This document shows, one piece after another, positions 1 through 64,000 of a stretch of 64,000 bases of DNA (positions are counted from its first letter, which is position 1; each line of letters starts with the position of its first letter). This DNA is from Cafeteria roenbergensis (taxonomy: Eukaryota; Sar; Bigyra; Bicosoecida; Cafeteriaceae), in contig VLTN01000063.1 of assembly GCA_008330645.1 (NCBI GenBank), positions 1 through 64,000 of the forward strand, read 5' to 3'. The notes beneath the pieces are model-generated. The model did not search any database. It had not been told where the DNA came from and was given only the letters and a program-made list of their open reading frames with translations. The translations under genes and the position numbers were made by a program.

Positions 1-2017
1 GGCCGGCGCACGGGCAGCAGCTTGCAGGTACGCTGGATGGGTGGCTCGTCAGCGGTACGGAGGGAGCGGCTGAACCGGGGCATCAGCCAACACCGACAAG
101 CGGAGGCCAGACGGTCGGCGGAGGTGCGGCTGCCGCCAGCGCGGCGGGGAGCGGCGACCGAGATGACGACGAGCGGCGGCGGCGCAGCGGCAGCTAGTGC
201 GGCTGGCGCTCCAAGCGGCCAAGAGACATCTGATGCCGCACAGCCGAGAGCGGATGCGGCACAGGTCTACTCGGTCAGGCGAACGCCGGCGATCGGGTTG
301 GCCAGGGACGGACCCGACGCGGACGCGGACGGCAACGACCCCAACTGGAAGGGCATCTCGCTCAAGAAACTCGTGAGGAGCTCGCTGAAGCGCTCAGAAC
401 GCAGCGATGCGACCAAGGAGGTGGGCGACATCCTGCTGCGATGCGAGGAGGTCGCCAAAGGGAGCCTACCGGGACTACGAGCGGGACAGCAAGGAGTACA
501 AGGACGCCTGCACCGAGGCACGGTACTTCAGGCCGGACAAGGACTGCGTCGTGGGCAAGGAGGCCGACCTTCATGCCGCCAGGGTGAAGAAGCGCTACCA
601 GCTGGCGCACGTGTGGAGGTCGGACATCGCGGGGGCTGTCGAGGGCCTGGAAGAGCTGCGCGCCGAGATCGAGGAGCTGGCGCTGGAGGCGATGATGGAG
701 CTCAGATCTGACGACGAGTCGTCGGATGACATGGAGGCAACTGCAAACCTGGTGGAGGAGTTCATCAGGGCATGCAAGGGAGCCCGCTGCCTGGCCGCAG
801 CGACAGGGTTCGAGGGCTTCTTGCCCGACACCCTGGGTAAGCTGCCGGGCGAGCTGAAGGCCAAGCTCCGCAAGTTCCGGCTGGCCAAGGCGCGCAGGGC
901 CTGCACAGCACGCTGCAGGGGCCGAGGCGCTGGCCAAGGGCACGACGGAGAAAGCGTGTCGCCAACATCGATGACCCGCCATGTTCCGCGTCATGAGCGA
1001 CCTGGTCGCGTTCCGGGAGGCATGCGTGCCGGGGAACACACTACTGGCTCCGCAACACGATGATGGGACCCCGCGGGCTCACGGACGAGGAGTTTGCGGT
1101 GGTGGAACGCTACCGCATCGGAGCCTCCGAGGCCGACCACGTGGTGCCGGACGGCGTGTCGATCAACTGCGCGTGCATGCAGCGAGACACCACGCGAGAG
1201 GCACCGTCCACATCGGCGGGGTCTCCGGCGTGGCACACCACCTGGCGCGCTGCCGCTGCGGCAAGGGCTCCACCATCCGGGCGCACAACGACGTCGCGAC
1301 GTCCTGCACGCGGCGGTGCGCTCGGCGGGGCTGCAGTCGGTGGTGGAGCCCTCCAGCTGGCAGGACGGTCAGGCGCGCTTCGGGTCCCAGCCGGGGCTCC
1401 AGCGAGGCCGCGCGCAAGCGACCGGACCTGCGGGTGCACGTCGACTTCGAGACCACCCGTCTCGTCGACGTGCAGATCACCTCGGCGGTGAGCAAGTCCT
1501 ACGTGACGCAGGGCCTGCAGAACATGGACGCCTTTCTCGAGCGCCGTGAGAATGACAAGATGAGGGAGTACAAGAAGAGCTCAGCTACAAAGGACAACAT
1601 GAGCTCCATTGTGCCCTTCGTCATCACGACCACGGGACGCATGGGACCGGCGGCCTTCGCCTTCCTCAAGAAGGTGGCGGACACGGCCTTCGGCGACCGG
1701 CCGAGGGAGCGTGCGCGCTGGGCCTTCCGCTGGCTGTCGAGGCTGAACGAGGTCATCGCCAAGGGACTGGCGACCCAGCTGATCGGGCAGACGCAGTACC
1801 TGCGACAGCAGGTGGAGCGTTTGCGGCGAGCAGGGGCGGCTGAGTGGCGACTCGAGGCAGTGTGATGGGAGTGATCTGGGCTTGGGACTTGGGATTGTGG
1901 GTTTGGCGCGGTTTGTGACTCATTGGTGATGGAGTTGCTGGATTGGTGATTGGTGAGTCTGTGAATCGAGTGTGTGGTATGGTTACGCGAGTTTTCGACC
2001 CCCCCCAACGATGTTCA
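1..2017 (+). mobile_element. RLE-type LINE, copy 1 (5' cut by window edge)
   Basis: This is the 3' part of a non-LTR retrotransposon. Its first base matches position 3497 of the complete-ended neighbour, and the two copies stay almost identical to their shared 3' end, ACCCCCCCAACGATGTTCA. It covers the Ala/Gly-rich linker, a basic helical region and the C-terminal endonuclease domain, with CRCG then HND (about 1250-1290) and RPD...DVQI (about 1425-1475). That spacing fits the restriction-like endonuclease of early-branching LINEs (R2, NeSL and relatives). Compared with copy 2 it lacks about 120 bp after position 875 and has one base fewer near 1296, so its frame is broken. There is no poly(A) tail. 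The reverse transcriptase part lies outside the window or is missing. Confidence 0.85.
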
Positions 2018-5000
2018 CCAGCTGCGCTTCCAGTTCCTGGGCTGCCGAGACGGGTCGTGCAGGCTGGTCCATGCTGTCCGCACCGCGTTCGAGGAGGGAG
2101 GAGCCAAAACGGTGGTGGTAGCGTTGGACATGGCCAACGCCTACAACTCCGTCTCCAGACGCGCGATGATCGAGGAGGTGCGGCGGTTGGACGAGAAGCT
2201 CGTGCCGGCGGTGCTGGCGCTGTACGGCTCGTCCAGCCCGCTCCTCTTTGCCACGGACGAGGGCGAGGTCTTTGAGCTGGAGTCCAACAGGGGCGTGCGT
2301 CAAGGCGACCCGGCAGCGGGCGCACTGTTTGCGATCGCAGTGCACCCCCTGGTGGACGAGGTGAGGCGCGCCTTCCCAGATGTGCTCATCTTGCAGATGG
2401 CCGACGACACGACGCTGGTGGGCCCGAGGAGGAGCGCCTTCAAGGCAGCCCAGATGCTGGCCGAGCGGCTCAGCACGGTGGGGCTGCGGATGAACACCAG
2501 CAAGACCCAGGTGCTGTGCAAGCGAGGACAGCGCGAGGAAACGAAGGCCAGAATTCGGCGGGAGATGAAGCGGAGTAGGGACGAGCCAGGGTCCCCACCC
2601 TCGGTGCTGGAGGGGTGCCACCTCACCGAACGGAGCGTGGCGGTGCTGCAGTGTCCTGTGGGGGAGGACCTCTCACCGGAGGTGGCTCTAGAGCAGTCGA
2701 TGAAGCGACTAGAGAAGGAGTTCGGGCCGGCGGCGGAGCGCCTGCTCGCGGGCATCGAGGTCTGCGGGCTCAAGCGGGCGCACCACCTGCTGCTGTCGGT
2801 GGTGGGCCAGAAGTTCAGCTACCTGCACAGAGCAGCGGGTGCGGCGGCGGGCCAGGAGCTGGCGGTGTTCCATGCGGCGCTGCTGGCCAACCTGTCGGCA
2901 GTAGCGCACAAGACGGAGCTGGATGCGATCGGCCACGCGCTCTCGGACGAGATGTGCACGGTGACCGAGGACGACTTCCGTGAGGCCATGTCCAAGGCCA
3001 TCGAGGCGCTTGTTCGGGGGCTGCCGGACGAGCACGCAAGGCGGGAGGCGTGGTGGGCGCTCCTGGGCCGGGAAGCCGACGGTGTGACTCGGCTCGCATC
3101 GGCAGCGTCCAACCCGGCCTTGAAGAAGGGAGGCTACGCTCAGATGAGGCTGGCAAAGATGCTGAGCAAGGGCTGCAAAGCCGGTGGCATGGGCCTGCCT
3201 GGCGTGGCGCAGTTCCGCTTCGAGGCGACAGCGGGCTTCATCGAGGCCGTTCGGGACATGCGGAAAGGGCGGTTCGAGATGGCGCCACCGCCGGAGGAGG
3301 CCCTCGACGGACCCGGCACTGGTGGAGGCGGAGGCGAAGCGGCGTCGGGCAGTGGTGCCGGAGCGGGACCAGCCAACGCCGGCGAGGCGGAAGCGGAGGA
3401 TGAGTCAGGTGCGGCGGCTGCTGCAGCGGGCGGCACGCCGTGGGTGGACCACCCGGCGGTCGGAGAGAGCGAGTCCAAGGAGGACTGCGAGGAGGGGCCG
3501 GCGCACGGGCAGCAGCTTGCAGGTACGCTGGATGGGTGGCTCGTCAGCGGTACGGAGGGAGCGGCTGAACCGGGGCATCAGCCAACACCGACAAGCGGAG
3601 GCCAGACGGTCGGCGGAGGTGCGGCTGCCGCCAGCGCGGCGGGAGCGGCGACCGAGATGACGACGAGCGGCGGCGGCGCAGCGGCAGCTAGTGCGGCTGG
3701 CGCTCCAAGCGGCCAAGAGACATCTGATGCCGCACAGCCGAGAGCGGATGCGGCACAGGTCTACTCGGTCAGGCGAACGCCGGCGATCGGGTTGGCCAGG
3801 GACGGACCCGACGCGGACGCGGACGGCAACGACCCCAACTGGAAGGGCATCTCGCTCAAGAAACTCGTGATGCGGGCGCTGAAGCGCTCAGACCGCAGCG
3901 ATGCGACCAAGGAGGTGGGCGACATCCTGCTGCGATGCGAGGAGGTCGCCAAGGGAGCCTACCGGGACTACGAGCGGGACAGCAAGGAGTACAAGGACGC
4001 CTGCACCGAGGCACGGTACTTCAGGCCGGACAAGGACTGCGTCGTGGGCAAGGATGCCGACCTTCATGCCGCCAGGGTGAAGAAGCGCTACCAGCTGGCG
4101 CACGTGTGGAGGTCGGACATCGCGGGGGCTGTCGAGGGCCTGGAAGAGCTGCGCGCCGAGATCGAGGAGCTGGCGCTGGAGGCGATGATGGAGCTCGGAT
4201 CTCACGACGAGTCGTCGGATGACATGGAGGCAGCGGCAAACCTGGTGGAGGAGTTCATCAGGGCATGCAAGGGAGCCCGCTGCCTGGCCGCAGCGACAGG
4301 GTTCGAGGGCTTCTTGCCCGACACCCTGGGTAAGCTGCCGGGCGAGCTGAAGGCCAAGCTCCGCAAGTGCCTGTACGGCGACGGGGTGACGGCGCGGGCG
4401 AACGAGCAGACCGAGGCGCCCTGGCAACGCAAGATGGTGCTGCACCACGATGACATGCTGCGCATCAAGCACGAGTGTGTCTTCCTGCGCCGTTTGGCCA
4501 AGGCGCGCAGGGCCTGCACAGCACGCTGCAGGGCCGAGGCGCTGGCTAAGGGCACGACGGAGAAGCGTGTCGCCAACATCGATGACCCGGCCATGTTCCG
4601 CGTCATGAGCGACCTGGTCGCGTTCCGAGAGGCATGCGTGCCGGGAACACACTACTGGCTCCGCAACACGATGATGGGACCCCGCGGGCTCACGGACGAG
4701 GAGTTCGCGGTGGTCACCCGCTACCGCATCGGAGCCTCCGAGGCCGACCACGTGGTGCCAGACGGAGTGTCGATCAACTGCGCGTGCGTGCAGGTGGACA
4801 CCACGGCGAGAGGCACCGTCCACATCGGCGGGGGTCTCCGGCGTGGCACACCACCTGGCGCGTTGCCGCTGCGGCAAGGGCTCCACCATCCGGGCGCACA
4901 ACGACGTCCGCGACGTCCTGCACGCGGCGGTGCGCTCGGCGGGGCTGCAGTCGGTGGTGGAGCCCTCCAGCTGGCAGGACGGGCAGACGCGCTTCGGGTC

Positions 5001-5442
5001 CCAGCCGGGGTCCAGCGAGGCCGCGCGCAAGCGACCGGACCTGCGGGTGCACGTCGACTTCGAGACCACCTGTCTCGTCGACGTGCAGATCACCTCGGCG
5101 GTGAGCAAGTCCTACGTGACGCAGGGCCTGCAGAGCATGGACGCCTTTCTCGAGCGCCGTGAGAATGACAAGATGAGGGAGTACAAGAAGAGCTCAGCTA
5201 CAAAGGACAACATGAGCTCCATTGTGCCCTTCGTCATCACGACCACGGGACGCATGGGACCGGCGGCCTTCGCCTTCCTCAAGAAGGTGGCGGACACGGC
5301 CTTTGGCGACCGGCCGAGGGAGCGTGCGCGCTGGGCCTTCCGCTGGCTGTCGAGGCTGAACGAGGTCATCGCCAAGGGACTGGCGACCCAGCTGATCGGG
5401 CAGACGCAGTACCTGCGACAGCAGGTGGAGCGTTTGCGGTGA
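2018..5442 (+). pseudogene. LINE reverse transcriptase - restriction-like endonuclease polyprotein (broken)
   Basis: Reverse transcriptase motifs are plain: ALDMANAYNS (motif A, about 2122-2151), NRGVRQGDP (B, about 2285-2311), MADDTTLVG (C, catalytic DD, about 2396-2422) and GLRMNTSKTQVLC (D). A low-complexity Gly/Ala/Glu linker follows (about 3300-3690), then a conserved helical region. The endonuclease part has HHLARCRCGKG, HND and RPDLRV...DVQI, the pattern of a zinc knuckle plus a PD-(D/E)XK nuclease. The frame is open to about 4830. There a run of five G (four in copy 1) shifts it, and the endonuclease continues in another frame to the stop at 5442. The N-terminal part is missing, so this copy should not be autonomous. 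Confidence 0.85.
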
Positions 5443-5630
5443 GCAGGGGCGGCTGAGTGGCGACTCGTGGCAGTGTGATGGGAGTGATCTGGGCTTGGGA
5501 CTTGGGATTGTGGGTTTGGCGCGGTTTGTGATTCATCGGTGATGGAGTTGCTGGATTGGTGATTGGTGAGTCTGTGAATCGAGTGTGTGGCATGGTTACG
5601 CGAGTTTTCGACCCCCCCCAACGATGTTCA
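2018..5630 (+). mobile_element. RLE-type LINE, copy 2, 5'-truncated, head-to-tail with copy 1
   Basis: This copy begins abruptly in the reverse transcriptase domain, directly after the 3' end of copy 1, and ends with the same 3' terminus before unrelated sequence. A start inside the coding region is the usual result of incomplete target-primed reverse transcription. The 3' UTR (5443-5630) carries short GATTGGTGATTGGTGAG-like repeats present in both copies and ends in a C-run, not poly(A). The near identity of the copies suggests a young family. Insertion of one copy at the 3' end of another is a plausible origin; a segmental duplication is the alternative. Confidence 0.88.
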
Positions 5631-5720
5631 TTCATCTAATCTAAATCTAGGGCTGCTGTATAACTTGGTTGGCGTCGAAACGCAACCGCTAAACCTTGCG
5701 AGCGCATGTGGCTCTGCTTT

Positions 5721-6299
5721 CTACGGCAGAGCTGCACCTCGCCAATCGTCAATCGTTTTGCGCCCTCCGAGAAGCGAGCGCACCCGGTGGTCTAGCCCAC
5801 GTGGGCTTCCCGGGCGACCCCCCGTACCGTCTCGCGCGCGCGCCCCGTGTGGTGTGTGCGTGAACTCGTTTGACTCACCCTCCCGTCCCTCGGGCGACCC
5901 TGGCGGTCCCCGCCGAGCCGAATCTTTTGCCACTAGGTCAGCATCGGCGATTCTCGCCTCCACTCTGCCAACCAGAAATAAGACAGCAGGAGCTGGAGCC
6001 GCTGCCACGGCGTCGGCGTCGGCGCCGGCCTGAGGGCAGGTGGGGCAGGGTACGCACGCGCAGTTGCCCGAGCAGCCGCAGAGGAGAGTGAACGTCCCTG
6101 CAGCCGCCTCCATGGCCTCCAGACGTCGCTCCAGCTCGCTCACTGCCTGCCGCATAGACGTCGCCGGGAACATGACGTCGGCGGGCGGAAGCAGAGCCAA
6201 CGCCGCCTCGAGATCCTTCCGAATCTCCGCGTCGCTGCTGCCACCGCCGCGCGCGTCGCCGCCTTCGCCGCGTGCGGCGCCAGCGGTGGCGGTGGCGGG
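5721..6299 (-). other. In-frame, coding-like continuation beyond the TGA of the membrane protein
   Basis: Directly after TGA the same frame stays open for 192 codons to a TAG. The first half looks like real protein: an acidic stretch with EIRKDLEAALALLPP, then an amphipathic helix MRQAVSELERRLEAMEAA and a cysteine cluster CGCSGNCACVPCPTC. The second half runs into the left inverted-repeat arm. No GTGAG donor exists on the minus strand in the last 200 bp before the TGA, so splicing it out would break the intron rule seen elsewhere in the window. Options are TGA read-through, a mutation, a sequencing error, or a separate gene starting at an internal Met near 6170. Other genes here end normally at TGA, so a changed code is unlikely. 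Confidence 0.4.
5847..5985 (-). repeat. Left arm of an imperfect inverted repeat
   Basis: Read on the minus strand this segment matches 9536-9678 on the plus strand. The best core is about 60 bp around ATTCGGCTCGGCGGGGACC, nearly identical, and similarity extends to both sides over about 140 bp. The outer end begins GTGTGGTGTGTG. The arm overlaps the downstream continuation of the membrane-protein frame. It could be a terminal inverted repeat or one of two oppositely oriented copies of a dispersed repeat. Confidence 0.7.
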
Positions 6300-9200
6300 T
6301 CAGCCGGCTATTGTGGGGCGGGTGGGGCCGCCGGGCCCTGATGTTGGTCCTGGTGCCCCAGCCTCGGCATCCACCGCGCCGCCGCCGAGCCCGAGAGACC
6401 ACTTTCGCAGGCCGGACGCGACCGCGCGTAGCAGAGCCAGTGACCCAACTGACGCCGCGGCAGCGACCGCCAGCGCATCGGCCGCTGCGACGGGCGAAGC
6501 AGAGCCAGCGGCAGAGCCAGCAGCAGAGCCAGCGGCCGGGAGGCGGGCCATGGCGCGGAAGGCCTTGGCGTCAATGATGGAGCATGCCTGCGCAATTCTC
6601 TCCCGAGTCTTGGCCCCTAGTTCAAGCGCAAATATGAGCAGGAGTCCCTTCGCCAGCGCGGCGAGGATAAGCCCCATGTACACCGGCTGCACGAAGACGG
6701 CGAGGACCAGCCCCAGCGCCAGCACCATCAGCAGCGACGTCACCACGAGGGCCACGGCGCCGCTCGCCGGCCGCAGCGTGGACGTCTTGGCGTCGAGGCG
6801 GAACACCGGGAACACGGAGGGGGGCGCCACCATCTGCACGGCAGAGCCCATTCCAGAAGTGGCAGAGCTGGCACCAGCCGCGTCAGCAGAGCCAAAGGGG
6901 TTCCCGAACAGGCCGCCCCAGCGCGCGACCACCACGAGGCCGATGCCTGCTAGCGAGAGTGCCACCAGCAGCCACGACGCCGCGGCCAGCCCCATGGACA
7001 CGCCCACGCGACCGGCCAGGCCCTCAACGACGGAGAGTGCCGCCCCTGCGACGACGAGCAGGGCCACCAGCGCGGCGACGGCCCACTCCGCCGCGGGCGG
7101 GACCCACCCCCTGTTTACGGCCGCCGTGACGGCCAGCGCAACGAAGCAGCTGATCACCACGTAGGCGGCGAGGATGCCCGCCACCACGGCCGGCTCCCCA
7201 AAGACGAGAATTCCCGCGACACCAAAGCCGACGATGACTGCCTGGCCGAGGCCGAGGCAGACGTAGACGAGCACACTTCCCTTCCAGCGGTCGTCTGACC
7301 ACTTGTAGAGGGCCGTTCCCATCAGGACGGCGAAGGGCACCATCGCAAAGGCGAACACGATGCCGAGCGGAGTGCGGCCGGGAAAGTCTGCCGGGTCCGA
7401 GTGGGCCGCCACGGCGAGCGGCGTGAAGGCCCCCACGTGCAGCGCCAGCGCCAGCACCACGCCGGCGGGGATGAACCAGTGCCACTGCAGGGTGCCGAAC
7501 CACTTGCGGGCGGCGAAGAATGCCGTTACCAGGGCGAGCACCTCGAGAGAGGCCATGAAACCGTACTCCGCCCGGCGCAGCCCCAGGTTGAACACGAGCG
7601 CGAAACCGATGAGCAGAGCCACAACGGACACGACAGCCGCAACCATGACGTTGTTGCGGCCACGGCCGCCGCTGCAACAGCCGTCAGTGCCGGCCTTGAG
7701 GCCCTCGCTGGTGGCGCCGGCGGCCACGCCCGCAGCGGCGATCATAGCGTTGAACCGGGCACGGGCCGCCGCCGCAGCTGACGGTGACGGCGCCGGTGCC
7801 GGTGACCCAGCACCAGCACCAGCACCAGTATCGCCGCCGGCACCGCCACCGCCACCGGCGGCAGCAGCGGCGGCTGCTGGAACTGCCCCATCGGCCTCCG
7901 CCTTGGATTCAGCGGCAGTCGCAGCCGCCGCACGCGCCAGTCCGCCGCACATGGTGCCCCGAGGGCAGCAGCAGAAGCACCACCCGAACCCTGCCGGCAG
8001 AGCTAGCGCGTAGTCGTCGCGCTGCCACTGGCCGTAGACGCCCGCCACGAGCGCCGCCACCGCCGGCAGGAACGAGGTGCAGGCCAGCAGCACATAGGAA
8101 GTGGTCCCCGCGTAGATGAGGCCGCCAAGCCCGGCGACGGCCGCCACGGTGACGGCAGCGCTCGTTAGCGCCTTGGGGGAGGTTAGGTCACCGCTGGCCC
8201 GCGAGTAGAATGCCGACGTCAGCCTGAGGCCGAGGAAGCCGACGACGACGAGGAGGGCCCCCAGGCCGTAGGTCCACTGGGGCTGTTGGCGGCCGAGGAC
8301 GTCGACGAGGGCGCTGGGGAATGCGGGGGAGGACTCTAGGAGGGCGAAGAAGGCGCCGATGAGGGCGGCGAAGGCGGCGGTGAGGGCGAGGAGGAGGGTG
8401 GCGGGGCTGGAGAGGACGTCGGAGGCGGCGGAGGCGGAGGCAGAGGCGGCGGCGCCGCGGCCGCAGTGGTGGAGCGGTCCGAACACGCCCGCGCAGGGCG
8501 CCGAGCGGCCAGAGGAGGAGGAGGGGGGAGGGGGGGGCGCCTGCGCCGAGGCGGTGGTTTCGCCGCTGCCGCTGCCGCTGCCGCTGCCGCTGCCGGCCGC
8601 AACGGTCACGGCTGTGCGGGCAGCGAGCGGAGACACAGTGCCGGCAGAGCCGGCAGAGCCAGCAGAGCCGGCAGCGGCAGAGGCGGCGGCCTCGCTGTCG
8701 GCGGCACCGCCACGCTTTGCGTCAGCCGAGGCGTCCTCGGCGGCGTCCCCAGAGTCAAGCACCGCCCTTGCAAAGATACGCGTGACAAGGCGGTCGGCGA
8801 GGAGCAGGCCGAGAACGAGATAGACGAAGCAGTGGCCGATGAGCCAGAAACGGGCGCCGGGCGCGAAGACGAGCGCGCGGCAGAGCACGACGACGAGCGA
8901 TACGAAGCCCGTGGAGGTCACCAGCCCCCCCCTCCAGGCCAGCAGGATGCACCCGTCGGCCAGGAGCATGCTCCCCGCGGTGGTGACGCCGAGGAAGGGG
9001 CCCTCCTCGAGGCGGTTCGACTCTGCCAGCATCGCCACCACGGCCGCCAGAGCCGCCAAGCAGGCCACCGAAAGCCCGTACAATACTGCGGGCAGAGCCG
9101 CCGAGCCCGCTGACGCGGCGCGAAGCCACGAGGCTGACACCTCAACACTAGCGGAACTGGGCGCAACTGCCGCAGCGCCGTTGGGCGCAGCGGGACCGGG

Positions 9201-9482
9201 GCTGGACAAACCGGCAGAGCCGGAAGTGCTGGCAGAGCCGGCAAGACCCGTGGCGGGCGGTGCGGCGGGGTGGTGCTTGGGGCGGAGCGCCGAGGCGACG
9301 GGCGACCCCACGGTGTGGCAGGGGTCTGGCCTCGTGAGCGTGTGAAGGAAGAGGACCATACAGGCGGCGTTGGCGCCGAGGAGGACCCACCTGGTCGCGA
9401 AATAGCTGAAGGCGATGCTGCCGGGCGCGACGCCGGCGCGCAGCGAGCCGAAGAGCGCTGCGACGGGCTCAAAGGCGGGCAC
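6300..9482 (-). CDS. Polytopic membrane protein with about 18 transmembrane segments, family not recognised
   Basis: The open frame encodes about 1060 residues with 18 to 19 hydrophobic segments. Three Ala/Ser/Gly-rich soluble loops separate them: residues about 50-120, a long loop between the fifth and sixth segments, and one following a cysteine cluster CFCCCPRG. No transporter or enzyme motif is recognisable. The start is unclear. The frame has no ATG before Met at 9359, which would cut the first hydrophobic segment. It stays open to about 9535, encoding a signal-like stretch (VLIALAVSAALVP), and meets a stop inside the inverted repeat. An upstream exon or loss of the true 5' end are both possible. 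The frame stops at TGA (6300-6302), but coding-like sequence continues in the same frame. The gene is bracketed by inverted repeats. Confidence 0.6.
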   Translation of the reverse strand: MPAFEPVAALFGSLRAGVAPGSIAFSYFATRWVLLGANAACMVLFLHTLTRPDPCHTVGSPVASALRPKHHPAAPPATGLAGSASTSGSAGLSSPGPAAPNGAAAVAPSSASVEVSASWLRAASAGSAALPAVLYGLSVACLAALAAVVAMLAESNRLEEGPFLGVTTAGSMLLADGCILLAWRGGLVTSTGFVSLVVVLCRALVFAPGARFWLIGHCFVYLVLGLLLADRLVTRIFARAVLDSGDAAEDASADAKRGGAADSEAAASAAAGSAGSAGSAGTVSPLAARTAVTVAAGSGSGSGSGSGETTASAQAPPPPPSSSSGRSAPCAGVFGPLHHCGRGAAASASASAASDVLSSPATLLLALTAAFAALIGAFFALLESSPAFPSALVDVLGRQQPQWTYGLGALLVVVGFLGLRLTSAFYSRASGDLTSPKALTSAAVTVAAVAGLGGLIYAGTTSYVLLACTSFLPAVAALVAGVYGQWQRDDYALALPAGFGWCFCCCPRGTMCGGLARAAAATAAESKAEADGAVPAAAAAAAGGGGGAGGDTGAGAGAGSPAPAPSPSAAAAARARFNAMIAAAGVAAGATSEGLKAGTDGCCSGGRGRNNVMVAAVVSVVALLIGFALVFNLGLRRAEYGFMASLEVLALVTAFFAARKWFGTLQWHWFIPAGVVLALALHVGAFTPLAVAAHSDPADFPGRTPLGIVFAFAMVPFAVLMGTALYKWSDDRWKGSVLVYVCLGLGQAVIVGFGVAGILVFGEPAVVAGILAAYVVISCFVALAVTAAVNRGWVPPAAEWAVAALVALLVVAGAALSVVEGLAGRVGVSMGLAAASWLLVALSLAGIGLVVVARWGGLFGNPFGSADAAGASSATSGMGSAVQMVAPPSVFPVFRLDAKTSTLRPASGAVALVVTSLLMVLALGLVLAVFVQPVYMGLILAALAKGLLLIFALELGAKTRERIAQACSIIDAKAFRAMARLPAAGSAAGSAAGSASPVAAADALAVAAAASVGSLALLRAVASGLRKWSLGLGGGAVDAEAGAPGPTSGPGGPTRPTIAG

Positions 9483-9535
9483 CAGCGCCGCGGAAACAGC
9501 GAGGGCGATGAGAACCGGGGACGCCCGGCGGCACG

Positions 9536-9678
9536 CAGTTTATGTTTGGTGGAGTGGAGGCGAGGACTGCCAATGTTGTCCCCGTGGCTACAGATTCGGC
9601 TCGGCGGGGACCGCCAGGCTCGCCCGAGGGACGGGAGGGCGGGTTCAAACGATCGAGTCGAGCACACACACACCACTC
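9536..9678 (+). repeat. Right arm of the imperfect inverted repeat
   Basis: Partner of the repeat at 5847-5985, in opposite orientation and directly upstream of the membrane-protein frame. Both arms share the order GTGGAGGCGAG, a variable stretch, the GATTCGGCTCGG core, GAGGGACGGGAGGG and a CA-rich outer end. Both can be translated to a common peptide with the core DSARRGPPGSPEGREG, so the repeat may derive from coding sequence. Nothing in it resembles a tRNA promoter well enough to call it a SINE. Confidence 0.7.
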
Positions 9679-10407
9679 AGACTTCATGGGCGCGGCAGGC
9701 GCGGGGGGCGGCTGCGAAGCCCTACTTGGACTCAAACTGGTGGAGTGGCCCAGCAGGGCGAGCTTGCGAGCGGGTCTGACGGCCCGCGCTTGCTCTGAGT
9801 CAGTGCGGGCTCGGAGCGATTGCCGCAACCCGCGGACTGCGGCCGATCGCCTTGGGGGGACAGCAGCACCAGTTTGCCAAACCAGACTTGCTGGGTGGGC
9901 GAGGTTTGCAGCGCGGTGCTGCTACAGCGAGCCCTGGGCATCACCCGCGTGCTCGAAGATGCCGCTGCGAGTTCCCAGTCGCGAGAGAGTCGCGCCTGAG
10001 CGACCGGAAGCTGTTGAAATCGTTGACATGTGCCTGCTCTGCCTCGGGAGGATCTTTGGGCGCGAAGGACAATGCTTCCTGCTCAATCGACGAAGCGTCG
10101 TGGTGGTGGGAGCCACCCTTGTACGTCGGGACCATGGAGTTCGTGAATGTCGAGACTGACTGGTGGGCCGGACACAAGGCGAACGTTGGGCCAAAGAACG
10201 GGTGGGTGATCAGCGCGCGGTCGGCGAGGGACTGCCCGAAAGGCTTGAGAGGGAGCTGGTTGTCCTTTCCATCTGCGGCAAGACGAGGAGAAAGGCACAG
10301 ACAAGCGCGGGTGAGCATCGGCCTCAGTCTTTTGTGGCAACGAACGATGGGAAAGCCTGCGGAACAAGCTCGTTGCTGCTGCGTCGTGGCGATTTGCGCC
10401 GACAGTG
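9679..10407. other. Intergenic stretch, nothing recognised
   Basis: About 730 bp between the right inverted-repeat arm and the lipase stop. A plus-strand frame of about 200 codons starts inside the repeat and runs to 10159, but it lacks recognisable motifs and resembles the antisense frames common in this GC-rich DNA. No RNA gene or repeat was seen. Confidence 0.4.
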
Positions 10408-12422
10408 TCAGGCCTCGGCCTGGCAGGCTGCGACATACGATGCCGAGCAAGCATGTTTCTCTTCCCCAGACATAGGCTCACTCTCTCGGTAGTCCTTCTC
10501 CTCGCATGAGTCGCGAGGCTTTTGCTGGGCCGTGCAGAGATTGCAGGTCACTCCGGCCAGGCGGCCGCCCTGCAGCAGGTCCGTAGCGATGGTCGTGCCA
10601 TCAGACGTGCGAATGCAAACGTCTTGTGCTCGCCCCAAGTTGTTCGTTTTGGGGAGTGTCAAGTAGCCTCGCTGGCGGCGAACCGCGTCCCATCCGACGA
10701 TCGTGGACACGGAGTTGGAGCTGTCGCAGACGAAGACTGGTGGGAGCTTCACTCTCGGAGGGTTCGCCAAGACATCCTCGTCAAGCATCGTGACGACCGG
10801 CACAGACAGCAGGCCGGGCACGTGCCGATGGTCACCTTTTGACGGGAACGGCTGCTCCGTCACTGGGTCGTTCTTTTTGACGACTCGGAAGACGTTAAAC
10901 TCCCACCCTGTTTCGCTCTGAGTGGCCTCCGTTGCTGCTTTCAGGCTTTCCACGAAGCGCTGTACGAAGGCCCCGTTTCCCACGCGTGGACCTTCCACGG
11001 ACACCACGGTCGTCACCTTGGCGCGAGTGTCTTTGAGGCACCGTCTGAGGAGGAAGGCGCCAAGAATGCTGAGAGCTCCGCCCTTGGAATGGCCTGTTGT
11101 CATGACCGGAATGTCGTCCTGGTCGGCCACCATCTCCTTGACGACTTGGCAGACGCTGGGCACAAAGTCGCGCTCGCGCCCGACCTGATGGATCTCAGGC
11201 GTGTTGTATGGCCGGGTAGGACTGCCATGAAGCTCGCCATTGACCAGGAGCATCGCCTCGTGACTGATGCCGTCGATCGTTTTGGCGTCGGGCTCGGGCT
11301 CGTCTTCTCCACCGGGGCTGTCGACCAGATACGAGGTGAGGTCAGTTCGCATATTCATGGCCCACTGGTGGTTGCCTGCTTTAGAGGCGATGTCCTTGTC
11401 GCTCGCTGTGGGCTTCGCCAGCAGTCGCTTTCCAGGAGTCGTCGACTTGATCTGAACTGCGTTCAAGGCGCTGAACGAGGTGGTGCCGCGGAAAGACACC
11501 AGGATGCCGTGGTCCATGTGCAGAACACGCCGCGCTCCTGGCTGGGTAGGCTTGTGGACAACGGGGATTCTCGCCTTCGTCACAATGGCCTGAAGCCCCC
11601 AGAATCGAGCGAACACCACTCTGGCAGAGGAAGCGTCAATGGCCGAGTGCCCGTGCGGCCACTGCTGTGGCCGGGACATGCCCACGACCTCGACGGACTC
11701 TGCCGTGAAGGCATCGGCACGCGTCTTGAGCAGCGAAGACTTGGTGTTTCCCACTCTCACCGTGCACCCATTTTCGTGGCTGCACGTGATGAGGCGGCCG
11801 GCCACGACGGGGCGCCCGGTGACGATGGCCGCCATTGCCGTGAGGCAGAAGCCGATCTTCTCTCGGGAGTTCTTCACGGAGCCGAACTGCTCGACCAGCG
11901 CCGCATGAGCTCGTCCTGACAGCGAATAGGCGACCGTGTGAGGTGCCGGCGTGCCGTCCAGAAATTGGCTGCCCTCCCTCAGGTAGTCGTGCAGCGTGTG
12001 GCTGAGGCGCTCAACGGCTTCCTTGTGCGACGGTGCGTCGAGAATGTACGACGCCAGCGTCCCCTGGTTGCGGTTCTCGGCAGCGAAGAACGCGTAGGGG
12101 CAGTAGCCCATGCCAGCGAAGCCCAGGTGCACGATTTTGTCCGCGCCCTTGCCGTCGTCTTCCGGGCGGCCGTGAGCGATGTCCATGTCGCGGGCAGGCC
12201 ACGCCATGGCGGCGCCCATGATGGCCGAGATGACGCATGCTCGCCCTGCGGTGGGAAAAGGGAAGCGGGCGTCGCCAGTTGAGGGACAGCGGTGCAGGGG
12301 GCGCAACTTCCGCTGCTGCAGTTGCCCACGCCCTCGAGAGCGAGGCACGCCCGCCCCGCGATGCGGCGTGCCTTCGACAGCCGCGAGGCGCACACCTCAC
12401 AGAAGAGCGGTCCGGTAGCCAT
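10408..12422 (-). CDS. Secreted class 3 (alpha/beta hydrolase) lipase, 619 aa, two exons
   Basis: A triacylglycerol-lipase-like enzyme that should hydrolyse acyl esters outside the cell or in the secretory system. The nucleophile elbow is GHSKGG, the upstream VSFRGTTS strand fits the oxyanion-hole region of class 3 lipases, GPRVGN follows the elbow, and HRHVPG supplies the likely catalytic His. Exons are 12401-12422 and 10408-12245. The intron (155 nt, GTGAGG...CCGCAG) is inferred because the open frame has no good ATG, and because joining the 22-nt first exon in phase gives MATGPLFWRACVISAIMGAA, a typical signal peptide. The residues after about 30 contain long lipase-specific inserts before the catalytic core. 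The next gene upstream, 1.2 kb away and on the same strand, is also secretory. Confidence 0.82.
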
Positions 12423-12929
12423 TGCGCAGGCCTCGCCCTGACACTGGCGGCGTGGATCGGCGCTGCGGCTCGTCGGCGCGTGCCCTGCGGTTGGTCGGCG
12501 GGCTCTGCTGTTGCGACGTCGCGGCGCCCTGTCCGCACAAAACACTGCAGACAGCGAGCAGCGTTGCTGCCATTTACGCTTCCAGGAGCCCAGGAGGGGT
12601 CGCGGTGGTTGCCGCAACGCATATGAGCCTGCACCTGTGCGGGTCCGGGCGGGGCCGCTCCGCGTGGGGCTGTGCGTGACGTTGCACGCGACGGTCGAGG
12701 CGTGAAGCGACGGCAGGAACGCTGACCAGTCCGCAGCCCCAGCCGCCAATCGCGGGCCCACAGCGCAGTCCCCTGCGCGGCCACCTCCCATCGCAGTAGG
12801 CACAGTCGCTCGCATGGACTGATGCCGATCTGGGACCTCGCTGACGCTTTTCGATCACCTGGGAGAGGACGCACGCACCATCGCGCGTTTTCGTCACCGC
12901 GGCATCGCGCGCGCACGCTGCAGGCAACG

Positions 12930-13325
12930 CGCCTCTGCATCTGACTTTTGGCGGCTGCCGTGACCCCTTGGTGCCCGAGGGCGCACCCGGCATCAGTTCG
13001 TGCGCGCAGAATGAATGCCACCTGGGCAACTCGGGCGCGGTCCCCCGCCGGCACGTGCCACCACCGGGCGCGCTTCCGCTGCGGCATTTGCTGCGCCGTC
13101 TGTTTGCACGACGACGCACGCGCAACGCGCGGCTCGCGGCGCTTTGGCGGGCCGCAGGCAGTCGACCAGCCCGCCGGCTGCCGAGCCTCGCCTCTTCGCA
13201 CGGCCGCTGGGAAACAGCTCGCCCAGTGGAAGTCGCCTTCCGACCTCTGGTTGCGCACAGGCCTTGAGACCTCCAGACTTGTTGATGCACAGCTCACTTT
13301 GGCGGATTGCAAGTCGCTGCGTGCC
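12930..13325 (+). mobile_element. Decayed RLE-LINE fossil (endonuclease domain)
   Basis: Read on the plus strand, this non-coding gap repeats the order of the LINE endonuclease region at 1120-1500 and 4745-5110, but much diverged. LVPEG...SSCA corresponds to VVPDGVSINCA, CHHRARFRCG to AHHLARCRCG, and SDLWL...ETSRLVDAQLT to PDLRV...ETTCLVDVQIT. The matching pieces fall in more than one frame, and nothing outside this domain is recognisable. It is therefore an old relic of a related element, not a copy of the young family at 1-5630. It lies between the lipase and glycosyltransferase genes. Confidence 0.68.
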
Positions 13326-13625
13326 GCGGCGCTTGCGAGTCCCCGGTCAGACTCTCTCGTGCTCCGCCAGCACGGCCGGGGCAGCAGGGATGCCCGGGAG
13401 CAACGGGCCAGCGCCGGGGTCGTACGTTTCGGCTCGGTCACGACTGCGGGGCGTGTGGTCCCTGCCGCGCAAGTCTTGAGCCATATGGGGGCGCGTCGCA
13501 AGGCTCACTCGCACGCAACCTCCCAACGCCATGGAGGGTCAGCAGTGGCCAGGCTGGGCCCTGAGGCGCGAGGTGCTTCTGCCTGGCAGCGTGGCCCAGG
13601 CCCGCTTGCTGGGCGCATCCAGCGT

Positions 13626-15070
13626 TCACACGCTCTTCAGGGGACATGCCGTTGTGGCGAGCGGGCTCAGGTCAAGGAACCACTTCCACTTGGCCTTCAC
13701 GAAGCTTGCAGATGCTCGAAGCGCGTCTTGGTCAACTGCTGCCCACCAATTCGCAAAGTCTGGCTCATACTGCAACCGCTTGCCTTGGGCGTTCCAGGGC
13801 TTGTGGGACGCGACAAACGTGTCCGTCAAATGGACAAACTGCCCGTCTGCCATGCAGGAGAGACCGAGGTCTGCGCCGTAGCAATGAAACCCGTCGAACT
13901 TGGGATCGAAAAGAGCCCTGCTTCCGCGGAGCGTCACGATCAGCGCCTCGTCCGGCAGAAGTCGAACGTCTGCGGGCTGGCCCATGGGGAAGAAGTACGG
14001 AAGCATTCCAAAGTCGAGCCACTGACCGGCTAGCCCTCCCGAGGTTGCGCTGCCGCCGGCCATGGCGATGGCACACCACGATGACCGGCGCTGTTGCGCG
14101 TGCAGCCGCTCCACTTGCTCGTAGATGGCCTCCTCGAAGTTGGAAAGCAGGTGCACGTCGTCGTGCACGAACACCACGATGTCCGTTGCCCTCGGCTGGA
14201 AGGTGTCATAGCCAAGCGCATTGCCTGCCAGAGCCGCGCGGCGGACACAGTCGTACGCCGGGGCGATTCCCGTCAGAGAGCTCTTGACGGCGTCCACGAC
14301 TGTCCACCTGTGCCCTCCAGGAATGGCAGGATCAAGGTATGCGGCCGAGCGTAACAGGTTGGCGCTCGCTTTCTGCACGCCGGTGCTGACACTGACAAAG
14401 TGCAGAGGCCCCCACTTGCTCGCCAGGAGAGCAGAGCGGTTGGGACTCTGTTGGCTGGCGATGGCAACGGTAGCCTCCTGGTCCCCGCCTGGCCTCGTGG
14501 TGATGTTAAGCTCGAAGCCCCACCACCTGAGAGGGTCAGCGCTAGTCCTCTCTAAAGCTGCGTTGAAGCCCGTAACCCGAGATGCTGGCACCTCGGGGCT
14601 GCCCGCGAGCTGCCTCACCATGGACGGCGACGGCAAGTCCAGCAGCGCAATGGTGCTGTCGGCGCTGCAAGCTAGTCTGCATCCCGTTCCCAACCCACGC
14701 GCGTCCCTTCCCGCGCACGAGGCTCTCGGTCGGGGGTCGGAAGCGCTCCACGCCGCGACGCTCGGCCTGAGCACCGCCCGCCACTGCCATCCGACTGCGG
14801 ATGCCAAGCAACATCTCGCCGCAGCAACCTTTGTCATAAGTTGCACTGGGCGGCTCCGCAGGCCGCTCCGCGGGCCGCACTGGCACTTGCCGAGGGCACC
14901 CGCCTGCCCAGTGAACCCCAGCCCACGGCAATGGTGCTCTGCCTGCGCGCGGGGACGGTGCGGGAGGCTTTGGATGGAAGCGCTCCGCCCAGACGGCAAG
15001 TCAGCTCACCAGTCAAAAGCGCCATACTAGCTGCCAGCGCGCACGCCGTCGCACGCCACCGACGAGGCAT
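13626..15070 (-). CDS. Secretory glycosyltransferase-like protein (GT-A fold, HDDV motif), 330 aa, two exons
   Basis: The core carries DIVVFVHDDVHLL, the metal-binding DxD-like segment of the small glycosyltransferase-like family with an (H)DDV motif (Pfam Glyco_tranf_2_5 type), and DGFHCYGADLGLSC further on, typical of its acceptor side. The donor sugar cannot be told. Exons are 15010-15070 and 13626-14557. The intron (452 nt, GTGAGC...ACGCAG) is inferred: the frame of the core has no signal sequence of its own, while an upstream exon in the correct phase encodes MPRRWRATACALAASMALLT, a clear signal peptide. A start at Met 14836 without splicing is the less likely alternative. The protein should act in the ER, Golgi or outside. 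Same strand as the lipase and the HtrL-like gene. Confidence 0.72.
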
Positions 15071-15639
15071 AGTCGCTGCGCAGGTTGCAAGCACATTCTG
15101 CTCGTGGCGGCCTGTTCTGGGCGCAAGGCGCGGCGGGAGCCTCCGAAGCGTTGCGCCAGCCATTTGCCCCGCCCGAGTTGAGCCGCAGGACTGGCCGCCC
15201 TGTAACGCAGCCCAGTGGCTGTCGGAGCAAGGCTGCCTACGCTTTTCACTCTCGACTCGAGCTCAGTGGGTAGTGCTGCTCACGGGCACGCCAAAAGGCG
15301 CGCTTTGCTCTTTCTGGCGCTGGTGGCTGCTCTGCTCGGCCGCGCGCGGTCGTGGTTGAGCGTTTCCGGCTTGTTCCGCACCGGACAGCCGATGCGAGTC
15401 TGATAGGTTGCGGAACTCGTTGATTCTGACAAACTGGCACTCACGGGGTCGCACGCCTGGCGCACTGTGCACTCGAGGCTTGTCCCCCGACGAGCTGCCG
15501 TGCAAGCTCAGATGCCCTGGGCCCAAGCACTCGCCGCCCGCGCCTGGCAAAGGCTCTTGGCCGGGAATCCCCGAGGGCAGCGACCGTTTAGAGCAGCTAG
15601 CCTTTGCGGCCAGCGGACATTTCGCCGGCCCGGGCCCGC
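15071..15639. other. Intergenic stretch, nothing recognised
   Basis: About 570 bp between two minus-strand genes: the 3' end of the HtrL-like gene and the 5' end of the glycosyltransferase gene. It should hold the promoter of the latter. Short open frames occur on both strands without motifs, and no repeat or RNA gene was seen. Confidence 0.4.
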
Positions 15640-17744
15640 TCACGACTTGCCCTGCCGGACCTCGAGCTGGTTCTTGGCGAATGCGGCACAGTTGTCGCCG
15701 TGGTTCCCCAGGGAGTTGTTGTCGAAGCCGTGGAACAGGGCCGGGAATCGCTCGAAGATCATGGCGAAAATGTTCTCTTCCGTTCCAAGGTAGCCGTCCC
15801 GCAGCGTCTGCGCCAGGGCGCGGTTGTACGCCTTGGCGACGCACTCGATGTACGCGCGCTCGCCGCCGAACACGCCGCCCCGAACGATGCGCATGGGATC
15901 CTGCTCTGCCCCCATGTACAGGTGCATGGCCTTGTCGGTCATTCCGTGGACCTCGGTCGCCGTGCCGTAGGGCCAGTGCGTGAGGAAGAACTTGTCCATG
16001 TGGCGATCAAACACGGGCATCTTTCCGGGCTTGAGCTCCGTGGCGCAAAAGTGCCCGGCGTCCATGAACATCAGGCGCTTCGTCTGCGGATCACGGGCTC
16101 AGGAGGCGGGGCCGCGCGATGACAGCGGCGGGGGCGCGCGCCCAACGACGGCGCCGCGAGCGATGGGCGAGCGTGGGGCGCCGCTGGTGAGCATCCTTTC
16201 CGCTCACCTGCCACGGGTTCCACCGCGCAACGTCCCGGAGGAGGTTCAGCTTGCTCATGACCAGTGGGTCGTACATGGGGAGCCGGGCCTGCGGTGCATT
16301 CTCGAGCCAGCCTGCGGCCTTGGACTGCTTCACGTAGTGAGGGGACGTCCGGACGGAGTCGACCCTGTCAAAGTAGGGGAAGTACTTTTTCAAGTCGTCC
16401 ACCGTAAAGTGCACCACCTTGATGCGCCTGCGAGGCGCAGCGCAACTCCGAGGGCCATTGCAAGACACGGGGGCGGTGGCGGGCGGTGGCGGGAGCGCAG
16501 CGGGCCGGCGCGTGCTGGCTCAAGGCCAATGACCGCCGGCCTCCAAGCTGGCCTGCGCCAGCGCCAGCGCCGGCAGCGTTGAGCGACGCGCGATTCCCAT
16601 TCCCCAACTGGTCCGCCACGATGGAGGCCACCCCCGGGAGAGGCGGCACGCCCGCGGCTGCCGCGCAGCGCTGCGGTCGGCGCAGAGTCGGCAAACATGC
16701 GTCGTCGCGCCGCACACGCGCGCCGCCGAAACTGTCTCACGACTTGTCCAGTTTGAGGTGCTGCTCGAACTCCTTGGGGATGAAGATGACCATCTTGAAG
16801 CCCCGGTCGATGATGCGCTGGAACCGGCTGTAGTACTCGCTCATGGACCGCTGGAACTGCTTGTTGCCGCCCTCGCCGCGCTTGAGGTCGAGCAGCAGGC
16901 TGACCCATGTGATTTCGTTCGAGAGGCTCTCGGAGCCTGGCCACAACTTGTCCAGCGGGCACCTGCACCGCAGCGGGGTGAAGCGAAACAAAGGAAGGCA
17001 TATCTCAGAGCAGCGCGCCGGCGAGCCCGCAAGACCATGGGCGACCAGATGGGTGCCGAACCCCTGACCCCAGGCCGCCGGGCTCTCGTTCCAAGGGTTC
17101 AACGGGGCCAAACCGCCTGTCGCGCCGCCGCCCTCGGCTGGTTCGGACGCGCGCCAGCGCTGCACCCCGCGCGCCACGGGCCGTCCGGCTCACCTCTCGA
17201 TCTTCTCAGCGGCACGGTCCACCCACTCGTTCGTGGGGATGGTGTGCAGCTCCCACGCGTTGGTGCTCTCCAGCTGGTACGGCTCCTTGCCGTACACGCG
17301 CGCAAACAGCGAGGGCTTGATCAGCGGCGGCAGCTCGTCCACAACGTCAGGCATGCCTTCCGCCCACAGCTTCGGCCCGCCCTCATCGACAGCCGATCCC
17401 GTGGACATGACGCTCTCGACCAAAGCCTCCGGCACTGGCGGGCACGACGGCGCGCTCGGGACCGCGTCGTCCTCGGTCAGAGGCACAGACGGCCCCGCCT
17501 TGGGCTTGGCTGCGCCGCTTCCTCCTGTGGACAAGCTCGCGCGGCCACCGGACCGGAAGCGGTTCGCAAGCGACGCCAGCTGCCCAGCGCTGGATGGCCC
17601 GCCGCTGGATGAGACGGACAGCGCCGGGCCGATGACCAGAAAGCCGACGGCGAGCGCTACGATGGAACCCACGCCGATGCCAAGCGCCCAGGACGACGCA
17701 CTCCCGCCCGCAGAGGGCCGGGGCGACCGCCTGTCCGAGCCCAT
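15640..17744 (-). CDS. HtrL/YibB-like type II membrane protein, 478 aa, four exons
   Basis: Exons are 17194-17744, 16741-16962, 16208-16427 and 15640-16083. All three introns are GTGAG...GCAG and keep the frame. Residues about 25-50 form one transmembrane anchor (SIVALAVGFLVIGPAL) after a short basic tail, followed by a Ser/Gly-rich stem, so the catalytic part should face the Golgi or ER lumen. The C-terminal half resembles the HtrL/YibB family, a glycosyltransferase-like fold of unknown substrate: MYDPLVMSKLNLL, the RLMFMDAGH segment (equivalent to yxWiDaG), VRGGVFGGERAYIE and LGTEENIFAMI. Family membership rests on motif order recalled from memory, so the family is likely and the activity open. 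Confidence 0.78.
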
Positions 17745-18211
17745 GGAACACGCCTCGCGACCTGGTCGTGCTGCCGCCGTGAGTGCGCGCGGCTGCAGCG
17801 AGTCGCCTGCCCTCGTGCCCCGGTCGCGCAGGGTTTCTGCTGGCCAGCTCTGCCCGCCTGCGCTCCCGCTGCCGCGGCCAGGAAGTGGGAGCGACCGCCC
17901 AGGGCCTGAGAGGCGCAAGCGTGGCTCGCTGCCGCATCGGTGTGTGGCCTACTTGCGACGCTGGGCGCCCCTCGCTGTGTGGGTGGGGTGTGTTGTAGAT
18001 TTTCAACGGGGCTGCCCCCCCCACGTGTGCGGGCGTCGCGGCGGCCGGCGCGGACTCGACTCTCCGGCTCTGCGTCGCGTTGGCGACCTTGGGGCCAGCG
18101 CAGCAGGCTCGGAGCGGAGGCGCGCTGCAGTGGCACGCGCGGGCGCAAAACACACAGGGCTGTGTTGCGAGCTAGGCTGCGGCAAGGACCCGCAGCCAGC
18201 GAGCAGTTGAG
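17745..18211. other. Intergenic stretch (promoter side of the HtrL-like gene)
   Basis: About 470 bp between the HtrL-like start and the stop of the ZADH2 gene, which is also on the minus strand. Only GC-rich unique-looking sequence is present. No TATA-like element, repeat or RNA gene was recognised. Confidence 0.4.
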
Positions 18212-19282
18212 TCACAAGCGCGACGCGCGGGCCTCCTTGGCCGCCTCTGGGTCGATGGCCACCACAACCTTGCCTGCGCTGCGCCCCGAGAAGAGCCACT
18301 CCACCGCGTCCGGGACGGAGTCCAGTCCTTGAAAGGCGCCCACCGAGTGCGCGTCCACCCTGCTCACAATCTCGCCCCGGCGCCACGCGGCAACCAGCCA
18401 CGCAAAGTGCTCCGCCCACTCGCGCCTGAAGTTGTTGAGGAAGAACCCGCGCACGCTTGCGCTCTTGGCCAGCAGCGTCACCGGCAGCGGCGCCGAGCGC
18501 TTCGCAGCAGCTGCTCCCCCGCCGGACGCGCCCGTCCACCCCGACCCGTCCTTGTACCCCGAGATGAAGCCGATGACCACGATCCGCCCGTGCGGCCGCA
18601 GGGCGGCCAGCGCCGTCTCAAACATGTCGCCGCCGACGCTCTCGTACGCGACGTCGATTCCGCGCGGGAACTCGTCCCGCAGCACGGCGCCGAGGTCCTC
18701 CTCCTTGTAGTTCACGGCCCGGTCCACGCCGATCGACCTGAGCATCGCCGCCTTGGCAGCCGTCGAGCAAGTGCCCACCACCGTGCAGCCGCGCAGCTTC
18801 GCGATCTGGCACGCGAACTGGCCAGTGGCGCCCGCAGCTGCAGTCACAAGCACGGTCGCCCCAGGGGCGAGGTCGGCCACTCGGTCCATTGCGATCTTGG
18901 CCGTCAGGCCTGACACGAGCAGGGGAAGCAGCTCCGGGTCGGGGGACGGCACGCGCATTACCTGCGCCTCGCTTACCACCAGGCGCTCCGCAAAGGCGCC
19001 GAACGTGGGGACCACCACAAAGTCGCCTTCGCGAAGCGAGCAGTCGGGGCCCGCCTCAGTAACACGCCCCAGGGCCTCAAACCCGGCGTCGAAAGGCGGG
19101 CTGACTCCGGGCGTGTACTTGCCAGCCGTGAAGTTCACGTCGGAGGCGTTCACCCCGGCCCACAGCACGCGCACAGCAACCTCCCCGCTGTCTGGGCAGT
19201 CATTTCCCGCGGGCACAACTTCGACGGCGTCCCGAAAGTTCGTCGAGAGCTTGCGAACCTGCAGCTTGCGGAACGACGCCAT
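18212..19282 (-). CDS. ZADH2: ZADH2 / prostaglandin reductase 3-like NADPH oxidoreductase, 356 aa
   Basis: A zinc-independent medium-chain reductase that should reduce alpha,beta-unsaturated ketones with NADPH. The N-terminal GroES-like fold has GVNASDVNFTAGKY and PPFDAGFEALGRV. The Rossmann fold carries the nucleotide loop VLVTAAAGATGQFACQIAKL, then YESVGGDMFE and GRIVVIGFISGY. The zinc ligands of classical alcohol dehydrogenases are absent, as expected for the family. ATG at 19282 (MASFRKLQV) fits the family's usual length. The protein ends in SRL, a standard peroxisomal PTS1 tripeptide, agreeing with the peroxisomal location known for animal ZADH2. Single exon; 260 bp separate it from the next gene upstream. 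Confidence 0.88.
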   Translation of the reverse strand: MASFRKLQVRKLSTNFRDAVEVVPAGNDCPDSGEVAVRVLWAGVNASDVNFTAGKYTPGVSPPFDAGFEALGRVTEAGPDCSLREGDFVVVPTFGAFAERLVVSEAQVMRVPSPDPELLPLLVSGLTAKIAMDRVADLAPGATVLVTAAAGATGQFACQIAKLRGCTVVGTCSTAAKAAMLRSIGVDRAVNYKEEDLGAVLRDEFPRGIDVAYESVGGDMFETALAALRPHGRIVVIGFISGYKDGSGWTGASGGGAAAAKRSAPLPVTLLAKSASVRGFFLNNFRREWAEHFAWLVAAWRRGEIVSRVDAHSVGAFQGLDSVPDAVEWLFSGRSAGKVVVAIDPEAAKEARASRL

Positions 19283-19542
19283 CAGCGCCGGAACAGGGTG
19301 CGAGAGCAAGAGCGGGGAGAGACTGCCTTCGAGGCCCGAATCGGGGTTTGCGCCGTGGGAAACCCTTGGGCTGCTGCAGTGGACTCTGGGGGCGGCTGGA
19401 GCGGCGCTGGCGGGGCGCGCGCGTGTGCGAGCCCACAGTTGCGCTGGCAGATCGCAGCCTTGTTTGTGCCCACGCAAATATGCCGGCATGGGCTCCCCAG
19501 ACCGGCGCCTCCGCTCATCGCGGCAGTGCGAGCGCGCGGCCG

Positions 19543-22500
19543 TCACACGCGCAGCGCGTGCCCTCGTGCCCGCGGGCCAGCGTTGCTGAGCGCGGCCAGT
19601 CGCTCCACTGCTCCCTCGCGCTCTTGCTCGGCGGCCGCGCGCTCCAGGGCAGCGGCCCGGCGCAAGGAGGCAAGCACGGCCCCAGTGCCAGCGGTTCCGC
19701 GCGCGTCCAGCCCGGGCATGCCGTCCGTGTCCACAGGCATGCCCGCAAGCGAAGCTTGCAGCGCATGACCTGGCCCCGCGTCCGCCGCTGCAACGCCAGC
19801 AGAGGCACCACCTCTTGCTCCGCCGCCCGTTCCGGCAGCAGCGGGAACAGCATCAGCAGCGTCCTCGGCGCCTTGGCGGCTGGCGCCCGCTGGGCCAGCA
19901 CCAGCGGGCCGCGCACCCCCCGTGCTGCGCTGCTCGCTCCGACTCGCAAAGCGCACCGCAGGCGGCGCCCCAGCGGCCGCGTCGCGGGCCTCCCGCACAC
20001 CCACGCCGTCGGCCACGCCTCCGGCCGGCGACGGGCCGTGGCCCCCCCGGGCAGGCTTGCCCCCCCTCGCGCGGACTGCGCGCGCCACGTCCGCGGCCCG
20101 TCGGGAGTCCTCCGGGTCGCGCTCCCCAGCGGGGATGGCTGCGAGCCTCTCTCGCTGCCGCAGCGCCGGGGACTTGACGTTCGCGGCAGGCGCCACGGCG
20201 GCTGCGACCCGTCCCAGGAACGCCCCCCCACCGCCCGCAAGCAGGTCGCTCTTCTTGGCCACGAGGCCACGCGGATCGCCCCCGGCTGCCTTGGCGCCTG
20301 AGCGCTCCGCCGCCCTCGCCGCCGCTGCGCGAGCCTGCCACCCGACCGCCGGCAGCGTCAGCACCGCATCGAGACCCTTCCCACGCGGGCTGGCCGGCCG
20401 CTCGCTGCTCTCCAGGAGGGCCGCGCCGCCCTGCGCCGTCGGCCGCCCAGCCGAGGCCGCCATCGCGGCTGCCCCCAGGGCCGCCACGTCTGATGCGCCC
20501 GCGCGCCTCGCCTCCGCCGCCTCTGCCGCGTCGCTCAGCGTGTACAAGCTCGTGGCGTGCGAGCCGTGCAGAACGGCCAGCTGCGCGGACCGCGCCTGGC
20601 CCGTGCGGCCGCCGCTGGACGCCCCCGCCGCCGCCCACGGGGGAGCAACCCCGTACGCTGCGTGCGCCGCGCGGCTTGCCGAGGGGTCGGGCGCAAACCG
20701 AAGCGGGTCCAGCGGCCGGCTCCGGCGGGCAGCTCGTCTCGCGCCTCCAGCGGGGCGCCGCTTGGGGCCGCCACCACCGGCATCGTCCCGAGCAGCGGCA
20801 GCGGCAGCAGCAGCATTTGCAGCGGCCTCACCGGGGCCGGCTGTCGCGCCCGCAACAGGACGGGCGCCAGTGCGCTTGGCCGCAGCCGCCGCGCGCCGCT
20901 GCCGCGCGGCTGCTGTCCGCCGCTGCTGGTACCCCGCGATCGGAGCCGTGTTCCGCACGATGCCAGGCGCCAGTGCCGCCCCGCCGTGGGCACTTATGCC
21001 TCCTGACTTGTGCGCGCCGCCCCCGCCCCTCCCACCCGCGCCGCCGGCAGCGGAGGCTGCGCTGAGGCCGCCCCGGCTGCCGCCGCCACCCACTTCGTCC
21101 ACCCAAGACTCTGCCACAAAGGGCAGCGATCGACCAAGCGACTGGTCCTCGGTGAGGGCGTGGGCGGGCGGGCGCCCCTCCATCGCGCGCTCCTCCGCCT
21201 CCCGCCGGCGCCGCGTCTCGCGCCGCTCCTGCCGGCGGCGGATCCCGTCTCCCCGGCCAGACAGGTGAGGCGCGCTGTCCTTCCAAGAGGATCCCATCTC
21301 CGACACCCGAGCAGTCGTCTCGGCGCTGGCCCGCGCGTAGGGGGCCGCCGGCAGGGCGCTCTGCCACGGGCGCCCGAGGGCGGCCGCGCTCCGGACCATG
21401 GACAGCTCTGCCGACAGGCCGCCAGCGTCGCTTGCAGAGGCAGCCGGCTCTGCCGCTTTCAGCAAACGCAGCGCCGCGCTGCCGTCCGAGGCCCCGCCTC
21501 TGGGCAGCGCCGCGCCCACCCCGCCGGCCACAGCAGAGGGGTCAGACCCGATGCGGCCGCCGCCGCCGCCGCCCTCCCCGGCACCGTCCGCGGCGGCCGC
21601 GGGAACGACCGCATCTGTGGCCGGCTCGGCGCCGCATTGGTCGCCAATGGCATCCAGACCGCCAGCGCCGCCTTCGTCGCTGTCGTCATCGCCGCCCTCC
21701 GCCTCGACGGCCCCGCCGTCATCGTCGTCCTTGGCGTCGTCATCCTCCGCCTGGGCCGGCGGAGCGCTGGCCGGAGAGCTCCCCATCGCCCCGCTGCCTG
21801 GTGCCTTCTCAGTCGTGCCGCCGCGGTTTTGCTGGTGCGCTTGAAGCTCCCGAGGTGTCGCATTGGCAGAACCGACCGCGACGCTGAGCGACCGACGATC
21901 GCTGCTCCGCCTCCGCAGCAGCCTCGACTCGGCCGAACGATCATCCGACGGGCGCCCACCCGCCGCCGAGGCGAGCCCTCCATCTGGGAAGCCCCGCGAC
22001 GCCCCCTGAGGCGCCGAGGCCACCGCCCTCCTGCTCGCCTGGGCGCTCTGCCGGTCCTGCTGAATCCCGCCATCGCTGCCCCAGCCGTCGCTCGCGCCGC
22101 TCATGAACCCTCCCGCCCCAGCGCCGCGAAGGCCAGACGCCTCGGCGCCTGCTGCGTCCGCCACCAGGCCCCCTGGCTCGCTGGACCCGGGCTCCAGAGC
22201 TGCCCGGGCGCGGGGAAGCGGCTCCAGGCCCGGCAGAGCCGGCAGGCTCGCTGCGTGCAGAGCCGCCGCCGACGCCGTGGAGGCCGCCAGCGCCCCAAGG
22301 CTCCTGATCGATCGGCCAAGCGACGGGCTCTGCAGCGCGCTCTGCAGCGCGCGGCCTTGCCTGTCCAGCTTGCGGCGTCGCTCCGACTCTTCCACGTCCC
22401 GCCTCGCCTCGGCGCGCTCCCTCTGGCGGTTTCGCGCCTGCATCATGGTCTTGGCGTGCGACTTACGGGCGCCCTGCTGTCGGCGACGGGCGTCAGCGGC

Positions 22501-25500
22501 GGCGCGGTTCCGCTTCTCGAGTGCGTCCCGCTGCGCGTTGGCGGCCGCCGCCTCGGCCTGCTCCCGGGCACGGCGGCGCACAGCGGCCTTCCTGGCAGCC
22601 GCCTCCCTGCGCCGCTGGGCGCCTGTCCGGCTCGCCTTGGCTGTGGCCTTGGCAACAACCTCCGGGTCAGTCGCAGCGTCGAACGCCGCAATCATGGTTG
22701 CCACTCGCCGCGACATCGCGGCTGCGCCCGCAGCAGAGGCGGTGACCGGGCGGGACGGCGAGGCGCTCTCCGGCGTCGCGCCGTCAGCCTCACTGCCATC
22801 CCCAGATGCGCTTCGACCCCGCGGCCCCGCGCCGACTGCACGCCCTCGCGACCCGGATCGGGATCGGCCGTCAGCCGACCCCGCCACCGACCCGCTTCCC
22901 AGGCCGCCGACGCTCCCACCGTCCCGGTCCGGATCCGACTCGCGGCCCTGCCCCTCGTCGGCCGCGCCCCAGTCGCTGTCGTCGCTGTCGCTCTTCCCCC
23001 CGTCCGCGTCCCAGTCGCTGCTGTTCCCGGCGGTATCGGCTCTGTCGGCAGAGCCACCGGGGCTCGTGCCAGCGCGGACGGCGACCGAAATGCGATCGCT
23101 GCCGCCCTGAGGCGACGCCCCCACGCTGGAAGCTTGGAGCTGGCCGTGACTGCGGCTGCGGCCGCGGCTCCGGGTGCGGCTGAGGCTCCGGCTGAGGCTC
23201 CGGCTGAGGCTGCGGCTGCGGCTGCGGGACCGGTCTGGCCTGTCTTCGGCAGCAGAGGCTGCCGCGGCTGGCGAAGCCGCGCTCGATGGCGGGACGTCGC
23301 CGCTGCTGTCCAGCAGCAGGCGCCTGGAGGCCCCGCCGCTGCGGCCGCTCGCAGCGCCGCCTCGTCGGCCAGCCGCGGACTTGCTCGCTCCCCTCGCGGG
23401 CGACGAGGCTGGCGTTCTGCGCGCCGACCCTGCGAGGGGGTCCTTGCCCGTGGAACGCTTCTGAAACCGCGAAAGGCGTTTGAGCGACATTTTCGCGGAC
23501 GGCGGTGAGCGGAGACCCGGGCTCTTGCTCCTCGCGCCTGGGCCGCTCGCGGCCGCCGGACCCTTCTCCTCCTCCCTCAGCAGCGCCTCGGCCCTGTCCA
23601 TCGCGGCCTTGGCCTTGAAAATGCCGTCTGGCAGCGGCTGGGGCAGTGCTGACGACGGTGCGCCGGCGCGGCGGCCGCGCGAGGCCGTCGCCGAAGTGCC
23701 CTCCAGCGCCGCGCTCTGGCCGCCGGTCGTGGAAGCTCCGGGCGTGGTAGGGGCCGCGATGACGGACCCTTCCGGCTTGGAGGCGTCGCCGCGCATGTGG
23801 CGCGGCACCGGCCCCAGGGCGGCAAGCGGCGAGGCGATGAACGGCCGGAGCGCGTCGCTCCTGCTGCCAGCGCGACTCCCCCCGTGGGCGGCGCGCGGGG
23901 CGGCGGCAGCGCCCGCTGCGGCAGCGTCCTCCCGGGCCGCCGTGGCCTCGGCCTCCTCCGGGGTGAGACCGGCCCGAATCAGCGTGTCCACGCGCTCGAG
24001 CCTGGCCTGCTCCTTGGCCGCCGCTGCCAGCTCTGCCGAGCGGCGCACGACGGCCTTGGCGGCGTCGATGACGTTCGGGTCCACGACTCCGCTGCGCAGC
24101 TTGACGGGGCCCCCTGGCCGCGCGGCGCCGCTGCGGGCGGTGCTGCGGCGGCTTGTGGATGCGCGGGAGGACGGGCGGCCGAGGCTGCTAGCCGCCCAGT
24201 CGAGGCCAGGCGGGCGCCTGCCAGGGGTGCCGGCCGCCACGGGCGACCTGGGGGGGGACGGCGGCAGGTCGAAGGTCACGGTTCCGGAGGGCGAAGCCAG
24301 AGGCTGCCGCTGGGCGCGCGCCAGCAGCCGGTCCGGTGAGAGCCCGAGGGCTTCAGGGGCGCCGCCCCCAGCGGCGGGAGCGGGCGCTGTGAGGGCCCCG
24401 CTGCCGCGTGCATCGTCCCCGCCTGCACCGCGATTGCTCCCGGCGGGAGAGGCGCTGTTGACGTCTGTGCCGGGCCCGGGTCCGGCGGCCGGCGCAATGC
24501 CTCTGCTCGGCGGGTCGCGCAGGACGCCGTCAGCTGACCGCAGCCCCCTGCTCGGCGGGCCGCTGCCCGCCTCCGCAAACTGCACGCTGAAGCGGCCGGG
24601 CGTCCTCGGCTTGGGGCTGGACAGCGCGCTGCGCGCGAAGCCCCCGTCGACGCTGTCATCGGCCCAGAAGGCGCCCGCACCGAAGCTGCCTGGGGTGCGG
24701 GCGCGCGTGGGGCTGGAGAGCACGGAGGCGGCCATTCGAGCCCCCCTGTCGCCGCCCCGTGCGCGGTGCAGCGCGGCCCTGATCGGGTCCGATGTGCCCT
24801 TGAGGGGGCCGCGGGCGTTCCACAGGGCTTGCATGCCCGCGGCGGCGGCGACGGGAACCCCCGACCCGGCCCGCTGGTGCCGCATCACGAAGCCATCGGC
24901 CGTGCCGTCGAGCGGCGCGGTGGCCACGGGCGCGAAGCCGAGGCGCTCGGCGGGCGTGATGGGCCCGTACTCCTCCCGCGGCCGCCGCAGGCCGAGCCAC
25001 TCCCATGCCTGGTCCGACCGCTGCCGCACGCGCTCCGCCAGCCGGCGCGCTAGGTAGCCCCGCACGCACCGCTGGATGACGCGCGCTGCGGGCTTGAGCG
25101 TGGCTAGCATCCGCTGGAACGCCCGCATCGCCATGAACGTCCTCCACATGGCCTGGATGCGGCGAACGGCCTCCAGCGACCGTGCCAGCTCCGCCATGGC
25201 CGGCTTCACGGCCTCGTCGAGCAGTGCGGCCTTCTCGCTCAGGCGGATGAACCACCGCCCGATCTTGGCACGGGCCCAGTTGCGAACGCGGCGGAGCTTG
25301 GCGACGCGGCGCCTCGCCCGCCACCCCCGGTAGAGCCGCTGCAGCACCAGGGCGAGGCGCAGCTCGCGCGCCCGCTCCTGCCGCTTCGCCTGCCGGATCA
25401 CGTCCAGCCTGGCTGCGGTCTGCGCTCGCGACGCCGCCACAAGCCCCAGCAGCCGAGACCGCACCACCCGCAGCCACACCCACTCGCAAATCGTTCGCAG

Positions 25501-27882
25501 CGCCCACCTGTACCGCGCGTGCGCTCGCGCCCGCACCCGCCAGGCCAGCGCCTGGATCGTAAAGGCTGCCCGCTGGCGGCGAAGGTAGTCCTCCCGCGCC
25601 GCCAGCAGGCTCTGCCGGGCAAGCCAGACGCGCTGGATCAGCCTGGCGGCCAGGTCGCGCTGGCGCCGGAAGACCATCACTCTCAGCAGAGCGGTGCGCA
25701 GCCGGCTCGCGTAGCCTCGCCAGACGCGCTGGATGTCCACGGCGGCCCGGTGGCCGCGGCGCCACTGCGACCAGGGCTGCACCACCACGCGGCGGATCAG
25801 TGACTTGGCGGTGACAGGGCCGGCCTTTCTCTGCGCCGACGCCGCCCTGGCAGCGGCCATCGCCCTCGCCGCCGCCCGGGGGCTCACACCGTCCCCCACC
25901 TCCACCCCCTCGAGGGAGCCGAGGTCAATGCCAGTGGGGTCGTCTGGCGCGCTCGAGGCCCTGCGCCGGCCGCTGCCGCTGCGAGGCACACGCTGCTCCG
26001 CCCCAGCCGGAGGCGGCCCGGCCTCCAGCTGCCCGTCCGGCAGCATCACCCGGTAACGGCCCTCCTCGTCCACAACCAGCACGCCCAGCTGCTCGGGAGA
26101 CGCCGCACCGGGGGCAATTCCAAGCATGGCCAGCGCGCGCTCCCGGACGCCCAGCACGAAGGGGGCCCGCGACAGAGTCTGCACGTCCCCGCGGTGCGCT
26201 GACGGCGCCGCGGCGCCCTCGAACGCTCGCGCGGCCGCTGCCAGCGCCGCTGCCCCGCCAAGGCCGGGCTCGCCTTCGTCACCGCCGCCGCCCGCACCGC
26301 CGTCCCCACTGCCGCCCGCACCGCCGCCTTCACGGCCGCCTTCACGGCCGCTGCCACTTCGCCCAGCGGCAGAGCTGGCGCCAGCGCCAGCGCCAGCGCC
26401 ATCCGTCAGGGCCGGAAGCCGAACTGGCGCCAGCGGCAGCGGGCGGGATTGCATCGACGGCAGAGCCGCCAGCTCCGACGAGCGACGCGTCCGGTGAGCG
26501 GCAGAGCCCACGGCCGCCGCGCCGGCCCCCGCCGCGGAGCCCCCTGCCCCCGCCAGCACAGCCGCCGCCCGCGCCCGCGCGGCGGCCATGTCCGCGTCGT
26601 GCTCCGCGGTCTTGCGGCGCGCCTCTGCGAGCTCCCTGCGCGCGTGCAGCGTGGCGATGACGTCATCCGTGGTGGGCCCCCTGGGCCGGGGCTCTGGCAG
26701 TTCCCCGCGCAGCCGCTGCAGCGTGCGGGGGTGCCAGGCGGCACGCTCCTCGGGCAGGGAGTCCTTGGCTTTGGCGCGAAACCGCGCAAAGTCCTCCTCC
26801 ACCGCAGTGGTGGCGCGAGCGGCGCTCGCAGGCCCGCCGGCAGCCGCTGCCTTCCCGGCCCTGGGAGCGGCGGCGCTGGCCGTATCCGACGCCCGACTTG
26901 CCCCCCCGGCGCCCTTCCGTGAGGCGGTCTCGGAGGCATCTCCCGCCCTGGACGACGGCCTTCGCCTCCCCTGCGCTGACTTGAGCGGCAGCGTCCACGG
27001 CAGCGACGGCGCCATCGGCCCCCGCTTCGCCTCCCCCATGCGCCGCCGCTCAGCCGCCTCCGCCGCTTCCAAGCCCCGCGGGCCCAGCGCCGCCAGCTGC
27101 TCCCCGCGCCGCGCCGCCGCCACTGCGCGGGCCCTCGACCCCGCCGGCCTGCCCGAGGCGTCCACGGCGAAGCGCTTGTCTCCTTTCCACCGGAGGGTGC
27201 CGTCCAGCTCTGCCCTGGCGAGCAGAGCCTTGATGTCAAGCAGACTGACCTCTCGCGCCGCCAGAGCCCGCAGGTCGGCGAGCAGAAGGGCCTTCACCTC
27301 GGAGGTGGTGGCCTCCCGCAGCCGGCGGGTGGGGCGCAGCTCCAGGGCGTGAACAGGGTCCCGCCCGCGGCGCCGCCGCGCGAGCACGGCCCGGCTCTCA
27401 GCCACGGCCGGCACAGTCCCGTCGGCGTCGCGCCGCCTCCGCAGCGCAGGCGGGATCTCGTCGCGGTGCCTGCCCGCGCCCTTGGCGCTCCTGCTCGAGC
27501 GCCGGCTGGCCCTGCTGCCCTGGCTGCCGGCGCTGTCCGTGTCGCTCTCCGAGTCGGGAATTGGCTCGCCAGCAAGCACTCCGTGCCTCGCCGGCTCGCT
27601 GTACTGCCCGCCCAGCCCGCCGGTCTCGTCGTACAGCACGACGACGCCCTTGTCGCGCCTGTCCCGCTCCATCTTCTGTCGCAGCGCCGTGTCGGCCGCG
27701 TGCTTCATCTCCGCCTCATCGAGCTCGGCCAAGTCCTTGCCTGCCAGCGCGCTGGAGAGGTGCGCGTGCACGGATGAACGCCCCACGGAAGACTGTCGGC
27801 TGTCCCTCCGCGAGGACCTGGCCCGGGTGGCACCCCAACTGACGCTGTTCCGCGACGAGGCGCGGGCGAGTGCGTCCGACAT
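19543..27882 (-). CDS. Giant multi-IQ-motif, mostly disordered protein, 2779 aa, single exon
   Basis: One uninterrupted frame of 2780 codons from ATG 27882 (MSDALARASSRNSVSWG); the frame upstream lacks another ATG. At residues about 700-960 lies an alpha-helical block with at least six IQ-like motifs (IQRVWRGYASR, IQRVWLARQS, LQRLYRGWRARRR, IQAMWRTFMAMR, IQRCVRGYLARR and a weaker IQALAWRVRAR), which should bind calmodulin or similar EF-hand light chains. The rest is rich in Ser, Ala, Gly, Arg and Pro and looks disordered. It includes an SR-dipeptide run near residue 1550 and Lys/Arg/Glu-rich helices around 1750-1850. No motor, kinase or calponin domain was seen, so a cytoskeletal or ciliary scaffold is only a guess. 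The length and lack of introns are unusual beside the intron-bearing neighbours. Confidence 0.8.
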   Translation of the reverse strand: MSDALARASSRNSVSWGATRARSSRRDSRQSSVGRSSVHAHLSSALAGKDLAELDEAEMKHAADTALRQKMERDRRDKGVVVLYDETGGLGGQYSEPARHGVLAGEPIPDSESDTDSAGSQGSRASRRSSRSAKGAGRHRDEIPPALRRRRDADGTVPAVAESRAVLARRRRGRDPVHALELRPTRRLREATTSEVKALLLADLRALAAREVSLLDIKALLARAELDGTLRWKGDKRFAVDASGRPAGSRARAVAAARRGEQLAALGPRGLEAAEAAERRRMGEAKRGPMAPSLPWTLPLKSAQGRRRPSSRAGDASETASRKGAGGASRASDTASAAAPRAGKAAAAGGPASAARATTAVEEDFARFRAKAKDSLPEERAAWHPRTLQRLRGELPEPRPRGPTTDDVIATLHARRELAEARRKTAEHDADMAAARARAAAVLAGAGGSAAGAGAAAVGSAAHRTRRSSELAALPSMQSRPLPLAPVRLPALTDGAGAGAGASSAAGRSGSGREGGREGGGAGGSGDGGAGGGGDEGEPGLGGAAALAAAARAFEGAAAPSAHRGDVQTLSRAPFVLGVRERALAMLGIAPGAASPEQLGVLVVDEEGRYRVMLPDGQLEAGPPPAGAEQRVPRSGSGRRRASSAPDDPTGIDLGSLEGVEVGDGVSPRAAARAMAAARAASAQRKAGPVTAKSLIRRVVVQPWSQWRRGHRAAVDIQRVWRGYASRLRTALLRVMVFRRQRDLAARLIQRVWLARQSLLAAREDYLRRQRAAFTIQALAWRVRARAHARYRWALRTICEWVWLRVVRSRLLGLVAASRAQTAARLDVIRQAKRQERARELRLALVLQRLYRGWRARRRVAKLRRVRNWARAKIGRWFIRLSEKAALLDEAVKPAMAELARSLEAVRRIQAMWRTFMAMRAFQRMLATLKPAARVIQRCVRGYLARRLAERVRQRSDQAWEWLGLRRPREEYGPITPAERLGFAPVATAPLDGTADGFVMRHQRAGSGVPVAAAAGMQALWNARGPLKGTSDPIRAALHRARGGDRGARMAASVLSSPTRARTPGSFGAGAFWADDSVDGGFARSALSSPKPRTPGRFSVQFAEAGSGPPSRGLRSADGVLRDPPSRGIAPAAGPGPGTDVNSASPAGSNRGAGGDDARGSGALTAPAPAAGGGAPEALGLSPDRLLARAQRQPLASPSGTVTFDLPPSPPRSPVAAGTPGRRPPGLDWAASSLGRPSSRASTSRRSTARSGAARPGGPVKLRSGVVDPNVIDAAKAVVRRSAELAAAAKEQARLERVDTLIRAGLTPEEAEATAAREDAAAAGAAAAPRAAHGGSRAGSRSDALRPFIASPLAALGPVPRHMRGDASKPEGSVIAAPTTPGASTTGGQSAALEGTSATASRGRRAGAPSSALPQPLPDGIFKAKAAMDRAEALLREEEKGPAAASGPGARSKSPGLRSPPSAKMSLKRLSRFQKRSTGKDPLAGSARRTPASSPARGASKSAAGRRGGAASGRSGGASRRLLLDSSGDVPPSSAASPAAAASAAEDRPDRSRSRSRSLSRSLSRSLSRTRSRGRSRSHGQLQASSVGASPQGGSDRISVAVRAGTSPGGSADRADTAGNSSDWDADGGKSDSDDSDWGAADEGQGRESDPDRDGGSVGGLGSGSVAGSADGRSRSGSRGRAVGAGPRGRSASGDGSEADGATPESASPSRPVTASAAGAAAMSRRVATMIAAFDAATDPEVVAKATAKASRTGAQRRREAAARKAAVRRRAREQAEAAAANAQRDALEKRNRAAADARRRQQGARKSHAKTMMQARNRQRERAEARRDVEESERRRKLDRQGRALQSALQSPSLGRSIRSLGALAASTASAAALHAASLPALPGLEPLPRARAALEPGSSEPGGLVADAAGAEASGLRGAGAGGFMSGASDGWGSDGGIQQDRQSAQASRRAVASAPQGASRGFPDGGLASAAGGRPSDDRSAESRLLRRRSSDRRSLSVAVGSANATPRELQAHQQNRGGTTEKAPGSGAMGSSPASAPPAQAEDDDAKDDDDGGAVEAEGGDDDSDEGGAGGLDAIGDQCGAEPATDAVVPAAAADGAGEGGGGGGRIGSDPSAVAGGVGAALPRGGASDGSAALRLLKAAEPAASASDAGGLSAELSMVRSAAALGRPWQSALPAAPYARASAETTARVSEMGSSWKDSAPHLSGRGDGIRRRQERRETRRRREAEERAMEGRPPAHALTEDQSLGRSLPFVAESWVDEVGGGGSRGGLSAASAAGGAGGRGGGGAHKSGGISAHGGAALAPGIVRNTAPIAGYQQRRTAAARQRRAAAAAKRTGARPVAGATAGPGEAAANAAAAAAAARDDAGGGGPKRRPAGGARRAARRSRPLDPLRFAPDPSASRAAHAAYGVAPPWAAAGASSGGRTGQARSAQLAVLHGSHATSLYTLSDAAEAAEARRAGASDVAALGAAAMAASAGRPTAQGGAALLESSERPASPRGKGLDAVLTLPAVGWQARAAAARAAERSGAKAAGGDPRGLVAKKSDLLAGGGGAFLGRVAAAVAPAANVKSPALRQRERLAAIPAGERDPEDSRRAADVARAVRARGGKPARGGHGPSPAGGVADGVGVREARDAAAGAPPAVRFASRSEQRSTGGARPAGAGPAGASRQGAEDAADAVPAAAGTGGGARGGASAGVAAADAGPGHALQASLAGMPVDTDGMPGLDARGTAGTGAVLASLRRAAALERAAAEQEREGAVERLAALSNAGPRARGHALRV

Positions 27883-28696
27883 GCTGCCTGGCCAGGCTTC
27901 GACAACTCTCTGCCCTCGCCCAGCTCGCGATCCCGACGGGCCCAGGCGGTCAACAACCAGATCCCTTGCACTGAGGCGGGATGGGCGCGCGCACGCGCGG
28001 AATGGGGGAGGCGGGGGGTGCCGGGCTTGCCTCGCGGCGCTGGCCAAGCGGCCAAATTGCGAGTAGTTTTCGCCAAGCGGCCTCCCGGCGCCGGAACCGA
28101 GCGAGAGAGCACAGGCGCCGGCCGCCAAGCCCTTCGCTCGCGGCGGCGACGGGCTTTCACCCCGCGCACACGTGCGTTGGTGCCGTGCCGTTTGGTGGTT
28201 GCGGCGAGCCGTGCAGAGCTCAACGTTCCGCGTCACAGCCCCTTGCGACGGCACCGCTGACCAAGGCACACTGCAGCGACTGAATCGCGGCCGTGCGGAG
28301 CGGTGCTGCTCGCGCGTTCGAGGCGGTGGGCGGGGGGTGCGCTGTCAGCTCAGTCATTGGAGCGGAACAGGCAAGCATCGCACACACGCGGACCCACAAA
28401 CTCAGAGCTCCCCCTCCCTGGCCGGGCGGGAGCGGGTTCCAGCTGTCGCGCACACGCCTTGTCCAGTCCGCTTGTCCACACGCCACGCACACGACGGCTG
28501 CATGCCCCTTCTTGAGGCCACTCGCGACGTGTTGCAGTGCCGTGCGAGGGGCACGCCGCAAAGGGCGGTGTCCCGCAGTCCTCTCCCCCCACCGCCCCCC
28601 CCCGCCCACACACACACGCCTCCACCCCCGTGTCCTCCCCCTCCTTCACGTCGGACCCTCCCCTCGCCATCTCTCGGCCGGGCTGATGCTGCTGCC
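27883..28696. other. Intergenic stretch between the IQ-protein start and the SpoVS-like stop
   Basis: About 810 bp, containing the upstream region of the IQ protein and the 3' flank of the SpoVS-like gene. There are homopolymer C runs and a short CA repeat near 28600-28620. No coding frame with recognisable motifs and no RNA gene were found. Confidence 0.4.
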
Positions 28697-29988
28697 TCAC
28701 GCCTTCCGGGCGATGACGGCCAGCCGCAGCGCGGTGCGCTCCACGCTCTCGCCGTCAACGGTCATAGGCACCACAGTCTTCTCCGGCACCATGGACACGG
28801 TGATACCCTCCTCCTCCACGTAGAGCGACGCGAAGGCCACGGCCTTGACCATGGCGAGCACGGCGTTGGCGCCGATGCCCACGCAGCAGAGGGGCTCCGC
28901 CTCAGTGCCCTTGCCCTCGCGGGCGTTGCTGGCCAGCGCGCCGCCGAGCTTGGCCGCCTGCGTGGAGGACCCCACCTTGAAAGCGGACTCAGTGCCCTCG
29001 GGCAGCGCGACGCGGGTGGCGCGGCGCGTGACGAACATGTCGACGGCGTTGACTCCTACGTCCCGGTTGGTGCGGGCGGTCACCTCCACGTCGGCGCCGC
29101 TCTCCTCCAGGTAGAAGCGTGCGGACACAATCCCCTTGACGGCCTGGTTGACAGCCGCCGCGCCGATGGCGGACACGGTGCACTTGCCGGTGGCGCGGAT
29201 GGTGTGCGCGATGGCGCCGGCCAGCTTGGGGACCGGAGTCGCGCCGCCCACGCGCACAACGCCGTCAGAGCGGGGCTCGGCATCCGCAGCATCTGCGCCA
29301 GACGGAAACAGGCGCGGACGGGGCACGCCGGGGGAAGTCGAGGGGGCGACCGGGAGTCGCGCGCGAAGCGGTGGCATCGGCGACCCCGCAGCGGGCAGCG
29401 CGATCCCGGCAGAATCTACGACAAGCGCCGCGAGGCAAGCCGCACTACCGCGGAGCGGGGCAGCCTCCCACCCACAAGCACGCCAACGGAAACGCGACGC
29501 CCGCACGATGGAGAGGGCGGCCGCAAGCGACGCTGGGGAGGCAAGGCGGCCCGAGCAGGGCTGCATGCGGGCCGTCGCATCAAGTTGCATCCGCACGCCG
29601 GCTGACGAGCGCGAGCGCGGCATGCGCCCCTCGGCGCCAGAGCGTTGCGGGAGCAACTAGCCACGCAATGCCGCAAGCGCAGCCGCCTGGAACTGCGACT
29701 GCACCCGCCACGGCAAGCATCGCCCAGCCGCCAGCGACGGCAGGCGCAGGCCGGTGCGACACAGCGCACAGCAGGCAAACGGAAGGCGCTTCCCGGGCCA
29801 GCGGGCTCACCCTTGGGGCGCGACGCGCCGGGGGCGCGGCGACGCCCGCGCCCAGCAGCGGCGGGGCCGGCCGGGGCGCCCTCGGCACGTGGTGCAGCGT
29901 CCTTGCGCGAGCGCCGCGGGGCGCGCTCCTGGCGGCGCTCGCCGGTCTTGGCGCCAGCGACAGGGGCAGCGGTCGATGCGTCGGCCAT
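28697..29988 (-). CDS. Tandem SpoVS (Alba-superfamily) domain protein, 257 aa, two exons
   Basis: Exons are 29811-29988 and 28697-29292. The intron (518 nt, GTGAGC...GCGCAG) joins in phase. The first 60 residues are basic, Ala/Arg/Gly/Pro-rich and probably disordered. Two copies of the SpoVS domain follow. The first has VPKLAGAIAHTIRATGK, AIGAAAVNQAVKGI and SARFYLEESGADV; the second has AAKLGGALASNAREGK, IGANAVLAMVKAVAFAS and the family's C-terminal VDGE..ERTALRLAV. In Bacillus SpoVS a single domain acts in sporulation control, and the fold is of the Alba nucleic-acid-binding type. RNA or DNA binding here is inferred from the fold and the basic tail. The gene shares a 195 bp upstream region with the divergent alpha-galactosidase. 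Confidence 0.88.
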
Positions 29989-30183
29989 GGCGAGGACTCG
30001 GGTGCCGAAAACGGGCGGTCGGGGTGTGTGGCGGCCCTCAGCTGCGGATTGGCTGCCGACTCCGGACATCCAAAGTCGCCCTGGCATCCGCGCCCGCTTG
30101 GTCGATCGCCGCTCGCGTGCTGCCGACGCCCGGCTCTGTGCGCGAGCTCAGCCGCCCGGCAGCGCGCCCGCGCACCGGCAAGC
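29989..30183. promoter_or_regulatory. Shared upstream region of a divergent gene pair
   Basis: 195 bp separate the start codons of the SpoVS-like protein (minus) and the alpha-galactosidase (plus), so promoter and 5' leader sequences of both must lie here or inside the genes. It is GC-rich, with no TATA box visible. Confidence 0.5.
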
Positions 30184-32531
30184 ATGAAGAGCGGCGCGGC
30201 GCTCGTGCTCGCCCTCGCGGCGGGCGCCACGGCGTACAACAACGGCCTGGGCACCGTGCCCCCGTTGGGTTGGAGCTCGGTGAGCAGCCGGCTGCGGCGC
30301 AGCTTCAACTCGCGACGCGTATCGCCCGACCCAAACGCGCCCCACAGGGCCGCAGTCGCCCCGCTTCTGGCATGGCGGTGCCGGTAGCCGGCCCGGGCCG
30401 CTCACGGTCGGGAGCAGGAAAGGATTTGGCGCCCACAGGCCCAGACGTCGGGGCTCGCCGGCGGAGAACCCTCGTCCCACGGCAGCCTCGCTTGCTCGCG
30501 GCCGCGACTCCTTTCCCGGCCCCTCCTGCGCAGTGGTGTGTGCAAGACGTGACGTGCGGCCTGGTGGACACGTGCACGGAGAGCGAGATTCACAGCGTCG
30601 TGGACGCAATGGTGCTACAGCAGATGCCCGGCCTCGGCTACAAGTACGTCTTCCTCGACGACTGTGAGAGCCGACGCCGCCGAAAACTTGTGGCGGCTGG
30701 CAGGGCACATGAGCGCCCTTGTCCGCGGCGCGCGGAATTTGTGCCCACGCGGGGCAGTGGTCGCCGCGGACGCAAGCCGGACACTGGCGCCCGGCAGGCC
30801 CGCAGAGCGCCTGCTGAGCGCCCGCTCAGCGCCCGCAGAGTGCCTGCTGGGTGCTTGGCCATCACGCGCGCCGGTCGATCGCTCGCATGCCCCGCCCGAG
30901 CCGCGCCGCAGGCTGGGCGTCGACCGAGCGGGACGCCAACGGAAACATCCAGCCCGACGCCTCCCAGTTCCCCTCGGGCATCCCCTCCCTCCGGGAGTAC
31001 GTTGACAAGGCCGAGATGGAGCTCGGCCTCTACACCTGCGCCGGTGAGCCAGCCGGGACCAAGCCGCGCCTGCCCGCTCCAGGGCCCGCCGTCGCCTTCC
31101 GCCAGCCTGTGACCGAGGAAAAACGCAGGAGGGAGAAGGAGGAGGAGAGGGGGGGGGGCTACCGCAGCAGTCGCGCGAGCATCACCGGCCTGGCGCCGGT
31201 TCGCCTGCCCCGCCCCACCCCTCGCGCGCTCGCTCTCTGCGGCCCACCCCTCGCGCGCTCGCTCTCTGCGGCCCACCCCGGCGCGCCTCGCAGGCCCCAC
31301 CACCTGCCGCTGGAATCGCACCGGCTCCGGCGGCCACTACGTCGCGGACGCCCTCACATTTGCCAAGTGGCAGATTGACTTTGTCAAGGCGGACAACTGT
31401 CACCACCCGCACGAGCCCCCCCCCGTGTACTACGGGAACCTCAGCCACGCGCTGAACATCAGCGGCAGGGCTATGAGCTTCAACCTCTGCGAGTGGGGCG
31501 AGGACGCCGTGTGGACCTGGGGCACCAGCATTGCGCAGGTGAGCCGCTCGCCCGGAGCGCTGCGTGCAGCCAGCGCGCCGACGGCAATCCCTCCCCCCCC
31601 GCTTCCCATCATCACCACCACATCAACAACAACAACAACATAATTGTCACGCGTGCACGCGCGCGCGCTCGCTGCTGCAACCCGCCGCTGCTGACCCCTG
31701 CCCGCCCCTCCCGATACAATCTCCCCCCCCCGTGCGCAGTCGTTCCGCGTGGGCCCGGACCACCTCCCCGTGTGGTCCTTCCCCGCGCTGCAGCAGGAGC
31801 GCCGCCTCTGGCAGAGCCAGCTGGAGGGCCTGCCCGTGTCGGCGCTGCAGGCGGCGCACCCCTCCCTCTCCGCCCGCGACCTGGCCGCGGAGGAGGCCAA
31901 GCGGGCGGAGCGGCTGGCCTGGGACGCGCGCATGCGCGCTGCCGGGCGCAAGGGGGGCCTCTCGGCCTCGCTCGCCTCCCTGGAGCGCCGGTACGCGGCG
32001 GGCCTCGGCCAGGGCACCTCCGACATCATCGAGCACATGGCCGTGGTGGCCAACTCCACGTCGGCGTACGGCAAGGCGGACCCGGACTTTGCGGAGACGA
32101 TGCTGTGGTTCCTCACGCCGTTCACCGACTCCCAGACCGAGTGGTCGTTCTGGTGCCTGTGGGGCGGGAACCTCCTCATGGCCACCGACACCCGGTGGAT
32201 GTCGGCTGAGAAGTCCTCCATCGTGCTCAACGCCGAAGCCATCAACGTCCACCAGGACCCCACTGCGCCCCCGGGCTCGCGCCGCTCCATCGCGGCCAAC
32301 AAGGTGCAGCTCTGGGCGCGGGACATGTCAAACAGCGACGTCACCGTGATCCTGTTCAACCCCACTGAGACGAACCAGACGGCCGCCATGCAGTGGTCCG
32401 ACGTCGGCATCAGCGGCACTCCGGCGGCGGTGCGGGACCTGTGGCAGCACGCCAACCTGCAGCCAAACATGGCCGGCTTCGCGCGGGAGCTCGAGCCGCA
32501 CCAGGTGGCGATGCTGCGCCTGTCGCGCTAG
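30184..32531 (+). CDS. Secreted GH27 alpha-galactosidase-like glycosidase, 464 aa, five exons
   Basis: Exons are 30184-30279, 30534-30663, 30912-31043, 31294-31538 and 31740-32531, all introns GTGAG...GCAG. A signal peptide (MKSGAALVLALAAGATAY) precedes NNGLGTVPPLGWSSWC, the hallmark start of GH27. Next come VFLDDCW, ERDANGNIQPDASQFPSGI, LGLYTCAG, and DFVKADNC with the nucleophile at about Asp153. The acid/base segment appears to be KADPDFAETM (about 313-322). The stretch between the two active-site parts has a charged helical insertion (about residues 215-300) absent from usual family members. The C-terminal beta domain has VILFNPTETNQTAAMQW. It should release terminal alpha-galactose, or a related sugar, from glycans outside the cell or in a vacuole or lysosome. 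Confidence 0.87.
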
Positions 32532-32932
32532 CTGCGCACGGCTGCCGGTGGCGCTGGCGGTGTCGCCGCGGGGCATGCTGCGCGGTGCGGCTCGCGTTGG
32601 CGCGGGCGCACGCGCGCGCGTGCGTCGGGCTCGCCTGGCCCTGCCCATGCGCGCAGGAAACTCTGCAACTCAGAATTGCGACGACGATGCGCAAACGCCA
32701 CATTGCTGCCCGGCCGGCACGCTCGCACACACAACAGCGTGCGCGCACCCCCCCTCCCGCCCACAAGTCCTGCCAGCAGCCGTTCCGTGGCTGCGTCACC
32801 GAGGCTCGAAGCGGGGGCAGCGTGTGGTGTTGTCGGGCTCTGCGCCGGGCGAGCAGGGCCGCCGAAAACACTCCCGAAACGTGGGGGGAGGGGACCGCGC
32901 CAGGGGGCGGGCCACGTCGCCAGCGTCGAAAA
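32532..32932. other. Intergenic stretch
   Basis: 400 bp between the alpha-galactosidase stop and the kinase start, both plus strand. GC-rich without repeats or recognisable elements. The kinase ATG sits in AAAAATGGCGGA, a favourable start context. Confidence 0.4.
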
Positions 32933-34105
32933 ATGGCGGATGCAGGCGCGGGCTCCCATGCCAAGGGCCCTGCGCGCGCACCCAAGCGGCCGAGGCCTGC
33001 CGGCCTGGCCGGCGCCTACGGACAGCGAGCGCTCAAGCGCCTGGACCAGATCCGCGTTCTGGGCCAGGGCCAGTTCGGGTGCGTCAAAGAGTACTCCCTG
33101 AAAGGGGCGAAGGCGGGGCGGCCGATGCGCGTGGCCCTGAAGCAGCCGCTGGTGGACCCCAAGAGCGGCGCCGAGCTCGGCAGCGTGAAGGAGCTGGCGG
33201 CCCTGGCCGAGCTGAGCGGCTGCCGGGGCGTCGTGCAGCTCGTGGACGCGGTTCCGGGGCCGTCGGGGCAGGTGTGGCTGGGGCTGGAGCGGTGCGTGGG
33301 GGACTTGAGCGACCTGATTTGCGACTCGGGCCTGGTGCTGTCCGAGGCTAACGTCAAGGCGCTGGCGCAGGCCCTGCTGGGGGGGCTCTGCGAGATGCAC
33401 GAGCGGGGCTGGATGCACCGCGACTTGAAGCCGGAGAACGTGCTGTTGTCTGTGTCGCCGGGCGCGGCCGAGCTGCGGCTGGCGGACTTTGGGCACGCGT
33501 GCAGGCTGCCGCGGCCGGAGCAGGCGATGGGCCACATGTTTGCCACGGTGTGGTACCGCGCGCCGGAGCTGATGATGCACGCTCCCACGCACGACGACAG
33601 GGTTGACGTGTGGGCAGCGGGCTGCATCATCGCCGAGCTGTTCCTGCGCCGGCCGCTGTTTCCAGGCGAGCCCGGGGGCGCGATCGGTGCGAGGGACGAG
33701 GAGGAGGGCACGCTGTCGCAGGTCTTCCGCCTGCTGGGCACCCCCTCGGACGACGACTGGCCGGGCTGCAAGTCCCTTCCCGGCTGGCGCGAGTTCGAGC
33801 ACCGCGCGGCGCAGCGCATGACGGACGTACTCAAGGGCACCGGGGCCTCGCCCCTGGCGTGCAGCCTTATCGCCGACCTGCTGATGATGGACCCTGCCAA
33901 GCGGCCGTCGGCCCGGCAGGCGCTGGACCACGTGTGGTTTCGCATGGACCCACACCCCACGCGCCTCGGAGAGATCCCGCTGCCGACCAAGTCCACTCAG
34001 GCGGCCGCGGGAATCTTGCTGGCAGAGCGGCGCCGGGCCGCACAGGCGGGCGCGGCAGGCCCTGCCAAGGCGGGGGCTGCTGCAGGCGCCGAGGCACCGC
34101 AATGA
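32933..34105 (+). CDS. CDK-like (CMGC) protein kinase, 390 aa
   Basis: A complete serine/threonine kinase domain: GQGQFG glycine loop (about 43), Lys in VALKQP (about 69), HRDLKPEN (about 161), DFGHA (about 184), WYRAPELMM and DVWAAGCIIAELFLRRPLFPG, with a CMGC-type insert after that. The YRAPEL segment and the C-terminal LGEIPLPTK tail recall the CDK7/CDKD and CDK10/20 groups. The PSTAIRE-like helix is not conserved (GAELGSVKELAALAEL), so no cyclin partner can be proposed. ATG at 32933 follows AAAA and gives a 35-residue basic tail before the domain. Single exon. The last 40 residues are Ala/Gly-rich. Confidence 0.85.
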   Translation: MADAGAGSHAKGPARAPKRPRPAGLAGAYGQRALKRLDQIRVLGQGQFGCVKEYSLKGAKAGRPMRVALKQPLVDPKSGAELGSVKELAALAELSGCRGVVQLVDAVPGPSGQVWLGLERCVGDLSDLICDSGLVLSEANVKALAQALLGGLCEMHERGWMHRDLKPENVLLSVSPGAAELRLADFGHACRLPRPEQAMGHMFATVWYRAPELMMHAPTHDDRVDVWAAGCIIAELFLRRPLFPGEPGGAIGARDEEEGTLSQVFRLLGTPSDDDWPGCKSLPGWREFEHRAAQRMTDVLKGTGASPLACSLIADLLMMDPAKRPSARQALDHVWFRMDPHPTRLGEIPLPTKSTQAAAGILLAERRRAAQAGAAGPAKAGAAAGAEAPQ

Positions 34106-34494
34106 CGAGCGGGGGCAGTGCGCGCCTCTTGAACGTTGCGCGCCCGCTTCTGGGTCGGCTTGACAACGTGTGTTTGTGTGTGTGCGCGCGACAGAGAGTG
34201 TGAGGCAGCGGAGCAGCGAGAAGCTGCGAGCGCAAAGTCACTTGCTTTCGCACCCGATCCGAGGCCGCGTGCCACACAAACGGCTCACGGCCGAGGGCAG
34301 CGCCGCGGCGCACCAGACCCCCGCAAGGGTGGCGGCGGCGACCCAAGACACGAACCAGCGAGAATGCAACGGACAAAGCCGCACCCGCCAGCTGCCCCCC
34401 CCCCCCTCAACACGCAGAGAGACAGAGAGGGGGCGAGAGGGGGAGGGCGGGACGCGTGCACGAAGGCGCTCGCACGCCCGGCGGCGCCGCGGCG
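34106..34494. other. Convergent intergenic stretch with purine-rich low complexity
   Basis: 388 bp between two converging kinase genes. It contains TG-rich DNA near 34160-34185, a C-run near 34400 and GA-rich low complexity at about 34405-34455. It should hold both 3' ends; no AATAAA signal was noticed. Confidence 0.45.
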
Positions 34495-36648
34495 TCAGTA
34501 GCGGATGGTGGTGAACTCCATGTCGGGCGGCACGAGCATGCGGATGAACTCCTCGTAGGATATGCGGCCGTCCTGGTCGGCGTCGTACTCGCGGATGTAC
34601 TCGAGCAGCTTGGCCTCGTCGTCGCCCCTGAGCACGTCGCGCAGCTCGTCCAGCGTGATGGTGCCGTCGCCGTTCTTGTCGTACTGGCAGAATGCCCACC
34701 AGATGTTGTTCTGGTGCTCAATCATCTGCAGCTCGGACGTGGCGGCCAGGAACTCCTGCAGGTCGATGGTGCCGTCCCGGTCCGCGTCCATGGCCTCCAT
34801 GGCGCGCATGACCTCGTCCTCCGTGGCCGAGTCGCCGATGCCCATCTTGCGGATGGCGGCGGCCAGCTCCTGGTACGTGATGAGCATGTCGGCGTCCGTG
34901 TCCATGGCGTGGAACTGCCCGGCGAGCACCTTGAGGTCGTCGGCGGACAGCGTGGAGCTGATGAGGCGGAGGGCCTCCCGGCGGAGCCGGTTCCGCGCGT
35001 TGAAGTGGGTCATGGCCCGGATCACCGACGAGTCCAGCGGCGTGTCCGGCGCGGCGCCGTCGCCGGTGACCCAGGGGTGGGCCAGCGCCTGTGCCAGCGT
35101 GTACCGCCTGAACGGCTGCTTCTCCAGCAGCCCGGAGACCAGCTCGCGGGCGAGGGGCGAGATGGCTCCCCACGCCTTGCCTGAGAAGGTGAGCGGCTCC
35201 GAGCGGATGGCCCGGTATACCTCCGCGGCCTTGGTGGCGGTGGCGCCGAAGGGCACCGTGCCGGAGAGCAGGAGGTAGAGGTTCACGCCCAGCGACCAGA
35301 TGTCGCAGCTGGCGGTGTACCGGCGGGCGAGGACCTCGGGCGCGATGAAGAAGGCCGAGCCGACGCCGTCCGTGATCTCCTCCTGCGGCTCCGCGATGAC
35401 CGTTGCGAGGCCGAAATCCGCGATCTTGAGCTCCGCCTTGCCCTCCGTGGAGGCGAAGAGGAAGTTCTCCGGCTTGAGGTCCCGGTGGACGACGCCGCGG
35501 GCGTGGCAGTGGGCCACGCCGACGAGCATCTGCCTGAAGAGGTAGGAGGCGACCTTCTCGCTGAAGTGCGAGCAGCGGACCACGTACTTCATCAGGTCGC
35601 CGCCCTGACAGTACTCCATCACCAGGTGCACGCACGTGTCGTCCTCCACCATGTCCTCGATGTTCACCACGTTGCGGTGGCCGCGCACGCGGTTCATGAT
35701 GTCCCCCTCGAGGAAGGCGGACTCCTTGCTCTTGTTCACCACGGAGCTCTTGCTCTCACCGGCCCGGCCGCCGATGCCAGGAATCAGCTCGGCGGCCGCG
35801 GCGGCGCCGCCGGCAGTGGCGGCTGCAAGTCCCGCGGGCTTGGGCTCCCTGGGCGCCGGGTCGGCGGGCGCGGCCTCGCCAGAGGCATCCGTGCCCGAGC
35901 CGCCGGTGCCCGACGCCTCCGTGACCGGCCTGGTCGATGCGCCGGCGTCGCCGGCAGGCGCAGTCCCCGTCGCGCCAGCGCGAGCGGCAGTCGCAGCGGG
36001 CGCGGCGGCAGCGGCCTTGCCGCCCATGATGCCCATGGCGCGAATGCGCCTCGCTGCCTGCGCGACAGCGGCAACCCGCTTCGCCTTGGTTGCCGCCATG
36101 TTGCGCACGTCCGGCTTGAGCTTCTTGATCGCGAACAGGGGCGCGTCCTCACGGCCCGCGTCCTCGATGCGGCGGGCGAGCATGACCTCGCCGAAGGAGC
36201 CCTTGCCGAGGCGCTGGGGCAGCACCTCGTAGGCCTCCTCGAGGGACGCAACCTTCCGCACCTCGACCGACCCGACAGTCCCCGTCCCGTGGTCGGGGTC
36301 CCACTCCGGCGTTTGCGCTTCGCCGTACGTCTTGGGCACGACTGTGGGCGTCTCGACCTCGGAGGCACCGGTCGTGGACAGCGCGGCGCGGCTGCCGGAA
36401 CTGCGCGCCGCCGGCTTCTGCGCCGCTGATCGCGCGGGGTCCGAGCTGCGTCTCGAGGCGGTCGGCTTCTGCGCCGACTCTTCGCTGGAGCGACCACGGC
36501 CTGGGGACCGGGATGCGGGGGCAGGGCGAGAGCTGGCCGCCGACGAGGTCCCGTGCTGCGCGTCGCGAGGCTTGACCTCGACATGCGAGTGGTCAAGCGA
36601 CTGACGGCGGGCCTCGCCGGCCGACGGCTTGGAGCCCGAGCAGCCCAT
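34495..36648 (-). CDS. Calcium-dependent protein kinase (CDPK), 717 aa, probable N-myristoylation
   Basis: Single exon. ATG 36648 gives MGCSGSKPS, a classical N-myristoylation site with a palmitoylatable Cys3; the frame upstream has only a TTG. Kinase: LGKGSFGEV (about 148), Lys in FAIKKLK (about 174), HRDLKPEN (about 386), DFGLA and SPLARELVSGLL. Four EF-hands follow, with loops starting DTDADM, DADRDG, DKNGDG and DADQDG; loops 2-4 look canonical and loop 1 is weak. Between the ATP-binding Lys and helix C lies about 120 residues of Ala/Gly/Pro/Thr-rich sequence, which would loop out of the N-lobe. CDPKs are known in plants, alveolates and some stramenopiles. It should couple calcium signals to phosphorylation at a membrane. 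Confidence 0.92.
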   Translation of the reverse strand: MGCSGSKPSAGEARRQSLDHSHVEVKPRDAQHGTSSAASSRPAPASRSPGRGRSSEESAQKPTASRRSSDPARSAAQKPAARSSGSRAALSTTGASEVETPTVVPKTYGEAQTPEWDPDHGTGTVGSVEVRKVASLEEAYEVLPQRLGKGSFGEVMLARRIEDAGREDAPLFAIKKLKPDVRNMAATKAKRVAAVAQAARRIRAMGIMGGKAAAAAPAATAARAGATGTAPAGDAGASTRPVTEASGTGGSGTDASGEAAPADPAPREPKPAGLAAATAGGAAAAAELIPGIGGRAGESKSSVVNKSKESAFLEGDIMNRVRGHRNVVNIEDMVEDDTCVHLVMEYCQGGDLMKYVVRCSHFSEKVASYLFRQMLVGVAHCHARGVVHRDLKPENFLFASTEGKAELKIADFGLATVIAEPQEEITDGVGSAFFIAPEVLARRYTASCDIWSLGVNLYLLLSGTVPFGATATKAAEVYRAIRSEPLTFSGKAWGAISPLARELVSGLLEKQPFRRYTLAQALAHPWVTGDGAAPDTPLDSSVIRAMTHFNARNRLRREALRLISSTLSADDLKVLAGQFHAMDTDADMLITYQELAAAIRKMGIGDSATEDEVMRAMEAMDADRDGTIDLQEFLAATSELQMIEHQNNIWWAFCQYDKNGDGTITLDELRDVLRGDDEAKLLEYIREYDADQDGRISYEEFIRMLVPPDMEFTTIRY

Positions 36649-37064
36649 CAGTCCGGCCAAGCTCGTGACCAGCAGTCTGGCTGCTAGGGGAGGGGTCGTG
36701 CAGGGGGCGGTAGCGCAGCGCGCGGGGGGACGGGGCAGCTGCCCGAGGCTGGCGCGGGCGACGGGCGCTCAGCCGACAAATTGCCCGGGGCGTTGCCGCA
36801 ACGAGTCCGGCTGCCCGCTCGTGGCCCGGTGAGGGAGCGGCGCGATTCGGGCCCTCGTGAGGCGCTGGGGAGCGCAACAGCGAGGCTCCTCGCGAAGCAA
36901 GTGGGGCCCGGAGCGGACGGGCGGGGCAGGCGCCGGCACCGCCGTCGGGAAACCAACGCGTGGCAAGGTAGCGCCATCCCGTCGGCCGGCGAGCGGCTCT
37001 GCCGGGCAAATCACTCCGCATTTGCCGACGGAGGCGACCGGGGGCTGGTCACTCCGAGGCGGCC
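36649..37064. promoter_or_regulatory. Upstream region shared by CDPK and HAD phosphatase genes
   Basis: 416 bp between divergent start codons. GC-rich, without TATA-like or repeated elements that could be recognised. Confidence 0.45.
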
Positions 37065-38266
37065 ATGGCAGCCGCTCCTACGGCGTCGCTCGAGGGCGTG
37101 GTGTTTGACCTCGACGGCACCCTGCTGGACACCGAGCCCGCCTACTTTGCCGCGTACAGGCAGACAGCCCTCGCGTGAGATTCCGCTGCAGGCGCCCACC
37201 CGCACCTCGGTCGCCCCCCTCCCGAGGCGAGCCAGCGGGCTTGCACCGCTCCGACCAGTCGTGGCTGCAGGAGGGGGCATGCTTGCGCCCAGGGTCGGGC
37301 GCGAAGCGGCATTGCGGGCGCGGGAGGCGTCCGAATGAGCCGGCTGGTCTGCAGCGACGGCGGCGCCTTGCCACAAGAAAGGAGACAACCTGGCCAGCTG
37401 GGCACGGGGGCTGCCACCGGCCCTCGCTGTCGCACAGCACCGTGCACCCGGGCTCGCTGTCCCTGGACCGCCGGACGGCGCAAGTCGCCCGCCCCCGGCC
37501 GCGCACCCTTGCGTGCTGGCCGCCCTCGCTGCTCCAGCCTGAGACTTCGAAGCTGCGCTGGGCTGTCCGCAGGCTGGGGGCCGCGACGTACACGTTTGAG
37601 GACGACCACATCCTGATCGTGGGGTCACAGGAGCATGCCGGGGCGGTGCTGCTGGTGGACCGCCTGCGGCTCGACTGTTCCCCGGAGGCCTTCCTGGCCA
37701 AGCGGGACGAGTTCCTTGGCGACGGCTTCGCGAGGGCGGGGCCGCTCCCGGGCGCGGTCGACCTCGTGCGGCGCGCGTCGGCACGTTTCCCCGGCAAGGT
37801 GGCCGTTGCCACGTCTAGCTCGCGCGAGTACCTTCGGTCCAAAGTAACGCCGCACGCGGACGGCGGGGCAGAGCTGGCGGAGGCCAAAGCGGCTCTTTTC
37901 GGGCCGTTTCTCGGCGGCGAGGCGGCGGCCGGCGAGGGCGGGAGCGGCCCCATCGCCGCGGCTGACGCGGTGGTGGTGTGCGGAGACGACGCGGGGCCAG
38001 GGGGCAAGGCGCTGGCCTCCAAGCCTGCCCCCGACATCTTCCTGGCCGCCGCTGCGAGGGTGGGCGCCGACCCTGCGCGCTGCATCGCCGTGGAGGACTC
38101 GCCGGCCGGCGTGCGCGCGGCCCACGCTGCGGGCATGCGGGTTGTGTTCGTTCAGGGCGACGAGCGCGTGAGGGCCAAGGACCCCGCCGCAGCGGCGCTG
38201 GCGGTGGTCGTGGCCACGGGGCTCGACAAAGTCGACTGGGACGCGCTCCTGGGAGGCGCGCGCTGA
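37065..38266 (+). CDS. HAD-superfamily phosphatase, GS1/HDHD1-like, 267 aa, two exons
   Basis: Exons are 37065-37174 and 37573-38266; the intron is 398 nt (GTGAGA...CCGCAG). Motif I is VVFDLDGTLLDTEP (nucleophile Asp at about residue 15), motif II is VAVATSSS, motif III is the Lys of SKPAPDIFL, and motif IV is VEDSPAGVRAAHAAGM. The order and spacing fit the beta-phosphoglucomutase / GS1-like branch, which includes pseudouridine-5'-phosphatase and small sugar phosphatases; the substrate cannot be decided. Between motifs II and III there is an Ala/Gly-rich insertion (about 25 residues). Splicing joins QTALA to LGAATYTFEDDH in frame. A minisatellite starts 15 bp after the stop. Confidence 0.85.
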
Positions 38267-38280
38267 CCAGCACGCGGGTG

Positions 38281-38471
38281 CGCTCGCCCCCCGTGGTCGG
38301 GGTGCGCTCGCCTCCCGCGGTCGGGGTGCGCTCGCCTCCCGCGGTCGGGGTGCGCTCGCCTCCCGCGGTCGGGGTGCGCTCGCCTCCCGCGGTCGGGGTG
38401 CGCTCGCCTCCCGCGGTCGGGGTGCGCTCGCCCCCCGCGGTCGGGTTGCTCTGGTCTCCCGCGGTCGGGCG
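38281..38471. repeat. 24-bp minisatellite, seven clear copies plus one degenerate
   Basis: The unit is CGCTCGCCTCCCGCGGTC followed by GGGGTG. Copies start at 38281 and every 24 bp to 38425, and a degraded eighth copy runs to about 38471. The unit length is a multiple of three, so all frames stay open (for example SPPAVGVR), but no gene needs it. It lies in the 3' flank of the HAD gene. Confidence 0.95.
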
Positions 38472-38801
38472 CTGGTCTCGCTTGGCGTGGCCGCGAGCGG
38501 CGCGTCGGCGCCGACGATTTGTTGGGCTGTTGAGCTGCGCGAGTGTTGGCGTGTGTGTGTGTGCGTGCGTCTGTGTATGGCGGGGCGGCGGGGCCAGCGC
38601 GTGGGCCCGAGACAAGCATATGCACCTTCAATTCTGAACAGGCGGCCAACGTGCGCAGGCACGGCAGCGTGCGGCCCGGGGGGGGCGAGAGAGGGCGTGC
38701 GCATGCCGCCTCGGGAGCGGGAGATCCGACGCCTCGCCTCCCTCGCCGCGCGGGGCCAAACACGGCGTGAGCGCGGGCTTGACCCTGCGGGGCAGCGCCG
38801 C

Positions 38802-39056
38802 TCACGGGCCGGACTTGTTCATGGCGTTGGAGAGGATTCCGACGATGGCGGAGCCGATCACGACGAACACCATGATTCCCAGCACCCAGGGGGAGAGGGC
38901 GGGGGGGTCGTCGGCGGAGGACTTGTTCTTCTTGGGCTTGGTGCCCTTGCCGATGCGGTTGGCGGCCTCGGAGCGGGCCGAGAGGGCCTTGGGCACGCCG
39001 GCAGAATGCGTCTTGAAGGCGCTGCCGCGCTTGGTGGCGCCCTTGCGGGAGCTCAT
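38802..39056 (-). CDS. SERP1: RAMP4/SERP1 (Ysy6-like) ER translocon-associated protein, 84 aa
   Basis: A tail-anchored ER protein: basic cytosolic N-terminus (MSSRKGATKRGSAF), NRIGKGTKPKKNKSS, then PPALSPWVLGIMVFVVIGSA, a single C-terminal membrane span, and a short tail. Length and layout match the RAMP4/SERP1 family, which associates with ribosomes and Sec61 and stabilises new membrane proteins. ATG at 39056 gives the usual family length. It shares a 755 bp upstream region with API5. Confidence 0.9.
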   Translation of the reverse strand: MSSRKGATKRGSAFKTHSAGVPKALSARSEAANRIGKGTKPKKNKSSADDPPALSPWVLGIMVFVVIGSAIVGILSNAMNKSGP

Positions 39057-39812
39057 CTTGGTGCTTCCGGAAGAATCAGCCTGCGAGGCGGCGGTGCGGG
39101 CAGGCTCAAGAGGACGGAAGCGGCGGCGTGGACAGCAGCAGCAGCAGGCGGCCTCGGGCTCCCGCGCCACGGGCAGCCAGCACTGACGCAAGCGCCCGTC
39201 GCACACGCGGCACGCGGAGATCACCGTCCTTGCGGCAGGTCTGGCGGAGGCCTGGGCCCGGTGAGGCGGACGCAGCGAGGGCGGCGGCCCCGGGGCACGG
39301 GGAGCCAGCAGCCCGAACCGGCGCCCCTTGACCACGCACGGCGCCGGCAACGGCTGGCGATCCCGGGACGGCCCAGCGCCAGGAGGGCGGGCACCGCGGG
39401 GCGGTCCTCGCGGCCGGCGGCTGGCGGGGGCCGCGGGGGGGGGGGGGCGCGACGGTCTGGCCTGCAGCGCGTGGGGCAGGCCGCTGCGGGGCGGGCGTGC
39501 TGGCACGGGTGCGAGCCCCGGGGAGGGCTGGCCACGCCGCCGCCCCGCCGCCACGAGTGTGCGCTCGGGGCGGTCGCTGGCCCAGGGCCGCTGGCTCACC
39601 ATTGCGGTCTGCCGTTGTGCCGGGGGGAGGGGCGTCGCAACGTGGCGCATCGCGGCTGCAGAGCCCGATCCTTGGGCTCCCGACGCCGTTTTCCTGCTCG
39701 GCCATCGTCGCTCTGCGCGCGAGGACCCAACGTCGTCTGGCTTTGCGACCGGGCGCAGTCCAGCGCGTCGCGCCCCTGCCACCCGACCACCGGCAGTGAG
39801 GAGTTCGTTGCC
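39057..39812. promoter_or_regulatory. Divergent upstream region of SERP1 and API5 genes
   Basis: 755 bp between the two start codons. It contains a G-run near 39435-39448 and otherwise unremarkable GC-rich sequence. No second gene was recognised, although the API5 frame is open upstream of its ATG. Confidence 0.4.
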
Positions 39813-42074
39813 ATGGCCTCTGCTGCTGCCGCCGCCGCGCCCGTGACCGGCCCCAGCCCCGCCGTGAAGGCCATCCTGCTGGCGCAAGAGGCGCTGCTCA
39901 AGGTGCCCGTCGAGGAGCGCCCGGGCCACGTCGACCAGTACAACACCATCATCACCATGGCCACCGCCGACGCCCAGGCCAAGTCCATGGCGGTGCGCCT
40001 GCTGCCCCAGTTTTTCGCCGGCATCGACTCGGAAACCCAGACCAAGGCCCTGAACGCCTTCCTGGATTTGGTCGAGGACGAGGATACCGCCATGCACGAG
40101 CAGGCCCTGACCAAGCTGCCCGAGTTTGCGGTGGCCGTCCCTCTTTACGTTCCGCGTCTGGCGGACGTGCTGGGCCAGGTGCTCGAGGGCTGCGACCGCG
40201 AGGTCCAGGCCGTCGTCAACGCATCGCTTGCCAAGCTCTCCAGGGTGGACGCCCCCGCCGTCGTGTCGCGCCTCCTGGCCGTCGTGGCCCAGGGCAACGG
40301 CGTGTCGGCTGAGGAGGCCGCCGATGGCGCCCCGGGGTCTGCTGCGCACGACAAGGTGATCCTGCAGGCGCTCGACAACCGCGTGCTGCAGCGCTTCCGC
40401 GAGCGCCGCGGCGTGGTGGGCGAGCCCGCCATTGCCACGGCCAAGGCCGTCCTCGACGCGGGCCGCGCCGCCTATGACGCCGGCCGCACCCGCGTGGCCC
40501 GCGCGCTGGTGCACGCCGCTGCCCGCTTCGTCGAGTTCCAGCCGCCCCGCGAGCCCAAGGCCGCCACGGACGCCGCTGCCGCCGCCACGGACGCCGCTGA
40601 CGCCGCTGCTTCCGCCGAGGCGGAGGCCCCCCGCGCGGGCCCCGCCGGCCTGGACAAGCTCCTCGCCGACGCCGCCGGTGTGGTCGGCGTGACCGCGGCC
40701 GACGCCGAGGGCGTGAAGCGCGTCGTCTTCTTCCTGGACACCGCCAAGCGCTCCCGCCCCACCACCCTCGAGTCCGCCGTGGTGTCCTTCTGCGCCGCCG
40801 GCCAGCTCGAGAAGCTCGACGAGGCCACCCAGTCCGCCGTGCTGGGCGTCGTCGAGGAGCTCGCCAGGGGCGCCACCGCCGAGGAGGCGCGCGTCCTCCT
40901 CCCCATCGTCGTGGACACCGTGTCCCGCACCTGCGCCGTCGGGGCTGACTCCGCCGCCGCCGTGGCCGCCATCCGCTTCGGCGCCGTCGAGCGCGCCCTC
41001 CTCGCATTCCACCACCTCGCCCGCACCGTGCCGCGCGAGGCGGGCATCGCCACCGGGTTCGACTTCGACGCCGCCACCCGCAAGCGCATCGGCTTCACCG
41101 GCCAGCCCCAGGACGTCAACGGCGACACCGCCATCGACGCAGCCAAGCGCGGCCCCTTCGTCGCCGCCTTCACCGCCCTCGCCGACCACGCCAAGGCCTT
41201 CGACGCCCGCTTCGCCCCCGTGCAGGACGGCCTTCGCCGCGACGCCAGCATGCACCACCAGTGGGCCGAGGCCGCGCGCGGCCTCGTGCAGGCCCGCCGC
41301 CGCATCGACCACGCCATCGTCGCCGCAGCCGCTCGCAAGGAGCACGCCGCCGCCGTGGCCGCTGCGCGCGCCGCCGCCGCCGCCGCCGCTGGGGACGACG
41401 CCGAGGCTGCCGCCGCCGCGGCCGACGCCGCCGAGGCCCAGGTCCCGGCTGCGGCCGTCCCCAAGGCCAGTGACGTCCCCGTCCCCGCCGAGATCGCGGC
41501 AGAGCTGGAGGTCGCCACCGCCAAGTCCAAGGACCTCAGCGACAAGCTCAAGCACACCGCCCTCGCCCGCGACGTCTGCGGCAGCGTGACCCGCCTCCTC
41601 GCCCCCCTCCTGCGCGAGGAGCCCGCCGTCGTGCCGACCACCTTCGAGCCCTCCTACCGCCGCGCCCCCAAGACCGGCGCGCCCGCCGTCCGCACCAAGC
41701 GCGGCCGCTCCGACTCCAACGCCAAGGGCGGCGCCTCCTCGGGCAAGCAGTCGGCGGGGGCCTCCAAGTCCTCCTCCTCCTCCTCGGGAGCGGCGGCGGC
41801 GGCGTCCTCCGGCGGCGCCGCTGGCCGCGGCGGCAAGAAGGGCCGCGGGTCCGACGAGCCCAAGGCGAAGCGCCCCAACACCGGGTCCAACGGCGACAAG
41901 CCCGCGGGCGGCCGCCAGGACCGCGCCGGCTCCAAGGGCAAGGGTGGCGGCGCCGCGGCCGCTGCGGGCGGCGCTGGAAAGGCCGGCCGTGGCGGCCGGA
42001 ACGGCGGCGGCGCCGCTGCTGCGGGCGGCAAGGGCTCCTCGTCCAACGGCGGCGGCCGTCGTCGGCGCCAGTGA
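39813..42074 (+). CDS. API5: API5 (apoptosis inhibitor 5) family protein, 753 aa
   Basis: The N-terminal half is a HEAT/ARM-like helical repeat that follows the API5 order: KSMAVRLLPQFFAGI, LDLVEDEDTAMHEQALTKLPEFA and LADVLGQVLEGCD. Near residue 610 lies the family's conserved (P)SYRRAPK segment. The C-terminus (about 620-753) is Lys/Arg/Gly/Ser-rich with RGG-like repeats, resembling the nuclear-localisation and RGG tail of animal API5. In animals API5 is nuclear and linked to apoptosis control and mRNA export complexes. An Ala-rich insertion (about 505-550) interrupts the helical part. ATG 39813 starts MASAAAAAAPV; single exon. Strong Ala and Gly codon bias creates a long antisense frame that is not a gene. 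Confidence 0.85.
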   Translation: MASAAAAAAPVTGPSPAVKAILLAQEALLKVPVEERPGHVDQYNTIITMATADAQAKSMAVRLLPQFFAGIDSETQTKALNAFLDLVEDEDTAMHEQALTKLPEFAVAVPLYVPRLADVLGQVLEGCDREVQAVVNASLAKLSRVDAPAVVSRLLAVVAQGNGVSAEEAADGAPGSAAHDKVILQALDNRVLQRFRERRGVVGEPAIATAKAVLDAGRAAYDAGRTRVARALVHAAARFVEFQPPREPKAATDAAAAATDAADAAASAEAEAPRAGPAGLDKLLADAAGVVGVTAADAEGVKRVVFFLDTAKRSRPTTLESAVVSFCAAGQLEKLDEATQSAVLGVVEELARGATAEEARVLLPIVVDTVSRTCAVGADSAAAVAAIRFGAVERALLAFHHLARTVPREAGIATGFDFDAATRKRIGFTGQPQDVNGDTAIDAAKRGPFVAAFTALADHAKAFDARFAPVQDGLRRDASMHHQWAEAARGLVQARRRIDHAIVAAAARKEHAAAVAAARAAAAAAAGDDAEAAAAAADAAEAQVPAAAVPKASDVPVPAEIAAELEVATAKSKDLSDKLKHTALARDVCGSVTRLLAPLLREEPAVVPTTFEPSYRRAPKTGAPAVRTKRGRSDSNAKGGASSGKQSAGASKSSSSSSGAAAAASSGGAAGRGGKKGRGSDEPKAKRPNTGSNGDKPAGGRQDRAGSKGKGGGAAAAAGGAGKAGRGGRNGGGAAAAGGKGSSSNGGGRRRRQ

Positions 42075-42165
42075 GTGGAGCAAGTCCGCGCCACGCCCCC
42101 CCTGGGCGGCCGGGGCGGGGTGGTCAGGCGCGCCCCTCCCCCCAGCAACCCGCGCGTTGCAGCTT

Positions 42166-42196
<31 letters not shown>

Positions 42197-42510
42197 GTGC
42201 GGCTGGCGCGCCGTGCCTGCAGCGCGGCAATTGCAAGCGACCTGTCCAAGGGCATGTGTGCCTTGCCCCGCCTTCGCGCGCCTGCGCCAAGGTCATCTGC
42301 TTTTCGCCTTCCCGACTCGCTGCCACCCACGTCGAGCCCCCACGGGCGACCCCACACGACATACTTGCGATATGCGCGGCGCCTGCAGAGCTGCCCAACT
42401 CACTCTGCGCCGCGCGCTGCACAGCCTAGACAGGCAGCAACGAGCCAGGCGGGCGGGGATCGGAGGGGGCACCCAGTCCACCACTTGGCGCCGAGGCGGG
42501 GTGGAGCGCG
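42075..42510. other. Intergenic stretch with a short 7-bp tandem repeat
   Basis: 436 bp between API5 and the rhomboid gene. It holds four tandem CCGCTGA units at 42166-42193. Nothing else was recognised. The region should carry the API5 3' end and the rhomboid promoter. Confidence 0.7.
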
Positions 42511-43553
42511 ATGCAGTACCGCGTCACTGTGCGGTCCCCGCTCACGGTGGCGATTGCCTCCCTCTGCGCCGTTTCGCTCATTGCGCAGCAGCGTGAGCAG
42601 CTGGGGCCTGTCGCTGGTTCCGTCCGACGCCGACGCGCGCCGGCGTGGTCGATCCTGGATTGCTGAGAGCCAAAGCCTGACAAGCTTGAGCTGGGTTTCG
42701 TTTTTCAAGCGCGCAGTCGGGATTCTGTCGCCTCACGCGCTGGCCTTCTTGCCGCCGCGCTACTGGCACAGCGCTCTGGACTGCACCCGGGTGTTTACAT
42801 GGATCATCAGCCACGCCGGGTGGAGCCACCTGATGGGGAACCTTCCCACGCTTCTGCTACTCGGGCCCGGCTTGGAGAGTGAGGTGCAACCGCCACGTGT
42901 GCCTCCGCCGCAGCCAGAATCGGGCAACGCGCAGCGGCGCTCACGAGGCGCAGCGTAGCTCCTTGCGCGCAACATGGTCTCGCAGGGAGGCTCGGTGTCA
43001 AGCGCTTTGCGGTGGTGCTGCTGGCCGTGGCGGCGTGCGGAGCTGCGTGCCACAGCGTCACCAGCCCGAACGAGGGGCTGCAGGGCCTCTCGGGCTGTGT
43101 TTTCGCGATGCTGATGCTGGCAGGAGGCGCCCAGCTGGAGCGCTCCAAGCTCGCCACGGGCGCTTCCGAGGTCTCTGTGCCGCTGTCCTATGTGCTGCTG
43201 GCGCTGCTGTTCTCGCTCCAGGAGCTCTCGGGGGTGAGCCTTGCGTCGCGATCGCGGCCCGGTGTGGCGCTGCTCGTGGCCTGCTGCGCGTGTGCCCTCT
43301 GTGATGACGGTTCGGGAAGGGGCGGAGGGGCGGAGAGGGGGGCAGTGGGGGCATGGTTGCGAGCTGCTTTCGGCGACCCGCGTCACATCGCGATCCGCGT
43401 GACGTGGCAACATGAGCGCCGCAGTGGTGGAGCGGTCCGCGAACGATTGCGAGGCTCGCTCACTTTGTGGGGGGCGTCATCGGCATCGCTGCTGCGGTGT
43501 GGCTGGGCGACGGCCGCCTGGGCCCGGGGACTGGCCACAACCCTTTCGAATAG
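42511..43553 (+). CDS. Rhomboid-family intramembrane serine protease, 206 aa, four exons
   Basis: Exons are 42511-42592, 42717-42878, 42986-43233 and 43425-43553, with three GTGAG...GCAG introns that all keep phase. Features in order: a first membrane segment (LTVAIASLCAVSLIA), FTWIISHAGWSHLMGN (rhomboid HxxxxHLxxN), GPGLERRLGVKRFA, then GLQGLSGCVFAML with the nucleophile Ser at about 117 in GLSG, and LAHFVGGVIG with the partner His at about 177. Both catalytic residues are present, so it should be active. At about 200 residues it is close to the minimal six-span core, with no targeting extension that could assign it to mitochondrion or Golgi. The stop lies 166 bp from the converging neighbour. 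Confidence 0.9.
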
Positions 43554-43719
43554 ACAAGCGGCCCCTCCTGGCGCAGCGGCGCATGCATCACTCGCTCACA
43601 CGCCGCTCTCGCCGTTGCGCGAACAGGCGCGCCCACGAACGGGAACAGGCCCCTTCGCCGAGGGCAGCTCCTCGGCGGCGGCGGGATGCTGCTGGTCCTC
43701 CCCCCCCCCCGCGCGCGCG

Positions 43720-44919
43720 TCACCGCACGCCCTCCCCGCCCAGGGACCGCAGGTACGCGTCCAGAGCGGCCATTGCCTCGCGGCGACGCGCCACGGCCCC
43801 GGCGGAAGTGTCCGCGTCGTCGGGCTCCTCCACCTCCTGCTCGGCAGGCCGCGGGTGGGCCTGCGCCCGGAGCGGCGAGGCGCAGGCGGCCTCGTCCAGC
43901 GCGCCTCCGTCGGCCGCCAGCGAGGCCGGGTCGTCGGCTGTCAGCACCACGCAGCCGGGGTCTGCCAGGCGCTCCGGGGGGGCGAGGCTGGCCTCCTCAG
44001 CGGAGAGCTGGCCTAGCCGGCGCAGCGCCTCTGCGGCGGTGGCCAGCGCCGAGCGTGGCAGCTCTCGCCCGGCCGCGTAGCGCACCGCGCGCATCCACGT
44101 GGCGGCGGCGCCGCGGCTGACCATGAACCGCGCTGCGATGGCGTCGAGCGCGGCCGCCGGGTCGGCCAGGAAGGCTGCAACAGCGTCGCGGCAGGGCGCC
44201 AGCACCCGCAGCAGGCGGTCGCGGTTGGTCTCGCCGGTGGGGCGCGCCTCGTCCAGCCAGGCCGCCCGTGCCGCCATGACGAAGCAGGGCCAAGGGGTGA
44301 GGACCACGCCGATTTGCGAGATTTCGCCGGCCGCCACGAAGGGCTCAATCATGCCCGTCTCCCACATGAACAGGTGGGCTTCAGGCTCCCCGTCCTCCCG
44401 GACGCCTCGGACGGCGCGGCGCAGCCCGGTGATGTCGCCGCAAACGACAAACCGCAGGCGCGACGCGTCCCACCCCTGCTCCTCAGCAAGCAAAAAGCTC
44501 ATCAGGTGCGAGCCTGAGCCCATGCGCGACACGCCCACCCGAACCTCGGGCAGGGCGGCCAGCTCGGTGAGGGAGCGCGGGGCCGCGTCGGTCGCGCCCG
44601 CCGCCACTCCCCAGGCGAGCGGCGACATCACGTACGGCGCCACGACGCGAATGGATGCGCACTTCTCCTTGGCGGCCGCGGACACGACGCCCTCAGTCAG
44701 AGCAATGGCCACGTCCACGCTCCCGTCGGACAGGGCCGCCATCATGGCGCCCGTGCCGCCCGGCACGGCGACGAATCGCGTCGGAACGCCGCAGGCTGCC
44801 TCCGAGCGCCCCGAGTTGAGATGCTCCCAGATGGCGAGGTTGAAGTGCTCGGGCACGCCCCCGAACACGACCGCGTCCTCGCTGGCCGCGTCGCGGGGCG
44901 AGGCGTCTGAATGGGCCAT
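43720..44919 (-). CDS. Solute-binding-fold protein, Ca3427/THI5-NMT1-like, 399 aa
   Basis: The first 300 residues look like a type 2 periplasmic-binding-protein fold: GGVPEHFNLAIWEHL, the ligand-loop segment VPGGTGAMMAALSDGSVDVAIALTEG, VGVSRMGSGSHLMSFLLAEEQGW and the hinge region HLFMWETGMIEPF. The first part matches the pattern of fungal and protist Ca3427-like proteins, relatives of the pyrimidine-precursor protein THI5 and of bacterial nitrate/taurine binding proteins. No signal peptide is visible (MAHSDASPRDAASED), so it is probably intracellular; ligand and function are unknown. The last 60 residues are acidic and disordered. ATG 44919; single exon. Confidence 0.7.
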   Translation of the reverse strand: MAHSDASPRDAASEDAVVFGGVPEHFNLAIWEHLNSGRSEAACGVPTRFVAVPGGTGAMMAALSDGSVDVAIALTEGVVSAAAKEKCASIRVVAPYVMSPLAWGVAAGATDAAPRSLTELAALPEVRVGVSRMGSGSHLMSFLLAEEQGWDASRLRFVVCGDITGLRRAVRGVREDGEPEAHLFMWETGMIEPFVAAGEISQIGVVLTPWPCFVMAARAAWLDEARPTGETNRDRLLRVLAPCRDAVAAFLADPAAALDAIAARFMVSRGAAATWMRAVRYAAGRELPRSALATAAEALRRLGQLSAEEASLAPPERLADPGCVVLTADDPASLAADGGALDEAACASPLRAQAHPRPAEQEVEEPDDADTSAGAVARRREAMAALDAYLRSLGGEGVR

Positions 44920-45257
44920 CGCTGGCAGCACTGCTTTTCCCGGCTGAAAAGCCGCTCTGAGAGTTTTGGGGGAGGGGTGCTCTGGTCCCGGGCGCCTCAG
45001 ATGCGCGCCGATTCGCCCTCCGCCAACGCAGCTGCAGCGACAGCTGGGGGCGCGCCACGGGGCTGCGCGCAGCGACGCGTGTCTTGGGGGGAGGGGCGTG
45101 TGCGCCGGCCGGGCAGGCGGAGTCACACCCATTGGGCAATGGGGGAGTCGCGGCTCCGACTCTGCCCAGAGTTGGACGCAGAGCAGCGGCTCGCCGCCCG
45201 GACTGCACGCCACCAAACGCGCTGACCGGAAGCGGCTGGGCGGACCGGGGTGGGAAC
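44920..45257. promoter_or_regulatory. Divergent upstream region of Ca3427-like and FMT genes
   Basis: 338 bp between start codons. GC-rich; no repeats or core promoter motifs recognised. Confidence 0.4.
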
Positions 45258-46604
45258 ATGCTGATGCTCTCGTCCCGCCTGGCGTGCAGGGCCCGTCCAG
45301 CCCCCTCGCTGCGGCGCGCCTGGCTGTCGTCCGGCTCCGGCTCGACAGTCGTGGCCGTGCCCCCGCTGCGCGACGGCCCCCAGCTCGACGCAGCCCTGCC
45401 CGGGCTGCGAGTCTTGTTCTGCGGGACGGACTCGGTCAGCACAGCCACGCTGCGGGAGCTTGCGGCCGCGCGCGAAGCCGGCCACATCCGCAGCATCGAC
45501 GTTGTGTGCCCCGGCCCTCGCAAGCGCCGCGGAGGTCGCATGGAGGTGACGGCCGTCGAGGAGGAGGCCATCGCGATGGGGATCGAGCCAGTGCGCCTTC
45601 CCGAGGGCCGAAGGCCCCTGCAGACGGTGGCGGGCGGCGTCCTCGCCGGCGCGACGTTTGATGTTGGCGTGGTGGTCTCGTTCGGCTACATGCTGCCCGA
45701 CGCGCTGTTGGACATGTGCACAGCAGGGGCCATCAACGTGCACCCGTCGGCGCTGCCGAGGCTGCGCGGGGCCGCCCCCGTCGTGCACACGCTGCTGGGC
45801 ACTGACGAGCCGAAACCGCTCCTGCCGGCGGAGCAGGCGGCGTCGGCGTGCGGAGTGACGGTGCTGCGAGTCTCACCGGAGCTGGACGCGGGCGACGTCT
45901 TGGCGCAAGAGCTTCACCGGCCAACGCCGGCGGACGACGTGGCAAGCCTGACGGAGCGGCTGGCGGCCCGCGGCGGTCAGCTGACGGCGGAGTGCCTGGT
46001 CAAGCTGCGGGAGGACCTGGCGGCGGGCCGCCCTGCCTGGAGCTGGGCCGTCAGGCAGTCGTCCCTGTCGGAGCGGTGCGGGTGCGACGCGGCCGGGCGG
46101 GGCTTCACCGTCGCGCCCAAGGTGTCGCAGGCGGACGGCCGGCTCGACTGGGGCACGGACCAGTTCGCAACGGCGGCCGGCCTTGTGCGGGCGGTGCGAG
46201 CGCTGGGGCCGCTCGGCATCGGTGTTCGCGGGGTGCTGGAAGTGGCTGGCGGCGACGCGGCCGCGAGGGCGGAGACGGACCAGTGGGGCGCTGGGCTCGC
46301 CCTCGGGCGGAGGGTGCAGGGTGCCGAGCTGAAGCTCGTGGCCGTGGCTGCGGCCGCAGACCAGAACGCGCTGCCTCCAGAGCTTGCCGAGGCGCGCGGG
46401 CTTGCAGCCGGCACGCTTGCTGTCACGGGCCCGAAGAAGGCACCGCAATTGTGGCTGTGGTGCGCCGACGGCTGGGTCCAAGTGCACGAAGCGCAGATTG
46501 CGGGCCGCGGACGAATGAGCATCCCGGAGCTGGTGCGAGCGCTGGGGAAGCGGAGCGCGAGCGGGCCCGGCGCGCTGCTGTCGACATCTCCGGCCGGCCC
46601 TTAG
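45258..46604 (+). CDS. MTFMT: Mitochondrial methionyl-tRNA formyltransferase, 448 aa
   Basis: Formylates initiator Met-tRNA for organelle translation. Residues 1-30 (MLMLSSRLACRARPAPSLRR) form an Arg-rich, acid-free presequence typical of mitochondrial import. The catalytic domain has LRVLFCGTDSVS, VVVSFGYMLPDALLDM, AINVHPSALPRLRGAAPV (the SLLPxxRGAAPI signature with its catalytic His) and LDAGDVL. The C-terminal tRNA-binding domain follows (KVSQADGRLDW, ending at MSIPELVRALG). Longer than bacterial Fmt (about 315 residues) because of the presequence and Ala-rich insertions. Single exon; divergent from the Ca3427-like gene. Confidence 0.9.
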   Translation: MLMLSSRLACRARPAPSLRRAWLSSGSGSTVVAVPPLRDGPQLDAALPGLRVLFCGTDSVSTATLRELAAAREAGHIRSIDVVCPGPRKRRGGRMEVTAVEEEAIAMGIEPVRLPEGRRPLQTVAGGVLAGATFDVGVVVSFGYMLPDALLDMCTAGAINVHPSALPRLRGAAPVVHTLLGTDEPKPLLPAEQAASACGVTVLRVSPELDAGDVLAQELHRPTPADDVASLTERLAARGGQLTAECLVKLREDLAAGRPAWSWAVRQSSLSERCGCDAAGRGFTVAPKVSQADGRLDWGTDQFATAAGLVRAVRALGPLGIGVRGVLEVAGGDAAARAETDQWGAGLALGRRVQGAELKLVAVAAAADQNALPPELAEARGLAAGTLAVTGPKKAPQLWLWCADGWVQVHEAQIAGRGRMSIPELVRALGKRSASGPGALLSTSPAGP

Positions 46605-47524
46605 GCCATGTCTGGCCCACTGCTGCGTTGCAGGCGAGCGTCTCGTGGCAGTCACTTCAGCTTGCTGGGTTCCGAGTGTTGAGAGCGAGCCCCGCCCTCT
46701 GCCGCCAAGACTTCGCTGCTAATTCCCTCAATTGCAACAGGGGCGTGGCCAATTCGTCGTCACATGTCCGTTGGCGTCTGCTCGCAGCTCTGTGGGGCGA
46801 ACAAGGACGAGACGTCCCCACCGCATGTCAATGAACGAATTTGGCTGGTTGGCTCACAGGCCCAGAAATGTGCGTTCGTGACACGCCAAATCTGTGTGTT
46901 CGAGTCCTGTGTGTGTGAGCCTCGAGCGGGATGGCAAACGCAAGATAAAACTAGCCGCCACAGCACTGCTATCGACGTCGTGCCCGTGCATCGCACTGGC
47001 ACGCAAGCTTTCTTATTTGATTGGTCAGTCTGCGCACATTACTGCGCCACTGTTGCAATGCCAAGCGGAGTCTTGCTTCTTGAACAAAATGCTGCCCCAC
47101 ATTGGCCCCCCTCCCTCACACACACACACCAAGCCTGCCTGAAACCCTTTGTCTTTCGTTCCCGTTGGGGGAAAAAAAAAACTGCATGCAGGCGAGGCAG
47201 CTGTCGAGGGCGCAGCGCCTCGTAGGCCCGAGGCTTGGGCCAAGAATTCGCGGCTTTACGCCCGCTGCAACGCGAAATGCAGCCGCGCAAGCCGGCGCTC
47301 GAGCGCGGGGGCCGCTGCAGCCCTGAGCAGGCCGATGGCGAATCGATGGCAGGAGGTGGCGACACAGCTCGCGCGCCGCAAAAGGGAAGCGAGGCGACGA
47401 CGGCGTGCAAAAGCCGGCTCTGCCGGTGACGAGGGCGATCTTGATGTTGCAGAGACAAACGCAGCTGTGGGCGCTGCCCGAGGTCGCACACCACGTCGCC
47501 GATTCGGGCTGTGGAACAGCTGCC
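46605..47524. other. Intergenic stretch upstream of LKR/SDH
   Basis: 920 bp, visibly less GC-rich than the genes around it (about 46640-47180). It contains an A-run at 47172-47180 and a CA repeat near 47118-47130. A tRNA-like segment at 46832-46920 has A- and B-box-like strings but does not fold. No gene was recognised. Confidence 0.5.
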
Positions 47525-50500
47525 ATGTCAGTTGGCGTCGTGGGCATCCGCCGCGAGGACAAGAGCATCTGGGAGCGCCGCGTGAGTCGTTCGGGCGTTG
47601 GCGCGCGCCGGTGCGTGCGTGTGTTCCTTCCGCGCCGCTGTTCCAGGCGGCCGCAGCGCCGCCCTACGGCCCCTCGGGGGCGACCTCCCCGCGGCCATTG
47701 GGACTTGAGGGCCTTGCGCCTTGAGCTGGCGCCCTCGGCTGGGCCTGGCTGCGGCTGCTACCGGCGAAGGCACGCCCACGGGCCGCTCGCTTTGCGAACC
47801 TGCGGCGCGCGACTGCTGGGCGGGCTGCTGCAGACCACGCCACGCGTGCTTCTCCGCCTTGCCGCCTCTGCGGGCTGACCCTGTGCAACTTTTGCGGCTG
47901 CGCAGGTGGCGCTGACGCCGGACAACGTCCGCGAGCTCGTGTCCACTCACGGGCTGCGCGTGCTGGTGCAGCCCAGCCCGCGTCGCGTGTTTGACGACAG
48001 CGAGTACGCTGCGGCCGGCGCCGAGGTCACGGAGGACCTCAGCCCCGCTGCCACCATCCTCGGCGTGAAGGAGGTGCCCCCCTCGGCGCTGCTCAAGGAC
48101 AGGACATACGTCTTCTTCTCGCACACCATCAAGGCGCAGCCGTACAACATGCCGCTGCTCGATCGCATCCTCGAGCAGCGGGTGCGCCTCGTGGACTACG
48201 AGTGCATCACCAAGACGGGCCGCCGCGGCGACCCGCGCCTCGTCGCCTTCGGCCGCTTCGCCGGCATCGCCGGGGCCGTGGACTTCCTGCGCGGCATGGG
48301 CGAGCGCCTGCTCCACCAGGGCTTCAACACCCCCATGCTGGCCCTCGGCAGCACGTACATGTACCCCAACGAGGCCGCCTGGCGCGCTGCCGTCAAGGCC
48401 TGCGGCCAGCGCATCGCCGACGTCGGGCTCCCGGAGGAGCTGTGCCCGTACGTCTGCACCGTCACGGGCCGCGGCAACGTGTCCAAGGGCGTGCAGGAGA
48501 TCCTGGAGCTCCTCCCCCACAAGCGCGTCGCGCCGGAGGACCTCCCCTCCCTCATGGAGCTGAGCGGCCCCGAGCGCACCCGCCAGATCTTCATCTGCGA
48601 GACCTCGTGGCAACACATGGTGCGCCGCCGCCCGGGCGTGCCCTCCGACGCCCCCGCCGGGACCGAGGCCGCGGCCGACGCCGACGCCGCCGCCGCCCCG
48701 GCCGCGGCCCCCGCCTTCGCCGCCGACGACCCGCTCGCCTCCCGCGACGAGTTCCACGAGCACCCGGAGCGCTACGAGAGCGTCTTCCACCAGCGCGTGG
48801 CGCCCTACACCTCGGCCCTCTTCGTCTGCCACTACTGGGAGGCGCGCTTCCCCCGCACCCTCACCGTGAAGCAGACCCAGCGCCTGCACTCGGAGGGCCG
48901 CCTGCGCCTCTCGGGCGTCTGCGACATTTCCTGCGACATGCGCGGCGCCGTCGAGTTCCTCACCACCTTCACCAGCATCGAGCGCCCCTTCTACGTGTGG
49001 GACCCGGCCACCGACTCCTCCCACACTGACGGCGACATCATGGGCGCCCCGGGCATCCTCTACCACGCCGTGGACCACCTCCCCTCCGAGTGCCCCCTCG
49101 AGGCCTCGCAGCACTTCGGCCACTGCCTCATGCCCTTCGTCCCCGCGCTGGCCCGCTCCTCCCCCACCGCGCCCATCTCCGCCCTCGGGCCCGACCTCAA
49201 CAACGACGACGAGGACGCGGCCGCCGAGGAGGCCGCCGCCGCGGCCGGCTCCGCGGACTTCCTCCCAGCCCCCATCCGCGGCGCGGTGGTCACCGCCTGC
49301 GGCGAGATGGCGCCGCAGTTCCGCTACATCCTCCGCCTCCGCGCCGCCCATGAGGCCGCCGCGCACAAGCGCGTGGCCCGTCTGCGCCGCCGTGAGTCCT
49401 TCGTCACGCTCCGCCTCCGCGGCCACCTCTTCGACAGCGGCGCCATCAACCTCGTCCTCGACGCCGTCGAGGCAGTGGAGGGCGCCTCCTGCGACCTCAC
49501 CTCCGTTGCGGTGGGCAAGTCCGGCGTGCACGAGTCGGAGGCCAAGCTCAGCCTCTTCGCAGGCAACCCGGGAGAGCTCTCGCACGCCGTGCGCGCCGTT
49601 GTGGAGGCCGCCCGCTCCAAGTCCACCCGCGTGGAGGTCACTGGCGGCGACGAGGACGACGACGCGCTCCCCGCCTCCCCCTCTGCCAGGGCACCCGCCT
49701 CGCCCGAGGCGTCCCCCGCCGTGCCGGACATTGACTTCGCCGCCGCGGCTGCCGCCGCCGCGGCGGCCCACCCGCTCGGCCCCACTGGCGGCATGTCCCT
49801 CGACGCCACCACCAGCGACGACAGCGGCATCGACGCCATGGTCGCGGCGTCGGCCCGCCACCACCCCACGCCCGCCGGCGGAAGCGCGGCCCGCCGCCCC
49901 GCCGCCGCCTCTGCCGCCGCCTCCGCCGCCCCCGACTCCGCCGGCGGCCTCCGCTCGTCCCCGCCCAAGCGCATCCTCCTCCTCGGCGCCGGCATGATGA
50001 CCAAGCCCCTGCTCCGCTACCTCCTGCGCCGCCCCAACAACACCATCACCGTGTGCTCCGGCATCCCGGGCGAGGCGGCGGCCCTCTGCGCCGGCCGCCC
50101 GCGCACCTTCCCCAAGGACCTCTCCATCAGCGCCAACTCCATGGAGGACCAGCCCGAGCTCCGCGCCCTCGTCGCCAGCCACGACATCGCCGTCTCCCTC
50201 CTCCCCGCCTTCCTGCACGTCAGCGTGGCCCGCCAGTGCCTCGCCGAGGGCCGCCACCTCGTCACCGCCTCGTACGTGTCCGACGAGATGGCCACGCTGG
50301 ACGAGGAGGCCAAGGCGCGCGGCATCCTCCTGCTCAACGAGATGGGCGTCGACCCCGGCTTCGACCACATGTCGGCCATGCGCATGATCGCGGCCGCGCG
50401 CGACGCCGGCGAGCGCATCGTCGGCTTCAGCTCCTCCACCGGCGGCCTTCCCGCCCCCGAGGCGGCCAACAACCCCCTTGGCTACAAGTTCAGCTGGTCT

Positions 50501-51448
50501 CCCCGCGGCGCCCTCGTCGCCGCCCGCAACGCCGCCCTCTTCGTCGCCGACGGCGCCCGCGTCACCGTGCCCTCCGCACACCTCCTCGCCACCGCAAAGC
50601 CCTTCCGCGCCGGCCGCGGCTTCGCCCTCGAGGTCCTCCCCAACCGCGACAGCTGCAAGTACGCGTCCAAGTACGGCCTCGGCGAAGACGACACCGTTGG
50701 CACCGACAAGGCCCCCGCCGACGGCATCGCCGGCCTCTTCCGCGGCACCCTCCGCTACGCCGGCTTCTCGCGCCAGCTGCTCGCCCTCGCCGCCCTCGGC
50801 CTGCTCGACGCCGAGCCTGCCGGCGCGGGCACCGACCCCATCCTCGACGCCGCGGCCGCCGCCGCCGACGGCTCGGGGGCCGCCCCCTCGCTGCTCGAGT
50901 GGACCGCCTCCAAGGCCGGCACTGCCGCCGACGCCGATGCCGTCGTCGCCGCCGCCTGCGACAAGGCCGACGCCGTGCTCGCCGAGGCCGGCTCCACGCC
51001 CCTCACGGCCGAGCAGCGGGAGCAGATCGGCGTGATGATGCGCTTCGCCGGCCTGCTCGACGCCAGCACGCCCGTGCCCGTGCTGCCGGCCGACAAGCGC
51101 AGCGCCGTCGACACCATGGCCGCCCTCCTCGGCCCCAAGCCCTCCATGAACTACGCCGACAACGAGCGCGACATGGTCATCATGCAGCACACCGTCGACA
51201 CAGTCACCCCCTCGGGCGAGCGCCGCCAGCGCAACGGCCTCATGGTCGAGTACGAGCGGGACGGCGAGACTGCCATGGCCCGCACCGTCGGCCTGACTGC
51301 CGCCATCGGCGCCCAGCTCATCCTCGACGGCGCCATCCCGCTCCGCGGCGTGCGGCGCCCCGTCGACCCGGAGGTCTACGAGCCCGTGCTGGACGGGCTG
51401 GAGGACGAGGGCATCTCCATGGCCGAGACCGTGCGCACTCTCGCCTGA
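47525..51448 (+). CDS. AASS: Bifunctional lysine-ketoglutarate reductase / saccharopine dehydrogenase, 1199 aa, two exons
   Basis: Performs the first two steps of lysine catabolism through saccharopine, normally in mitochondria. Exons are 47525-47581 and 47906-51448. The intron (324 nt, GTGAGT...GCGCAG) splits the family's N-terminal IRREDKSIWERR / VALTP motif exactly. Order: LKR domain (1 to about 490: GVKEVPPSALL, YVFFSHTIKAQPYN, GRFAGIAGAVDFLRGMG), an interdomain with LRGHLFDSGAINLVLDAVE (Saccharop_dh_N type, about 510-600), an Ala/Pro/Ser linker, then SDH from about 706 (RILLLGAGMMTKPLLRYLL, NEMGVDPGFDHMSAMRM, LGYKFSWSPRGAL). Longer than usual (about 930-1060) because of Ala/Asp-rich insertions at about 255-280 and 635-700. 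No clear mitochondrial presequence is seen. Confidence 0.93.
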
Positions 51449-51895
51449 GCGCGGCAGGGCCTGCTCTTGCACCCCCTCCCCCCGCCTTTCCCTCCTGCCT
51501 GCCTCCTCATCGCTGCAGGCGAACCCGCGCGACTGCGCGGCCTCTCTCTCCCCCAGCGCCGCCGGCCGGCCCGGCACAGCGCGAGATGGCGGCCCGAAAT
51601 TGCAAGGACTGACGAAATGGCCCTGCCAGTGCAGGAATCGCGCCCCCACCGTGTGTCGGCACGAACCCACTGCCAGCGTTAAAAATGGAAGTTTCTACGG
51701 CGTGCTGCGGGGCCGCTGCATCGCACACAGAGGCCACGCCGCCCGCACGGCGGGCCACAGCACACAAACGGCGGGCCACAGCACACAAACGGCGGGCCAC
51801 AGCACACAAACGGCGGGCCACAGCACACAAACGGCGGGCCACAACACGCTCACCCTGGTGCGCGCGGCATGGCTCTCGCGTGGGGGCCGCGAGCG
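51449..51895. other. Convergent intergenic stretch holding a minisatellite
   Basis: 447 bp between the converging LKR/SDH and MTG1 genes. Apart from the 21-bp tandem repeat annotated separately, it shows only unique GC-rich sequence. Both 3' ends should lie here. Confidence 0.5.
51747..51851. repeat. 21-bp minisatellite, five copies (last degenerate)
   Basis: The unit is ACGGCGGGCCACAGCACAC followed by AA, starting at 51747, 51768, 51789, 51810 and 51831. Three or four copies are identical and the fifth diverges after its first half. Like the 24-bp repeat at 38281 it has a unit length divisible by three and sits in a 3' flank. Confidence 0.95.
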
Positions 51896-53216
51896 TCACG
51901 CCCGCCAGCTGGTCTCCACCCCCGGGCGCGGGCCGTCAAGCGCAATCCTGCCCAGCTTGCCGGACCGCAGGCTCTGCACCACGCGCTGCGCCGCACCGCG
52001 CAGGTCGTGCCCGCCGCCCTTGCCCCGCGTGCCGAGACGCGCGGCGATGTCGAGCAGCGCCACGTTGGCAGCCTCCGCGAGCGCCGTCTCTGCCTGCAGG
52101 TGCCCCCAGGCGGCCTCGTCGGGCTCCAGCAGGGGCAGCACCTCCGGCCGCGACAGGTCCACGCCCATGGATGCAAGCGCCTCCGCGGCGCGGCCCGGCG
52201 GCATGGCCGTGGCCAGCGATGCGAGCGCGTACTCCGCCAGGTTGGACAGCGGCAGCAGCGCGTCACTGTCCTTGATGCAGCCGGTGGCGGTCAGCGCGAG
52301 GGCGGCGCCCATGCCGTCGATGCGGGGCTGCAACACTCCCGGCGTGTCCAGCAGGAACACGGCTGGGTCGCGGCTCATGCGAATGCTCCGCAGGTGCCGT
52401 GTGACGCCCGGGCGCGCCCCCACCACTGCGCCGGCGGGCGACCGCCGGCCGCCTCTCGGGCCGGCTGGGATCACCCACGGGTTGGCGCTTGCGTTGGCCT
52501 TCTCGGCGGACTTGTCGTCGCTCGACTCCACGCCCTCGCTCAGCCGCCGCAGCCCGTTGATCACGCTGCTCTTGCCCACGTTGGGGATGCCAACCACGGC
52601 CACGATGGAGCCCGCCACGCGAAACCGCGAGTGCGTGAAGGTCAGCAGCGCGTCTCTCAGCTGCGAAGCGGCGGCGCAGTTGGGGGTGGCAGCGGGGCGG
52701 GTGAGAGGCACTGGGGCTTTGGGGCGTTGGGGCAGCGCGAAGGGCAGCTCGAAGGGCTTTTGGGCTTTTGGGGCGGCGGGGCGGGCAGCGCCGCGGCCGC
52801 TGAGGGCACTGCGGCGACGCGCTAGCCTGATGCTGCCCACAGGAAGCGATGGCGTACCCGGCTGTGCGCACGCGCCGGAAGGAGCCCGCCTGGCTCACCT
52901 GCGCCAGAGAGTCTTGTTGCCGCGCGCACACCGCCACAGCTGCCGACGAGGTCTCGGAAATGTGGTCCAGCCATCGCCCCACCGCCTTCTTCGGCGCAAG
53001 GTCAGCCTTGTTTAGAACCACAAGCCGCGGCCTGTTGCCGATGAGGGCATCTAGTGCCGAGTTGCGAGACGTCAAGGGGAGGCGTGCATCGCAAATCTCC
53101 AAAACAGCGTCGCACTTGGGCAGCTGCTCCGCAATGGACTGCTGAGCCTTGGCCATGTGCCCGGGAAACCACGACAGCGACGCGCTGAGGCCCCGCGGAA
53201 TGCGGCCCGCAGCCAT
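51896..53216 (-). CDS. MTG1: Mitochondrial ribosome-associated GTPase MTG1 (YlqF/RbgA type), 360 aa, two exons
   Basis: A circularly permuted GTPase needed for large-subunit assembly in mitochondria. Exons are 52899-53216 and 51896-52660; the intron is 238 nt (GTGAGC...TCGCAG) and in phase 0. Order of motifs: SWFPGHMAKAQQ and EICDARLPLTSRN (family N-terminus), G4 VVLNKADL (about 64), then G1 GIPNVGKSS (about 126) and G3 FLLDTPG (about 211). G4 before G1 is the YlqF permutation. The G1-to-G3 gap holds an extra Ser/Lys/Gly/Arg-rich insertion of about 40 residues. The N-terminus MAAGRIPRGLSASLSWF is short but basic and could serve for import. Divergent from the small gene at 53495. Confidence 0.92.
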
Positions 53217-53494
53217 TGACGGCGCCTCGCCAGGGGGGCAGGCAAACGAAGCTCTTTTGCCAAGGGCGTCCTGGCCGCGACGGCTATGAATCAAGCGGAC
53301 TCAGCCGCTCCGTCCCGCTGCCGGACTGCGACTGGTGCAGGTGGCGCTGTGCGCACCTGCGTGCGGCGGGGTGGGCATTGCGGCAAGCGCACTCGCACTG
53401 TTTGCGCTTGCGCACGCTGGTAGAGCTGCGAGAGCAGAGGCTCGATGCTGCACAGGCGCACGCTACACTCGCTCCACACGCCGCGGAGGGCGGG

Positions 53495-54196
53495 ATGGAT
53501 GTGCCCGTGATCAAGGGGAAGCTGCGCATGAAAGGCGTGTCGGCCTCCGCCGAGTCGCGCTCCAAGAAGCGCCGTCGCCCTTCGAGCAAGAGCAAGCCGG
53601 CAGTCCCGCAGGGCGCGAGCGAGCCCTCGGCCAAGCGGCAAGCTGCCCCAGCCGCGGCTGCGGCTGCAAGCGAACCGGCCGCTCCGCCGCAGGCCGCCCG
53701 CCGGCCTAAGGAGAGCGCCACAGCGGAGCGCCGCGAGGCTATCGAGGGCTCCGGGCGAATCGTCTCGTCCGGCCAGACGGTCACCGGAACGGGCACCGCC
53801 TTCGTCAAGGAGCTCCGCGCAGGCGATGCGCTCGAGATCGTGGACCCCGTGACGGCCAAACAGGAGCTGCGCGTGGTGACCATGGTGCTCTCGGACACGG
53901 CGGCCGGCCTCTCTGCGCCCTTTCCGCACGGCCTGGCAGAGCCAACGCGGTTCCGAGTGCTGCGGATCCGCGCCGCGGAGCCAGCGGGAGAGAGGTCGGC
54001 CGGCGGCGCCTCTGCCGAGTCCGCCGCGGCTGACACGTCGTTCGCCGGGGAGTACAGCGCCGCCGCCGGCAAGCTCACCTGGCGCGAGAAGGTGGGCGGC
54101 TCCTACCGGGAGCGGTCGCAGGGGGCGGCGCCGGGCATGTCGCGGGAGGCCATGCTGGAGTTCCGCGCCAAGAAGAAGCACGACAAACACTGCTGA
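53495..54196 (+). CDS. Small basic protein with an unassigned conserved-looking beta domain, 233 aa
   Basis: Family not recognised with confidence. Three parts can be seen. First, a Lys-rich N-terminus (MDVPVIKGKLRMKG then SKKRRRPSSKSK), superficially like FAM32A proteins. Second, a compact region at about 90-170: GSGRIVSSGQTVTGTGTAF, LRAGDALEIVDP, ELRVVTMVLSD, which reads like a small beta barrel. Third, a C-terminal LTWREKVGGSYRERS and SREAMLEFRAKKKHDKHC ending, the kind of sharply conserved basic tail found in nuclear RNA-processing proteins. A nucleolar or spliceosomal role is a guess only. ATG 53495 is preceded by a stop-free frame, so a longer N-terminus cannot be fully excluded. Confidence 0.7.
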   Translation: MDVPVIKGKLRMKGVSASAESRSKKRRRPSSKSKPAVPQGASEPSAKRQAAPAAAAAASEPAAPPQAARRPKESATAERREAIEGSGRIVSSGQTVTGTGTAFVKELRAGDALEIVDPVTAKQELRVVTMVLSDTAAGLSAPFPHGLAEPTRFRVLRIRAAEPAGERSAGGASAESAAADTSFAGEYSAAAGKLTWREKVGGSYRERSQGAAPGMSREAMLEFRAKKKHDKHC

Positions 54197-54796
54197 TTGC
54201 TGCATGGCCGGGCGGGGACGCGCCGGTGACGACCCCACGCGGGCTGCGTATGGGCGGCTCACGGAGCTGTGCGTGTCGCTTGGTGCGTGTTGCGAGTTGC
54301 GTAAGAACGGCGCAGTTGCGTCAGCCGGCGGACATCGCGCTGTTCGAGCAGCAGATCGTCACACTGTGCCTGCCAAACGCGCCTCCGCGCTCCGGCAGCG
54401 CAGTGCGCCGGTACCCTCACGGCCACGAGGGCAGCCGCGGACGCCTCCCGCGGTGCGAGCAAGCTCTACCAAGCTCGCCGTGGTGCGAGTGCGCATTTCC
54501 TGCGCTGTGGCAGTGGCGGCAGCACGGCGGAGCCGCAGACGGCCAAGCCAGGCGCCCGGCGATTCATGACCGGGACCACCTCGCATCGTTGGGGTGCGGG
54601 AGGGACGGGACGGGCGGCGGGGGGGGGGTGTTGGGGGCATGCCGGCGCGCCACACAGTCCACTCGCTGCCTCGAAATACACACACCCAATCCGCCCCCGG
54701 CATCCAGACAAGTCTGCCCCGGCAGCTTCGGCAGCCCGCGCGCGGCTTCGCGCTCCAAATCAGCGGCATAGTCGGGTCATAACTATGGCCGTAGTC
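54197..54796. other. Convergent intergenic stretch
   Basis: 600 bp between two converging genes, with a G-run near 54620-54628 and no recognisable gene, repeat or RNA. Confidence 0.4.
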
Positions 54797-56356
54797 TCAG
54801 CGCTTCTTCTTCTTGGAGGCCTCGTGCTCCTTGCTGAGCAGGTCCTCCAGCGTGGGCCGCGCCGCGTCAAGCGACCCTCCAAGGCAGGTCACCCACTCGT
54901 CACGCTCCTCCTTGGAGTCGGCCTCGAACAGGAAGGCGCGAGCCGGCTCTGCCGCCCCCTTCCCCTGATCCGCGGCCGCCTCCGTCCGCGGCAGGATCGG
55001 CTCCAGGCCGAAGCGCTTCGGGTTGGATGCGTCGGGCACGGCCGAGTAGTTGTCCAGGTGGAGCTCCCGATCCTTCCGCTTCTCCAGCTTGCGCGCCGCG
55101 GTTTCGTCCGCAAAATACGAGAGGCGGCCGTTCCGGAAGACCACCCAGCGGCTCTTGTAGGAGCGGGAGCCGAACAGCCGGGTGCCGCCGCCAGCCTTGC
55201 GGAGGGTCCCGCTGCGGTTGGTGTAGCCGCGCTGGAGCACGCGGAAGCGCACCACGGCGGCGAGGGCAGAGCCGGTCGGGGCAGGGGGTTCCCCGGCGGG
55301 GGTGTCAGCGTCGGGCCCAATCTCGACTGCGCCGATGTCGCACTCGGGGGGCGGCTCCGACCCTGCCACCACCTTGCCAGTGGCGTCGTTGACGTAGGCG
55401 GGGGCCCCGCCCTTGCCGCCGTGGGGGTCCAGCCGCCACTGCACAATGTAGTCCGCCACTCGCGGGGGCGGCTCCCCGGAGCGGGACGCCGGCCGCCGCC
55501 ACACGCCCTTGCCCGTGGAGGCCTGCACGAAGAAGATGAAACCGCTGGCGGGGTCGAAGGCCCCGTGCCAGTCGGGGGGCGCGGAGCTGGCCTCGCCCTC
55601 GAAGGCGCCCTCCCGGCCGTTGTCCGAGGGGTCGGGCTGGGACTTGCGAGTGCTGCGGTAGCGGCGGTGCCACCAGATGGTAGCGTCGCGCTTGCCGGGG
55701 CGGGGCGAGGTGCCTGCGCCGCTGGCGGCGGAGAGCACGGTGGACGCCGGGGGCGGCGCCTTGGCAGCCTCGGCGGGCGTCAGCGGGAGCTCCACCCAGT
55801 CGGGGTCCAGGATCTTGCCGGCGGCGTCGTCCACGTGGAACTCGGGGGTGACCACGCGGATGTTGCCGGTCATGTAGTCGAAGCGGCTCGGGCCTGTCGC
55901 CGCGCCCTCAACGGGGTGGTGAAACCGCGATGACTTGATGGTGACGGGAAGCCAGCCGGCCATGGTGTGCCAGGCAGGGTAGCCGTGACGCCACCCGGGG
56001 GGCACGGCTACGCCACGCGTGGCCCCGGGCGCGAGGACCTGGCGGCGGGAGAGGCCGGTGGGGTTGCGGGTGAATTTGCGGGAAAGGCCGGGAGTGCTGG
56101 CAGCGGGGGGCGCAGGCTTCTCGCTCACGGGGGGCGGCTCAGGGCTGCGGACCGACAGCTCCGGCGCCGCAGGGGGAGGGGACGGAGGCGCCGCGGGAGG
56201 GGCTGCCGGCGGGGCTGCCGGAGGCGCCGCGGGAGGGGCTGCGGGGGGAGCCGCGGGGGGGGCTGCCGGAGGGGCTGCCGGAGGAGCCGGTGGCGCAGGG
56301 GGGGCTGCAGGGGGCGGCCCGGGCATGGATGGGGGAGGCGGCGGCGGGCCGGACAT
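54797..56356 (-). CDS. Proline-rich protein with WW-like and PH domains, 519 aa
   Basis: The N-terminus is a proline/alanine tract of (A)PP(A) repeats (residues about 1-65), a likely ligand for SH3, WW or profilin-type partners. The middle part has aromatic-rich repeats. One of them, DWHGAFDPASGFIFFVQAST followed by GKGVWRRP (about 262-290), has the two-Trp spacing of a WW domain. The C-terminal part (about 380-495) is a PH domain: RSGTLRKAG, YKSRWVVFRNGRLSYFAD, then AFLFEADSKEERDEWVTCL with the invariant Trp of the last helix. It ends in a Lys-rich tail. A phosphoinositide- or protein-binding adaptor is likely; the pathway is unknown. ATG 56356; single exon; divergent neighbour 850 bp away. 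Confidence 0.85.
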   Translation of the reverse strand: MSGPPPPPPSMPGPPPAAPPAPPAPPAAPPAAPPAAPPAAPPAAPPAAPPAAPPAAPPSPPPAAPELSVRSPEPPPVSEKPAPPAASTPGLSRKFTRNPTGLSRRQVLAPGATRGVAVPPGWRHGYPAWHTMAGWLPVTIKSSRFHHPVEGAATGPSRFDYMTGNIRVVTPEFHVDDAAGKILDPDWVELPLTPAEAAKAPPPASTVLSAASGAGTSPRPGKRDATIWWHRRYRSTRKSQPDPSDNGREGAFEGEASSAPPDWHGAFDPASGFIFFVQASTGKGVWRRPASRSGEPPPRVADYIVQWRLDPHGGKGGAPAYVNDATGKVVAGSEPPPECDIGAVEIGPDADTPAGEPPAPTGSALAAVVRFRVLQRGYTNRSGTLRKAGGGTRLFGSRSYKSRWVVFRNGRLSYFADETAARKLEKRKDRELHLDNYSAVPDASNPKRFGLEPILPRTEAAADQGKGAAEPARAFLFEADSKEERDEWVTCLGGSLDAARPTLEDLLSKEHEASKKKKR

Positions 56357-57209
56357 GGCGGCTCAAGGATCCGTCAACTGCGCGCGCGGGGAAAGTGCAG
56401 CGTTCAGCACTGGAACGGTAGAGACTGCAAATGGCGCGCGGCGAAACGACGGCGGGCTCCGTTGCGCGCGGCGCGGTGGGGAAGGGGACGCGCCCGCGCA
56501 AGGCGACTGCCCGCAGGACATGGGCGCGGTTCAACCGCTTGCGCAGTCGTCGAACACGGCAACGCTTCGCGGCCTCGGGCTGCCGCCCGGCTGAGCCCGC
56601 ACGGACCCCCGCTGCAGGCAATCTTGGTCGCCAGCGCACACGGCAGGCCCCGCAGCGCAGCGGGCAGGCTGAAGCTCACCGTCAGTTGCCCAGCGTCCGG
56701 GCAAGTGGCGTTATCGCACCCAAGCCCTCGCTCCAGTCGCCCACCGGATCCCGCGGCTCTGCCAGGCCGGAATCGGCGCCTGCAAGCAGTGTGCGGCGCC
56801 AGCGCGCGACGTTTGGCATGTGGCTACATGCCTATCCGCGTGTGTAAGAGTCGCAGCCGCTGTGAGCGAGCCAGCGGGCGAGCGCGCGCAACTCAAGACT
56901 TGCCGCCGGGCTGCCACCGCGGCACGCTTCTCGCAGGCAAGGGCAGTCACGCCGCAACAATCACTGTGGGCATTGGATGTTGATTGGATGGATGGCGCAC
57001 GGGCGGGTGTGGGTGGCCGCATCGCTGTTTCTCGGCGCCTGCCGCGCGAGCCTCGCATGCTTGGCCAAGTGCAGAGCCTGCCGAGCGGAGGCGACGCGCG
57101 GGCGAGGAACACACTCTTGCCGACGCGCCGAGGGAGGTGTTGGGAAGGCACACCGCTGCGCAGCGCAATTTGTGGCGCGCTGCCTCTGTGTCCGCGCACC
57201 CGCTTTCCC
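56357..57209. promoter_or_regulatory. Divergent upstream region, 853 bp
   Basis: Separates the start codons of the WW-PH gene and the cysteine-rich membrane protein. Several short open frames occur but none has recognisable features. A separate small gene cannot be excluded. Confidence 0.35.
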
Positions 57210-58353
57210 ATGCGAAGCCGCGCCGTGGTGCGGCCAGGCCTCGTTGCAGCAGCCCTGGCCACGGCATTGCTGGCTGCGTCGGCCAGGGCCAAGTGCTGCG
57301 GCCCCAAGTCATCGGAAGCATCGCAAGCTTACTTTAGCGCTTGCTTGGAGGCGGGCGAGGTGGACGAGGCGTGCTGCGACGCGGGGGCTAAGGTCCTTTG
57401 CCGCCAATGCGACGGGAGCGGCGGCCCGCCCACGCCGCTCCCCGCCTGCCTCGCCACGTGCACGGAGTGGTACTCGTCGTGTGCGAACCTTTGGGTGGAC
57501 ACGAGCTCCCAGGTCCGGGACGTGGGCGTGGTTCCCTGCAGGCCAAGCTCTCTGCTCTGCTCGAGCCTGAACGACACCCTGGACGCCTCGCCCGCGGCCG
57601 CCCGGGACGGCGCGGCGATGTGCGCGCTTGCGGGCGTGCCCGTGGCATCGGACCCGGGGCAGTCCTGCAGCGCCGGCGCCACCCGTGCCCGCTGGAGCAA
57701 GGCGGGCCGCCGCCGCCGCCGCGGCTCCCGTGGGCAGGACACGGGCGTCAACGACTGGATGGCTTTGGGGTGAGCTCCCCGCCGCCGGCCGCGGCAGAGC
57801 GGCGATGCCTCGTCGCGTGCGCCCGCTTCGCCCGCTGCTGGGCTGTGGCAATCTGCCCCAGCTCCCGCTCCCCGCCCGTCGCCCGGACGGCTTGCGCTTC
57901 GCTGCCCCCAAACGGCCGCTTCACCCCCCCCCCCCCCCGCCTCCTTTGAGCCCCTCTTGCAGTGGATGGGTGGTAGCCGCAGCATGCCTTGCCATCGCGG
58001 TCGTGGGCGCCGTCCTGCTGCTTCGCGCGGCGGGCCGCAACAGGGCCGTGGCGGTGTCGGCGAGCACCATGCAAGGCGGATGGGGCTCCGGGGGCCCCGA
58101 ACCGGCGAGCGAAGCCAGCGGCGAGCTGGACGAAGGCACGGCCGCCCCGATGGGCTCGGCCCACGAGCAGGTGGACCAGCGGGAGCTGGTGCGCCGCAAG
58201 CGGCTCGAGCAGTTCCGGAGGCAGCACGGCGCGGAGCGAACGGCGGAAACAGGGGGGACCGACGCCGCGCAGCCGCAGCCGCAGCCGGCGCCGCAGCCGG
58301 AGCGGTCTGCGCCAGTGCCGCTCGAAGCGGCGGGAGTGACCTTCGGCATGTGA
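57210..58353 (+). CDS. Cysteine-rich type I membrane protein, 316 aa, two exons
   Basis: Exons are 57210-57769 and 57963-58353; the intron is 193 nt (GTGAGC...TTGCAG), phase 2. A signal peptide (MRSRAVVRPGLVAAALATAL to about residue 28) leads into a luminal or extracellular domain of about 130 residues with about 16 Cys: KCCG, EACCDAG, LCRQC, CLATCTEWYSSCANLW, PCRPSSLLCSSLND. The CxxWYxxC and PCxxxxxxCSxL spacing recalls folate-receptor-like cysteine-rich domains of plant and algal proteins, but this is only a resemblance. Exon 2 opens with a membrane span (WVVAAACLAIAVVGAVLLL) followed by a charged cytosolic tail with RELVRRKRLEQFRRQHG. Probably a surface or endomembrane receptor of unknown ligand. 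Confidence 0.8.
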
Positions 58354-58704
58354 GCAGCGCTGACGAGCGAGCCAGGCGGCCTGGCGGCAGCAGTGCTCGA
58401 AGCAGAGGCCGCCAGAGCGACGCGGACCGCACCCCGGCGACGAGCCTGGCTTGGCTCAGAAGCGCGCCCCCAGCGTGCGTGGGTCTGTCGGCACAGACTG
58501 CAGCTGGTGTTGAACAAGATGTCTCGGCGATCGGAACCGGCTCGGCGCCCGCCTCGTGAGCAAACAAGCCGAGGCAATCACACACGCACGCACCGCTGCT
58601 CCTGTCTGCCAGCAGGCAGCTCTCGACGGAGCCTGCGCGTGGCCAACGGGCGCGTGGGCGTCCGATGCCGCTGCGCAGCCGCGCCCCCGCCCCGGCCGCG
58701 CCTG
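58354..58704. other. Convergent intergenic stretch
   Basis: 351 bp between two converging genes; nothing recognised. Confidence 0.4.
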
Positions 58705-61700
58705 CTATGCAAGCTCGGCCAACGCATCACAGGCAGCTGCCAGCCCCGAGAGTCCCACTCGCCGCTCCGCCGGCCGCTCGCCCCCTGCGCCCTCTCGGGC
58801 AGCGCGGAGCGCCGACGCGGCTGCCGCCAGATCGGCGTCTGTTTCTGCCGCGAGCGCGATTGCGGCGGCCCGGCGCTCATCACGCTTGGCCAGCCGGCGG
58901 ATGGCGCGGCTCTTGAGGTCTGCCGCTGCGGTGCCGGCCGCGAGCGCCGCTCGCACCACGCTCTGCGGGTGGGAGCTGGCGTTCGTGCCCCCAGGGGCCG
59001 TGCAAGCGGCAGGGAGCCTGCCTGAGCAGCTCGGCCCTAGCAGCGCGAGCAGCGACGCGCAAACATCCGCCCCGCCGGCAGCCCCACCGCTCGCCGACTG
59101 CTCCGCCGCGGCGCCCTCGCCTGGCGCCGTTCCGGCCGCATCCTGGGGGGCCGCCGCGGCCGAGCCGGGCGCTGCTGCGCCGCCGCCCTGCTGGATCGCC
59201 CGCTCCGCCTGCCGGAGCGCCCGCTCCGCCTGCCGGAGCTGCGCTGCCTCCAGGGCGGCTGGCTCCGAGGCGTCGAGAGCCGCCAGCAGCCACCACGGCG
59301 GCTGTCGTCCACACCTGCTTGCTGCCCGGACGGTGGGCGAGGCGGCGTCCAGGGCCTCACTGAGCGACGCCAACCCCGCCGGGACGGCCGTGGCCGCAGC
59401 GGCAGCGCGGAAGGCCGCGGCAGCCGATCCGGCGCCGCCCGCCGCCCAGTCCACGAGCGAAGCCGCCTCCGCCCACGCGCCCCACCCTTCGCGCAGCCCC
59501 GGGTGCCACCACGCCGGCGACGCCGACGGCCTTCCACCTCTCCAAGCCGCGAGCGCGGCTGCAAACGATTCAACAGCGTCGCGGCAAGCACTGGCGCTGC
59601 TGGCGCTGCTGGCGGCACAACCCCCGTCCGAGCCGCAGGGGCTGCAAGGCTTCGTGCTGGCACTGGGCCGTCGAGCAAGGGCCTTCCGCGCCGCCGCCAG
59701 AACCGCCTTGGCAGCGGGCGCGTCGGCTGCGGCCATCGCACCCAGGACAGCGTGCCGAACGGCCGCTTCGCTGCACGCTGGTGGCCCGCCCCCAGCGACT
59801 GCGTCCGCCCAGGCGCGCAGCAGGCAGGAGGCGCCGTGGCCAGACAGCGGCTGGACGCCGACGGCTCGCTCCAGCACGCGCGCAAGCCGGTCCGCTGGCT
59901 CGAGGCTGGATGCCGCGAGCAGCACTTGCGGCACGAGGCCGGCCCTGCCAGGTGCAGCGCCCAGCACCCGCTGTAGCGCCGCGGCCGTCTCAGCCGTCCT
60001 CGCCTGCGGGGCTGCTGCGCCTGCACACTGCATCGCGCAGGCGGTCCCCAGGACCGCGAGTGCGTCGGAGAGCACATCCCCGACCGCCTCCTGCTGCTCT
60101 GAGGGGAGGCCCATCAGAGCCCATGCTGCTGTCACTGCGGCGAGCGACGCCGCGCGCGCCGCCCCGCCAGCGCTCAGCACCGCGCTGCCGCTAGCCGGCG
60201 CCCCGGCCGCGACGAGCGGCACAAGCCTCAGGCCCGAGCTGGGCGGGGCGTGGTGCCGACGCTGCGCTGTCTCGCCCGCGGCCAGGGCGCCGGACCGCCC
60301 CGCGTCGATTGCCAAGGCGAGCGCAGAGGACCGGGCAAGCCCGACCAGGCGCCAGCCCTCCGCCGCCGCCGCGCACACGAGGCCCGCAGCGATGGGGACA
60401 TCAGCGCGCCCCTCCTGGCAGGCAGCAACACCGGCCCGCACAGCGGCCTCCACGGCGCCCCCCACTCCCACCACGGGCAACGTCGTTGCTGCGGCGGCCT
60501 CGTCCGACCAGCCGGCAAGCAGCCGTTCAAGTACCGCTTGGCCCAGTTCCGCGCCCACCCCGCTCGCGTCTTCCTCCTCGCCGGCTGCGCCAGCGGCCTT
60601 CCCAGGAGCAGCATCGGCGGCGCCGCGGCCGCCGACGACCGGCAGCCTCTGCCCAGCTTGCCCGGCCGCGCGCAGGAGGCACCGCAGACGCCGCGCCATC
60701 GAGGCAGGGCAGTAGCCGACCCACGGCGGCTCGTCGTCGGGCGCCGAGGCCGAGTCGGAGGGCTCGTCGCCGTCGCGGACCCGCTCGTCCGGAGGCGGCA
60801 GCAGCGCCTGCTCCAGCCGGCTGAGCTCAACGGACAGGGACTCCGCTGCGCTGTCCGTCGCGTCCCCCCACCGGCTCGCCACGCTGCCCGCGGCGGCGGA
60901 AGCGTCCGCTCTCAGTCGAACCCGCGCCGCAGCACCGGCAGCGGCCCCCGAGCAGCCCGCAGACGCGTCAGCAGCGTCCTCCGCCTGCGCCAGCGCAAAG
61001 GCACCCATGCCCCCCGCGCCGGGCTCCCCAGCCCTGGGCGCCCCCGACTCCCAGAAGGCCTCGCCGATTGCCACGGCAGCGCTGGCCAGCGCCTGGCCGC
61101 CCCGACTCTGCGCCCCGTGGCTGGCCGCGCCGCCCCCGACAGCGCCCCCGCCCCGCCCTGCGCCTCCGTCCCGAGTGGACCAGGGCCCGTACAGCCAGAC
61201 CGCCGCCAGCGCCCCCTCCGCCACTGCCCTGCAAACCGCCCTGCCGCTCACACCGTCGCCCAGCCTGTCGGCGGTGATTCGGTGTGCGACCGACGCCGCT
61301 GCGGCGGAGCAGAGGCCACCAACGCCCGCACACCCCGCGCTCCTGTCACGTGCCGAGCTCGCTGCAACGGCATCACGCACGGCCTCTGCCAGCCGGCCCC
61401 AGCCCAGCGTCATCGCCGCCGCAGCCGCCGCTCGCACGCGGACGGCGCCCGCGCCGCCGACAGCCCCGTCTGCCTCACGCCCCCGGCACCCGCCTGCCAC
61501 CCACGCTGCTGCCGCGTCGGGCCACGCCTCCAGCCGGACCCAGCCCTCCCACCCGCGGGCGGAGCTGGCGCCCGCGGTGCCGAGCTGCCGCAGCCGCGCC
61601 AGCAGCAGCGCCGCCGCCGAGGCAGCGGGGCCCGCGGGCCCGCTCAGGCCGCCTGCCGACGTCAGCACCTCCGTGAGCGGCGCTGCGGCCTCGGTAGCGG

Positions 61701-62142
61701 CGCTGCGTATCGCATCGGGGCCGGCCGGAGCGCGGGTGCCCGGGCCGGCTGCCTGACACACCAACCGCGTCCCAACCGCAGCCTCCTCGCGACCAAGCCG
61801 CAGCAGGGACGTGACGACGCACGCACACACGGTCCGCTCGTCGAGCAGGCCGCCCCGCTCGCCCTCGAGCCAGCGCTGGACAACGGCAGTGGACTCGCGC
61901 AAGGCGTCCAGCTGCCGGCCGGACAAGGCCCTCGGAGGCGGACGAGGATCAGCCGGCGCCTCCTCCGGACTAGTGGGCCGAGCGGCGTCACGCACGGACA
62001 CGTTGCGCGGCCTGGATTGGCGTTGTGGCCGCTGCTCTGCGTCCTGGCGGGACTGGACAGTGCCGTCGGCCGAGTAAACATTGGCCAGACCCGGAACGGC
62101 GGCCCGGAAGTCCCCTTCGCGGGCCCGCTTGGATGCGCGCAT
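58705..62142 (-). CDS. Alanine-rich helical protein of unknown family, 1145 aa, single exon
   Basis: ATG 62142 begins MRASKRAREGDFRAAVPG. The frame is open further upstream without another ATG that fits the divergent neighbour. More than a quarter of the residues are Ala. Hydrophobic helices alternate with Gly/Ser loops over the whole length, as in an alpha-solenoid, with no membrane spans or catalytic motif. Trp-containing helices recur (WLEGERGGLLDERTVCACVV, GWEGWVRLEAW, WVGYCPASMARRL, WWHPGLREGWGAWAEAA). Near the end lie a Gln/Arg coiled-coil-like stretch (about 980-1000) and a basic helix RAIRRLAKRDERRAAA. No homology was recognised. Codon use matches the other genes, so I regard it as real, though the composition also lengthens antisense frames. 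Confidence 0.65.
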   Translation of the reverse strand: MRASKRAREGDFRAAVPGLANVYSADGTVQSRQDAEQRPQRQSRPRNVSVRDAARPTSPEEAPADPRPPPRALSGRQLDALRESTAVVQRWLEGERGGLLDERTVCACVVTSLLRLGREEAAVGTRLVCQAAGPGTRAPAGPDAIRSAATEAAAPLTEVLTSAGGLSGPAGPAASAAALLLARLRQLGTAGASSARGWEGWVRLEAWPDAAAAWVAGGCRGREADGAVGGAGAVRVRAAAAAAMTLGWGRLAEAVRDAVAASSARDRSAGCAGVGGLCSAAAASVAHRITADRLGDGVSGRAVCRAVAEGALAAVWLYGPWSTRDGGAGRGGGAVGGGAASHGAQSRGGQALASAAVAIGEAFWESGAPRAGEPGAGGMGAFALAQAEDAADASAGCSGAAAGAAARVRLRADASAAAGSVASRWGDATDSAAESLSVELSRLEQALLPPPDERVRDGDEPSDSASAPDDEPPWVGYCPASMARRLRCLLRAAGQAGQRLPVVGGRGAADAAPGKAAGAAGEEEDASGVGAELGQAVLERLLAGWSDEAAAATTLPVVGVGGAVEAAVRAGVAACQEGRADVPIAAGLVCAAAAEGWRLVGLARSSALALAIDAGRSGALAAGETAQRRHHAPPSSGLRLVPLVAAGAPASGSAVLSAGGAARAASLAAVTAAWALMGLPSEQQEAVGDVLSDALAVLGTACAMQCAGAAAPQARTAETAAALQRVLGAAPGRAGLVPQVLLAASSLEPADRLARVLERAVGVQPLSGHGASCLLRAWADAVAGGGPPACSEAAVRHAVLGAMAAADAPAAKAVLAAARKALARRPSASTKPCSPCGSDGGCAASSASSASACRDAVESFAAALAAWRGGRPSASPAWWHPGLREGWGAWAEAASLVDWAAGGAGSAAAAFRAAAAATAVPAGLASLSEALDAASPTVRAASRCGRQPPWWLLAALDASEPAALEAAQLRQAERALRQAERAIQQGGGAAAPGSAAAAPQDAAGTAPGEGAAAEQSASGGAAGGADVCASLLALLGPSCSGRLPAACTAPGGTNASSHPQSVVRAALAAGTAAADLKSRAIRRLAKRDERRAAAIALAAETDADLAAAASALRAAREGAGGERPAERRVGLSGLAAACDALAELA

Positions 62143-62330
62143 GGAACGGGCTTCCCCTCGTCCTCGCTCCGCCCCTCCTCCCCCTTCCTGGCAGTGGAGG
62201 CGAGCTGCGCACGTCGGCGGCCTTGGGCTCTGCTCCGGCTCTGGCCGCAAATTCAACTCGCCAATGCAGCCCGCTCGGCACTCTGACGTTGCCCAGGCGA
62301 GGCAGGTGGCCCACAGCCCGCGGGGCTGAA
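62143..62330. promoter_or_regulatory. Short shared upstream region of a divergent pair
   Basis: 188 bp between the start codons of the 1145-residue protein and the thioesterase; a candidate bidirectional promoter. No TATA-like sequence is visible. Confidence 0.45.
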
Positions 62331-62882
62331 ATGTGGGCAGCAGCCGCGACTGCTGCGCGAGCCAGCCTGCCCCTGGCCCGCCTGGCGCCGGGGAAGGCAT
62401 TTCGCTGCCTCAGCGCGCGGGCCGCGAGCATCGACCCGGCGCTGGACAGCGAGATCCGTCACAGCTTCAGCGAGCAGGGGATGATGGCGACGATAGGGGC
62501 GTCCATTGCCCGCCTGGTCCCGGGCGAGTGCGTTCTCGAGGCCCCCTTCTCCAGCGCTGTCTCACAGCAGCACGGCGCGTTTCATGGCGGTGTGACCGCC
62601 AGCCTGGCTGACTCCGCAGCTGGGTACGCAGCCAAGACTCTGATGCCGGCAGGCTCGGACGTCTTGGCGACGGGCTTCTCCGTGTCATTGCTTCGCCCCG
62701 CCGTGGGCAGTCTTCTCCGGGCCAAGGCAACCGTCCTCAAGCCCGGCAAGACGCTGACTGTGTCGACGGTGGAGGTGTTTGCTGTGGACGACGCTGGGAA
62801 GGAGACTTTCATCGCCACGATGCAGCAAACGAGCATCTGCATCGCCCGGCGTCCGTTCCAGGGAGAGGCCTCCAGGGCATAG
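62331..62882 (+). CDS. Hotdog-fold acyl-CoA thioesterase (PaaI/ACOT13-like), probably mitochondrial, 183 aa
   Basis: Residues 1-32 (MWAAAATAARASLPLARLAP) are Ala/Arg-rich without acids, as in mitochondrial presequences. The hotdog domain follows: QHGAFHGGVTASLADSAAGY carries the HGG turn and the Asp of the long central helix expected for PaaI/4HBT-type thioesterases. FSVSLLRPAVGSLLRAKATV and TLTVSTVEVFAVDDAGKE are the two long strands. It should hydrolyse acyl-CoA esters; chain length cannot be predicted. Single exon; ATG 62331 follows GCTGAA, and a stop lies just upstream. Confidence 0.88.
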   Translation: MWAAAATAARASLPLARLAPGKAFRCLSARAASIDPALDSEIRHSFSEQGMMATIGASIARLVPGECVLEAPFSSAVSQQHGAFHGGVTASLADSAAGYAAKTLMPAGSDVLATGFSVSLLRPAVGSLLRAKATVLKPGKTLTVSTVEVFAVDDAGKETFIATMQQTSICIARRPFQGEASRA

Positions 62883-63506
62883 CGAGCTCAGAGTGGTGCG
62901 CGAGTGTCTCTGGGTGAACTGTCGACAGACGCTGCTGGTCCTGATCTCCCGTCAAACCAACTGTGTCCGTGGCGTCGCGCATTGCCACCGAGAGGCTGGC
63001 CGGTCAAGCACGGGAAGTTGTATTTTTGTTGTTGGTGGGGGGAGGTGGGGCAGACGCGAAGTGCAGCTCGGGCAGCATGTTCACACACTGGCCTCAACGC
63101 ATTGGCGATTCGCAACTCCGCACCTTTCCGGCCAGCGCTGCGGCGGCGTCCTCCCAGCTTGCCAAAGCGGTCGTCCCACCGGCGCCCCGACCACGGGCCA
63201 CATGCACGTGTGCTTGAGTTTGCTTGTTTCGCCCCACATGTGACGGACTCAACTTCTTTTGTGGGAGCGCGCGCGCTCCACCCTGTGGGGGAGCCGGGTG
63301 CCCATACAGCTCGAGGGGTGGGGGCGTCTGGCAGCGGCGGCACCACTCCCGTGGGGAGCGAGTCGTGGGAACGCGACTGGCCCTGGCTGGTGATGGTCGC
63401 GCTCTGTTCAACGGGCGCCAAATATGTGAGGGCCGCGCGGTCCTGACCGCAGATGCGCTTGCCCCCCCCCGCCCCACTCTGCGTGGCGCCTTGCAGACCT
63501 TCTCTG
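62883..63506. other. Intergenic stretch
   Basis: 624 bp, with a T/G-rich segment near 63020-63050 and a C-run near 63463. No gene recognised. A first exon of the next gene could lie here. Confidence 0.4.
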
Positions 63507-64000
63507 ATGGAGCACGCGCGCGACGCGCTGTCTGTGCACTGGCTGGCCTTGGACGCGGTTGGCCACCGCGTCCGCTCGCTCGAGCGCAGGGCCCAGCGGG
63601 CAACGCAGGTGTCGGAGTCCTGCTTGAGATCGCAGCGCGGAGAGCTCGTGAGCCTGGTGGCGAAGGTTCAGGACCAGATGCGCGCGGTGGAGACTGACAT
63701 CAACGCGTGGCTTTCAACTGCAGGCCCGGCGGGGCTTGCCAAAGAGCGCCACATCGAGGCCGGCGTGGCAGAAATCGAGCGCCGCGTGGACCGCGCGGAA
63801 GCCACGGTGCGCCGAGCAGACGCGGCTCTTGCCTACTCCGTGTCGGGACTGGGTGCCGCGTCCGAGGGAAGGGGTGCTTCCAGAGCGTCGGTGTCGGCGC
63901 TGGTCGACGCGGCCATTCTGGGGAACGCGTTTGCAAGCCCTTCGGGCGGCAACGGCGAGGCTCGGCTTGCCGCCATCGAGGCCCGCTCAGAGGAGCTGGC
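63507..64000 (+). CDS. Start of a coiled-coil protein, runs off the window
   Basis: From ATG 63507 the frame is open to the last base (164 codons) without a stop. It encodes charged helices with heptad spacing: HRVRSLERRAQRATQVSESC, LVSLVAKVQDQMRAVETDIN, IEAGVAEIERRVDRAEATVR and, at the edge, EARLAAIEARSEEL. This is a long coiled coil; no specific family can be named. A TTGCAG directly upstream (63491-63496) could be a splice acceptor, so the true N-terminus may lie in an earlier exon. The gene continues beyond the window. Confidence 0.65.
   Translation, partial: MEHARDALSVHWLALDAVGHRVRSLERRAQRATQVSESCLRSQRGELVSLVAKVQDQMRAVETDINAWLSTAGPAGLAKERHIEAGVAEIERRVDRAEATVRRADAALAYSVSGLGAASEGRGASRASVSALVDAAILGNAFASPSGGNGEARLAAIEARSEEL

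Follow-up and report, generated by a model that had tools for sequence, protein, structure and literature searches.

A Tandem SpoVS Gene With a Putative Intron and Complementary Motif Losses in Cafeteria roenbergensis

A gene of Cafeteria roenbergensis encodes two SpoVS domains in a single open frame, and each half lacks one of the two stretches that usually mark the family while retaining the other. A second and much more diverged tandem gene lies elsewhere in the same genome. SpoVS (stage V sporulation protein S), a domain known chiefly from spore-forming bacteria, is widespread in bacteria, yet we came across no molecular role that has been established for it. An asymmetric fused pair lets one ask which hallmark stretch serves binding and which serves the dimer, and the gene extends the domain's record to eukaryotes beyond the green alga already in print.

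Gene structure and genomic setting

The window (the whole stretch of 64,000 nucleotides analyzed here) contains the following features in and beside the gene.

28697..29988, minus strand: tandem SpoVS gene, 257 amino acids, two exons (exon join and translation, Pfam)
29988, minus strand: ATG of the tandem SpoVS gene; stop codon at 28699-28697, minus strand
29811..29988, minus strand: exon 1, encoding the basic, low-complexity N-terminal tail; start context TCGCCATGGCC
29293..29810, minus strand: putative intron of 518 bases, phase 1 (GTGAGC...GGCGCAG; acceptor CTGTTTCCGTCTGGCGCAG), sequence-based only
28697..29292, minus strand: exon 2, encoding both SpoVS domains (exon join and translation, codon test)
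29021..29260, minus strand: SpoVS domain 1, Pfam stretch 29081-29260 (Pfam, predicted fold)
28715..28981, minus strand: SpoVS domain 2, Pfam stretch (Pfam, predicted fold)
29989..30183: spacer of 195 bases between the SpoVS and alpha-galactosidase genes, which stand head to head
30184, plus strand: ATG of the alpha-galactosidase gene

The coding strand of the gene is the minus strand, a point that the earlier note left unstated when it proposed tandem SpoVS domains in a spliced eukaryotic gene. Joining 29988-29811 to 29292-28697 yields an open frame of 257 residues with the split codon in phase 1. The first 75 amino acids have a pI of 11.6 and appear to form an arginine-rich, disordered tail; both domains follow it in exon 2, in agreement with the earlier description of two copies behind a basic N terminus. 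GC content by codon position in exon 2 is 0.69/0.53/0.91.

Evidence for the intron comes from its signals and from codon usage. GTGAG occurs only once in the 518 bases, as the donor, and the signals match those of three introns in the neighboring alpha-galactosidase gene (donors GTGAGC, GTGAGA, and GTGAGC; acceptors TGCGCAG, GCCGCAG, and CTCGCAG), which measure 248-254 bases each, half the length of the SpoVS intron. These three introns were placed by eye and are supported by homology because the product of the joined exons aligns continuously with positions 2-167 of the Pfam PF16499 profile (115.7 bits, versus 34.5 bits for one exon alone). A synonymous-codon score, trained on four Pfam-supported frames of the window (2,144 codons), gave +60.9 for exon 2 and +4.4 for exon 1, the other two frames of exon 1 scoring -11.3 and -12.6. 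Among 2,000 random windows, the mean was -34.8 and 6.7% reached the exon 1 value, so codon support for exon 1 is moderate. For the alternative, translation without splicing from 29377, the score is -5.6, which 21.6% of 2,000 random windows reach. On these sequence grounds, the spliced two-exon model is favored over the unspliced start, though not proved.

The 195-base spacer probably acts as a two-way promoter for the SpoVS and alpha-galactosidase genes. Other neighbors in the window are protein kinases (one with EF hands), API5, and a frame with AlaDh_PNT_N and saccharopine dehydrogenase domains. Contamination, named beforehand as something that could undo the proposal, is unlikely because the neighbors are eukaryotic and one of them has the three homology-supported introns.

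Two further open frames of the window deserve mention in their own right. One of 2,933 codons lies just downstream of the SpoVS gene (19546-28344, minus strand) and is rich in Ser, Arg, and Ala, and its sole match in Pfam at E 0.01 is an IQ motif; another of 1,065 codons (1965-5159, plus strand) has the reverse transcriptase domain RVT_1 and is probably a retroelement. Scanning the window against Rfam (gathering level) and for tRNAs gave no matches, and a profile search of the genome gave no match to light-harvesting proteins.

Domain identity, motif losses, and origin

The SpoVS assignment is secure at the profile level. Against a curated Pfam cut-off of 24 bits for PF04232, the spliced protein scores 98.5 bits and the exon 2 frame 92.8 bits (E 1.1e-26, two matches); taken alone, domain 1 scores 61.5 bits (profile 2-61 of 83) and domain 2 scores 48.8 bits (profile 3-82 of 83). 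Both matches are far beyond chance. The Alba profile PF01918 has no match in the exon 2 frame or the spliced protein at E up to 1, and an NCBIfam search returned no family for the protein.

Structure prediction gave a complete SpoVS fold for each half, with domain 1 modeled as beta-alpha-beta-alpha-beta-beta. In the tandem model, domain 2 was good and the end of domain 1 poor; domain 1 was then folded alone, and a complete last hairpin was predicted. The pTM of the tandem model is 0.49, and the model does not fix the placement of the two domains relative to each other. Both predicted domains match solved SpoVS structures 4 to 5 Z units better than Alba-type chains, a difference that may be favored by the SpoVS rows present in the alignments behind both models (trimmed, for the tandem, to the domain's first two thirds). 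A closer match to ordinary eukaryotic Alba, which the earlier note had named as grounds for abandoning its claim, is contradicted by the lack of a PF01918 match and by the higher scores of SpoVS structures in both models.

The two halves differ in what they have kept. Two features are usual, although not formally defining, for PF04232: the motif GAxAVNQAVKA and, in bacteria, the end GExxRTAxxL. Domain 1 keeps AVNQAVK and has no ERTA end. Domain 2 keeps the end (GESVERTALRL), as had been pointed out from the sequence along with its loss in the first copy, and itself lacks the NQ pair (NAVLAMVK, within GANAVLAMVKA), a loss that the earlier note did not mention. For comparison, we assembled 47 distinct relatives from the scans, leaving out short rows, two-hit frames, and rows that were alike across residues 11-70. 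NQ is present in 34/34 bacterial and 13/13 phage rows, a count biased by the fact that rows were found mostly via patterns over the NQ motif. Within the ERTA end, [RK]T occurs in 33/34 bacterial rows versus 1/13 phage rows. A further 26 profile-found domains, high-scoring matches from two bacterial phyla, all have both features. The NQ loss of domain 2 therefore has no parallel among the 73 relative rows (47 + 26), while the end of domain 1 is like that of phage-type members. The best bacterial match of domain 1, protein L010 from Caldilineaceae (43% across residues 3-81), likewise has no ERTA end. Eleven of the phage rows (L007, L009, L051, L053-L055, L058-L060, L062, and L063) form one tree group with 99/100 support.

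These patterns bear on the earlier suggestion that the two halves have specialized. The complementary losses lend it partial support; the missing ERTA end by itself is weak evidence because 12/13 phage rows also lack that end, and the last hairpin of domain 1 is still predicted. Domains 1 and 2 have pI values of 9.6 and 5.4 and net charges of +3 and -1, and since both charges fall within the span of the 34 bacterial rows (-3 to +6), charge alone marks neither half as the binding one.

Besides the window gene, the genome yielded one other gene with SpoVS domains, and it too is tandem.

Contig C71, about 139281-140455 (locus L005, 3282-4456): second tandem SpoVS gene (Pfam)

Its two SpoVS stretches share a frame and score 25.2 and 25.8 bits; as we read the sequence, the gene has one 5' phase-1 intron. 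The C71 protein is colinear with the window protein (27% over 177 residues), is much more diverged, and has lost both hallmark motifs, NQ and the ERTA end. Its N terminus is Arg-rich, has no acidic residues, and is strongly amphipathic (moment 0.97, a value that 1.6% of shuffles reach), which makes it mitochondrial-looking. By eye, the gene stands head to head with one reading like electron-transfer flavoprotein beta.

Outside the eukaryote, the scans gave two domains in one frame at 0/40 bacterial loci and 0/19 viral loci (15 contigs), although one of these loci, L038, has a second, separate frame at its end. Profile surveys found SpoVS matches in 167/400 genomes of Chloroflexota (the phylum of L010), in 136/149 genomes of Bacillota (that of L027), and in 16/386 genomes of Candidatus Tanganyikabacteria (that of L012, which we take to belong to the cyanobacterial side). 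The last survey is complete at 41 matches and contains no frame with two SpoVS matches; neither do the other two, among the matches listed. The window protein, with two domains in one exon, thus departs from the bacterial one-domain architecture. A giant-virus or phage origin was rejected, the viral scans having given only one-domain relatives. Domain 2 and the C71 protein as queries found no relatives in those scans, and phage and plasmid records gave 5 and 1 matches, respectively, all weak and partial.

We infer that the SpoVS domain of the window gene came from bacteria in an ancient acquisition. A phylogeny, as the earlier note had called for, was run twice with bacterial and phage relatives, and the trees (93 columns) left the eukaryotic domains unplaced, with end branches of 2.2 to 3.3 for the window domains and 10 for the C71 domains. 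Constraining the window domains to one clade was neither rejected nor supported (p-AU 0.217). Scores against their best bacterial rows are 149 and 130, versus 85 against each other; since each domain scores higher against bacterial rows than against its partner, the two may have been acquired separately, or they may have diverged fast after a single acquisition.

Proposed function and competing explanations

Proteins of the Alba fold are binders of RNA or DNA and mostly act as dimers. Our best reading of the window protein is a covalent pseudo-dimer that binds RNA or DNA, with packing and binding both putative. In its fuller form, to which we give about half of our confidence, this would be a nuclear gene of a heterotrophic stramenopile whose SpoVS pair, bacterial in origin, acts as a pseudo-dimer on RNA and, less likely, on DNA. 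An arginine-rich, presumably disordered tail and two fused domains of the Alba fold would be united in one protein. The domains would pack against each other within the molecule, as separate Alba-fold subunits do, and would bind nucleic acid in the nucleus or cytosol, where the tail could supply an extra, unspecific grip. Fusion may have relaxed the need for every motif in each half, and we propose that this could be why the AVNQAVK helix motif survives in domain 1 and the ERTALRL last strand in domain 2. The basic tail and the fused pair would fit such a self-contained pseudo-dimer, and the nucleic-acid complexes 3WBM, 3U6Y, and 3IAB are among the structure matches of the window domains.

Bacterial relatives offer hints of their own. 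YmdB was found in 1 of the 9 bacterial neighbor frames tested (one each from 9/12 loci); at that locus, L016, the YmdB frame (405-1460) immediately precedes the SpoVS frame (1483-1755), an observation that may bear on the role of SpoVS. The function of YmdB points to nucleotide or RNA turnover. Among the best structure matches is PDB entry 9A7H, titled "Integrative model of YUND-SP5S by crosslinking MS," whose proteins are presumably from B. subtilis. The YmdB neighbor and the YunD cross-link are hints, and no more than that, at nucleotide or RNA turnover for SpoVS.

The same fold and basic tail would suit DNA equally well, and a nuclear chromatin or transcription protein that coats DNA like archaeal Alba is an alternative that we consider improbable. 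SpoVS was reportedly predicted by Rigden and Galperin in 2008 to be a DNA-binding regulator, which counts for this alternative, while no sequence feature favors DNA over RNA and the YmdB neighbor at L016 leans toward nucleotide or RNA turnover.

A different location would follow if the gene were unspliced. Translation from the in-frame ATG at 29377 (MPPLRARLPVAPSTSP...) would give a two-domain protein with a 28-residue extension that has no acidic residue, and such a protein might enter the mitochondrion as its C71 paralogue, with its amphipathic, Arg-rich N terminus, may do. We judge this unlikely. The first 20 residues of the extension lack amphipathic character (0.36, a value that 79% of shuffles reach), the codon score of the extension is more easily reached by random windows than that of exon 1, and a donor and acceptor with matching phase would have to be mere coincidence. 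We regard a division between the two SpoVS pairs as likely, the window pair presumably in the nucleus or cytosol and the C71 pair in the mitochondrion.

We also hold it unlikely that the pair is mainly an adaptor that binds another protein and has no direct role on nucleic acid; the YunD-SpoVS cross-link model named in the title of 9A7H would suit an adaptor, and the basic tail, which we regard as typical of nucleic-acid binders, would not. That the protein is an ordinary eukaryotic Alba (Rpp20/Rpp25 type) misread as SpoVS, or comes from a contaminating bacterium, is very improbable: Alba and SpoVS share their overall fold, but the profile and structure comparisons above go against Alba, and the gene's linkage to intron-bearing eukaryotic genes led us to reject a contaminant.

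A further reading, which we regard as a long shot, is that fused SpoVS pairs took over the work of Alba and Rpp20-Rpp25, one pair in the nucleus or cytosol and the second, fast-evolving pair in the mitochondrion. A six-frame search of the genome (36,303,456 bases, 167 contigs) at E 0.001 gave no match to Alba PF01918 or Rpp20 PF12328, a result that introns or divergence could produce by hiding such genes and whose positive controls came from archaea only.

Comparison with known systems

A eukaryotic SpoVS as such is not new. In the green alga Gonium pectorale, a gene named SpoVS serves as a linkage marker on scaffold 10; a paper on the Gonium mating locus (PMC4856071) gives it as a marker name in one table, under Chlamydomonas chromosome 6. 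Both it and the window gene are eukaryotic genes called SpoVS. In its available part, an Alba survey (PMC11621453) treats SpoVS as bacterial, and the bacterial role was described as unestablished as of 2011 in the accessible text of PMC3141063. Among the matches listed, our literature search found no tandem or stramenopile SpoVS and no work on YunD together with SpoVS; the fused, complementary, two-gene arrangement was likewise not found in print among the matches listed.

Compared with bacterial SpoVS (PF04232; 2EH1 and 2EK0 from Thermus thermophilus), the window protein is alike in its profile match, in its complete predicted fold, and in the AVNQAVK motif of domain 1 and the ERTALRL end of domain 2. 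It is unlike them in consisting of two fused copies, each without one hallmark stretch, whereas bacterial and phage relatives have one domain per frame among the matches listed. The basic tail, the probable intron, and the eukaryotic host set it further apart. In its manner of working, the closest parallel may be the Pop6-Pop7 or Rpp20-Rpp25 heterodimer of RNase P and MRP (3IAB, 6CWX, and 6LT7), in which two non-identical Alba-fold units sit on RNA; the window protein would, with putative action on RNA, join two such units in one chain.
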